A stretch of 41,041 nt of DNA, taken from positions 1 to 41,041 of the forward strand of contig RGZZ01000004.1 in the NCBI GenBank assembly GCA_010028905.1, read 5' to 3'. Of this stretch, positions 1 through 41,041 are shown in pieces; the stretch's first letter is position 1; each line of letters begins with the position of its first letter. Source of the stretch: Pseudomonadota bacterium. Its GTDB lineage: Bacteria > Vulcanimicrobiota > Xenobia > RGZZ01. Below the pieces are notes generated by a model. That model ran no database searches and was not told the DNA's origin. It worked only from the letters and a program-made list of their open reading frames with translations. The position numbers were made by a program, and so were the translations under genes.

Positions 1-2
1 CA

Positions 3-1013
3 ACCGCAAGGCCAACCCCTCCCCCCCTCTCTCCGGCACAGGTCGCCGAGTCGAAGAAGGCGCTCGAAGAGGTGGAAGGCTGGCAGGGGTTGGCAGCGCG
101 TCTCGCGCTCGCCAGGCGTGGACACGACACCGCAGACGAAGCAGCCCTCGAAGCCGCGCTGCAATCGCAGGCCGTGGGAACCGCTGCCGTCCTCGGAATG
201 GTGGCGCTGCTGTTCCTGGTCAACTTCAGCCTTGGCGTCATCGTGCTCTTCATCTGGCTCTTGAAAGGGCGCCAGTGGAACCTGGAGAGCACCCCCGCCG
301 ACCCCGCGTCGCCTTCCAGCGCCGCAGGGCTCGACCCCCTGGTGGGGTGGAGCATGCTCTGCGTGTTCCAGGTTGTCTCGGCCCTCGTGGGCACGCTGAT
401 CAGCACCTTCCTCGCCCATCAGGGAGAGAGCGTCGCCGCGCACGGCTCGGTTCTCGCCGTGGTCGGCGTGCAGATGATCATCTATGCCGTGATGCTCGCC
501 CTCATGGGCTGGGCGGTCGGGTTCCGGTGGGAGACCATCGGACTGCACACGCGCCGGTTCGGCCGCAGCCTGCTGTGCGGACTCTGCCTCTACTGGGGCG
601 CGTTTGTCGTTGTGCTGTGCGTGGGCTGGCTCATGACCCAGATCTTCCACACGCCGAGCGCCCAGAACAACCCTGTGTTCAAGGTCATCGAAGAGGCTTC
701 GTCCCACCCTGGGCAGACGGTGGCGCTCCTCACGCTCGTGGCCGTGATGGGCCCCCTCTTCGAGGAGATCCTGTTCCGCGGCGTGATCTACACGTCGATG
801 CGCAGCGTGCTGCCCGCCGCACTCGCCATTCCCCTGAACGGCTTGCTGTTCTCCGCGATACACGGCGACCTCAACACGCTGGTGCCCCTGGCCACCCTCG
901 GCATGCTGCTGGCCTACGGCTTCGAGCGAACCCGCTCCCTGGCGACCTCTGGAATCTGCCACGGGCTCTGGAACGGCCAGACCTTCGTGCTCTTCATGCT
1001 GATGTTCTCCTGA
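3..1013 (+). CDS. CPBP family intramembrane metalloprotease (5' end may lie outside window)
   Basis: Polytopic membrane protein with the three signatures of the CPBP (CAAX protease and bacteriocin-processing, Abi) family. Counting from the GTG at 72, these are EEILFRG at residues 231-237 (glutamate pair and arginine of motif 1), a histidine at 264 in FSAIHGD, and HGLWN at 297-301. These residues are known to form the intramembrane metal or active site. About seven to eight hydrophobic segments are visible. The frame is open back to base 3 with plausible coding sequence (AQVAESKKALEEVEGWQ), and GTG 72 has no clear ribosome site, so the true start may be upstream of the window. The substrate is unknown; bacterial relatives process prenylated or peptide substrates or give bacteriocin self-immunity. 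The gene precedes the xdhC-like gene by 65 nt on the same strand. Confidence 0.85.
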   Translation, partial: TARPTPPPLSPAQVAESKKALEEVEGWQGLAARLALARRGHDTADEAALEAALQSQAVGTAAVLGMVALLFLVNFSLGVIVLFIWLLKGRQWNLESTPADPASPSSAAGLDPLVGWSMLCVFQVVSALVGTLISTFLAHQGESVAAHGSVLAVVGVQMIIYAVMLALMGWAVGFRWETIGLHTRRFGRSLLCGLCLYWGAFVVVLCVGWLMTQIFHTPSAQNNPVFKVIEEASSHPGQTVALLTLVAVMGPLFEEILFRGVIYTSMRSVLPAALAIPLNGLLFSAIHGDLNTLVPLATLGMLLAYGFERTRSLATSGICHGLWNGQTFVLFMLMFS

Positions 1014-1078
1014 CGGGACCTTCGGGACCCACCCGAGAGACCCGCACCACCCTCTACCGATTGCCGCAGCGCCCTCCA

Positions 1079-2194
1079 ATGGAGCAGAAAGACGTCTTCG
1101 AGAAGCTCTACACCCTCTCCGCCACGCATCGGCGCGTCGCCGTTGCCACGGTGGTGCGCGCCTATGGCTCGACGCCTCGACACGTGGGCGCGAAGATGGT
1201 CATTCTCGACGACGGCACGTTCTTCGGCACGGTGGGCGGTGGATGCGGCGAGGCCGAGGTCTGGCAGGAAGCCCGCGAGGTGCTCACACACGGCGAGGCG
1301 CGCGTGGTGACGGTCGATCTCACCGAGAACCCGGAAGACGGGGGCGAGAAGATCTGTGGCGGCCGCATGGACGTGTTCATCGATCTCTGGACAGACGAAG
1401 ACCTGGGCACGGCGAAAGCGCTCATCTCCCATCTCGACGCCGGTCACGGGGTGGTGGTGTGCACCGCCATCGCAGGGCCGTCAGCACACCTTGGAAAGAA
1501 ACGCTTCGCGTCAGACAGCGGCTGGAGCCTTGGGAGCCTGGGCTGCCCCCGACTCGACGCCGCGGTGACATCAGCAGCCCCTGCGCTCGTTCACGCCCGT
1601 CGCTCCATCGTTGCCTGTCTCGAGGGCGACGCGCTCCGATCGGCCGCCCGACACGAGCACGCTGGCGAGACCGAGCTGTTCGTCGAGGTTCTCGAACGCC
1701 CGCCGATGCTGGTCATCGCGGGTGCCGGACACTGTGCGCTGCCGCTTGCCCGCCTTGGAAGGATGCTGGGCTTCGAGGTGGTGATTCTCGATGACCGACC
1801 AGAGTGCGCCACATCAGAGCGATTCCCGGACGCGGCTCGCATCGTCGTGGGCGATCTGGGAGACGAGGTCGAGGCGCTTCACCTCGGCCCCAACGCCCAC
1901 GTCGTGCTCGTGACCCGGGGGCACAAGCAGGATGAGGCGATCTTGCGGCGCATCGTCAACCGCGACCTCGCCTACATCGGCATGATCGGAAGCCGTCGAC
2001 GCATCGGCGCCGTGTTCGCCGACATGGAGCGAGACGGGTACGATCCCTCACGCCTCGATCGCGTGCACTCCCCTATCGGTCTCGACATCGGCGCAGAGAC
2101 GCCGGAAGAGATCGCGGTGAGCATCATGGGCGAGATCATCAAGACGCGACGCGGGGGAACAGGGCGCTCGATGACGTTGCGCCGACCTGGCTAG
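1079..2194 (+). CDS. XdhC/CoxI family molybdenum-hydroxylase accessory protein
   Basis: 371-residue protein with the two-part XdhC architecture. The N-terminal XdhC/CoxI domain carries GSTPRHVGAKM and the glycine-rich TVGGGCGEAEV. The C-terminal Rossmann domain begins at GAGHCA (residues 215-220) and continues with VVILDDRPE, YIGMIGSRRR and HSPIGLDIGAETPEEIAVSI. Characterised XdhC proteins bind molybdenum cofactor, promote its sulfuration and insert it into xanthine dehydrogenase-type enzymes in the cytoplasm. No molybdenum hydroxylase subunit genes lie nearby, so the client enzyme is unknown. ATG 1079 is preferred because the longer open frame upstream is a shadow of the CPBP gene. The stop codon shares the palindrome CTAG (2191-2194) with the stop of the convergent dacB-like gene. 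Confidence 0.88.
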   Translation: MEQKDVFEKLYTLSATHRRVAVATVVRAYGSTPRHVGAKMVILDDGTFFGTVGGGCGEAEVWQEAREVLTHGEARVVTVDLTENPEDGGEKICGGRMDVFIDLWTDEDLGTAKALISHLDAGHGVVVCTAIAGPSAHLGKKRFASDSGWSLGSLGCPRLDAAVTSAAPALVHARRSIVACLEGDALRSAARHEHAGETELFVEVLERPPMLVIAGAGHCALPLARLGRMLGFEVVILDDRPECATSERFPDAARIVVGDLGDEVEALHLGPNAHVVLVTRGHKQDEAILRRIVNRDLAYIGMIGSRRRIGAVFADMERDGYDPSRLDRVHSPIGLDIGAETPEEIAVSIMGEIIKTRRGGTGRSMTLRRPG

Positions 2195-3633
2195 ATCCGC
2201 TCTCCGATATCGGCCAGCACCTTCACGATGACGTCTTGCAGGCCCCGGATGGCGTCATTCGAGGTGTGGTGGTGGTTCACCAGTATGGAGAAGGCGATCT
2301 GCTGGCCGGCACGGGTCACCACATACCCGCTCAAGGTGCAGGTTCCGTCGATGGTGCCTGTCTTGGCGTACACGGGAAGCCCGACGAGACGACCGCAGAG
2401 CGTGCCTTCCTTGCCGCCGGCCGCGAGGGTCGACCTGAACACCTCGGCATCCGGTCGGCGGGCCATGCCTTCGAGCAGCTGAACGAACTGCCGAGGAGAG
2501 ACGCGATTGAGCACGCTCAAACCGCAGCCGTCGGCGATCTCGAGCCCCGTGGTGTCGACGCCCATCTTTCCGAGCTGCTCCTTGATGGCGGCCGTGGAGT
2601 TGTCGAGGGTGCCCTTCCCGAGGCGATGGAACCCGATGGCCTTGAACACGTGGTCGGCAAAGAGATTGTCGCTGTGCTTGTTGATGCGCTTTAGAATCTT
2701 GAGCAGCGGCGCCGACTCGTGAAAGCCGTACCGCACGAGGCCGTCTGGCAGCGGAAGGTCGGTCTCTTCCACCAGGCGCATGGGCGCACCGAATTTCAGA
2801 CCATCACGCTGCAGTATCGAGAGGAGCACTCCCGTCGTGTACTCACTGGGGTTGTGTATCGTGAGGCTCGTCTGCAGCGACTTCCCGGGCTTGAGGTTCT
2901 GCACGATGACGGTGCTGCTGTCGGTGGGGCGCGTGACGGTGAGACCGCCGCGGCTGCTCACCACGTGCTTGTACTTCAGCGTGGTGGTGGGCGGGTAGCT
3001 GCGAATCTTTCCGGGGCGGACGTCGAGGCTCATGACGTTGCCGTTGATGGAGAGGGCCGCCGTCTCGGCCGCGTAGTCGAGCATCAGGTAGCGCTTCAGC
3101 CAGCCCTTGCCGATGAAGTCGCGATCGAACGCCGAATCATCGCCCACCAGGGCGCCGGTGACCTGCTTGACCCCCTGCTTGCGAAGCTCGGCGGAAAACG
3201 CCTCGAAAGGTCCGGTAGCGGGCCGGGTCCAGGGCTCGACGAGGGTGGGATCGCCCGTGCCCCGCAGGTAGAGGTTCCCGTTCACGACGCCGGTGCCCTG
3301 ATCGACAGGGGGGCCGAGGAGGTCTGTTGTGAATCGGTAGTCGGGCCCCAGACACGCCAGAGCCACGGCCGTGGTGACAAGCTTGAAGTTCGACGCCGGA
3401 ATCATGGGAGCGTCGGCGTTGCGGGCGAACACCACGCGCCCGCTGTCGACCGCGCGAGCATAGACACCGACCTGCGAGCGTGACAGGCCGTCGTTCGCCA
3501 GGATGCGCGCGATGCGCAGCTTCGCGGTGGCCACCGGATCAGCATGCGCCGGCGCGCCCTGGGCGAGTGCCACGACACACGTCAGGAGAAGCCATATGTG
3601 CAGATATCGAGGGGTGAAGAAGGGGGTGCGCAC
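2191..3633 (-). CDS. dacB: D-alanyl-D-alanine carboxypeptidase/endopeptidase, PBP4 (DacB) type
   Basis: 480-residue exported penicillin-binding protein of peptidase family S13. It trims D-Ala or cuts peptide cross-links in the periplasm. The N-terminus RTPFFTPRYLHIWLLLTCVV leads into a signal peptide ending near APAHA. The three active-site motifs are in order: SNFK (Ser81, Lys84), SDN (321-323) and KTG (424-426). The roughly 240-residue gap between the first two matches the inserted domains typical of PBP4. The start is GTG 3633, chosen for the GGAGG eight bases upstream and because it puts the signal peptide at the N-terminus; the frame stays open to 3774. It is a single gene, convergent with xdhC and divergent from the trkA pair. 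Confidence 0.93.
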   Translation of the reverse strand: MRTPFFTPRYLHIWLLLTCVVALAQGAPAHADPVATAKLRIARILANDGLSRSQVGVYARAVDSGRVVFARNADAPMIPASNFKLVTTAVALACLGPDYRFTTDLLGPPVDQGTGVVNGNLYLRGTGDPTLVEPWTRPATGPFEAFSAELRKQGVKQVTGALVGDDSAFDRDFIGKGWLKRYLMLDYAAETAALSINGNVMSLDVRPGKIRSYPPTTTLKYKHVVSSRGGLTVTRPTDSSTVIVQNLKPGKSLQTSLTIHNPSEYTTGVLLSILQRDGLKFGAPMRLVEETDLPLPDGLVRYGFHESAPLLKILKRINKHSDNLFADHVFKAIGFHRLGKGTLDNSTAAIKEQLGKMGVDTTGLEIADGCGLSVLNRVSPRQFVQLLEGMARRPDAEVFRSTLAAGGKEGTLCGRLVGLPVYAKTGTIDGTCTLSGYVVTRAGQQIAFSILVNHHHTSNDAIRGLQDVIVKVLADIGERI

Positions 3634-3641
3634 GTGGCTTG

Positions 3642-3646
3642 CCTCC
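3642..3646 (-). promoter_or_regulatory. Ribosome binding site fixing the GTG start of dacB
   Basis: GGAGG on the minus strand, eight bases before GTG 3633. It selects this start over the in-frame upstream codons and places the signal peptide at the protein N-terminus. Confidence 0.75.
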
Positions 3647-3975
3647 GATTTCAACGAACCCACGAGCAGGCGCGGGCCGTGAATATGTTTCAATTCTGAT
3701 TCTCGCTCCACGGCGCCGTTCCTTCCCCTTGCAAGCGCCAGATCCCTGGCCACGAGGGGAGATGCGCCGTCCATGCGGGGGTCGCATCAGCCAATACGAG
3801 CGATCAGGTACGACGCTGGGAGCCCCCCCCTCCCCCAAGAGATCGGCTGCGCGTGGAAGGGTTCGCGAAGGCGAGGCGTGAAGCACAAGCCCGCCAAAGC
3901 GGTCGTCGGGGCACGTCACAGCGTGCCCGATCCGTGGTCAGGTGTGTGATCTGTCCACCAACAGGCGCCCCGCAA

Positions 3976-3981
3976 GAGAGG
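3976..3981 (+). promoter_or_regulatory. Ribosome binding site fixing the TTG start of the first trkA gene
   Basis: GAGAGG, eight bases before TTG 3990. It favours this start over GTG 3942, which would add 16 residues with no family resemblance. Confidence 0.6.
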
Positions 3982-3989
3982 ATTCATCG

Positions 3990-4682
3990 TTGCGTTCGAA
4001 TCGCTGCGTCATCGTCGGCTGCGGCCGACAGGGAGCCCGCCTGGCACGACTGCTCGAAGCCGAGCGCTACCAGGTCTGCGTCATCGACCGGCAGCCCGCC
4101 GCCTTCCAGCGGCTGCAAGACTTCCACGGCCAGAAGCTGCTGGGGAACGGAACCGACGAAGACGTTCTGCAGCGCGCCGGCCTCGAAGACGCCTACGCCT
4201 TCGCGGCCGTGACGAACGGCGACAACACCAACCTCATGGCGGCCCAGATCGCGCGCGTCGTGTTCGAGGTCCCTCGGGTGGTCTGCCGCGTGTACGATCC
4301 CGCGCGCGCCGGCATCTACCATGATCTCGGCCTGAAGACCGTGTCGGCCACCACCGTGGGCGCGCGCATGATTCGCAATCTCATCATTCCGCCACGCATA
4401 TTGCGAAACTACCAGCTGGGTGACGGCAGCGCCGTCGCGCTCGAGTTCAAGGTGGGCGACGCCGTCGACGGCAAGCAGGTCCAGGAGCTCGAGATCGAGG
4501 GCGCCTTCCGCATCAGCAGCGTGATCCACGACCAGGTTCCCCTGGTTCCCACCCCGACCCACATCGTCCGCGCGGGCGACAGCCTCTTCGGCGTCGTGAC
4601 CGCCGACGCCATGGCCCAGGTCGCCGAGCTGCTCGACGTGCGCGACCACGCGGTCAATGTCCCTTCCAAAGGAGAGTACTGA
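3990..4682 (+). CDS. TrkA-like potassium uptake regulatory subunit (RCK), copy 1
   Basis: 230-residue cytoplasmic protein with a TrkA-N (RCK) Rossmann domain followed by a TrkA-C domain. Near the N-terminus CVIVGCGRQG gives the GxGxxG dinucleotide-binding loop, followed by the acidic strand end VIDRQ. The pattern GNGTDEDVLQRAG, AVTNGDNTN is characteristic of the family. Known members form a gating ring that senses NAD(H) or adenine nucleotides and controls TrkH/KtrB-type potassium channels. The next gene is a paralogue overlapping by one base (TGATG), so the two are probably co-translated and may form a mixed ring. No TrkH-like channel gene is in the window. The TTG start was chosen for its GAGAGG site; GTG 3942 is the alternative. 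Confidence 0.88.
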   Translation: MRSNRCVIVGCGRQGARLARLLEAERYQVCVIDRQPAAFQRLQDFHGQKLLGNGTDEDVLQRAGLEDAYAFAAVTNGDNTNLMAAQIARVVFEVPRVVCRVYDPARAGIYHDLGLKTVSATTVGARMIRNLIIPPRILRNYQLGDGSAVALEFKVGDAVDGKQVQELEIEGAFRISSVIHDQVPLVPTPTHIVRAGDSLFGVVTADAMAQVAELLDVRDHAVNVPSKGEY

Positions 4683-5353
4683 TGTTCATCCTCCTCGCCG
4701 GCGGCGGCAAGCTGGGCTACTACCTGGCCAAGGCCCTCATCCAATCGGGTCAGGAAGTCACCATCATCGAGAAGAAGGACTACAAGGTCGAGCGCATCAA
4801 CAAGGAGCTCGGCAGCGTCGCCATGCACGGTGACGCATGTGACCCGTCGGTGCTCGCCGAAGCCGGGTGCGAACGCGCCGACATGGTGGTGGCCGTGACC
4901 GCCGATGACGAAGACAACCTCATCATCTGCCAGGTGGCCAAGAGCAAGTTCAAGGTCGACTTCTCCATCGCCCGCGTGGCCAATCCCCGGAACGAGGAGA
5001 TCTTCAAGAAGCTAGGCGTTGACGCCCCCGTGAGCAGCACGGCGCTCATCTTCGCCGTCATCGAAGACGAGATCGCCCATCACGGCGTGATGACGTCGCT
5101 TGCCCTGCGCCGCTGCGGCGTGGAGATCATCGAGGCCCCCGTCACCCCCGAATCACCGGCGCACGGCAAGATGCTGCAGGAGCTGTCCCTTCCGCCTCAC
5201 TGCACCATCGCCATGGTGCTGCGCGACAATGACACCATCGTGCCGAACGGGCAGACCCGCCTTCAAGACAAGGACGTGGTGATTGCGCTCGCCAAGCACG
5301 AGCAGTTCGCCGACATGCGCGATCTGCTCATGGGCCCTTCCTCCATCGGCTGA
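4682..5353 (+). CDS. TrkA-like potassium uptake regulatory subunit (RCK), copy 2
   Basis: 223-residue paralogue of the preceding gene with the same TrkA-N plus TrkA-C layout. The nucleotide loop is FILLAGGGKLGYYLA at the very N-terminus, followed by VTIIEKKD, then GDACDPSVLAEAG and AVTADDEDNLIICQ. The start ATG overlaps the previous stop by one base and has AAAGGAG seven bases upstream. Two adjacent single-unit TrkA proteins suggest a heteromeric gating ring in place of the fused double-unit TrkA of enterobacteria; that is an inference. The stop lies only three bases from the stop of the convergent membrane/TPR gene. Confidence 0.9.
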   Translation: MFILLAGGGKLGYYLAKALIQSGQEVTIIEKKDYKVERINKELGSVAMHGDACDPSVLAEAGCERADMVVAVTADDEDNLIICQVAKSKFKVDFSIARVANPRNEEIFKKLGVDAPVSSTALIFAVIEDEIAHHGVMTSLALRRCGVEIIEAPVTPESPAHGKMLQELSLPPHCTIAMVLRDNDTIVPNGQTRLQDKDVVIALAKHEQFADMRDLLMGPSSIG

Positions 5354-5356
5354 GGC

Positions 5357-7600
5357 CTACTCCCGCCAGGGATGCCCCTCCGCGTAGCGCGCGCGACGGC
5401 GCTCGATCTCACGCGCCAGCGCGTCCATGCCGCGCTCTCGCGCGATGCACGCGGCCTGGTGGGCGATATCGGTGGCTTGCGCGAGATCGCCCGACTCTGC
5501 CGCCACAGCCGCGGCTGTGTCAAGCACCTGCGGATCGTCCGCTCGGCTGAGCGTCCAGGCACGGCGCAAAGCCTCGCGTGCCGCCTTGGCGTCTCTGAGG
5601 TCGTCCTCCACCGCGGTGGCGAGGAGCCATGCCTCGTTGTTCACCGCCAGCGGGAATGCGGCATCTCTCGCCTGGGCCTTGCGATACAGGGTGAGCGCGG
5701 TTCTGCGGTCACCCAGCCTCGCCGAGAGAAGCCCCACGTCGTTGAGCACGATGGCCTTCGTGGTGCGTGCCGAGAGCGCGCGCCGCAGAGCCTCTCGCGC
5801 CTCCGGCTCGTGCTTGCTGTCGAGTGAGGCGATTCCGAGAAGCACCCAGCCCTCGGCGTCTTCAGGACGCATTGTCGTGAGACGTCGCGCGGTCTCGATG
5901 GCGTCGGCCGCGCGACCGCTGTCGAGGTAGGCGTGGGTGAGCAGCGTCAAGGGCTTCACGTCATTGGGCGCGAGCCTGCACGCACGCTCGAGCGGTCGAA
6001 TGGCCTCGGCAGGGTGCCCCAGATCGAGGAGCAGGGCGCCCTCGTTGTTGAACGCGTCTGACAGGCTCATGTCGAGCCGCTGGGCCCACCGGTACTCGCG
6101 CAGCGCATCATCTGGGCGACGCAGCTGCATGAGGCAGATGCCGAGATCATTGTGGGCCGCCGCCCGTCGAGGCTCGACACGGGTTGCCGTGCGCATGGCC
6201 TTCTCTGCCTCCGGGTAGCGCTCGAGCGCCATGAGCGCCACCCCGAGGTTGTAGTGGGAGCCCGCGTCGTCTGGCCGCAGCTTCACGTGGGTCTCGAGAA
6301 TGGGAATTGCGCTGGCAGGGTCACGCTCGGCGATGAGCGACGAACCGAGGTCGGCATAGGCCACCCACACATCCGGGTACTTCGCGATCACATCGCGCCA
6401 GCACGTGGTTCGCGAGGCCAGCGCGGCGCACCGCCCCTGATCGAGCCAGACCAGTCCCCCCAGCACCAGCCCCACCACGGCTGACCTCACCCAGCGCGGC
6501 GTCCACGTTCGTGTGATGGCGTGCGCAGCCGCCGCATACAGCCCCAGGAAACCGATGGCGCCGAGGTAGACGAAGTGATCTGCCACCCGCGAGTACCGCG
6601 AGAACGACATGGGCACGAAGCCGAGAACCGGCGCCAGCATGAGCAGGGCGTAGACGAACCCGATCAGCGGCAGCGAACCCAGGCGCGGCCGCGCCCGCCA
6701 GAGCCCGAAGGCCACACCGACGAGCAGCACGTCCGGGATCCACGCCACGAGCGTCGCCGGATCCGGTGTCGTGTACGGGTACACCATGCTCTGACGAAGC
6801 GGAAGCGCCAGCATGCGCGCGTAGAACAGCACGTTCCACCCCGCGGCCGCAAGCCTCACCGACCAGGGGTCGATGGGAATCTCCTCCACAGAGATGGAGT
6901 GGTACTTCTGGAACCAGAGCGTGGCCACGCCCATGAGGAGGCACAGCAGAAGATAGGGCGTGATGGTGACGGCGATGTCGCCCCACCCGCGTCCGCGGGT
7001 GCGCGCCAGCAGCGCAAAGACAAAGGGCAGGAAAATGCCGCTGGGCTTGCCCATGAGCGCCAGCAGGAACATCCCAAGGGAGACCGCCCACCAGAAGAAT
7101 GCGCGCCGCTCTCCCGACGGCAGCTCGAGGGTGCGGATGAACGCGAGGGTGGAGGCCGCGTAGAAGGCCAGCGAGAGGGTGTTCTTCTGCTCGCTGATCC
7201 ACTCCACCGACGTTCCCACCACCGGATGCACCGCGAAGAGCGCGGCCGTGAGTGCCGCCACGGGAACACGCAGGCGGCGCAGCACCGCGTAGACGAGCAG
7301 CACCGAGACGCTGTGCATCGCGATGTTCACGACGTGGTAGCCGGCAGCGTGATTGCCGAAGAAGCGGTACTGCAACCAGACCAGCGAGTAGGTCAGGGGA
7401 AAGTAGTCGACCACGGTCTCGCCGCGCCAGATGCGCGCGAGGCCGTCGGGAAGCCGAAGAACCAGGTTGTCGGTGACGATGACGCTGTCGTCCCACAGCA
7501 TCCCGGACGTGCACGACGAGGCGTACGCCGCCACCACCAGACAGGTGAGCGCGATGGAGACAAAGGCAGCGGAGGGCTGCCCGTCTTCCGGTCCCGGCAC
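5357..7600 (-). CDS. Polytopic membrane protein with C-terminal tetratricopeptide repeats (TMTC/GT-C-like)
   Basis: 747 residues. The N-terminal ~420 residues hold about ten membrane segments. Features resemble the bacterial TMTC/GT-C group: an early acidic pair in GMLWDDSVIV, then HPVVGTSVEWISEQKNTLS, and SRVADHFVYLGAIG. The C-terminal ~320 residues are TPRs, for example GSHYNLGVALMALERYPEAE, AAHNDLGICLMQLRRPDDAL and SDAFNNEGALLLDLGHPAEA. GT-C proteins transfer sugars from lipid-phosphate donors at the outer face of the membrane, and the TPRs would contact protein substrate; a glycosyl-transfer role here is inference. The start is GTG 7600 with a weak ribosome site. It is the last gene of the rho block, 47 bases after the rho stop. 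Confidence 0.8.
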   Translation of the reverse strand: MPGPEDGQPSAAFVSIALTCLVVAAYASSCTSGMLWDDSVIVTDNLVLRLPDGLARIWRGETVVDYFPLTYSLVWLQYRFFGNHAAGYHVVNIAMHSVSVLLVYAVLRRLRVPVAALTAALFAVHPVVGTSVEWISEQKNTLSLAFYAASTLAFIRTLELPSGERRAFFWWAVSLGMFLLALMGKPSGIFLPFVFALLARTRGRGWGDIAVTITPYLLLCLLMGVATLWFQKYHSISVEEIPIDPWSVRLAAAGWNVLFYARMLALPLRQSMVYPYTTPDPATLVAWIPDVLLVGVAFGLWRARPRLGSLPLIGFVYALLMLAPVLGFVPMSFSRYSRVADHFVYLGAIGFLGLYAAAAHAITRTWTPRWVRSAVVGLVLGGLVWLDQGRCAALASRTTCWRDVIAKYPDVWVAYADLGSSLIAERDPASAIPILETHVKLRPDDAGSHYNLGVALMALERYPEAEKAMRTATRVEPRRAAAHNDLGICLMQLRRPDDALREYRWAQRLDMSLSDAFNNEGALLLDLGHPAEAIRPLERACRLAPNDVKPLTLLTHAYLDSGRAADAIETARRLTTMRPEDAEGWVLLGIASLDSKHEPEAREALRRALSARTTKAIVLNDVGLLSARLGDRRTALTLYRKAQARDAAFPLAVNNEAWLLATAVEDDLRDAKAAREALRRAWTLSRADDPQVLDTAAAVAAESGDLAQATDIAHQAACIARERGMDALAREIERRRARYAEGHPWRE

Positions 7601-7647
7601 CGCGTCTCGACCTGCGTCAGTGGTGGCCGACGGGTCGGTCGAGGGGG

Positions 7648-8919
7648 TCAGAAGCTCTTGCCGAACGACAGGGCCTCGCGCGTGATGGCGCGCAGGAAGG
7701 CGTCGTTCGACGGCGTCTTGCTGATCTGCTCGATGAGGATCTCGGTGACCTCGACCTCACCCAGCATGTCGAGCGCGCGCCGCAAGACCCAGATCTTCTT
7801 GAGGTCTTCCGGTTCGAGCAGCAGCTCTTCGTGGCGCGTGCCGCTCTTCTTGACGTCGAAGGCGGGGAAGATGCGCCGCTCCGCGAGGCGGCGGGAGAGG
7901 TCGAGCTCCATGTTGCCCGTGCCCTTGAACTCCTCGAAGATGACCTCGTCCATCTTGCTGCCCGTCTCCACGAGGCAGGTGGCCATGATGGTGAGGCTGC
8001 CCCCACCCTCGATGTTGCGGGCCGCACCGAAGAACCGCTTGGGCATGCGCAGCGCGGCCGTATCGAGACCACCGGAGAGGGTTCGACCGGTGGGCGGGGT
8101 GATGTTGTTGTAGGCACGCGACATTCGCGTGAGCGAGTCGAGCAGGATGACCACGTCCTGGCCCATCTCCACCTGCCGCTTCGCCTTCTCGAGAACGAGC
8201 TCAGACACGCGGGCGTGCTGCTCGGGAGGCTCATCGAAGGTCGACGAGATGACCTCGCCCTCGATGGAGCGCTCCATGTCGGTCACCTCTTCAGGGCGCT
8301 CGTCGATGAGGAGCGCGATGAGGTGGGTGTTCGGATTGTTCGTGGTGATGCCGTGCGCAATCTTCTTGAGCAGCACGGTCTTGCCCGCTTTGGGAGGAGC
8401 CACGATGAGCCCGCGCTGGCCCTTTCCGATAGGCGAGAAGAGATCGATGATGCGGGTCGAGAGCTCGTCCTTGACCGTCTCGAGGTTGAAGCGCACATTC
8501 GGGAAGATGGGGGTGAGGTTCTCGAAGTGCGGGCGACCGCGCACCAGTTCCGGGTCGACGGAGTTGATGGCCGAGAGCTTCACGAGGCCGTAGTACTTCT
8601 CCCCGCTCTTGGGGGTACGAACATAGCCGGAGATGAGATCGCCCATGCGCAGGCCGTGACGCTTCACCTGCGTCATCGAGACATAGATGTCGGTGTTGCC
8701 CGGCAGATACGACTTGCCGCGAAGAAAACCGTAGCCCTCGGGGAGAATCTCGAGAACTCCCGTGGCAAACGTCAGGCCCTGCGAGTCAGCCCGTGACTCG
8801 TAGATCTTGTGCAGGAGCTCCTGCGCCTTCATCCGATCGGCCCCGGCGACTCCCAGGTCGTGGGCGATCTCGATGAGCTCGGAGCGCGGCTGACGCTCCA
8901 GTTCGGCGATGCTTTCCAT
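7648..8919 (-). CDS. rho: Transcription termination factor Rho
   Basis: 423-residue hexameric RNA-dependent ATPase and helicase that ends transcription. The N-terminal Rho-N helix region (MESIAELERQPRSELIEIA) is followed by the cold-shock-like RNA-binding domain at about 52-125, with EGYGFLRG and DIYVS. The RecA-like core has Walker A APPKAGKT (174-181), Walker B VVILLDSLTR and the R-loop RTLSGGLD. Length matches normal Rho, without the long N-terminal insert of actinobacteria. The start ATG 8919 has AAAGGA five bases upstream; the frame stays open to 9000 but the extension has no family resemblance. The gene sits between an ABC-2 permease (upstream) and the membrane/TPR gene (downstream). 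Confidence 0.97.
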   Translation of the reverse strand: MESIAELERQPRSELIEIAHDLGVAGADRMKAQELLHKIYESRADSQGLTFATGVLEILPEGYGFLRGKSYLPGNTDIYVSMTQVKRHGLRMGDLISGYVRTPKSGEKYYGLVKLSAINSVDPELVRGRPHFENLTPIFPNVRFNLETVKDELSTRIIDLFSPIGKGQRGLIVAPPKAGKTVLLKKIAHGITTNNPNTHLIALLIDERPEEVTDMERSIEGEVISSTFDEPPEQHARVSELVLEKAKRQVEMGQDVVILLDSLTRMSRAYNNITPPTGRTLSGGLDTAALRMPKRFFGAARNIEGGGSLTIMATCLVETGSKMDEVIFEEFKGTGNMELDLSRRLAERRIFPAFDVKKSGTRHEELLLEPEDLKKIWVLRRALDMLGEVEVTEILIEQISKTPSNDAFLRAITREALSFGKSF

Positions 8920-8956
8920 TGGCTTCCTTTCTATGGCACCTGTAGTAGACCGATCT

Positions 8957-10075
8957 CTACTCGCGCTCGGGACGTCTGGCAAGCGTGACCCACGAGGCAC
9001 ACGCGCAGAGCAGCGCGCATGCGACGAGGAGCCCCGTAGCCTTCCAGGCCGACTCGAGCCCCCCCGACTCGACCAGGGTCTGCTGCAGCCCCTCCACCAA
9101 CCAGTGGCCGGGCGTGAGCCTCACCCACGCGGGACGCGCTGCCTGGCTTCCCAGAACAGTCGGAAGGAACACGAGCATGAACACCACGGGGAGGCCGGCA
9201 TTGGCCGCCGCGAGGTTGGGGAACAGGCCTCCCATCCATAGGCCGAAGGCAACGGCGAATGCGCTGCCGGCGGCCATGACAACCAGGACACCCGAGAGTG
9301 GCGGATGGAGCAGACCGCAGAGACCGATGGTCGCAACCGCCGCCGCCAGGGAGAGGCCCCAGACGACGATGGCCTTGCCCAGCAGCACCCCTGCGGGGGA
9401 TGCTCCCGTGACACGTATGGCGCGCATCGTTCCACGCTCCCGCTCTTCAACGAGAGATGTGGCAGCGATGCCGAACCCCATGAGCAGCTCGAACACGATG
9501 AAACCCATCACCCACTGGGCCCGCATCGCACCCGCGGCCTCTGGCCCGACAGGTTCGAGGGAGAGCGAGACGGGGCTGCGCTGGCCGGCGCGCACGCGCA
9601 GCATCTCGGTCAATGCGGCAACGGCGGCAGCCACGTGGGGAGGGGAATCACGACGTACGAGCACCGAGACCTGAGGCTGCGCCTCCGAACCCAGGCGTTC
9701 GTCGAAGTCTCTGGGCAGGATGAGCGCCAGATCGACAGTGCGGGTCTCCACGCGCTCACGGGCTTCACGCGTATCAGCAACCTCTGACACATCGAACGCA
9801 CCCGTGAGCGTGAGAAGCGCGCGGGTCTTCTCATCAGAGCCACGAAGCACCGTGACCCGGACGATACCAGAATGCCGTACCCTCTCCATCACGTGCACGA
9901 ACACGAGAGCCAGGAAGACGGGCGCCAGCAGACTGACGATGAGGGTGCGATTTCGTCGCAGATCGGCAAGTTCCTTCAAGACGACGGCCCTGACGACGTT
10001 CGAGAGACGCGGGGCGGTTGGCTCCGCCCCGAGGTCAACCCTTTCCACGGCACCCGTGGAGGAGTGACGTTGCAC
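8957..10075 (-). CDS. ABC-2 type transporter permease (NatB/YhaP-like)
   Basis: 372-residue membrane protein. An N-terminal anchor (LIVSLLAPVFLALVFVHV) is followed by an extracytoplasmic domain of about 130 residues. Five or so C-terminal membrane segments follow, around MGFIVFELLMGFGIAATSLVEERERGT. The segment SLVEERERGTMRAIRVTGAS is characteristic of ABC-2 permeases. Such proteins form the membrane channel of exporters of drugs, sodium or polysaccharide. No cognate ATPase gene is adjacent, so the energising partner must be elsewhere. The start is GTG 10075 without a good ribosome site, so the exact N-terminus is uncertain. It is 37 bases upstream of rho and may be co-transcribed with it. 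Confidence 0.85.
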   Translation of the reverse strand: MQRHSSTGAVERVDLGAEPTAPRLSNVVRAVVLKELADLRRNRTLIVSLLAPVFLALVFVHVMERVRHSGIVRVTVLRGSDEKTRALLTLTGAFDVSEVADTREARERVETRTVDLALILPRDFDERLGSEAQPQVSVLVRRDSPPHVAAAVAALTEMLRVRAGQRSPVSLSLEPVGPEAAGAMRAQWVMGFIVFELLMGFGIAATSLVEERERGTMRAIRVTGASPAGVLLGKAIVVWGLSLAAAVATIGLCGLLHPPLSGVLVVMAAGSAFAVAFGLWMGGLFPNLAAANAGLPVVFMLVFLPTVLGSQAARPAWVRLTPGHWLVEGLQQTLVESGGLESAWKATGLLVACALLCACASWVTLARRPERE

Positions 10076-10108
10076 ACTGGCTGAGACAGACCTTGCCTGG
10101 GGCGATCA

Positions 10109-10690
10109 CTACGGCTGGATTTCGGCTTTCGGCAGCTTCTTCTTCACAAACTCGCGGGCCTCGTGGAAGGAGGCGTCGTCGCCAACCGTGATGTCGACGA
10201 TGTAGACGGTAGCCATCTTCTTCACCTTCTCCTCCTGCACAGAGAGGTTGACCACCACGGTCTTCGTGACCGCAGAAACCCGCGCCTGCGCGGCGGCGGT
10301 CGTCGTAAAGGTCTCCTTGAGGCGGATCAGGCAGGTGGTGTCGCCCTTGACGACTGTGGAGGGGAACCCCCCCATCTGCAGGGCACGGGCGATTCCGGCC
10401 GTGCGCTCGGGCTCCATCTCGAGGCCCGCGATGTAACGCCCCGTCGGAACGAGGGCTTCGGTCTTCGACGAGCTGACGACCGCCGTCTGGATGAACTTCT
10501 CTTTCTTGAGGGCCCCCACGAGACCGTCAGCGGCACTCTTGTCGAGAACTCGCACGTGCAGCGTGGGCGCGACCGCGGCGGTCGTGTTGGTCGCCCCAGC
10601 ACGACCCGCCATCACGAGGAGCAGGCCGTTGACGGTGATGCCGATGAAGAGCACGAACAGGCTCAGACGACGGGCGATGGTGAGAACCAA
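10109..10690 (-). CDS. Unknown protein with N-terminal signal anchor
   Basis: 193 residues, not recognised. An N-terminal hydrophobic segment (LFVLFIGITVNGLLLVMAG) after a short basic start indicates export or membrane anchoring. The rest is a compact alpha/beta region with two similar halves: an SPOR-like pattern HVRVLDKSAADGLVGALKK with later YIAGLEMEPERTAGIARALQ. This would suit an envelope domain, but the similarity to SPOR is only by eye. The start codon is TTG 10690 with AGAGG about nine bases upstream. It lies between the glycosyltransferase and the ABC-2 permease on the same strand, 33 bases from each neighbour, which suggests an envelope-related role in the same operon. Confidence 0.7.
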   Translation of the reverse strand: MVLTIARRLSLFVLFIGITVNGLLLVMAGRAGATNTTAAVAPTLHVRVLDKSAADGLVGALKKEKFIQTAVVSSSKTEALVPTGRYIAGLEMEPERTAGIARALQMGGFPSTVVKGDTTCLIRLKETFTTTAAAQARVSAVTKTVVVNLSVQEEKVKKMATVYIVDITVGDDASFHEAREFVKKKLPKAEIQP

Positions 10691-10723
10691 CTGCAGGCAC
10701 CTCTTCCGAACATAGGGTTCGGG

Positions 10724-12079
10724 TCAGTCGACGACCTCGGCCAGGGGCAAGGACATGGACGGTACGTGAGCGACAGAGACCCGAGGCTGGTCGCCGCGGT
10801 GCTCGGTCTTGTCCCAGCGGATGCCATCGAGGTTCTTGAGGCAGTTGACGAACCCCAGGGGCACCGCGAGAACCCAGATGAAGTTGTAGGCCCAGTACAG
10901 CACGACGCGCGTCACGGTTCGCGGCACCGAGAGCTGCTGCATCGTGAGGATGCCAAGGAAGGTGACGGCGAAGAACACGCCGGAGGCGGAGGCGAACAGC
11001 CACCACGGCACCGAGTTCGTCAGCGGGGTTCCGCTGGCATAGCCGATGCCGAGAGCCAGGTACGCCACCAGCATCCACATCGGGATGAGGCACCGCACAA
11101 GACTGGTGAAGCCGTCGAAGCGCTTGAAGAGAGGCATCGGGCGCGTCAGCATGGGCCAGGAGTAGTCGAACAGGCACTTGATGAAGCCCTCCGACCACCG
11201 CACGCGCTGACGCAGCAAGGCGTGCCCGTGGGAGACCGCTTCCTGCCAGAGCACGGCTTCGCCACAGTAGCGGACGCTGTACCCGTTCATGAGGAGGCGC
11301 AGGGTGAGGTCGAGGTCTTCGGTGGCGGAGAGCTCGTTCCAGCCCCCTACCTCTTCGACAGCCGTGCGACGGGTGAGCTGACCGTTGCCGCCGAGGCCGG
11401 TCATGCCGTTCAAGACGTCTTTCGAGCTCTGCGCCAGGTGAGCCAGAACCGAGAACTCGTCTTCCTGGGCGAGGGTCAGGAGATTCTCTTGAGCATTGTA
11501 GATGCGTACGCGCCCCTGCACACCGCCCACCTCGGGATCGATCATGCAGGGCACGCTCTTGATCAGGAAGTTCGATTCAACGCGGGTATCGGCGTCGAAC
11601 ACGGCAATGACCTCGCCGCGGCTCGCGCGCAAGCCGTGGTTGAGCACGGCTGACTTGCCCTTTGCGCACTCCGGCGGCTTGCGCTCGACGATCTTGAGCA
11701 AGGGGAGCTCGCGCTGCAGCGACTGGAGGATCGCCAGCGTGTCGTCGGTAGAGCCGTCGTCGACGACCACGACCTCGAAGTTCGGCTTGCCCTTCTTGCG
11801 GTAGTTCATCTGGCACAGCGAGCGGACCGTGGCCTCGATGACCTCCTGCTCGTTGTGCGCCGCGATGAGGCACGATACGAACGGACGGTAGCAGTCGCTC
11901 TTCAGGGCGCCCTTGCGGCTGCGGTCGCCCAGACCGGCGAAGAGCATGATGCCGCTGAGGATGGTGAAGATGCCGATGGTGATGTGAAGCCAGTCGATCT
12001 GCCCGAAGGCGATGGCGGAGGCGAGCGTGGCGACGAGCGCGCAGATGATCAGGGCAGATCCCCACGTCCAGGCCTTCAC
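10724..12079 (-). CDS. Membrane family 2 glycosyltransferase, processive (PgaC/hyaluronan-synthase-like)
   Basis: 451 residues. Two N-terminal membrane segments are followed by a cytoplasmic GT-A catalytic domain and about four C-terminal membrane segments. The catalytic signatures are complete: VVVDDGST (104-111), DAD (162-164), TED (253-255) and QRVRW (291-295). The QxxRW motif marks processive synthases such as PgaC/IcaA (poly-N-acetylglucosamine), chitin, cellulose and hyaluronan synthases. A NodB-type deacetylase is transcribed divergently next door, which fits an amino-sugar polymer, but the sugar cannot be read from sequence. The start is GTG 12079 with AGGAG seven bases before it; the frame is open to 12466, but that stretch is intergenic sequence and the start of the deacetylase. 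Confidence 0.92.
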   Translation of the reverse strand: MKAWTWGSALIICALVATLASAIAFGQIDWLHITIGIFTILSGIMLFAGLGDRSRKGALKSDCYRPFVSCLIAAHNEQEVIEATVRSLCQMNYRKKGKPNFEVVVVDDGSTDDTLAILQSLQRELPLLKIVERKPPECAKGKSAVLNHGLRASRGEVIAVFDADTRVESNFLIKSVPCMIDPEVGGVQGRVRIYNAQENLLTLAQEDEFSVLAHLAQSSKDVLNGMTGLGGNGQLTRRTAVEEVGGWNELSATEDLDLTLRLLMNGYSVRYCGEAVLWQEAVSHGHALLRQRVRWSEGFIKCLFDYSWPMLTRPMPLFKRFDGFTSLVRCLIPMWMLVAYLALGIGYASGTPLTNSVPWWLFASASGVFFAVTFLGILTMQQLSVPRTVTRVVLYWAYNFIWVLAVPLGFVNCLKNLDGIRWDKTEHRGDQPRVSVAHVPSMSLPLAEVVD

Positions 12080-12086
12080 GTCGTCA

Positions 12087-12091
12087 CTCCT
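12087..12091 (-). promoter_or_regulatory. Ribosome binding site fixing the GTG start of the glycosyltransferase
   Basis: AGGAG on the minus strand seven bases before GTG 12079; it rejects a 129-codon upstream extension. Confidence 0.7.
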
Positions 12092-12147
12092 CACGTCTCG
12101 GATTCGCACCCCAGGCTGGTCGTGGCCAGGGCGCTTGGCGGTCTCAG

Positions 12148-12172
12148 CCCCCCCTGCGGCTGCACGGGGGGG
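12148..12172. repeat. Hairpin with seven-base C and G arms
   Basis: Seven consecutive C (12148-12154) can pair with seven consecutive G (12166-12172) around an 11-base loop, in the divergent promoter region between the glycosyltransferase and the deacetylase. There is no T tract, so it is not a typical terminator. Function unknown. Confidence 0.5.
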
Positions 12173-12218
12173 ACAGAATGCGCGGGGGGCAGGTTCAACG
12201 TGAACGAGAACTTTCCTG

Positions 12219-12250
12219 CCTCTCCCCTGCCGCTCTTGCCCAGGGAGAGG
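12219..12250. repeat. Inverted repeat CCTCTCCC(C)TG/CAGGGAGAGG in divergent intergenic region
   Basis: Arms 12219-12229 and 12241-12250 pair over ten base pairs with one bulged C and an 11-base loop. Elements of this general type (CCTCTCCC...GGGAGAGG) occur as dispersed intergenic palindromes in several GC-rich genomes, so it could be a REP-like repeat. No second copy was seen in this window. It lies about 80 bases upstream of the deacetylase start. Confidence 0.5.
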
Positions 12251-12332
12251 TGAGGGCGAAACCGCTTCCAGGAACTGCCCGCCCCCGCATCGAACCTCGC
12301 ACGGCCGCATTCCCGATCGACCTGGAAGGCCC

Positions 12333-13232
12333 ATGACAGAGACACCCGACCCGACACCTCCTTCCCCCCGGCCGCTCATCGCGCGCCTGCTCGGCAGCCT
12401 GGGCAGGGTGCTGCTCGGGTGCATCATCGTGGCCGCCGCAGGCTTCATGACCCTGGCCACGGCCAAGCTGTACGTGCACGCCCGCCGTCAGGTGGTGCCG
12501 CTCATCGTGACGCCTGGCATCCCCTACGCGCACACCGTGTCTCCCCCGCTCGACCGCGTGATCCGGCGCATGAAGGAGATGGTGTGGATTCGCATGGGGT
12601 GGACGCCGAACACCACGCCGAAGGCCATCGCGTTCACCTTTGACGACGGCCCCTACGCCCAGCTCACCCCGCAGCTGCTCGACCTGCTGAAACGCCACCA
12701 GGTCAAGGCCACGTTCTTCATTGAAGGCAAGGACGCCCAGATGCACCCCGAGCTCGTGCGGCGCATCGCTGACGACGGCCACGAGCTCGGCAACCACTCG
12801 TTCACCCATGCCTCGCTGGTCGGGCTCGACGAGGTGGGCATCGCGCGAGAGCTGAACGAGACCGACAGGCTCATCCGGCGGCTCACGGGCATCGCCACCC
12901 CCATCATGCGCCCGCCCGGCGGCCGTCTCGACCGCTCGCGCTGCGCATTCGTGCAGAAGCTCGGCTACACCGTGGTCAACGACAACGACAACCCGGGCGA
13001 CTACCGCGAGAGCGAGCCATCACGGCTCTACGACTTCATCTTGATGCACTCGAGCCGCTGCGCCATCATCTGCCTGCACTCCGGTCGCCTGGTGACGATA
13101 CGCGCGCTCCCCACCATCATCGACGCCTATCGCAAGAAGGGCTACCAGTTCGTGACGATCTCCGAGCTGGCAAAGCTCGAGGGCATCGCCATCCCTCCCC
13201 TCCCCGCGAACATCTCGTCGACGGGGCACTGA
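12333..13232 (+). CDS. Polysaccharide deacetylase, NodB homology domain, membrane-anchored
   Basis: 299 residues. An N-terminal membrane anchor (about 25-45) is followed by a NodB (carbohydrate esterase 4) domain from about 97. Motifs are in order: TFDDGP (102-107, catalytic base and metal ligand), HSFTH (155-159, metal ligands), RPPGGR (193-198), DNDNPGDY in place of the usual DxxDW, and CLHSG with His249. Family enzymes remove N-acetyl groups from chitin, peptidoglycan or poly-N-acetylglucosamine outside the membrane. The divergent glycosyltransferase suggests the pair makes and deacetylates one polymer; this is inference. ATG 12333 has GGAAGG upstream. The convergent ftsY stop is 13 bases downstream. 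Confidence 0.93.
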   Translation: MTETPDPTPPSPRPLIARLLGSLGRVLLGCIIVAAAGFMTLATAKLYVHARRQVVPLIVTPGIPYAHTVSPPLDRVIRRMKEMVWIRMGWTPNTTPKAIAFTFDDGPYAQLTPQLLDLLKRHQVKATFFIEGKDAQMHPELVRRIADDGHELGNHSFTHASLVGLDEVGIARELNETDRLIRRLTGIATPIMRPPGGRLDRSRCAFVQKLGYTVVNDNDNPGDYRESEPSRLYDFILMHSSRCAIICLHSGRLVTIRALPTIIDAYRKKGYQFVTISELAKLEGIAIPPLPANISSTGH

Positions 13233-13245
13233 CCCCCAGGGCGCG

Positions 13246-14349
13246 TCACTCGGTGGCGAACAAGGCGTCGAGGAAGGCGGCGGGGTCGAACGGCCTCAGG
13301 TCTTCGACCGACTCGCCGACCCCGATGAACTTCACGGGAATCTTGAGCTCATCGGCGATGGCCAGCACGATGCCGCCCTTCGCTGTGCCATCGAGCTTGG
13401 CCAGCACGATGCCGGTGACATCGACCGCGGCGCTGAAGGTGCGGGCCTGGGCCAGCGCGTTCTGTCCGTTGGTGGCCACGAGCAGCACCTCGTGCGGGGC
13501 GTCCGGGATCTGGCGCTGCATGACGCGGCGCACCTTCTTGAGCTCTTCCATGAGGTTGGCCTTCGAGTGCAGGCGACCCGCCGTGTCGACGATGACGAGG
13601 TCGGCTTCGCGCGCCTTGCCGGCCGCCAGCGTGTCGAACGCCACAGCCGCCGGATCGCTGCCTTCGGCGTGACGCACAAGCTCGACCCCGGTGCGCTCGG
13701 CCCACACGGCCAGCTGATCGATGGCGGCGGCGCGAAAGGTGTCAGCCGCCCCGAGAACAACCTTCTGGCCGGCGTTCTTGAGCTGCCACGACAGCTTGCC
13801 GATGGTGGTGGTCTTGCCCGCGCCGTTGACCCCCACCACCATCACCACGGTCGGCCCCGACGGGGCAGCGAGCAGCCCTCCGCCAGACGACGCGAGCATC
13901 GACGCCAGCTCGGCCTTGAGCACCTCGGTGAGCTGCTCCGGCTCGGTGAGCCCGCGCTCCTTGACCACCGCGCGCATGGCGTCGATGATCTTGAGGCTGG
14001 TCTGCACGCCCACGTCGGCGGTGATGAGAATCTCTTCGAGCTCTTCCCAGAACTTCTCGTCGATGCGCTTGTGCAGGCGAAAGAGGGTCTGCACGCTCGA
14101 CACGAAGCCCTCGCGGGTCTTCTTGAGCCCATCGCGCAGGCGCGTCATCGAGGGGCCGATGATGGCCACCTCGGTGACGTCCTTGTTCAGCTCTTGCCAC
14201 ACGCGCTTCAGCAGACTCGGCTTCTCCGGCTCTGCGGCGGTCTCCACGGCGATGGGGGCGGGGGGCGCCGGCTCGGCGGCCTCCTGGGCCGCAGCCTCTT
14301 CCTGCTTCTTCAGGCGCCCGCGCAGCTTGTCTGCAAAACGATCGAACAC
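13246..14349 (-). CDS. ftsY: Signal recognition particle receptor FtsY
   Basis: 367-residue SRP-type GTPase that docks ribosome-SRP complexes at the inner membrane. A basic N-terminal helix (FDRFADKLRGRLKKQEE) is followed by a short acidic, Pro/Ala-rich linker. The N domain starts near LLKRVWQELNKD. The G domain has G1 GVNGAGKTTT (about 173-182), DTFRAAAIDQL, DTAGR and LAKLDGTAKGG. The start is GTG 14349 because AGGAGG lies five bases upstream; the frame extends nine codons further. It is transcribed after two sugar-type ABC permeases, 70 bases away, so its own promoter may lie in that gap. Confidence 0.97.
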   Translation of the reverse strand: MFDRFADKLRGRLKKQEEAAAQEAAEPAPPAPIAVETAAEPEKPSLLKRVWQELNKDVTEVAIIGPSMTRLRDGLKKTREGFVSSVQTLFRLHKRIDEKFWEELEEILITADVGVQTSLKIIDAMRAVVKERGLTEPEQLTEVLKAELASMLASSGGGLLAAPSGPTVVMVVGVNGAGKTTTIGKLSWQLKNAGQKVVLGAADTFRAAAIDQLAVWAERTGVELVRHAEGSDPAAVAFDTLAAGKAREADLVIVDTAGRLHSKANLMEELKKVRRVMQRQIPDAPHEVLLVATNGQNALAQARTFSAAVDVTGIVLAKLDGTAKGGIVLAIADELKIPVKFIGVGESVEDLRPFDPAAFLDALFATE

Positions 14350-14354
14350 GACAA

Positions 14355-14360
14355 CCTCCT
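14355..14360 (-). promoter_or_regulatory. Ribosome binding site fixing the GTG start of ftsY
   Basis: AGGAGG on the minus strand, five bases before GTG 14349. Confidence 0.75.
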
Positions 14361-14419
14361 GGTCGATGAGACCCACGATTGAGAACTCGTCTCAGAGACG
14401 ATCAGGCCTGTCTCAAAGC

Positions 14420-15247
14420 CTATTTCACAGCGCCGGCCGTGATCCCCTTGATGAATGCGCGCTGCATGAGCACGAACAAGACGATGACGGGGATCATCGA
14501 CAGCACGGAGCCCGCGGCAATCTTGGCAAACGACTTGTCAAATACCTCCGCCATGAACTCCAACCCCACGGCGAGCGGGTAGCGCTCCTGGTGCTTCAGA
14601 ACGACGAGCGGCCAGACGAATGCGTTCCAGTACCCCACGAACGAGAACAGCCCGAGGGTGGCCAGCGAAGGCAGGGAGAGCGGCACCAGCACCCGCCACC
14701 ATATCACGACATCGCTTGCCCCGTCGAGACGCGCGGCCTCGTCGAGCTCCTTGGGAACCGTCAGGTACGCCTGGCGCATGAGGAAGATGCCGAAGACGCT
14801 CACGGCGCTGGGCAGCACCACAGCCGCGTAGGTGTCGAACAGGCCGAGGGCGCGGATGGTGGTGAAGTTCACGATCATGCCGGCCTGCACGGGCAGCATC
14901 ATCGTGGCCAGCAGCAGCCCCGAGACCACGCCCTTTCCACGAAACTCGAGCCGCGCCAGCGGATAGGCCGCAAGCGACGCGAGCACAAGCTCGAGAGCCA
15001 CCCCGGACACGCAGATGACCAGCGTGTTCATGAAGAGGTGCATCTCTGTGAACGTGCGCCAGACATCGCCATAGAAGCGCAACGTCGGGTTCACGTGGCC
15101 GTCGCGAAGCGCCTGCAGGGCGCTGCCCTCGGTGATCGACGCCAGCGCCAGGTAGGCGAACGGTCCAACCATGATCAGCGAGAGCGCCATCAGCACCGCG
15201 TAGGCCACGATACGACGACCGACGGGCCCCTTGGGACGGCTATCCAT
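14420..15247 (-). CDS. Carbohydrate-type ABC transporter permease, MalG family
   Basis: 275-residue inner-membrane protein with six predicted segments. The binding-protein-dependent transport motif ELDEAARLDGAS (EAA at 170-172 and Gly176) contacts the ATPase in known systems. The N-terminal anchor and C-terminal arrangement resemble MalG/UgpE, which import sugars or glycerol-phosphate with a partner permease. Its start overlaps the end of the MalF-like gene by eight bases, a sign of translational coupling. No solute-binding protein or MalK-type ATPase gene is in the neighbourhood, so substrate and energy source are unknown. Confidence 0.9.
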   Translation of the reverse strand: MDSRPKGPVGRRIVAYAVLMALSLIMVGPFAYLALASITEGSALQALRDGHVNPTLRFYGDVWRTFTEMHLFMNTLVICVSGVALELVLASLAAYPLARLEFRGKGVVSGLLLATMMLPVQAGMIVNFTTIRALGLFDTYAAVVLPSAVSVFGIFLMRQAYLTVPKELDEAARLDGASDVVIWWRVLVPLSLPSLATLGLFSFVGYWNAFVWPLVVLKHQERYPLAVGLEFMAEVFDKSFAKIAAGSVLSMIPVIVLFVLMQRAFIKGITAGAVK

Positions 15248-16139
15248 ACGACTGCAGCCCCCCTTCGCGGAAGTACCGCAGGTTCACGTACGAGATGACC
15301 CCCACGAAGAGTCCCAGCACCAGGGCGAGCGCGGCCGCGTAACCCATCGAGTAGTCGGTGAAGGCCACCTCGAAGATGTAGTAGCCGAGGGTGGTGGTGG
15401 CGTGCTCAGGCCCGCCCCGGGTCATGACGTAGATCTCGGTGAAGACCTTGAACGCCGCGATGCACGAGACGATGCTGCAGAGCGCCAGCGTGGGGCGCAG
15501 CAGGGGAACTGTCACGCGGAAGAAGACCTGCACGGGCGAAGCGCCGTCGATGCGCGCGGCTTCCTCGAACTCGGGCGGAATCGCCTGCAGCCCTGCGAGG
15601 TAGAGCAGCACATAGTACCCCAGACCCTGCCACACCGTCACGAACATCACCGACCAGAGCGCCAGATGACCATCGGTGAGCCAGCCCACCCGCCGCGGAA
15701 GAACGCCCAGCACGTCGACCAGCAGCGTGTTGAGCAGCCCGTCGCTCTGGTACACCCAGTGCCACGCGATGCCCACCACAACCACCGAGGTGATCACCGG
15801 AACGTACATCGCCGCGCGTATGAAGGTGAGGCCGCGCAGACGCTGGTTCAGCACGACCGCGAGCGCCATGGCGAGCAGCTGCAGCACCGGCACCACCAGC
15901 AGGTAGCGCACCGAGTTCAGCAGCGCGATGTGGAAGTAGCGGTCGTGCGACATCTCGACGAAGTTGGCCATGCCGACGAAACGCGGCGCAAGGAGCCGGC
16001 CCTGCGCATCGTGGGCCAGCAGGCTCCAGTCGCAGAACGCCAGCCAGATGCCGTAGATGAACGGATAGAACGTGAACAGCCCCAGCACGATGAGCGAGGG
16101 GGCGAGAAAGAGCCAGGCCACGCGGCCGGAGCGCTCCAC
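15240..16139 (-). CDS. Carbohydrate-type ABC transporter permease, MalF/UgpA family
   Basis: 299-residue inner-membrane permease, partner of the MalG-like protein. It opens with WLFLAPSLIVLGLFTFYPFIYG, typical of UgpA/MalF-type proteins. It carries the EAA loop EFEEAARIDGASPVQVF (EAA at 193-195, Gly199) and shows six membrane segments. The start is GTG 16139 with no clear ribosome site. The frame continues upstream into the end of the diiron-protein gene, whose stop is 24 bases away, so translation may be coupled to it. The import role is inferred from family; substrate not determinable. Confidence 0.88.
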   Translation of the reverse strand: MERSGRVAWLFLAPSLIVLGLFTFYPFIYGIWLAFCDWSLLAHDAQGRLLAPRFVGMANFVEMSHDRYFHIALLNSVRYLLVVPVLQLLAMALAVVLNQRLRGLTFIRAAMYVPVITSVVVVGIAWHWVYQSDGLLNTLLVDVLGVLPRRVGWLTDGHLALWSVMFVTVWQGLGYYVLLYLAGLQAIPPEFEEAARIDGASPVQVFFRVTVPLLRPTLALCSIVSCIAAFKVFTEIYVMTRGGPEHATTTLGYYIFEVAFTDYSMGYAAALALVLGLFVGVISYVNLRYFREGGLQSYG

Positions 16140-16162
16140 GTTCGATGCCGGCCCGCCGTCGA

Positions 16163-17291
16163 TCAGGCCGGCTGGGCTTCTTTGTCAGCGCCCGGCATGG
16201 GCGCCAGCCACGCCTCACCCGACTTGAAGATGGCGTCGAGCCGAGCCAGATCAGATGCCTGCGGCAGCGCCTCGAGCAGATGACGGGCGTAGGCTTCATC
16301 AGAGAGCCGCTCGCCGGACACCGAGTACGGCTGATCGGCGTGCTCGCCGATGCGGCGATTGAACCGCAGATCCGGCACCACGAGCTCAGGCGTTCCGGGC
16401 GCGGCTGCACGGTTGATCTGATCGATGAGCCCCTGCACCTCGCGATAGTAGGCCATGCGCGACAGGTCGTTGAGGGTGCTGCGGTCGACCGACTCGATGT
16501 CGGGCTGCGCGTGCTCGCGATAGCGCCCCTTCAGCCCCCACACGTAGGTCCACACCGCGGTGCTCGAGTTGTCCTTGCCGAAGAGATCGAGCGCGGTGGG
16601 CAGCCACTTGTTGAGGTACTTCTGCATGATGTCGATGGGAATCACGCCCGCCTGCATGATGCGCTTCAGCCCGAGGTGACCGGTGCGCAGGTGGTACGAT
16701 TCCTCGCCCAGCATGTAGGCCGTGCTGCGCGCCATGGGAGCGAACCCGCAGCGGGTGAGCATCTCGAGCTGGAACTTGCCGTCGCGGTCGACCAGCTCGG
16801 TGTAGTAGAAGAAGTCGATCCAGTGATCCATGGGCTCGTTGAACGCCCAGAGCAGGCGGCGGTTCGAGCGTGTGCCGCTCATGGCCACCGAGCGGCGCTC
16901 GAGCAGCTTCTGCGCCTCGCGCTTGCCGTCGTCGCCGAAGTACTGCACCAGCAGGTAGGCCATCTGCCAGCCGTGACGCCCCTCCTCGCGAATCACCCGC
17001 ACCAGCGACTGCAGGTCTTCACGCGTTGGAGCCGACTCGATGAGGCCGCGCTGCTGCTCAGAAGAGGCGAACTCGGTGTCGCCCTGAAAGCGGATGAGCT
17101 CCATGAGCGAGTCGCGGGCGTTCTGCGTGGGAATCTGCAGAACCGTCTCCCACTTCGGGCTGCCCTTCCAGTCGCCGAACTCGATCTCGTTCGACTTGAT
17201 GTCGTCGAAGCCGACGTGAAACTCGTACGGCTCGAGTGCGCTGCCAGACCTTGAAGTAGTCGGTCCAGTCGTCAAACGTCTTGATTCTCAT
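16163..17291 (-). CDS. BoxB/PaaA-like ferritin-fold diiron oxygenase subunit, N-terminus frameshifted
   Basis: The main frame (TTG 17275 to stop, 370 codons) matches the benzoyl-CoA epoxidase BoxB / phenylacetyl-CoA epoxidase PaaA type. The four-helix diiron ligand set appears intact: Glu68 (GDTEFAS), Glu98 and His101 (EEGRH), Glu160 (YYTELVDRDG), Glu192 and His195 (EESYH). The expected N-terminus MRIKTFDDWTDYFKVWQ is present at 17291 but in another frame. The shift falls between about 17230 and 17245, where the linker also looks a few residues short. This is either a real inactivating indel or a sequence error. Known relatives epoxidise CoA-linked aromatic rings with a reductase partner; none is seen here. 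It is followed by the two ABC permeases. Confidence 0.8.
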
Positions 17292-17470
17292 CGGTGCAGC
17301 ACCATCCATGCGTGTCTCGCGCCATGCGGAGACGATTCGGCGCCCGAGGCGGGCTTCACAGAAGCGGCGCGGGCGGTTCCTGGGCGCACACTTCCTCGGA
17401 GCGCAGGCGATTCCTCTTGGCCGCGCGAGGCGCGCAGACGGGCGCTGCAGCAGGGCGCGTGGCGCGCCGA

Positions 17471-18247
17471 CTACTTCGGCGTGGTGCGTGCCGTCCCGGG
17501 CAAGCGCTCGACCGACGCAGGCGTGAGCGGCGCCTGGGGCTCACCTACGTCGCCCACCAGCACCTCGGCCCAGTTCGCAACCTGATCTGCCACCTCGTAC
17601 CAGACGTCTTCCTGCGTTCGACCGCTGCGCTTGAGAATCTTGAACGAGTGGTCGGCGTCATCGATGGTGGACAGCGCAGATCGCCTCACCTTTTTCACGG
17701 CCGCCTGCAGCTGGGGAAGCGGCGCAAGCGCGTCGCGCGTGCCGGAAACGAAGAGCGTGGGCGCAGCGATGCTGGGCAGATGCTTGTCGCGAACCCGATC
17801 CGGTCGCCCGGGCGCGTGCAGGGGATAGGCCAGCAGGATGAGCCCCATCGCCATGTGCGGGTTGCCCGCCACGAGGTGCGATGCCATGCGCCCGCCCATC
17901 GAGCGGCCGCCCATGAGCAGGCGCCCCGGCTTCAGCGTTTCGTGGTTGCGCAGGAAGTCGACCGCGCTGCGCACGGTGGCCTCGAGCAGCGGCTCTCGAT
18001 CCGGGGTCTTGCGCCCCTTCTCTCTGTAGGGAAAGTTGAAGCCCAGTGTGAGAAAGCCACGCCCCACGAGATAGCTCTGCACGTAGGTGAGCAGCGGGTC
18101 ATCGAACCCACCGCCGGCCCCGTGAGCGAGCACGACCGCGCTGGTGTGCCCCGCGCGGAACCCGCGCGGAATCTTCACGATGGCGCTGACCTCATCGACC
18201 ACGGTTCCGCGGTCGATGACAGGGAGGCGGGGGCGCTGGATCTTCAT
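17471..18247 (-). CDS. Alpha/beta hydrolase, Tex30/KANL3-like family
   Basis: 258-residue alpha/beta hydrolase. AHGAGGGFDDP forms the oxyanion-hole region, GGRSMGGR carries the nucleophile serine, SGTRDAL carries the acid and DADHSF the histidine of the triad. The layout matches the small hydrolase group related to Tex30/KANL3 and dienelactone-hydrolase-like proteins; substrates of this group are mostly unknown. No signal peptide, so cytoplasmic. Start ATG 18247 has GGAGG twelve bases upstream, rather distant, and a perfect 12-bp hairpin (18269-18296) ends a few bases before that site. The frame remains open far upstream, but that is a shadow of the phosphofructokinase gene. Confidence 0.88.
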   Translation of the reverse strand: MKIQRPRLPVIDRGTVVDEVSAIVKIPRGFRAGHTSAVVLAHGAGGGFDDPLLTYVQSYLVGRGFLTLGFNFPYREKGRKTPDREPLLEATVRSAVDFLRNHETLKPGRLLMGGRSMGGRMASHLVAGNPHMAMGLILLAYPLHAPGRPDRVRDKHLPSIAAPTLFVSGTRDALAPLPQLQAAVKKVRRSALSTIDDADHSFKILKRSGRTQEDVWYEVADQVANWAEVLVGDVGEPQAPLTPASVERLPGTARTTPK

Positions 18248-18268
18248 GGCGCACTGATTCCTCCGCGC

Positions 18269-18296
18269 ACCCGCTGATCCTTCCGGATCAGCGGGT
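18269..18296. repeat. Perfect 12-bp hairpin upstream of the alpha/beta hydrolase ribosome site
   Basis: ACCCGCTGATCC (18269-18280) and its exact complement (18285-18296) flank a four-base loop. On the minus strand the stem ends four bases before the GGAGG of the hydrolase gene. On the plus strand it is followed by GTTTTC 13 bases later, a poor terminator tract. It could be a leader structure, an operator or a transcription barrier between divergent genes. Confidence 0.7.
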
Positions 18297-18502
18297 CGGA
18301 ACGCACCGTTTTCAGACGCCGACGCGCGTGCCGGGACACGCTGATGACGGGCCCGCGCGGAAGGAGAGCGGCGCGCCCGTTCGAATCCTTGGCCGACTGC
18401 ACAGGCCGGCATCGCATCGACGAGACCGACCTCTCGGCCTCGACCTCGCGCGAAGCCGGTATGCGACACGCGGTCACGAGCACCAAGGAGGCAGCAACAC
18501 AC

Positions 18503-20968
18503 ATGCGCATGGGCATTCTGGTCGGGGGTGGCCCGGCCCCCGGCATCAACGGCGTCATCAGCGCCGCCACCATCGAGGCGATCAATCGCGGCTTCGAGGT
18601 CGCGGGCATCTACGACGGCTTCCAGTGGCTGATGAAGGGCGACACCTCCCACGTCTCTCCGCTGGGCATCCGCGACGTCTCGCGCATCCACTTCAGCGGC
18701 GGGTCGATTCTGCGCACCTCCCGGGCCAATCCCACCCGCGACCCAAAGGCCCTCGAGACCGTGGTGAAGTCGCTCACCGATCTCGGCATCACGCACCTGG
18801 TCACCATCGGCGGCGATGATACGGCCTTCAGCTCGCGCCGGGTGCTCGAGACGAGCGAAGGGCGCATCCGCGTTGCCCACGTGCCGAAGACCATCGACAA
18901 CGATCTGCCCCTCGACGGCGGCTACTCGACGTTCGGATTCCAGACCGCCCGCCACGTGGGAACCCGCACGGTCGAGGCCATCATGACCGACGCCCAGACC
19001 ACGAGCCGCTGGTACTTCCTCGTCGCCATGGGCCGAAACGCCGGCCATCTCGCGCTGGGCATCGGCGTCTCGGCGGGCGCCACGCTGAGCCTCATCCCCG
19101 AAGAGTTCAGCCAGCGCCCGGTGAGCTTCGACCACCTCTGCGCCATCATCGAGGGCTCCATCATCAAGCGCCTGGCCATGGGGCGCTCTGACGGCTGCTG
19201 CATCCTCGCAGAGGGGCTGGCCGAGATTCTCGACCCCGCGTCGCTGCCCGAGATCGAGGGGGCCGAGCGCGACGAGCACGGGCATCTCCGGCTAGCGGAG
19301 ATCCGCCTGGGCGAGCTGGTGAAGGAGCGGGTGCGCGCCCGCCTCAAGGCGCGGGGCATCGCGCTCACCATCGTCGACAAGGACATCGGCTACGAGCTGC
19401 GCTGCGCGGCCCCCATCCCGTTCGATCAAGAGTACACCCGAGAGCTCGGGTACGGCGTTGTGAAGTTCCTCGCCGGCGGCGGCAGCGGTGCCATGATCAC
19501 GCGCCAGGGCGACCGCCTGGTTCCCGTGGCCTTCAGCGACATCATGGACCCCACCACCGGTCGCACCCGCATCCGCTATGTCGACACCCGCGCCGAGGTC
19601 TTCGAGGTGGCCCGCCACTACATGATACGCCTCGGACCCGCTGACCTCGAGACCCCGGCCACCCTCGAATCGCTTGCCGAAGCCGCGCGCATGACGCCGG
19701 AGGATTTCCGTAAAGAGTTCGAATCGGTGGCGCGCGACGCGCAGGCGTGGATGCAATCGCTGCCGCCCGATCGCCGTCGCGCCCTCGAGGCGCGCCATCT
19801 GCACGATGACGCGTCGATCGCGCAGAGCGGCCTCGAGGCGGTTCACGCGGCTGACGCAGTGAAGGATGTCGCCACCTTCGGCGCGCACACGGCCTCGAAG
19901 CACGAAGGGGTGGCGGGTGCCGCGGCTGAGCTGGTCACCCTGGGCTCTTATGGTCTCACGCGCGACGCGGGCCTCGATCTGGGGCGGGCGAGCGCGTACG
20001 CCGAGCAGGGTGAGCGCCTCCGGCGCGCTGGAGCCGCCGTCGACGCGGGCACATTTGACGCCGAGGCCCGGCGCCTGGGCGTGAGCGGTGGGGTGAAGCT
20101 CGGGCTGGGTGCAGTCAATCTGGCTGTGCTCAAGGGCGCGGGCACGCGCGCTGCCGAAGGCGCCGCATCACGTGGGTCTGCCGCATCGGTCGCCGCGGCA
20201 GACGGCGCGGGTGCGCAGGGCATCTTCAACACCGCGATAGTGATGGCGCAGCGGCAGCTCGCCCTGCGCTCGATCCCGTGGGTGGTGCACGAGAACCCGG
20301 GGTACCGCATGTTCACGCGCGGAACGATGTCTGACCTCCTGCGGGAGTCAGAGGCGCTGGGCACGCACTTCAGTCAATTCGAGGGAGCCGCAGGGGTCCC
20401 CGTAACGGTGACCGTTCACGGGAATGCGTCACAGGCGGAGCTGGCCGTTCTGGGGAAGGCCATCAACGCGGCGCCGCCCGCGGCCCGCGCGCACATGCGC
20501 GAGATCCACCTCTCTCGCGAGCTGGGGTTCGGTGAGCGCGCCGACGGGCAGCTCACCACGGTGCAGGGGTTGAGTGATGGCAAGCACATCGTCATCAACC
20601 GCGACGTGCTTCTCGAGGCATCAGAGCGCGATCGCAGCCTTCTCTACCACGAAGCCGGTCACGTGCTCGACGCGGGGGGTCGACATTCGTCTCGAGGACC
20701 CTGGGGCAGAGGGGCGTCGGTGACACGGTATGGCGCCACCAATGCGGCCGAAGACTTTGCGGAGACCCATGCGAAGGTCTTGCTCGAGCACCAGCGGCTC
20801 AAAGACCTGAAGTGGTATCAGTGGCTCGTGGAAGATCACGCCGCCAAGAAGGCCGAGATCCTGCGGTTGTACGGCATCGATACCAAGGCCCCGCAGGCCC
20901 GCGACCTCGTGATTCCCGCCATGGTGACCGCCGCGGGGATCGCCTGGTACGGTGGAGGCGAGCCGTGA
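18503..20968 (+). CDS. PPi-type 6-phosphofructokinase fused to a zinc-metallopeptidase-like domain
   Basis: 821 residues in one uninterrupted frame. Residues 1 to about 405 are a phosphofructokinase: GGGPAPGINGV near the N-terminus, GGDDT (103-107), PKTIDND (128-134) and MGRNAGHLAL. Asp106 in place of Gly and Lys129 in place of Gly are the residues known to mark pyrophosphate-dependent enzymes. Next come about 150 Ala/Gly-rich helical residues (410-570) with no recognised domain. Residues about 575-800 resemble a gluzincin: HEAGH at 716-720 after a SLLY strand, then YGATNAAEDFAETHA with Glu750 or Glu754 as likely third ligand. The start is ATG 18503, with AAGGAGG eleven bases before; the frame is open to 18344. 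The fusion is unusual; the role of the second half is unknown. Confidence 0.88.
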   Translation: MRMGILVGGGPAPGINGVISAATIEAINRGFEVAGIYDGFQWLMKGDTSHVSPLGIRDVSRIHFSGGSILRTSRANPTRDPKALETVVKSLTDLGITHLVTIGGDDTAFSSRRVLETSEGRIRVAHVPKTIDNDLPLDGGYSTFGFQTARHVGTRTVEAIMTDAQTTSRWYFLVAMGRNAGHLALGIGVSAGATLSLIPEEFSQRPVSFDHLCAIIEGSIIKRLAMGRSDGCCILAEGLAEILDPASLPEIEGAERDEHGHLRLAEIRLGELVKERVRARLKARGIALTIVDKDIGYELRCAAPIPFDQEYTRELGYGVVKFLAGGGSGAMITRQGDRLVPVAFSDIMDPTTGRTRIRYVDTRAEVFEVARHYMIRLGPADLETPATLESLAEAARMTPEDFRKEFESVARDAQAWMQSLPPDRRRALEARHLHDDASIAQSGLEAVHAADAVKDVATFGAHTASKHEGVAGAAAELVTLGSYGLTRDAGLDLGRASAYAEQGERLRRAGAAVDAGTFDAEARRLGVSGGVKLGLGAVNLAVLKGAGTRAAEGAASRGSAASVAAADGAGAQGIFNTAIVMAQRQLALRSIPWVVHENPGYRMFTRGTMSDLLRESEALGTHFSQFEGAAGVPVTVTVHGNASQAELAVLGKAINAAPPAARAHMREIHLSRELGFGERADGQLTTVQGLSDGKHIVINRDVLLEASERDRSLLYHEAGHVLDAGGRHSSRGPWGRGASVTRYGATNAAEDFAETHAKVLLEHQRLKDLKWYQWLVEDHAAKKAEILRLYGIDTKAPQARDLVIPAMVTAAGIAWYGGGEP

Positions 20969-21149
20969 GGTCGCCAGGCCCTGGGTGAGCGGGGTGTCGG
21001 GGTGACCGGCGGGAGGCGACGGGTCGGCGCCGCGGGCAGAGGGGGAGGCGCGCGCATGCGTGGCGAACGATGCCAGCCCGCAGCGCCGCGCGTCGTCTGA
21101 CGCCTGCCGCGCACGGCGTGGCATCTCATGCTCAGGAGCCCCAACACCC

Positions 21150-21545
21150 ATGTCTGACGCCTCTTCCCAGAGCGCCTCGAAGGAGTACCGCCCGCTCAAG
21201 GAGCGGTTCAACCGTCGCGGATTCGACTACCGTCTCGTCAAGCGCTCCGAGGAGGTCGCCATGTACGAGCAGTGGGCCGACGATCGCCTGCACGCGTGGG
21301 AGGTGTTCCGCGTGCAGCGCAACGACGCGCGCACCATCGGCGGCAAGACGGTGGCGGCCAGTGAGTCGCCGCCCAGTGACGAGCAGTGGGGGCGCAAGGG
21401 CTGGACGCTGCTCTCGCGCGAAGCCGCCGAGGCGCGCTACGAGGCCGCCCACGCCGCCCTCGAAGAGGTGAGCGGCGAAGAGGGCGAGGGCGTCGACGAG
21501 ATCGACGAGCCCGAAGAGGCCCTCGACGAGGAAGAGACCGCCTGA
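21150..21545 (+). CDS. Small protein of unknown function with acidic C-terminal tail
   Basis: 131 residues, not assigned. The centre EYRPLKERFNRRGFDYRLVKRSEEVAMYEQ is basic and looks like a compact folded domain, followed by AWEVFRVQ and the stretch GRKGWTLLSREAAEARYEAA. The last ~35 residues are strongly acidic (EEVSGEEGEGVDEIDEPEEA). No signal or membrane segment. Start ATG 21150 with AGGAG eleven bases upstream. It is 181 bases after the phosphofructokinase-peptidase gene on the same strand, so it could be co-transcribed, but a functional link is only a guess. Codon use looks like its neighbours. Confidence 0.75.
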   Translation: MSDASSQSASKEYRPLKERFNRRGFDYRLVKRSEEVAMYEQWADDRLHAWEVFRVQRNDARTIGGKTVAASESPPSDEQWGRKGWTLLSREAAEARYEAAHAALEEVSGEEGEGVDEIDEPEEALDEEETA

Positions 21546-21556
21546 GGGCCTTCGCC

Positions 21557-22831
21557 CTACCGCTCGCGCAGCACGCTGGCGGGCTCTAGCCCAGCCGCCT
21601 GCTGCGCGGGGATGAGGCCCGCCGCCAGGCTTGCCGCCAGGCCGAAGCCGAGGCCGGCCAGCAGGTGCAGGGGGGTCATGGCGACCACGCGCTCGCCGCC
21701 CTCGAGCAGGCCGGGCACCCAGTGCCCCACGGCGGAATTCACCGCCCAGGTCATGGCCAGGGCCACCGCGCCTCCGGCGACACCGCCGGTGAGCCCTACC
21801 ACGCCCGCGCGCATGAGGTACAGGGCCCGCACCTGACCGCGGGAAGCGCCGACGGCGCGGAACAGGCCGATCTCGCCAGCCTCGTCTTTCACCATGAGGG
21901 CCAGGCCGTTGCCGATGCCCGTTCCCGCAACCACCAGCACCAGCCCCGCGAACATTGACAGCATCAGCGTGATGGCGCGGATGACGGCGGTGACGCTGCG
22001 GGCCTTCTCCTGCTGCGGAGCGGTGAGGCCGAGGGCACGAATGCCTTCGGCCACGGCCGGCAGGTAGGACGGGCTCTTCAACAAGATGGTGAGGCTGGAG
22101 GCGGGCGGCAGCGTGAGCCCCGCGCCCTGGGCCTTGAGCATCTGATCGAATCGGGGGGCGTAGCCCAGCGGAATCGAGGGGCCGCCCACGAACACGCGGG
22201 GTGAGATGCCCACGATCTCGCAGCGCATCGAGACGTTGGGGCCGACCTTGAAGCTGCTGCTGCCCAGGTTGAGGGTGAAGTGGCGCCCGATGATCACGCT
22301 CGGATTGATGGCCGGGAGCCCCGTGTTCACGGTGAAGCCCATGTTGAGGACATCGATCATGGCCGAGGGCAGAACCACGGGCACCGGATCGGCTTCGGAG
22401 CGCAACGTGAACGCGCCGGGCGTGGCGATGTCGGCCTCCACCAGCTGCGGGTCGACCGCTTCGACGAGCACGTCGGTGTAGAACGCCTTGCCGTTGTACT
22501 CGGCATTGATGTGCGAGGGCAGGGGGATGCGCACGCGCCGATAGACCGCCTTCACCCCTGACAGGGTCGAGACGCGGGCGATCATGGCGTCATCGAGGGC
22601 GGGGCCGCTGGTGATCTGCAGGGGGCCGACCCCCGTTGTCTGTGGCTCCACAACCAGCTGGTCGGGCAGCACGCCGAGAACCTTGCGCAGCACGATGGAC
22701 TCGACACCGCTGCTCAGCGCCAATATGAGCGCCAGGGCCGCCACGCCCACGGCCACGCCCACCGAGAGAAGCACGGTGCGTCCCGGGGCGGCCCAGGCGT
22801 CTCGCCAGGCGAGGCTTCGCAGCGCAGTCAC
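21557..22831 (-). CDS. ABC transporter permease, MacB/FtsX family
   Basis: 424 residues. An N-terminal membrane segment (TVLLSVGVAVGVAALALIL) is followed by a periplasmic MacB-type domain of about 230 residues. Three C-terminal segments have the FtsX signature around EAGEIGLFRAVGASRGQVRALYL, ending in the common LEPASVLRER. This family works in lipoprotein release, efflux or mechanotransmission across the envelope. It overlaps the ATPase gene by four bases (GTGA), so the two form one transporter. No MacA-like or outer-membrane partner is adjacent. The stop is 11 bases from the convergent small-protein gene. Confidence 0.92.
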   Translation of the reverse strand: MTALRSLAWRDAWAAPGRTVLLSVGVAVGVAALALILALSSGVESIVLRKVLGVLPDQLVVEPQTTGVGPLQITSGPALDDAMIARVSTLSGVKAVYRRVRIPLPSHINAEYNGKAFYTDVLVEAVDPQLVEADIATPGAFTLRSEADPVPVVLPSAMIDVLNMGFTVNTGLPAINPSVIIGRHFTLNLGSSSFKVGPNVSMRCEIVGISPRVFVGGPSIPLGYAPRFDQMLKAQGAGLTLPPASSLTILLKSPSYLPAVAEGIRALGLTAPQQEKARSVTAVIRAITLMLSMFAGLVLVVAGTGIGNGLALMVKDEAGEIGLFRAVGASRGQVRALYLMRAGVVGLTGGVAGGAVALAMTWAVNSAVGHWVPGLLEGGERVVAMTPLHLLAGLGFGLAASLAAGLIPAQQAAGLEPASVLRER

Positions 22832-23640
22832 GGCGTGGCCTCGGGCGTGGCCGATGGCAGGGGCGATATGGCGCGCGTGTGCGACGCGGCGCCTCCTTCC
22901 AGCAATCGCCCCTCGCGCATCTCGAGCAGGCGACCTGCGGCCTCGAGGAGCAGCGCATCGTGCGAGACGGCGAGGATGGTGACGCCCTGGTCGCGATTGA
23001 TGGCCCGCAGCAGATCGACGATCTCGCGCCCCGTTCCGGCGTCGAGGTTCCCCACGGGCTCGTCGGCCAGCAGCAGCGAGGGGTTGCGAACCAGGGCGCG
23101 GGCGATGGCGACGCGCTGGCGCTGCCCGCCGGAGAGGGTCGAGACGGGGCGGTCGGCGAGCGGGGCGAGCCCGACCTGCTCGAGGCGCCTGCGCGCCAGA
23201 TCAGCCGCGCTTGCTTCGCCGCTCGGGGCGAACACGAGCGGCAGCAGGACGTTCTCGAGGGCGGTGCGGCGTGGATTGAGGTGGAACGACTGGAAGATGA
23301 ACCCCACGCGCTCGCGCCGATGGCGATCGAGCTCGGCCTCGGTTGCGTTCGACATGTCGACGCCGTCGATGACGAGGCGACCGGTCGTGGGGCGGTCGAG
23401 CCCTCCCAGCAAAGTCAGCAGGGTTGACTTGCCCGAACCGGAAGGGCCGACGACCGCGACGAATTCGCCGCGTTCCACCGTGAAGGTGGCGTCTGCGAGG
23501 GCCGGGCGGCGCGTGCTCGCGCCTTCGACGCTCTCGTCTGTGGAGCGCGATGCGCCTTCGGAGAAGGTGCGGCAGAGATGGGAGCACTCGATGAGGGGCA
23601 GGGGAGGCCTCCGTGAGAACGCAGATGGGGCGTGGAACAC
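22828..23640 (-). CDS. ABC transporter ATP-binding protein, LolD/MacB type
   Basis: ATPase of the pair with the overlapping FtsX-type permease. Walker A is GPSGSGKST (65-73 from GTG 23640), the Q-loop is FIFQSFHLNP, the signature LSGGQRQRVAIARAL, Walker B LLLADEPVGNLD and the switch histidine VSHD. The LolD/MacB type is supported by the permease partner and by the LADEPVGNLD wording. An insert of about 15 residues sits between the first strand (CRTFSEG) and the next. The start is unclear: GTG 23640 lies inside a perfect palindrome. A GGAGG at about 23607-23612 is followed six bases later by CTG 23601, which would place the palindrome in the leader. The longer frame to 23769 is unlikely. Confidence 0.9.
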   Translation of the reverse strand: MFHAPSAFSRRPPLPLIECSHLCRTFSEGASRSTDESVEGASTRRPALADATFTVERGEFVAVVGPSGSGKSTLLTLLGGLDRPTTGRLVIDGVDMSNATEAELDRHRRERVGFIFQSFHLNPRRTALENVLLPLVFAPSGEASAADLARRRLEQVGLAPLADRPVSTLSGGQRQRVAIARALVRNPSLLLADEPVGNLDAGTGREIVDLLRAINRDQGVTILAVSHDALLLEAAGRLLEMREGRLLEGGAASHTRAISPLPSATPEATP

Positions 23641-23659
23641 GCGTTCCACGCCCCATCTG
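23622..23659. repeat. Perfect 17-bp inverted repeat with four-base loop
   Basis: CAGATGGGGCGTGGAAC (23622-23638) is exactly complementary to 23643-23659, around the loop ACGC. The stem is very stable on either strand. There is no T tract on either side. It sits between the repeat protein (stop at 23766) and the ABC ATPase, a few bases before the GGAGG of the latter, so it may be a transcription terminator for the upstream gene, an attenuator or an operator. Confidence 0.8.
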
Positions 23660-23765
23660 TTCTGCCTGCGCTGGAGCCGTCCCTCCACGGGTGTCGTTCC
23701 GGCCGCACTGCACGACGCACCTTGTTTGCGCGCCACAGCGCTTGCGCTGGCGGGCTTCGCCCGAC

Positions 23766-24236
23766 TCACCCCACCAGATCGTGGAGCACGCGGTGGCCGT
23801 GATCCTGGAGGATCTTGCCGTCTCGCTTGTACATCTGGAAGGTGTCGCCCACCGCGTCTCCCGGGTGGCCATCGGCGAGATCGCTGACAGCGTCGCCCGC
23901 GCCAGACAGGTGGTTGCCGATCAGGTGCCCTGCTGTGCGCAGCGGTTCGGTGCCAAGTTTCACGGTGCTGCCCAGGGTCTCGGCCTGGCCACCGACGATG
24001 CCGCCGACGTGGTCGATCTGGTGCGTTGCACCTTCGGCCAGGTTGTTGACCTGCTCGTTGATGCCGTGGGCGGCGTCCTTCACGAACGCCTTGGGGTTCA
24101 GGGTCACCACGTCCTTGAGCAGGTTGAGGTCGGTGTGAACGGCCGTGCTCACGACCTTGCCGGCCACCTTGAGGGGCTCGGTCACCAGACCTGCGGCGTT
24201 GGACAGCGTCTTCCCGATTCCACCCAGAATGCTCAT
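23766..24236 (-). CDS. Small Gly/His-rich amphipathic repeat protein, unknown function
   Basis: 156 residues, family not recognised. The sequence consists of amphipathic helical units without a signal peptide. A short motif is duplicated: GLVTEPLKVAGKVV near residue 16 and KLGTEPLRTAGHLIG near residue 94. Between them are LNLLKDVVTLNPKAFVKDAAHG and INEQVNNLAEGATHQIDHVGG. The regular valine/glycine spacing suggests membrane-surface or self-assembly behaviour, but that is a guess. Start ATG 24236 has GAGGAG six bases upstream, a strong site. It is the first gene of the minus-strand unit that continues, past a hairpin, into the ABC transporter genes. Confidence 0.8.
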   Translation of the reverse strand: MSILGGIGKTLSNAAGLVTEPLKVAGKVVSTAVHTDLNLLKDVVTLNPKAFVKDAAHGINEQVNNLAEGATHQIDHVGGIVGGQAETLGSTVKLGTEPLRTAGHLIGNHLSGAGDAVSDLADGHPGDAVGDTFQMYKRDGKILQDHGHRVLHDLVG

Positions 24237-24591
24237 GTGTCTCTCCTCATCACCATCTGTCTCGAGCATCCTTCTCACGTGGCGACGATGAAAGTACACG
24301 GTCGATTTGTGAACGATGTGTGAAGGATGTTTCCGCGATGTTAACGTTCTGCGCGAGCCCCGCAGCGCTCGGGGAAAGGGGCGCTCTGGTCGCTCTTGTT
24401 GGAGGGGGGGGCACGAGGATTCCCGTGGGCCGAAGCGAACCTCACCGCACGCGGCACACGCGCGAGAGCGAGACCGCGAGCCAGGGCGCCCGTGGCAGGG
24501 AAGCCCTTTCGTGCTCGCCGTCCCACCGGCTCTTGCGCTCCAGCATCCCACGTGGAGATGCTGCGCGCGACAGGAGAGGGCAGGTAGAGAC
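24237..24591. other. Divergent intergenic region between the repeat protein and the small membrane protein
   Basis: About 355 bases without a supported gene. 24290-24350 is AT-richer than its surroundings and includes the palindrome GTTAAC; it is the likely site of divergent promoters, though no clear -35/-10 pair stands out. A short hairpin, CCCCG/CGGGG, lies at 24358-24374 and a longer one at 24541-24563. The open frames crossing it have no family features. Confidence 0.5.
24541..24563 (+). repeat. Leader hairpin upstream of the small membrane protein
   Basis: CAGCATCCCA pairs with TGG-A-GATGCTG (one bulged A) around a two-base loop, ten base pairs in all. It ends 28 bases before ATG 24592, just before the AG-rich ribosome-site region. 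Possible leader structure. Confidence 0.5.
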
Positions 24592-25167
24592 ATGCACGAC
24601 CACACCTACAGCCGTGGCGAGAGAATGCTGTTCGCCGCTGGCGATGGTCTCATGAACGCGCTCACGGCGCTGCTGCTGGGAGGGGCGTATCTGGCCCTCT
24701 CGTTCGCGCTCTTCGGGCTTGTGGTGGCGGCATTCGTCTGGGGCGGATACCACGACTCCATGCTCGAGGGGCAGTTCATGCGGTTCAGCGGTCTCTCGGC
24801 GCTCTATCTGGGAGCGCCCTTGCTCGGACTGGCCTGCGTCGGTCTCTTCGGCCAGCAGGCCTGGCGCACGATCTGGGGGGCGCCCGCCGCCTTTGAAGAG
24901 AAGCGCCTCAACCCGACCCTGGTGCTCGCGCTGGCCATCACGTGCTGCATGCTGACCGCGGCCGCGAATCTCTCGCTCGAGGGGCGATGGGGCACTGTGC
25001 CCGTTCGCCTGGCGCAGGCGCTCGACGTGGCGCCCACCGCCATCGCTGGCAAGAAGGCGCCGGCCATGTCGCCCGCGCGCGCGGCGGTCTCACGTCCGGC
25101 CGCCGCGGTCTCGGCTCCCCCGCCTGCCGCAGCGATGCCGCGGAGCGGTGCCGCCGCGCCCAACTGA
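24592..25167 (+). CDS. Small integral membrane protein, unknown function
   Basis: 191 residues with three clear hydrophobic blocks: about 20-55 (long, probably two segments: ALTALLLGGAYLALSFALF and GLVVAAFVWGG), 66-88 and 108-128. The C-terminal tail of ~45 residues is Pro/Ala-rich and low in complexity. No family recognised. ATG 24592 is preceded by the AG-rich AGGAGAGGGCAGGTAGAGAC. It lies 126 bases upstream of minC on the same strand; whether it belongs to the min operon or has a division role is unknown. The longer open frame to 24316 crosses the hairpin region and is not supported. Confidence 0.7.
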   Translation: MHDHTYSRGERMLFAAGDGLMNALTALLLGGAYLALSFALFGLVVAAFVWGGYHDSMLEGQFMRFSGLSALYLGAPLLGLACVGLFGQQAWRTIWGAPAAFEEKRLNPTLVLALAITCCMLTAAANLSLEGRWGTVPVRLAQALDVAPTAIAGKKAPAMSPARAAVSRPAAAVSAPPPAAAMPRSGAAAPN

Positions 25168-25270
25168 TCGCGGGGTTCGCTCCGGTTCAGGCACTTGATC
25201 GGTGAGTTCCGCATGACAAGCCAGATCTGCCCATGATCTTGCAGGAATTTCAATTTGCGCTTCGAAATCT

Positions 25271-25285
25271 TCCGGGAACACCGGA
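25271..25285 (+). repeat. Short hairpin touching the minC ribosome site
   Basis: TCCGG (25271-25275) pairs with CCGGA (25281-25285) across the loop GAACA. The right arm includes the first three bases of the GGAGGT ribosome site, so pairing could lower minC translation. Only five base pairs, so weak. Confidence 0.35.
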
Positions 25286-25288
25286 GGT
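25283..25288 (+). promoter_or_regulatory. Ribosome binding site fixing the GTG start of minC
   Basis: GGAGGT, five bases before GTG 25294; it favours that codon over the in-frame TTG 25255. Confidence 0.75.
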
Positions 25289-25293
25289 CGACA

Positions 25294-26118
25294 GTGCTTA
25301 CCCACCAGTACGTCTCGATGAAAGGCACCCGTCGCGGCATTCTCGTCAGCATCGCTGAGGAATGTCCGTTCGCTGACGGTCTGCTCGAGCTGCGCGCCGC
25401 CATTGCCGAGAAGCGCCAGTTCTTTGCCGGGTCTCCCGTCAGCCTCGATCTGGGGTGGCGCGAGCTGACGCAAGAGCACTACCTCGAGCTGATGCGCGTC
25501 TTGAACGAATCGGGCGTGAAGCTGCTCGGGGTCATCAGCAGCTCGCTCGCCACCCGCAGGCTGCTCGAGGGGCAGGGCATCAAGTGCATCATCGGTACCC
25601 TCGGGCTGGCCAAGCACGGCGGAAACGCCCGCGTGAAGGCGGAAGCCGCCGCGCGCCCGCCAGAGCCCCCTGCGCCTGTGGAACCACCGGCCGCCGAGGC
25701 CGCAGCCTCGGCCGATGTTGCCGAGACCGCGGAAGTCGCGGCGCCGGTCGAGCGCGCTGCCGCCGCGTCGCCGTCGCCCGCCGACGCAGACCCCACCCTC
25801 ATGGTGCGCAAGACGCTGCGCTCCGGGCAGCGCATCCAGTTTGCGGGCAACGTCGTCGTCATGGGCGACGTCAATGCCGGCGCCGAGGTCGAGGCCGAGG
25901 GCGACGTGATCGTTCTCGGCAACGTTCGCGGCATCGTTCACGCGGGGTGCAAGGGCAAGGCAGACGCGGTTGTCGTTGCGCTCAACCTGCACGCTTCGCA
26001 GCTGCGCGTGGGCAATCTCATCGGCATGGTTGCCACGCAGAAGAGCTTTACCAACAACGCAGCGGTGATGGCGCGCATCCACGAGGGTTCCGTCGCCACC
26101 TGCCTCTACGGTCGCTGA
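25294..26118 (+). CDS. minC: Septum site-determining protein MinC
   Basis: 274-residue FtsZ-ring inhibitor. The N-terminal MinC domain (about 1-105) contains GILVSIAEECPFADGLLELR, SPVSLDLGWREL and ISSSLATRRLLEGQGI. An Ala/Pro-rich linker of about 60 residues follows. The C-terminal beta-helix domain (about 170-270) has SGQRIQFAGNVVVMGDVN, AEGDVIVLGNVRGIVHAG and the MinD-contact region LRVGNLIG. The linker is longer than in enterobacterial MinC. The GTG start is selected by the GGAGGT at 25283. It is first in the minC-minD-minE order, with minD 14 bases downstream. Confidence 0.96.
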   Translation: MLTHQYVSMKGTRRGILVSIAEECPFADGLLELRAAIAEKRQFFAGSPVSLDLGWRELTQEHYLELMRVLNESGVKLLGVISSSLATRRLLEGQGIKCIIGTLGLAKHGGNARVKAEAAARPPEPPAPVEPPAAEAAASADVAETAEVAAPVERAAAASPSPADADPTLMVRKTLRSGQRIQFAGNVVVMGDVNAGAEVEAEGDVIVLGNVRGIVHAGCKGKADAVVVALNLHASQLRVGNLIGMVATQKSFTNNAAVMARIHEGSVATCLYGR

Positions 26119-26132
26119 AGGAGGGTCTCCCC

Positions 26133-26954
26133 ATGGGCAAGGTCATCGTCATCACCTCCGGCAAGGGCGGCGTCGGCAAGACCACCGCCACGGCCAACAT
26201 CGGTACCGGTCTGGCGCAGACCGGCAAGAGCGTGGTGCTCATCGACGCTGATATCGGGCTGCGCAACCTCGATCTGGTGCTCGGGCTCGAGAACCGCATC
26301 GTGTTCGACCTGGTCGACGTGGTCGAGAAGAAGTGCCGCACGGCGAAGCAGGCGCTCATCAAAGACAAGCGGAACGAGACCCTGTTCCTGCTGCCGGCGG
26401 CGCAGAGCCGGGACAAGGACGCCGTCAAGCCCGAGCAGATGAAGGCGCTGTGCGATGAGCTGCGCGAGCAGTTCGACTTCGTGCTCATCGACTGCCCCGC
26501 CGGTATCGAAGGCGGGTTCAAGAACGCCATCGCCGGCGCAGACGAAGCGGTCATCGTCACCAATCCGGAGGTGTCGGCGGTGCGCGACGCCGATCGCGTC
26601 ATCGGGCTTCTCGAGGCGGAAGACAAGTGCAGCCCGTCTCTCATCGTGAACCGCATCAAGCCCGACATGATCCGCAAGGGCCAGATGCTGAGCATCGCCG
26701 ACGTTCAAGAGATCCTGAACGTCAAGCTGCTGGGCATCGTGCCCGAAGACGAGAAGATCCTGCGGGCCTCCAACCGCGGCGAGCCGGCCGTGCTCGACAA
26801 GCAGTCGAAGGCGGGTCAGGCCTACCGAGAGGTCGTGCAGCGTCTCATCGATCCGGTCAACGCGCCGGCGGTGGTGCCGCCCCGTACCGAGAGCTTCTGG
26901 GCGCGCATGCGACGGGTTCTCGGCATGGGCGAAGAAGTCGCCCGTCAGGCCTGA
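26133..26954 (+). CDS. minD: Septum site-determining protein MinD
   Basis: 273-residue membrane-associated ATPase of the ParA/MinD type. The deviant Walker A is SGKGGVGKTT near the N-terminus, followed by IDADIGLRNLDLVLGLENR, then VLIDCPAGIEGGF and VTNPEVSAVRDADRV. The C-terminal amphipathic membrane-targeting helix is visible as SFWARMRRVLG. MinD recruits MinC to the membrane and is released by MinE. ATG 26133 has AAGGAGG eight bases upstream. The open frame runs back into minC (to 25455) but that part is a shadow. Confidence 0.97.
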   Translation: MGKVIVITSGKGGVGKTTATANIGTGLAQTGKSVVLIDADIGLRNLDLVLGLENRIVFDLVDVVEKKCRTAKQALIKDKRNETLFLLPAAQSRDKDAVKPEQMKALCDELREQFDFVLIDCPAGIEGGFKNAIAGADEAVIVTNPEVSAVRDADRVIGLLEAEDKCSPSLIVNRIKPDMIRKGQMLSIADVQEILNVKLLGIVPEDEKILRASNRGEPAVLDKQSKAGQAYREVVQRLIDPVNAPAVVPPRTESFWARMRRVLGMGEEVARQA

Positions 26955-26968
26955 GAGAGGAGCAGCAC

Positions 26969-27469
26969 ATGTTCAACTTCTGGGCAGATTTCATTCAAAA
27001 GCTGATGCGCAAGGACGACTCGGCGCAGATGGCGGCCGGTCGTCTCAAGGGCAGCGTGGTCCTCGACCGTCTGAGCCTCTCCCCCGCAACGCTCGACCAG
27101 ATTCGCAATGACGTGGTGCGCAGCATCTCGCGCTACCTCATCATCGACGAGAACGCCATGACCCTCGCGGTCCAGGCGGAAGGTCGAACCGTGGCGCTGG
27201 CGGCCCAGATCCCCGTGGTGCGTCAGCGCGACGGGGGGGGCGAAGGCATGGTCGTGCACGAGACGCGCGAGCTGTTCCGCGTAGACACCGCACCCGCGGC
27301 TGAGGTCGGGCGCCGGGGAGGCGTCATGGCCATCGCCGAAGACCCTGTTGAAGATTCTGGTGAGTTCTTGATTCGACCAGATGGCAGTCGCTCCGCGCTG
27401 TCGCCCGAGGCCCGCGCCCGCGCGCGTGCCCTGCGCCGACGTCGGCAGAGCCGTCGCAGCGGGTTGTAG
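26969..27469 (+). CDS. minE: Cell division topological specificity factor MinE, with C-terminal extension
   Basis: 166 residues; typical MinE has about 85-90. Residues 1-87 match the family: an N-terminal amphipathic membrane helix (FNFWADFIQKLM), then AAGRLKGSVVLDR in the anti-MinCD helix, and the dimerisation domain with IRNDVVRSISRYLIIDE and MTLAVQAEGRTVAL. MinE stimulates MinD ATPase and keeps MinCD away from midcell. The extra ~79 residues are Gly/Arg-rich with an acidic centre and end in RARARALRRRRQSRRSGL; they have no recognised domain and may bind nucleic acid or membrane. ATG 26969 has AGAGGAG six bases upstream, 14 bases after minD. Confidence 0.88.
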   Translation: MFNFWADFIQKLMRKDDSAQMAAGRLKGSVVLDRLSLSPATLDQIRNDVVRSISRYLIIDENAMTLAVQAEGRTVALAAQIPVVRQRDGGGEGMVVHETRELFRVDTAPAAEVGRRGGVMAIAEDPVEDSGEFLIRPDGSRSALSPEARARARALRRRRQSRRSGL

Positions 27470-27485
27470 CCGCTGCAACCGACGT

Positions 27486-27514
27486 GGGTGGGGCAATCGC
27501 AGGTTGCTCTACCC
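27486..27514 (+). terminator. First hairpin after minE
   Basis: GGGTGGGGCAA (27486-27496) pairs with TTGCTCTACCC (27504-27514): 11 pairs, two of them G-U, seven-base loop. The G-U pairs mean it is stable only in the plus-strand RNA. No T tract follows at once. Part of the 3' end of the min operon. Confidence 0.5.
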
Positions 27515-27527
27515 CAGGGGTTCAATC

Positions 27528-27551
27528 GGGGCGTCCGGCAGCGGGCGCCCC
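27528..27551. terminator. Probable terminator between minE and the pseudouridine synthase gene
   Basis: GGGGCGTCCG (27528-27537) pairs with CGGGCGCCCC (27542-27551) over ten pairs (one G-U) with tetraloop GCAG. It is followed by GCTCTCGTTCTC, a weak T-rich tract. It lies between two convergent units, 59 bases after the minE stop. The weak tract leaves room for Rho help. Confidence 0.6.
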
Positions 27552-27586
27552 GCTCTCGTTCTCACGGCGGCCCTTTCGAAGGCGGC

Positions 27587-29113
27587 TCACCACGGTGGGG
27601 CGGCCTCCACGCGCACCTCGTGTCCGCTCTCCGGATGGCGGAAGGCGAGTGAGGTGGCGTGCAGGAACAGGCGGGTCTCCCCGTCTCGCGGTGAACCATA
27701 CAGGCGGTCGCCACGAATGGGGCAGCGCAGCCCGGTGGCCATGTGTACGCGCAGCTGATGGCTGCGGCCCGTGTGGGGCTGCAGCTCGACGTGCGTCGCG
27801 TCGATCACGCGATAGGTGGTGAGCGATGGCTTTCCGGAAGGGTCGGCGCGGTAGCCGCCGGCCCGATGCGGATCCGGGCCCAGCGCCAGCGCGATGGTGC
27901 CGTGACGCTGCGCGGGTTCGCCGTCGAGCCAGGCGTGGTAGACCTTGCGCACCTCCCGCTCCGCGAACTGCCGCTGCAGACGGGCGTGGGTCTGGGCGTC
28001 GCGGGCGAACACCACCAGTCCGGAGGTCTCCAGATCGAGGCGATGCACGGCGCGGGCGTCCGGATGTCTCTGCTGCAGGCGAGCCAGGAGGCTGTCGTGC
28101 TTCCAGTGCTCGCGCCCGGGAACCGTCAGCAGCCCAGGCGGCTTGACGACCACGAGAATGTGGGGGTCTTCGAGACGCACGTCGAGTGGGCACGCGTGTC
28201 GCGACAGCAACGCCCCCAGGAGCGGCTGGCAGCGGTTCTCGCATGCCCCATAGAAGACGCCGGGCTGGCGCTGGCCGTTCGGACTGGGCGGGCCATGCCA
28301 CATCTCAGCCATGTCGAGGGGCGTCCAGCCGTTTCGTGCCGCGTGGTAGAGAAGCTTGGGCGCGCAGCAGTCGCCGGTGCCGGTAGGCAGGCCGTTGGGA
28401 AAGAGTGAGGCCAGCGACCATGGCTGGTCGGTCGACAGGGTTGCGTCGAATGCGGCGTGCATCTCGGCCTGCAGCGCCCGCGAGAGCTGGCGGCGCTCGC
28501 GCTTCACCGCGATGATCTCGTCCTGCAGGCTGGCCACGTGCTGCGTGAGGGGCGCCAGGGCCTGCTCGCGCGCCTGGCGGAACAGGCGTCGCTCGCGGCT
28601 GTCCCGGCGGCTCTCGTCATCGAGCGCTGCCGCCGCATGACCCGCCGCGCGCAGGGTCTGGCGCCGCGCCCTGGCGGCGGAGAGCCGCGCGTCCAGTGCT
28701 TCTTGTGCTGCGTCCCACGTCAAGCGTGTCTCGGCCAGCGCCGCGCTGGCGCCGTGATCATCGAGGCGCCGCAGGTGCGCCTTGAGGGCCTGCAGCCGTT
28801 CCAGCGTGGACGCGGTGGAAGGCGGCGGCTCGCCGCCGATGGGGGGGGCCCAGCCGCTCCGCGTGGCGCTTCCCTCCCAGAGACCGGAGAAGGCCTTGAT
28901 GGCGGCGAGGCCTTGCGGTGTCTGCACGACGAGCACGCCGATCATCTTGCCTTCGCCTCCGGTGGGGAGCGATTCGATGATCTGGGAGAGGATCTGCTCT
29001 GCTCGGGTCGTGCGGGGAAGCGTCAGCCGCTGCCCGCTGACCGGGCAGCGGCCCTCGTAGAGGTATCGCACGCCACCCGGAGCAGCGAGGAAGGGCGGAA
29101 GGGGGCTGAGCAT
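27587..29113 (-). CDS. RluA-family RNA pseudouridine synthase with long N-terminal extension
   Basis: 508 residues. The catalytic RluA domain occupies about 310-508: VVVKPPGLLTVPGRE, HRLDLETSGLVVFA with catalytic Asp360, KVYHAWLDG, and HTGRSHQLRVHMA. The first ~300 residues are an extension known in some RluA relatives. It has a Cys-containing start (YEGRCPVSG), GEGKMIGVLVV and KAFSGLW, then a charged coiled coil (about 100-220), and a Cys-rich segment (GDCCAPKLL, GACENRCQPLL). The enzyme isomerises uridine in rRNA or tRNA; the exact site is not predictable. Start ATG 29113 has no clear ribosome site but the extension family begins this way. It is the last gene of the minus-strand block. Confidence 0.9.
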   Translation of the reverse strand: MLSPLPPFLAAPGGVRYLYEGRCPVSGQRLTLPRTTRAEQILSQIIESLPTGGEGKMIGVLVVQTPQGLAAIKAFSGLWEGSATRSGWAPPIGGEPPPSTASTLERLQALKAHLRRLDDHGASAALAETRLTWDAAQEALDARLSAARARRQTLRAAGHAAAALDDESRRDSRERRLFRQAREQALAPLTQHVASLQDEIIAVKRERRQLSRALQAEMHAAFDATLSTDQPWSLASLFPNGLPTGTGDCCAPKLLYHAARNGWTPLDMAEMWHGPPSPNGQRQPGVFYGACENRCQPLLGALLSRHACPLDVRLEDPHILVVVKPPGLLTVPGREHWKHDSLLARLQQRHPDARAVHRLDLETSGLVVFARDAQTHARLQRQFAEREVRKVYHAWLDGEPAQRHGTIALALGPDPHRAGGYRADPSGKPSLTTYRVIDATHVELQPHTGRSHQLRVHMATGLRCPIRGDRLYGSPRDGETRLFLHATSLAFRHPESGHEVRVEAAPPW

Positions 29114-29173
29114 CAGGAGAGAGCGCCCGTCAGGGGGCGATATTCCTCAGCAGCGTGAACGTACGCGCGCCGG

Positions 29174-29890
29174 TTATTCCCAGTCCCGGCTGCTGCCCCC
29201 GCCGCTGAGCATCGCCATGATGCGCAGCAGGTGAACGAACAGGTTCAGGAAGTCGAGATAGAGGCTCAGCGTCGCGACGTTGATGTCGTAGGCCTGCCAG
29301 TTCATCTTGATCTGGTTGATGTCGTAGCCGATGAAGCCCGTCATCACGATGGTCACCACCGCGGAGATCATGAGCTGGTACATGGGGGTGTGGGTGATGA
29401 AGATGCCGATGAACGACGCGATGCACGCGCCGATGAGGCCCATCATCAAGAAGGTGCCCCAGCCGGAGAGGTCGCGCTTCGTGGTCATGCCGTACCACGA
29501 CATGGCGCAGAAGATGGCGCCCGTGGCGCCGAGGGCGTTGTACACCACGGCGGTGCCATGCGTGTAGCCGATGGCCCACTTGATCATGGGGACGGTGGTG
29601 GCGCCAGACACGGCGGCGAACGCGTAGACCAGGAAGGGTGAGGCGGTGGCCGAGCGGCGGACGAACATGGCGGCCATCAGCAGAATGAACTCGACCAGGA
29701 TCAGCCCGAGGTAGGCCGCCGGTGGCAGCGACCAGCCGGCGTAGGCGCCGCCGGCCGCAATGAGCAACGAGAAGCCGAAGTTCGAGAGCACGCGCTGCAT
29801 GAACTGCGCCTGCTGGTCGCCGTGCTCGGCGCCTGTGCCCCATGAGCCCAGGGGGGTGGGAGATTGAGGTTGCACTGTGCCGGGATACAT
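29174..29890 (-). CDS. Bax inhibitor-1/YccA family membrane protein
   Basis: 238 residues with seven predicted membrane segments after a polar ~30-residue N-terminus. The pattern AVVYNALGATGAIFCAMSWYGMTTKRDLSGWGTFLMMGLIG and the final MTGFIGYDINQIKMN with LSLYLDFLNLFVHLLRIM (split across the last two segments) is typical of YccA/BI-1 proteins. Known members are calcium-leak channels or modulators of the FtsH protease. ATG 29890 has AAAGGG about nine bases upstream. It lies 60 bases upstream of the pseudouridine synthase gene on the same strand. Confidence 0.92.
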   Translation of the reverse strand: MYPGTVQPQSPTPLGSWGTGAEHGDQQAQFMQRVLSNFGFSLLIAAGGAYAGWSLPPAAYLGLILVEFILLMAAMFVRRSATASPFLVYAFAAVSGATTVPMIKWAIGYTHGTAVVYNALGATGAIFCAMSWYGMTTKRDLSGWGTFLMMGLIGACIASFIGIFITHTPMYQLMISAVVTIVMTGFIGYDINQIKMNWQAYDINVATLSLYLDFLNLFVHLLRIMAMLSGGGSSRDWE

Positions 29891-30006
29891 GGTGTTCTAC
29901 CCTTTCTTGCGGCGCACGTGGGGCGCGCCTTCGTAATCGTCTGAAGCAGTGACGTATCCGGTTGTGAAAGGTTTCCAGCCGATCCGGCCACGTCCCTCTG
30001 ACGTGC

Positions 30007-31323
30007 TCAGCGGCTCAGCTCGACGGCCTTGCTCAGCTGGGCGTCGCTGTCTGTGCCGAAGGGCTCGAGCGGGTTCTGCGGTACGGCGGCGTCGAGCTTG
30101 AGGCTGTCGAGGCGGTTTCGCAGAACCTGGCCGTCTGCAAGGATGTAGTACCCGCTGGCCACGGTCACCGTGGAGCCGTCGGAGAGCTCTTTCGATACCG
30201 TGGGCTGATCGCGCCAGACGGTGACTTCGCCCACCAGGCGCGCGTTCACGTTCTGGCGCAGCGCCGCCGCGAGCAGCACGCCGGCACCGCTGGTGTAGCG
30301 GTTCACGAGAACCACCACGGGGGCCTTGGTGAGCTGGGTTCCGTGGGTGCGCCGCACCTCGGAGCCCTTGCGGGTCACGAGCCTGGTGATCTCGACGCGG
30401 GGCCCGAGGAACACGCCGCCCACGTCTTGCGTGCCCACAAGCAGCCCCTCGTTGTTGCGCAGGTCGAGGATGATCTTCTTCACGCCATCCTTGTCGAAGG
30501 CGTCGATGACGCGGGAGAGCTCGAGATCCATGCGCTCACCCAGGTACTTGACCCGCACGTATCCGATCCCGTTCGGGAGGACTTTGTGCGAGATGTTCTT
30601 GGGATTCGGGTTGAGCCACACCCGCTCGACCTCAAACACGACGGGCGTGTGCTCGCCGGGACGATCGACGGTGAGCTTGACGCGCGTTCCCAGCGGGCCG
30701 CGCACCAGATCGGCCAGCTCGCGGTATGACAGGCCGATGACTGATCGCTCGCCCACCGCCACGAGCCGGTCGCCCCGCTTCAGGCCGACGGAGGCGCCGG
30801 GGAAGCCGTCGAGGAGCTCGAAGACGATGAAGCGGCCCTGCGGATCGGGACGCGGGTCGACGAGCAGCCCTACGCCGCCCTTGTCATACCCCTCTTGTTC
30901 AGCGGGGAGCATGTAGTGGTTGGGGGCGAAGAGCTCGGTGCCGTCGCTGCGCTCCTTGGTCAGCGCACGGGCCAGCGCCTGGCGCAGCACGAGGCCCTGG
31001 GCGGCAGCGTCGGGAACGGCCCGGGTCAGCCACCGCTCGAAGGCCGCAACGCGCGATGAAAGCGGGCCGGTCAAGGCGGGCGGTGCACCTGCGGAGGGGG
31101 TCTTGGCGCTGACGATCTTTGCCGCCGCCTTCTCGATGTTGGCGAGCAGCCTGTCTGTCGACACGTGGATGACGCTCGACGAGGCGATCCAGGGCAGGAG
31201 CTGGGTCAGGGCCGTTGCCCGCAGGGGTGTGCGGGTCTCGGCGAGGATAGGCCGCGCCTGCGCGAGCAGGGTGAGCAGGGCGGCGATGACGAGCAGAGCG
31301 TTGGTCGGGCGACGGTTGGACAC
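30007..31323 (-). CDS. S41 (C-terminal processing) family peptidase-like protein with PDZ domain
   Basis: 438 residues from GTG 31323. A signal peptide (NALLVIAALLTLLAQARPILA) is followed by an N-terminal helical region, a PDZ domain with GFPGASVGLKRGDRLVAVGE, and the S41 core with IILDLRNNEGLL and VNRYTSGAGVLLAAAL (nucleophile serine in TSG). The position of the usual general-base lysine (TFGKG in typical CtpA) reads TVWRDQPT, so the Ser-Lys dyad appears incomplete. It may be a pseudoenzyme or use another residue. GTG 31323 is preceded by GGGGGG nine bases away; ATG 31371 would add 16 residues. Located between the BI-1 and SnoaL-like genes. Confidence 0.85.
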   Translation of the reverse strand: MSNRRPTNALLVIAALLTLLAQARPILAETRTPLRATALTQLLPWIASSSVIHVSTDRLLANIEKAAAKIVSAKTPSAGAPPALTGPLSSRVAAFERWLTRAVPDAAAQGLVLRQALARALTKERSDGTELFAPNHYMLPAEQEGYDKGGVGLLVDPRPDPQGRFIVFELLDGFPGASVGLKRGDRLVAVGERSVIGLSYRELADLVRGPLGTRVKLTVDRPGEHTPVVFEVERVWLNPNPKNISHKVLPNGIGYVRVKYLGERMDLELSRVIDAFDKDGVKKIILDLRNNEGLLVGTQDVGGVFLGPRVEITRLVTRKGSEVRRTHGTQLTKAPVVVLVNRYTSGAGVLLAAALRQNVNARLVGEVTVWRDQPTVSKELSDGSTVTVASGYYILADGQVLRNRLDSLKLDAAVPQNPLEPFGTDSDAQLSKAVELSR

Positions 31324-31466
31324 GAAGACGTTCCCCCCAGTGATTCCGGCCCCGATGCCCTCGCCGTGCATCAGCAGCGGGTGAGAGGGTCGGGCGCAAG
31401 TCGGCGGGGGGCTTCTACGGGGCTTCGTGGGTTCCTCTTCAGGATGGCGCGCGTGTCCGAGCGCTT

Positions 31467-31820
31467 TCAGGCGAACCAGACCCGCTCACCGGCGAAGCGC
31501 TCCGCCACGGCATCCCAGGGGAAGTAGACGATGAGCTTGAGCTCGATGACCCGCCCCGTGGGCGGCATGCCGCCCCACCAGCCCTTGGAGGTGGCCTCGA
31601 ACATCTCGCCGTAAAAGGCGCGCGCCCCCGCGTGCCCTTCCCAGCGCTGGCCGATGGGCACGATCTCGTAGGCGCAGTCGGGTGACACGGTGGCCAGCAC
31701 CGCGTCGAGGTCTCGGCTCTCGAGGGCACGGCTGTGACGCGCCCAGGCCGAGCGTATCTGCTCGTGCAGCGCGGGAGAGGGCTCGAGGGCGAGACGTTGG
31801 TGGAAGGTGCTGTCGGGCAT
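31467..31820 (-). CDS. SnoaL/NTF2-like protein
   Basis: 117 residues of the NTF2-like cone fold. LHEQIRSAWARHSRALESRDLDAVLATVSPD is the first helical region, then AYEIVPIGQRWEGHAGARAFYGEMF and GRVIELKLIVYFPWDAVAERFAGERVWFA. The SnoaL-like subfamily includes polyketide cyclases and many small proteins without known function. It stops shortly after GERVWF, so it is about 10-15 residues shorter than many relatives, which may be natural. ATG 31820 has GAGGAGG four bases upstream. It lies between the ABC exporter genes and the S41 gene. Confidence 0.85.
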   Translation of the reverse strand: MPDSTFHQRLALEPSPALHEQIRSAWARHSRALESRDLDAVLATVSPDCAYEIVPIGQRWEGHAGARAFYGEMFEATSKGWWGGMPPTGRVIELKLIVYFPWDAVAERFAGERVWFA

Positions 31821-31840
31821 GGGGCCTCCTCGATTCGGGC

Positions 31841-33649
31841 TCAGGGGGCGTGGGGAACGGCGTCGTCGTGGAAGGCGTCGTGCAGGCGCCGGTAGAGCCC
31901 ATCGCGCGCCAGCAGCGCGTCGTGGGTGCCGATCTCGGCGATGCGCCCGTGCTCGAGCACCACGATTCGATCGGCTCTGCGAACGGTCGACAGGCGGTGC
32001 GCGATGACGAACGTGGTGCGATGCTTCATCAGGGCCTCGAGACCTTCCTGGACGAGTCGCTCCGATTCGGGGTCGAGGGCGGCGGTGGCCTCGTCGAGCA
32101 CGAGGATGCGGGGATCGGTGATGAGGGCGCGGGCGATGGCGACGCGCTGGCGCTGCCCGCCAGACAGCCCACGGCCGCGCTCGCCCACCGTGGTGTCATA
32201 GCCGTCGGGGAGCGCCTCGATGAATGCGTCGCATCGCGCGGTGCGCGCCGCGGCCCGCATCTCTTCATCAGACGCCTCGGGGCGGCCGTACTTGAGGTTG
32301 TCGCGCAGCGTTCCGCGAAAGAGCACGTTGTCTTGCAGCACGAAGGCGATCTGGCGTCGCAGCGAGTCGATGCGCACCGTGCGCAGATCGTGGCCGTCGA
32401 TGCGGATGCTGCCCTCCTGCGGGTCGTAGAAGCGCGCCAGCAGACCGACGAGGGTCGACTTGCCGGCGCCGTTGTGCCCCACGATGGCCACCATCTCGCC
32501 GTGACCCACCCGCAAGCTCACCTCGTGTAGCACGGGCGCCGCGTCGGCGCGGTAGCCGAACGAGACGCGGTCGAGCTCCACCGTCTCAGAGAAGGGCGGG
32601 AGGGCGATGGCGTCGGGGGCGTCGTGCACCTCGCGCTCGCTGTCCTTGATCTCGAAGATGCGCCGCGCCGCGTGAAGGCCTCTGCGGAGGTTCGACAGGG
32701 TCTGGGTGATGCGTGACACCGGCGTGCTCGCCAGCATGATGTATCCCCAGAAAGCCAGAAAACCGCCCAGCGTCATGCGCCCGGTGCCCACCTCCCACGC
32801 GCCGTAGCCGATGACCACCACGATGCTCACGGTGGAGATGCACTCCACCGTGGGGTTCTGCGCCAGGGTCTGGCCCAGCACGCGCAGCGAGAGGTCGTAT
32901 GCCTGCTGGCTGGTGCGCTTGTAGCGGGCGCTCTCCCAGCCCTCGCGTCGGCACGACTTCACCACGCGGATGCCGGCCACCGTCTCCTGCACCTGCGAGG
33001 CAAGGTCGTCGTGGGTGGCGTGCGAGGCCTCGATGAGCCCCTCGACCCGTCGGTCGGAGCGCGCGATGAGCCATGCCGTGAGGGGCGACAGCGAGAACGT
33101 GAGCAGCGTCATGGTGGGGTTCTGCGTCACCATGTAGGTGATGGCTCCCACCGCCACCAGGGTGTCGTTCAAGAGCAGGATCACGCTGGCGGCGAGCAGC
33201 TCGGTGACGAGGCGCACGTCATCGGTGAGGCGCACGATGATGTCGCCCATGCGCGCCTGATCGAACCACGACAGCGGCAGCATCTGCAGGTGTCGGTAGA
33301 CGTCTTCGCGCACCTCGCGAATCGTGGAGTTGTTTCCCATGGCCATGGCGTAGGCCTGGGCGTAGGCGAAGGCCCCCTTCACACAGGCGGTGAGAACGAG
33401 CGCCGCCAGAGACACGTTGAGAACCCACATCTCCCCGCCGGGATGCGAGAGCACCCGATCGGTGAGCACCTTCAAGATGTAGGGCTGGGCCACGCTGGCC
33501 GCGTTGAGCACCAGCGTGGCGGCGACGCCAGCGACAAACCACGGCCAGTAGGGCTTCGCGTAGGGCGCGAAGCGGCCCACCAGGGCGCGCATCTCACGCC
33601 CTGACATGGGGGGAGACTTGGGGACGCTCTTGACGGGCTGGGCGATCAT
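31841..33649 (-). CDS. ABC exporter half-transporter, MsbA/LmrA-like (second gene of pair)
   Basis: 602 residues. Six N-terminal membrane segments (about 30-330) form an ABC transporter type I fold, followed by an ATPase domain. Walker A is GHNGAGKST, the signature LSGGQRQRVAIARAL, Walker B ILVLDEATAALDPES, and the switch histidine VIAHRLSTV. The catalytic glutamate after Walker B is present. It overlaps the upstream exporter gene by four bases (ATGA), so the two probably make a heterodimer. Such exporters move lipids, drugs or peptides out of the cell. Substrate not determinable. Confidence 0.93.
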   Translation of the reverse strand: MIAQPVKSVPKSPPMSGREMRALVGRFAPYAKPYWPWFVAGVAATLVLNAASVAQPYILKVLTDRVLSHPGGEMWVLNVSLAALVLTACVKGAFAYAQAYAMAMGNNSTIREVREDVYRHLQMLPLSWFDQARMGDIIVRLTDDVRLVTELLAASVILLLNDTLVAVGAITYMVTQNPTMTLLTFSLSPLTAWLIARSDRRVEGLIEASHATHDDLASQVQETVAGIRVVKSCRREGWESARYKRTSQQAYDLSLRVLGQTLAQNPTVECISTVSIVVVIGYGAWEVGTGRMTLGGFLAFWGYIMLASTPVSRITQTLSNLRRGLHAARRIFEIKDSEREVHDAPDAIALPPFSETVELDRVSFGYRADAAPVLHEVSLRVGHGEMVAIVGHNGAGKSTLVGLLARFYDPQEGSIRIDGHDLRTVRIDSLRRQIAFVLQDNVLFRGTLRDNLKYGRPEASDEEMRAAARTARCDAFIEALPDGYDTTVGERGRGLSGGQRQRVAIARALITDPRILVLDEATAALDPESERLVQEGLEALMKHRTTFVIAHRLSTVRRADRIVVLEHGRIAEIGTHDALLARDGLYRRLHDAFHDDAVPHAP

Positions 33650-35520
33650 GACGGGCGCTGCGCCTCGGCGAAGAGCGCGGCGTACACGCCGCCTTCTTGC
33701 AGCAGCGAATCGTGGGTGCCTTGTTCGACCACCCGTCCGGCGTCGAGCACTACGATGCGGTCGGCGGCCCGCGCCACCGTGGCCCGGTGCGCGATCTCGA
33801 TGACGGTGCGGCCCGCCGTGGCGGTGCGCAGCGAGGCCTCGAGGGCGGCTTCAGCCAGGGGATCGAGGCTGGCCGTGGCCTCGTCGAGCACGGTCACCCG
33901 AGGGTCGGCGAGCAGCGTTCGCGCCAGGGCGACGCGCTGGCGCTGGCCTCCGCTGAGGTTCGCGCCGCGCTCGTTGACCATGTGGTCGTAGCCGTCCGGC
34001 AAGGTCACGATGAAGTCGTGGGCGCCCACCACCTTCGCGGCCGCCGCGATCTCGTCGTCGGTGGCGCCCTCGCGGCCGTAGCCGATGTTGTCGCGGATCG
34101 TTCCGCTGAACAGGAAGACCTCTTGCGCCACGAGCCCCACCTCGGCGCGGACCGTGTCGAGGGGCAGCGTCTCGATCGCGGCGCCGTCGAGGGTGATGTG
34201 CCCCTGCGCGCAGCTGTAGAAGCGGGCCAGCAGGTTGGCGAAGGTCGATTTCCCGGCACCGTTGCGTCCCACCACGGCGACGCGTTCCCCGCGCGCCACC
34301 GCGAGGGTCACGCCTCGCAAGGCCTCTGGTCGATCATCACGATAGCGCATGTGCACGTCGTCGAACGCCAGGGATGCTCCACGCGGTCTGGCGCCCGCCG
34401 ATGCCAGCGCGTCCGGCGCAGGCAGGGGGGCGTTTCCCACGTGTGGGGTTGCGGCGTCGGCGGCGTGACCCGGCGCGCGTGGCGCGGGGCTCGCTTCGAC
34501 CGGCGTGTCGAGCAGGGCGAAGAGCCGCGCCCCCGCGCTCACCCCGCGGCTCACCACCGCGGTGGTCTGGGGCAGGCGGTTGATGGGGGTGGTGGCCAGC
34601 AGCATGTAGGCCCAGAAGGCAAGCAGATCGCCCAGGGTCAGCTGGCCGCTCATGATCCGCAGGGCGCAGTACCACATCACGATGGCGATGGCGCTCGTGG
34701 CCAGCACCTCCATGATGGGGTTCTGGGTGGCGGTGAGGCGCACGAGCTGCATGGCGTGACGGAAGGCCTCCTGGTTCTTGCCGCGGAACCGCTCGCTCTC
34801 GTCGCCCTCGCGGTTGAAGGCCTTCACCTGCTTGATGCCGCTCACCGTCTCGTGCACGTGGCTGGTGAGCTCGCTCAGCTGCTCGTGGGCGTCGTCGGTG
34901 GCCTTGGTGAGGCGCCGCGCGTACCGCCGCACCACGATGCCGGCCGCGGGGGTGACGATCATGGCAAGAACCGTGAGCTGAACGTCCTTGGCGATCATGA
35001 ACGCCAGCGAGGTGACGAGCACGATGGTGTCGTTCGTGATGACGAGCAGGCCGGTGGTGAGCAGCTCGGTGACCATGCGAAGATCATCGGTGAAGCGCGT
35101 GATGAGCTCGCCTGAGGTCTGACGGTCGAACCACGCAATCGGAAGGCGCATCAGATGGTCGTAGGCGTGCTCGCGCAGGCCGCGCACGCAGCCCTGGCTG
35201 GCGCGGTTGAGGAGGATGCCCTGCAGCCACGTGAACAGGCCCTTGAGCAGCGTGGCGCCGAGCATGGCCGCGAGCAGCCACGCCAGGAAGCCGTAGCGCC
35301 CCGTGAGCCCGGAAGCGGTCAGCACGTCATCGGTGAGTGTCTTCACGAGCAGCGGTCGCACAAGATTGGCCACGTTCAGCACCACAGAGGCAAGCACGGC
35401 CGCCGCGAAGAGCCCTCGGAAGGGCCGCCCGTAGCGCGCGAGGCGACCGAGTACGTGGAGGGCGCCCGATGTGGGCGGGGGTGGCGGTGTGGAAGTGGGC
35501 ATGGCGGCGTTGACCCGCAT
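33646..35520 (-). CDS. ABC exporter half-transporter, MsbA/LmrA-like (first gene of pair)
   Basis: 624 residues with the same layout as its partner. A Pro-rich N-terminus (PTSTPPPPPTSG) is followed by six membrane segments, a Pro/Ala-rich linker (about 345-385) and the ATPase domain. Walker A is GRNGAGKST, signature LSGGQRQRVALARTL, Walker B VTVLDEATASLDPLAE, switch IAHRAT. The catalytic glutamate is intact, so, unlike TM287/288-type heterodimers, neither subunit shows a degenerate ATP site. The start is ATG 35520; ATG 35502 is an alternative and neither has a good ribosome site. It is the first gene of the minus-strand block, divergent from the membrane/TPR gene at 35593. Confidence 0.92.
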   Translation of the reverse strand: MRVNAAMPTSTPPPPPTSGALHVLGRLARYGRPFRGLFAAAVLASVVLNVANLVRPLLVKTLTDDVLTASGLTGRYGFLAWLLAAMLGATLLKGLFTWLQGILLNRASQGCVRGLREHAYDHLMRLPIAWFDRQTSGELITRFTDDLRMVTELLTTGLLVITNDTIVLVTSLAFMIAKDVQLTVLAMIVTPAAGIVVRRYARRLTKATDDAHEQLSELTSHVHETVSGIKQVKAFNREGDESERFRGKNQEAFRHAMQLVRLTATQNPIMEVLATSAIAIVMWYCALRIMSGQLTLGDLLAFWAYMLLATTPINRLPQTTAVVSRGVSAGARLFALLDTPVEASPAPRAPGHAADAATPHVGNAPLPAPDALASAGARPRGASLAFDDVHMRYRDDRPEALRGVTLAVARGERVAVVGRNGAGKSTFANLLARFYSCAQGHITLDGAAIETLPLDTVRAEVGLVAQEVFLFSGTIRDNIGYGREGATDDEIAAAAKVVGAHDFIVTLPDGYDHMVNERGANLSGGQRQRVALARTLLADPRVTVLDEATASLDPLAEAALEASLRTATAGRTVIEIAHRATVARAADRIVVLDAGRVVEQGTHDSLLQEGGVYAALFAEAQRPS

Positions 35521-35592
35521 TCTACGCGTCCGCGCGGAGGCCTGTCAAACGCGGCCGGGAGGCGCCGCGGGCTTTCGGGCGAATCTCGAGGG

Positions 35593-37590
35593 GTGCGTCG
35601 CCTCGCCATCGCCATCGGCCTCGTCGTGCTCTTCGTCGCGTGCGTGCACCCCACGGTGTTCGACTACGACGTCTGGTTCGATCTCGCGATGGGCGAGCAC
35701 ATCGCGCGCACGGGCGAGATCGTGCATCACAGCGACTGGGTGTGGCCGAACGACCGACTGCCCCAGCCGTGGTTTCCCAACGATGAGTGGGGATTCTGCG
35801 TGCTGGCCCACGCCGTGCACCACGCCTTCGGGGAGAGCGGGCTCTCGCTGCTGCTCACCGCGCTTCCGGCCTGGGGCTGTCTGGTGCTGGGCACGCTCAC
35901 GGCCCGCAGGCGGGGCGCGGGATGGGGAGGGGCGGCGCTGGCGGCGGTGCTCGGCGCGCTGCTGCTGCAGTCGCGGCTCATGCCGCGTCCCCAGCTGATC
36001 ACCGACCTCTTCCTGGCGGCGTTCGTCTACATGGGTGAGCGTGAGCGCACTCCGCCATGGGCCTACGCCGCGCTCATGCTGGTGTGGTGCAACCTGCACG
36101 CCGGCTGCTTCATCGGCGTGGCCTGGCTGGGCCTGCGCATGGTGGCCGATCTGATCGCCGGCGTGGTCGAGAGGGCGCGTGCCGCGCGGGAGAGCACGGG
36201 TGCCGAGGAAGGCGACCGCGCGGTCGACGCGAACGCGGCGCGTGGGCTGCTCGGCCTGTCGGACGGCGCCGTGTCGCTTCTGCGCCGCGACGCGGGAGCC
36301 CTCGCCCTCACGCTCGCCGCCACCGTCTGCTGCCCCGCCGGATTCTGGCTGGCCGTCTATTTCGTCGACCACATCTTCGTTCACAACCGCGGCCTTCAGC
36401 TCATCGCCGAGTGGGCGCCGGCGGAGCTCGGTCGCAATCCCCTGACGCTCTTCGTCGCCCTCGAGATCGCGGGCCTGGCCGCGCTGGGCGTGGCGCGAGG
36501 GCTGCGCCTTCGTGACGTGCTTGTGTTCGTGGTGTTCGCCTGGGCGGCGAAGTCGCGCAGCCGCTCGTGTGGCGAGCTCGTGGCCACCAATCAGGCCACC
36601 CTCGCCCTGGGGCTGTCGGCGCTGGGCGCCCTCGCGCCCGAGCTTCTGCGCCGCGCGTTGGCGCGCATATCGCCACGCGCCTTCGCCATCCTGGCGGCCG
36701 TGGCGGCGGCCGCCTGCCTGGTCTGGCTGGCGCCGCAGCGGCTGCCCCTGCGGGCCGCGCGCTACGCCTATCCAGACGAGGCGCTGGCGTTCATCGCCCG
36801 TCGTGGGCTGCCCACGACCGTCTTCAACACCTTTCACTTCGGCGGCTACATGACGTGGCGCGCCCGCCCCGCCTATCGGGCGTTCATCCACGGCTTCGAC
36901 CCCACCTATGACGAGCAGCTGTTCGACGACTACATCGTCATCAGCCGCGGGGGGCGCGAGGCCAACGCGACCCTCGATCGCTGGGGGGTGCAGGTGATGC
37001 TGGTGGGCTACGGCCAGCCCGATGACATCACCGGGCAGCTGCTCACCTGGCTGCAGGTCGACCCCGGATGGAAGCTGGTGTGGTTCGACGATACCGCCCT
37101 CGTCTACGTGCGGCGCACTTCCGCGTTCGCTTCGCTTCCCGCGTTCGACACGCTTCGGCCGGGCGCCGCCACCCCATGGGAGATCACCGACTCGCGTGTC
37201 CGGGCCGATCTGGTTCGCGCTGCGCGGGAGATGCCTTCGGTGCGCGGGCTGTGCGGGCTGGCTGACGCGCTGGCGGCGGCGGGCGATGGCGCGGGTGCGT
37301 CGCAGGCCTGCGCGCGGGCCATCGCCATCGATGCCGAGCATCCCCTGCCGCATTCGACGCTGGGGCGACTCAAAGTCGGCGCGGGCGATCTCGAGGGCGG
37401 CAAGGCCGAGCTCGAGACGGCGTGGAGGCTTGCGCCCTCGGCGTCTCTGGCCTACAACATCGCGCTGGCGGAGGCCAGGGCCGCGCATGTCGATGAGACC
37501 ACCCGATGGCTGGGCGAGGCGCTGCGCCTCGACCCTGCCTTCACGCCGGCCCGGGACCTGGCGCGCAAGGCGGGTCTCAGCGTTCCCTGA
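35593..37590 (+). CDS. Polytopic membrane protein with C-terminal tetratricopeptide-like repeats
   Basis: 665 residues from GTG 35593. About ten membrane segments fill the first ~400 residues. After the first segment comes DYDVWFDLAMGEHIARTG and later SDWVWPNDRL, PWFPNDEWG. This acidic, Trp-rich loop after segment one is common to GT-C-like and related unassigned membrane proteins. A soluble region then carries AYPDEALAFIARRG, FNTFHFGGYMTW and FDDYIVISRGG. The last ~110 residues are TPR-like (AIDAEHPLPHSTLGRLKVGA, PSASLAYNIALAEAR). Sugar transfer is a reasonable guess but not shown. The start has only a close GAGGG before it; the open frame to 35155 is a shadow of the ABC gene. Confidence 0.78.
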   Translation: MRRLAIAIGLVVLFVACVHPTVFDYDVWFDLAMGEHIARTGEIVHHSDWVWPNDRLPQPWFPNDEWGFCVLAHAVHHAFGESGLSLLLTALPAWGCLVLGTLTARRRGAGWGGAALAAVLGALLLQSRLMPRPQLITDLFLAAFVYMGERERTPPWAYAALMLVWCNLHAGCFIGVAWLGLRMVADLIAGVVERARAARESTGAEEGDRAVDANAARGLLGLSDGAVSLLRRDAGALALTLAATVCCPAGFWLAVYFVDHIFVHNRGLQLIAEWAPAELGRNPLTLFVALEIAGLAALGVARGLRLRDVLVFVVFAWAAKSRSRSCGELVATNQATLALGLSALGALAPELLRRALARISPRAFAILAAVAAAACLVWLAPQRLPLRAARYAYPDEALAFIARRGLPTTVFNTFHFGGYMTWRARPAYRAFIHGFDPTYDEQLFDDYIVISRGGREANATLDRWGVQVMLVGYGQPDDITGQLLTWLQVDPGWKLVWFDDTALVYVRRTSAFASLPAFDTLRPGAATPWEITDSRVRADLVRAAREMPSVRGLCGLADALAAAGDGAGASQACARAIAIDAEHPLPHSTLGRLKVGAGDLEGGKAELETAWRLAPSASLAYNIALAEARAAHVDETTRWLGEALRLDPAFTPARDLARKAGLSVP

Positions 37591-37635
37591 GGCATGAGGG
37601 GGCGTGATGCATGAGGGAGGGCGCTTCCGCCGGGC

Positions 37636-38739
37636 TCAGGGGCGCAGCACGGCCTCCGCGTCCTTCTCGAGCGCGTCGAGCAGCTCGTTGGGCGTGCCGT
37701 ACACCTGCACCCGTGCGTTCCCCGTGGGCCAGGCACGGCGCAGCGAGGGCGGCATGGCGTCGAGGGTGGGGGTGATGAATACGGTGGGATGCCCCGTGGA
37801 GAGGGCCACGCCCGCCTCGACCCACATGCTGGAGGGACGCGGGGCTGATTCGCCCACGTAGAACACGCATCGACGGGCGTTGCGCACAGCGGTGACGTCG
37901 CGCAGCAGCGCTTCGGCGGGCTTGTCGTGGCCGACGTCGTCGCGGGGCTTGAGCCCCTCGCAGAACGAGGTTCGCTCCCCCAGGCTGTCGCGCAGGGCGA
38001 CGGTGAGCCGCTTCAGAACCGCCTGCGACTGGGCGTAGCGCAGCTCGTCGAGATGGCTCATCAGGCAGCCGATGAAGGCGTCGGTCTTCGGCTCACGACG
38101 AGGCGTGGTCGATACGCCGCGCTTCAGGCTGACCAGGGTGCCGTGCAGGGCGGCAAGGGGGTCGGGGCCCTCGAGGATGGCCACCTGCCCGCGGTAGGTC
38201 TGGTCGGCGTCGCGCAGGAACCAGGGCAGGTCCTTGCGGCTGGTCACCAGATAGACGCTGGGGCACCCCGTGGCCAGGGCCACCCCGGCGGCCACCAGGG
38301 CGTCTTCGGCCGCGGTGTTCGGACCCAGCCGCATGGTGAAGCCCTCGGCGTATCCGAACGGCGCGAAGTCGAGCTGCACGTGATGCGGGCTCTGCAAGCG
38401 CGTGTAGCGCGTCTCGCCAAGCACCCACTGGCCAGGCTGCAGCTCACCGCGCGAGAGGAACCCTTCCACGGCGACGATGTGCGAGGCGAAGCCCTCGACG
38501 GGCGTGGGCGAGGGCGATGGTTCTGCCGCGGGAGCAGGGTCGGCCGACGGGTCTGCCGCGGGTGCGGGGTCGGCCGACGGGTCTGCCGAGGGTGCGGGTT
38601 CGGCCGCCGATGGGGCCGCCGATGGGGCCGCTGAAGCTGCGGGTGCGGGCGCCGCGGCGATCTGCACGGGAAACCCGATGAGATGAAGGGCGCAGAGCCC
38701 GAAGACGGCAGTGAGCAGCGTGAGAAGGCGCGTTCGCAT
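37636..38739 (-). CDS. Secreted protein with two nucleoside-deoxyribosyltransferase/TIR-like units
   Basis: 367 residues, not confidently assigned. Signal peptide 1-30 (LLTLLTAVFGLCALHLIGF, cleavage near IAAA), then an Ala/Pro/Asp low-complexity linker (31-80) built from a 30-bp tandem DNA repeat. Two related units follow: about 83-205 and 218-362. Each ends in the same pattern, AAGVALATGCPSVYLVTSRKD (149-169) and EAGVALSTGHPTVFITPTLD (308-327), followed by LPWFLR or MPPSLRRA. The second unit has CVFYVGESAPRPSSMWVEAG, where Ser304, Trp306 and Glu308 resemble the catalytic-helix region of nucleoside deoxyribosyltransferase and TIR folds. The first unit lacks that Glu (Ala150). Start ATG 38739; no clear ribosome site. 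Convergent with the membrane/TPR gene, divergent from punA. Confidence 0.78.
   Translation of the reverse strand: MRTRLLTLLTAVFGLCALHLIGFPVQIAAAPAPAASAAPSAAPSAAEPAPSADPSADPAPAADPSADPAPAAEPSPSPTPVEGFASHIVAVEGFLSRGELQPGQWVLGETRYTRLQSPHHVQLDFAPFGYAEGFTMRLGPNTAAEDALVAAGVALATGCPSVYLVTSRKDLPWFLRDADQTYRGQVAILEGPDPLAALHGTLVSLKRGVSTTPRREPKTDAFIGCLMSHLDELRYAQSQAVLKRLTVALRDSLGERTSFCEGLKPRDDVGHDKPAEALLRDVTAVRNARRCVFYVGESAPRPSSMWVEAGVALSTGHPTVFITPTLDAMPPSLRRAWPTGNARVQVYGTPNELLDALEKDAEAVLRP
38537..38626. repeat. 30-bp tandem repeat coding a Pro/Ala/Asp linker
   Basis: Two copies of a 30-bp unit (38537-38566 and 38567-38596) differ by one base; a third, degraded copy starts at 38597, and a partial one precedes them. 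All lie inside the low-complexity linker of the secreted protein (ADPSADPAPA units), so the linker length may vary between strains. Confidence 0.8.
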
Positions 38740-38922
38740 GGAGGGCGGCTTCGCCCGCGCCGGGCCAGCCTCCTCTGCAGGACGCGAGCCGGGCTTGCAG
38801 ACACGCAGGACATCGAAGCGGCCGCGAGAAAGCCGCCTCTCTCTGAACGCCCGCACAGCGTCCGCGCGTGCGGCCCACGCATCGATGCAGGGCGTTCGCA
38901 CCGTCGCCGAGGAGGGAACCGC

Positions 38923-39810
38923 ATGTCTTCGAACGCACTCTCGAACCACCTCAAGGAGGCCGTCGCGGCCATTCGCCGCATCGCCGCCGCCGCGCCATCC
39001 ACCGCACCCGCCAGTGCCGAGAGCTGGCATCCGAAGGTCGGCCTCATCCTCGGATCGGGGCTGGGCGATCTCGCCAACGAAGTCGAGAACGCCGTGCGCA
39101 TCCCGTATTCGTCGATTCCGCACTTCCCGTCGTCCACCGTGCACGGGCACTCCGGAACCCTGGTGCTGGGCACCCTCGAGGGGCGCAACGTCATGATCTA
39201 CCAGGGGCGCGTGCACTTCTACGAGGGCTACACCATGCAGCAGATCACGTTCTCTGTGCGCCTGATGAAGGCCATGGGGGCTGACACCATGCTGGTGACG
39301 AACGCGGTGGGTGGAATCAGCGAGTTCCTCATCCCGGGCGATCTCGTGGTGATTCGCGACCACATCAACCTCATGGGCACCAACCCACTCATCGGCCCGA
39401 ACGACGATTCCATCGGCCCCCGCTTCCCGCCCATGGTCGACGCCTACGACCCCGCACTGCGCCAGTACGCGCGCGACGTCGCAAAGTCGCAGGGCTTCGA
39501 GATCCGCGAGAGCGTGTACCTGGCCCTCACGGGCCCGAGCTATGAGACCCAGGCCGAGATCAGGGTCTTCAAGCAGATCGGGGCCGACACCGTGGGCATG
39601 TCGACGGCGCCGGAGGTCATCGTGGCGCGTCACAGCGGCCTGCGGGTGCTGGGCATCTCGTGTGTGACCAACGCGCTGCACGGCGGCTACGAAGAGGCCG
39701 GTCACGAGGCCGTGGTCAAGCAGGCCAAGGAGACCGGACCGCGCTTCATCGGCCTGGTGCGCGGCGTTCTTGCCAACCTTCCCGCCGCGGCGCCCGCGGC
39801 GGCCCACTGA
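38923..39810 (+). CDS. punA: Purine-nucleoside phosphorylase, trimeric class (PunA)
   Basis: 295 residues. The enzyme splits inosine or guanosine with phosphate to base and ribose-1-phosphate in the cytoplasm. Family motifs are in order: LILGSGLGDL (phosphate-site serine), HFPSSTVHGHSG, YQGRVHFYEGY, VTNAVGGI, DHINLMGTNPLIGPND, ALTGPSYETQAEIR, and VGMSTAPEVIVARHSGLRVLGISCVTN, which marks the trimeric 6-oxopurine-specific type. An N-terminal ~30-residue helical extension precedes the core. ATG 38923 has GAGGAGGG six bases upstream. The pyrimidine phosphorylase gene follows after 12 bases, forming a salvage operon. Confidence 0.96.
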   Translation: MSSNALSNHLKEAVAAIRRIAAAAPSTAPASAESWHPKVGLILGSGLGDLANEVENAVRIPYSSIPHFPSSTVHGHSGTLVLGTLEGRNVMIYQGRVHFYEGYTMQQITFSVRLMKAMGADTMLVTNAVGGISEFLIPGDLVVIRDHINLMGTNPLIGPNDDSIGPRFPPMVDAYDPALRQYARDVAKSQGFEIRESVYLALTGPSYETQAEIRVFKQIGADTVGMSTAPEVIVARHSGLRVLGISCVTNALHGGYEEAGHEAVVKQAKETGPRFIGLVRGVLANLPAAAPAAAH

Positions 39811-39822
39811 AAGGAACATTGC

Positions 39823-41041
39823 ATGCGCGCCATCGACGTCATCCGCAAGAAGCGAAACCGAGAGGCCCTCACCCGGGAAGAGCTGGCCTTCATGTGCAAC
39901 GGCACCGCCGACAAGAGCATCCCTGACTACCAGGTCAGCGCGTTTCTCATGGCGGCCTATCTCAATGGCATGACCGAGCAGGAGACGGCCGATCTCACCA
40001 TGTGCATGGCCGAGTCCGGCGAGCAGATCGATCTGTCCGGCATCACGGGGGTGAAGGTCGACAAGCACTCGACGGGGGGCGTGGGTGACACCACCACCCT
40101 GGTGCTCGCGCCGCTGGTGGCCGCGTGCGGCGGGCAGGTGGCCAAGATGAGCGGGCGCGGGCTGGGGCACACCGGCGGCACCCTCGACAAGCTCGAGTCG
40201 ATTCCGGGCCTGAGCACGAGCTTGACCCGCGAGCAGTTCCTCGATCAGGTGAAGCGCATCGGCATCGCCGTCATCAGCCAGACCCCGACCCTGGTGCCGG
40301 CCGACAGCAAGTTCTACGCCCTGCGCGACGTCACCGCCACGGTCGACAGCATCCCGCTCATCGCCAGCTCGGTGATGAGCAAGAAGATCGCGGCCGGCGC
40401 CGAGGCCATCGTGCTCGACGTGAAGTGCGGCCGCGGCGCGTTCATGCAGACCCATGAAGACGCCCGCAAGCTGGCCCAGGCCATGGTCGACATCGGCCGC
40501 CATCTCGGGCGTCGCGTGAGCGCCATCATCACCGATATGGAGACGCCGCTGGGCGCCTACATCGGCAACGCCCTCGAGGTCGAGGAGGCGGTGGAGATCT
40601 TGCAGGGCAAGCACGCGGGCACCCCGCTGTGGGAGGTCTCGCTCGTGCTGGCTGGGCATCTTCTGGCCCTGGGCGGGCTCGCTCTCGACCCCACCGAGGG
40701 ACGGGCGAAAGCCGAAGAGGCCTTGCGCAGCGGCGCGGGGCTGAAGAAGCTGCGTGAGATGATCGAGGCCCAGGGCGGCGACGGCCGCGTCACCGAAGAC
40801 CTGGGGCTGCTTCCCAAGGCGCGGGTGCTCGTCGACGTGATGGCGCCGCGCGAGGGCTGGCTCGCGGCGGTCGACGCCCTCGACATCGGCGAGGCGGCCA
40901 ACCGCCTGGGCGCGGGGCGCGCCAAGAAGGAAGACAGCGTCGACCCGGCCGTGGGCGTGGTGCTCAAGGCGCGGGCCGGCCAGCATCTGAAGGCGGGCGA
41001 CGTGCTCGCCACCCTGCACGTCAACGACGAGTCGCGCGTTG
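39823..41041 (+). CDS. pdp: Pyrimidine-nucleoside (thymidine) phosphorylase, 3' end outside window
   Basis: First ~406 codons of an enzyme usually about 430 residues long, so only the end is missing. It splits thymidine, deoxyuridine or uridine with phosphate. The N-terminal helical domain begins MRAIDVIRKKRNREALT and ELAFMCNGTADK. The phosphate site is KHSTGGVGDTT, and the family signature is MSGRGLGHTGGTLDKLE. Also present are ASSVMSKKIAAGAEAIVLDVK and the C-terminal DPAVGVVLKARAGQHLKAGD. Lys-Ser-Thr pattern supports pyrimidine-nucleoside phosphorylase (Pdp) or thymidine phosphorylase (DeoA); these cannot be separated with certainty here. ATG 39823 has AAGGA seven bases upstream. Confidence 0.94.
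   Translation, partial: MRAIDVIRKKRNREALTREELAFMCNGTADKSIPDYQVSAFLMAAYLNGMTEQETADLTMCMAESGEQIDLSGITGVKVDKHSTGGVGDTTTLVLAPLVAACGGQVAKMSGRGLGHTGGTLDKLESIPGLSTSLTREQFLDQVKRIGIAVISQTPTLVPADSKFYALRDVTATVDSIPLIASSVMSKKIAAGAEAIVLDVKCGRGAFMQTHEDARKLAQAMVDIGRHLGRRVSAIITDMETPLGAYIGNALEVEEAVEILQGKHAGTPLWEVSLVLAGHLLALGGLALDPTEGRAKAEEALRSGAGLKKLREMIEAQGGDGRVTEDLGLLPKARVLVDVMAPREGWLAAVDALDIGEAANRLGAGRAKKEDSVDPAVGVVLKARAGQHLKAGDVLATLHVNDESRV

What the first reader, a model, noticed from the sequence alone, without database searches (positions are those of the whole stretch)
18503..20968. PPi-type phosphofructokinase fused in one frame to a zinc-peptidase-like domain
The sequence shows an intact phosphofructokinase (GGDDT, PKTIDND) running without a stop into a ~410-residue C-terminal region with HEAGH and YGATNAAEDFAE. 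Known phosphofructokinases do not carry peptidase domains, and this zincin pattern is better known from secreted or toxin-like proteins. A glycolytic enzyme joined to a protease suggests either processing of the kinase, a moonlighting regulator, or a recent gene fusion. The middle 150 residues are Ala/Gly-rich and could be a linker.
Basis: partly seen in the sequence, partly recalled or inferred. Interest (0 to 1): 0.85.

Follow-up and report, generated by a model that had tools for sequence, protein, structure and literature searches.

The report
Sugar enzyme fused to metalloprotease domain
One uncultured bacterium carries a complete pyrophosphate-using glycolytic enzyme whose gene runs on in frame into a zinc-protease-like domain, a one-off join not seen in its relatives, which appears real but still needs confirming with sequencing reads and enzyme tests.

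Summary
Window 18503-20968 (+) is one uninterrupted 821-codon frame with a good ribosome-binding site. Residues 3-407 are a complete Thermotogales-type pyrophosphate phosphofructokinase (612 bits, cut-off 550). Residues 413-588 are an Ala-rich, helix-predicted stretch with no known relative. Residues 589-800 are a confidently folded zincin (pLDDT 88.6). Sequence profile and fold search place its catalytic core (HEAGH, Y743, E750) closest to M34-type gluzincins (Pro-Pro endopeptidases, lethal-factor catalytic core). No Pfam or NCBIfam model claims the domain. It belongs to a family that is multi-copy (up to 9 per genome) with shuffled architectures in this class.

The fusion was seen nowhere else. 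Other class members have the enzyme, when present, as a free gene of about 410-430 residues, and zincin genes elsewhere. In the closest relative (75% identical) the enzyme has its own stop. Coding signal runs through the join, the join is not a repeat, and both flanks belong to the same lineage. An interspecies chimera is unlikely, but a consensus error or intragenomic misjoin cannot be excluded without reads.

Best reading: a recent, lineage-specific fusion of a working PPi-PFK and a probably active zincin. What the tether does is unknown.

The parts
18485..18491 (+). Shine-Dalgarno-like AAGGAGG, 11 bases before the ATG
   Evidence: read directly
18503..19738 (+). complete PPi-dependent phosphofructokinase, residues 1-412; GGDDT 103-107, PKTIDND 128-134
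   Evidence: NCBIfam NF041103 612 bits vs cut-off 550; Pfam PF00365 E 2.9e-51; 75% identical to the free PFK of G002/L004
19739..20266 (+). Ala-rich helical stretch between the two domains, residues 413-588
   Evidence: no convincing homologue; helices at pLDDT about 40-60 over most of its length; codon-position signal continuous; P(no stop by chance) about 0.6%
20267..20902 (+). zincin (gluzincin, M34-like core) domain, residues 589-800
   Evidence: family alignment of 26; profile hits on M34 catalytic cores in PDB, E 4.8e-7 to 0.005; AlphaFold2 pLDDT 88.6, pTM 0.84; fold search led by gluzincins
20648..20662 (+). HEAGH zinc-binding and catalytic motif, residues 716-720
20729..20764 (+). YGATNAAEDFAE, residues 743-754: Y743 and, seven residues on, E750 as predicted third zinc ligand; E754 also invariant
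   Evidence: aligned to Y and E of M34 cores; E750, D751, A753 and E754 invariant and Y743 nearly invariant
20903..20968 (+). C-terminal tail, residues 801-821, hydrophobic, low confidence, then stop TGA

Best explanation
This is a genuine, recent, lineage-specific gene fusion. A complete PPi-dependent phosphofructokinase has been joined, at its natural C-terminus, to a protein made of an Ala-rich helical region plus a zincin domain. Shown: one open frame, intact motifs in both halves, PFK homology ending about where relatives stop, and no such join in relatives. Inferred: the PFK half still interconverts fructose 6-phosphate and fructose 1,6-bisphosphate with PPi in the cytosol and, by assembling as PFKs do, carries several copies of a probably active zinc endopeptidase (H716, H720 and E750 hold the zinc; E717 is the catalytic base; Y743 stabilises the transition state). 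What the tether achieves is not known. The zincin family here combines with many unrelated regions, so I favour incidental capture, at most localising the protease, over evolved regulation of glycolysis.
For: ORF and start site. PFK equivalog score above cut-off and all conserved PFK positions kept. Zincin family alignment, M34-core profile hits, confident fold and gluzincin fold neighbours. PFK homology ends at residue 410-413, where relatives stop after a few more residues. Synonymous GC3 falls from 0.90 (PFK) to 0.80 (rest), 0 of 500 shuffles reaching the observed break; linker and zincin resemble each other in codon usage, as two formerly separate genes would give. The junction DNA is single-copy. 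Left-flank genes (56-73% identity) and right-flank genes (55-66%) both match family members G001/G002 best, and tetranucleotide content shows no special break at the join.
Against: It is a single genome, a 942-contig assembly, with no reads and no second assembly. The fusion is absent from every relative searched. The linker has no homologue, so that part rests on coding statistics only. The GC3 break maps to about residue 375, slightly inside the PFK, and is not precise. No activity data for either half.
Confidence: 0.7

Rival explanations
1. Sequencing or assembly artefact. In the organism the PFK ends near codon 415 and the zincin gene is separate, either directly downstream with a stop lost by a consensus error, or elsewhere and joined by misassembly.
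For: Only one fragmented assembly; free PFK in all relatives. Compositional change near the join. Codon 416 is TGG followed directly by ATG (19748-19753), so one base separates the frame from a stop followed by a start, though this is weak, since any Trp codon is one base from a stop.
Against: Junction DNA is not repeated in the genome. Coding signature is uninterrupted. No ribosome-binding site precedes any in-frame start after codon 390. Both flanks come from the same lineage. A random misjoin would keep strand and frame in at most one case in six.
Confidence: 0.2
2. The zincin is a processing or regulatory module for this PFK: it cuts itself off or cuts the PFK, controlling PPi-PFK activity or oligomeric state.
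For: Covalent attachment through a poorly ordered helical region that could be cut; intact catalytic residues.
Against: No relative keeps the arrangement, so there is no sign of selection for it; free PFKs in relatives have only short variable tails; the same zincin family occurs with many unrelated regions.
Confidence: 0.05
3. The protein is an exported effector or polymorphic-toxin-like protein in which the PFK is only a carrier N-terminus.
For: ALF-like metallopeptidase domains occur mainly in PVC-type (eCIS) delivered toxins (PMC3482391); family members have variable N-termini and several end in glycine-zipper-like tails.
Against: No eCIS sheath and no eCIS core gene detected in this genome. 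The N-terminus is the PFK's own, with no signal peptide; the PFK is intact and conserved as a cytosolic enzyme. Immediate neighbours are ordinary transporters and hydrolases.
Confidence: 0.05

Closest known systems
PPi-dependent 6-phosphofructokinase, NCBIfam NF041103 (Thermotogales type)
   Same: Whole length of the model, score above the equivalog cut-off, GGDDT and PKTIDND motifs
   Different: Here followed in frame by 409 further residues; relatives examined end at about 405-430
M34-type gluzincins: Pro-Pro endopeptidases (PPEP/Zmp1) and the lethal-factor catalytic domain (Pfam ATLF PF07737)
   Same: HExxH, a downstream Tyr and, seven residues later, the Glu; family-profile match E 4.8e-7 (lethal-factor core) and 0.004-0.005 (PPEPs); top fold neighbours
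   Different: The window's own domain hits no ATLF model; only 4 of 26 family members do, weakly; most of the domain N-terminal to the core is not aligned; attached to a cytosolic enzyme without signal peptide
Peptidase_Mx (PF15887) / TIGR04549 zinc metallohydrolase lipoproteins
   Same: Weak matches over the catalytic core in 15 (Pfam) and 9 (NCBIfam) of 26 family members
   Different: Below curated cut-offs in the full proteins tested; no lipoprotein signal here
eCIS_core (PVC-metallopeptidase, PF13699)
   Same: HExxH stretch, weak 16-bit match
   Different: Below the 22-bit cut-off; lacks the HExxHxxQ signature; no eCIS gene detected in this genome

Membership tests
PPi-dependent phosphofructokinase (NF041103) | Score above equivalog cut-off over the whole model | tested here: met
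   612.4 bits vs 550, model positions 1-406 of 407
PPi-dependent phosphofructokinase (NF041103) | Aspartate at the donor site (GGDDT) and the PKTIDND catalytic motif | tested here: met
   residues 103-107 and 128-134; invariant in relatives; role of the Asp per PMC5931981
PPi-dependent phosphofructokinase (NF041103) | PPi-dependent activity | not testable with these tools
   needs enzyme assay
Gluzincin, M34-like (ATLF/PPEP) | HExxH plus downstream Glu zinc ligand and Tyr in the M34 spacing (Y, then E seven residues on) | tested here: met
   H716, H720, Y743, E750; aligned with M34 cores
Gluzincin, M34-like (ATLF/PPEP) | Zincin/gluzincin fold | tested here: inconclusive
   pLDDT 88.6 model; top PDB neighbours are M34 and M1 gluzincins, best prob 0.97, but E 0.05 and TM (query) only about 0.3
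Gluzincin, M34-like (ATLF/PPEP) | Match to Pfam ATLF PF07737 above its cut-off | tested here: not met
   no hit for the window domain; 4 of 26 members hit, best E 1.3e-4. So: works like an M34 core, not filed as a member
Gluzincin, M34-like (ATLF/PPEP) | Zinc-dependent peptidase activity | not testable with these tools
   needs purified protein
eCIS core / PVC-metallopeptidase | PF13699 over cut-off, HExxHxxQ, eCIS genes in genome | tested here: not met
   16.1 of 22 bits; no eCIS_core and no sheath gene in G000
Polymorphic toxin | Trafficking N-terminus, toxin C-terminus, adjacent immunity gene | tested here: inconclusive
   N-terminus is a PFK; next gene 21060-21545 matches no Pfam family

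The most novel reading that the evidence does not exclude
A natural metabolic-enzyme/protease hybrid in which a PPi-PFK oligomer displays a zinc endopeptidase, so that glycolytic flux or PPi state gates proteolysis (or the reverse): a new way to couple central metabolism to proteolysis.
Probability: 0.05. Interest if true: 0.85.

Novelty: new variant of a known kind. Interest (0 to 1): 0.4.

Why it matters
No PFK carrying a peptidase domain turned up in the genomes searched, so the join, if confirmed, is a new domain combination and a test case for how a housekeeping enzyme tolerates a large appended enzyme. Perhaps more useful is the zincin family it exposes: multi-copy, architecture-shuffling proteins with an M34-like catalytic core, unmodelled in Pfam and NCBIfam, in an uncultured lineage (nearest named record labelled Armatimonadetes).

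Tried and rejected
Interspecies chimera: flanking genes on both sides match the same family best, so judged unlikely. Junction inside a repeat: no repeat found. Linker as readthrough of intergenic DNA: codon signal and stop statistics argue against it. Linker homologues: only marginal, low-complexity-like hits. Zincin as eCIS core or delivery through eCIS: rejected. Zincin relatives on plasmids, in phages and in viral contigs: none. Pre-fusion zincin gene next to the syntenic FtsX or hydrolase genes of relatives: not found. Full-length alignment A3 for a whole-protein fold was discarded because zincin rows spread across the PFK. The viral fold search gave one match at E 1e-4 (an intein-domain phage protein, rmsd 17.6), judged an artefact of the low-confidence helices. 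Papers: none held all of the terms phosphofructokinase, gene fusion and metalloprotease domain.

Full report
Observation. The frame 18503-20968 (+) is real and uninterrupted: 821 residues, start ATG 18503 with AAGGAGG 11 bases upstream. The longer start at 18344 has no comparable support. The window is the whole of contig C4 of a 5.69-Mb, 942-contig genome assembly.

N-terminal part. Residues 3-407 match the PPi-PFK equivalog NF041103 at 612 bits, cut-off 550, and PF00365. GGDDT and PKTIDND are present; the donor-site aspartate is thought to hinder ATP binding in PPi-PFKs (PMC5931981). Alignment with free PFKs shows the invariant positions kept. The genome has a second, distant PFK on C303 (about 28% identity, 398 residues, GGDDT and PKTMDND).

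C-terminal part. Residues 589-821 fold confidently on their own (pLDDT 88.6, pTM 0.84), with HEAGH in one helix and E750 in another, as in gluzincins. Single-sequence searches of Pfam, NCBIfam and PDB gave nothing above cut-off. A profile of 26 homologues found M34-type cores in PDB: lethal-factor catalytic domain E 4.8e-7, a substrate-import-associated metallohydrolase lipoprotein 4e-5, Pro-Pro endopeptidases 0.004-0.005, with HExxH, Tyr and Glu in register. Fold search ranks the same M34 core first (prob 0.97) and M1 aminopeptidases next, but with E about 0.05 and TM about 0.3 of the query, so this is a shared catalytic core, not a close relative. The zinc and catalytic roles of H716, E717, H720, Y743 and E750 follow from established knowledge of M34 enzymes and are not tested here. 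One PPEP-like protein with an intact HEXXH and an extra N-terminal domain showed no detectable activity (PMC11460543), so an intact motif is not proof of activity.

The zincin family. In 149 genomes of the phylum, 47 have a match at E 1e-6 or better; the strong matches lie mostly in the larger-genome families, with 1 to 9 copies per genome. Members differ in length and in what surrounds the domain: Pro/Ser-rich N-termini, repeats of some 25 residues on both sides, or glycine-zipper-like C-terminal tails. Ten full proteins match no Pfam family above cut-off. ALF-like metallopeptidase domains are known mainly from eCIS-delivered toxins (PMC3482391), but this genome has neither a sheath nor an eCIS core gene at the thresholds used.

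Is the fusion unique? In all 17 other genomes of the class the PFK and zincin hits fall on different contigs, and PFK frames end at about 410-430 residues. The closest PFK, 75% identical, in G002 (the same contig as L004, an 'Armatimonadetes' MAG record), has its own stop soon after the homologous end. A pattern scan of 85,000 genome assemblies returned only free PFKs matching query residues up to 423; that scan relies on six short peptide patterns and would miss diverged fusions.

Is it an artefact? Against: continuous codon signal, single-copy junction, flanking genes on both sides most similar to the same family, no tetranucleotide break at the join, no internal ribosome-binding site. For: one fragmented assembly, no reads, a drop in synonymous GC3 near the join (0 of 500 shuffles), and a Trp codon followed by ATG at 19748-19753. 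The GC3 of the C-terminal part (0.80) lies within the range of window genes (0.74-0.91), so it need not be foreign. A compositional shift is also what a true fusion of two genes would show, so it does not discriminate.

Synteny. Left-flank genes (two ABC permeases, PaaA/PaaC-like, hydrolase) are together in G002:C23, with the hydrolase inverted, and right-flank genes (FtsX, ABC ATPase) are together in G002:C12 and G001:C236; neither block has a PFK or zincin beside it in the stretches read. The fused gene therefore sits at a rearranged point between two conserved blocks.

Mechanism. The most economical account is a stop loss or deletion that joined two genes after a rearrangement had put them in line, leaving both enzymes structurally whole. 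I expect PFK activity to persist and the zincin to be active or a passenger. Regulation of one by the other has no comparative support.

Noticed in passing
G008, G016, G010, G003, G017, G013, G019 and others; e.g. L066:3905-4540, L075, L053: An unmodelled, multi-copy M34-like zincin family in this class and parts of the phylum, with shuffled N- and C-terminal regions and often glycine-zipper-like C-terminal tails.
   Followed up: partly
L047:667-2946 (G016:C6): A 759-residue zincin protein flanked on both sides by many degenerate repeats of about 25 residues with the pattern DGGxxWxE; a second zincin gene lies about 2 kb away on the other strand.
   Followed up: no
L004:2785-3477 (-): Next to the free PFK of the closest relative lies another, apparently unrelated HEAGH protein (VVAHEAGHATPVRAIDG), transcribed away from it.
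   Followed up: no
G000:C303:3241-4326 (L088): A second PFK in the window's genome, about 28% identical, also with GGDDT and PKTMDND, so probably also PPi-type.
   Followed up: partly
17471-19285 (-) in the window: A 604-codon frame antisense to the PFK: its C-terminal part (17474-18250) is a real alpha/beta hydrolase gene, the rest a spurious GC-rich extension.
   Followed up: yes
G016:C35:10162-12715: Two contractile-sheath-like proteins (PF04984) in one class member only; possible phage tail or contractile injection system.
   Followed up: no
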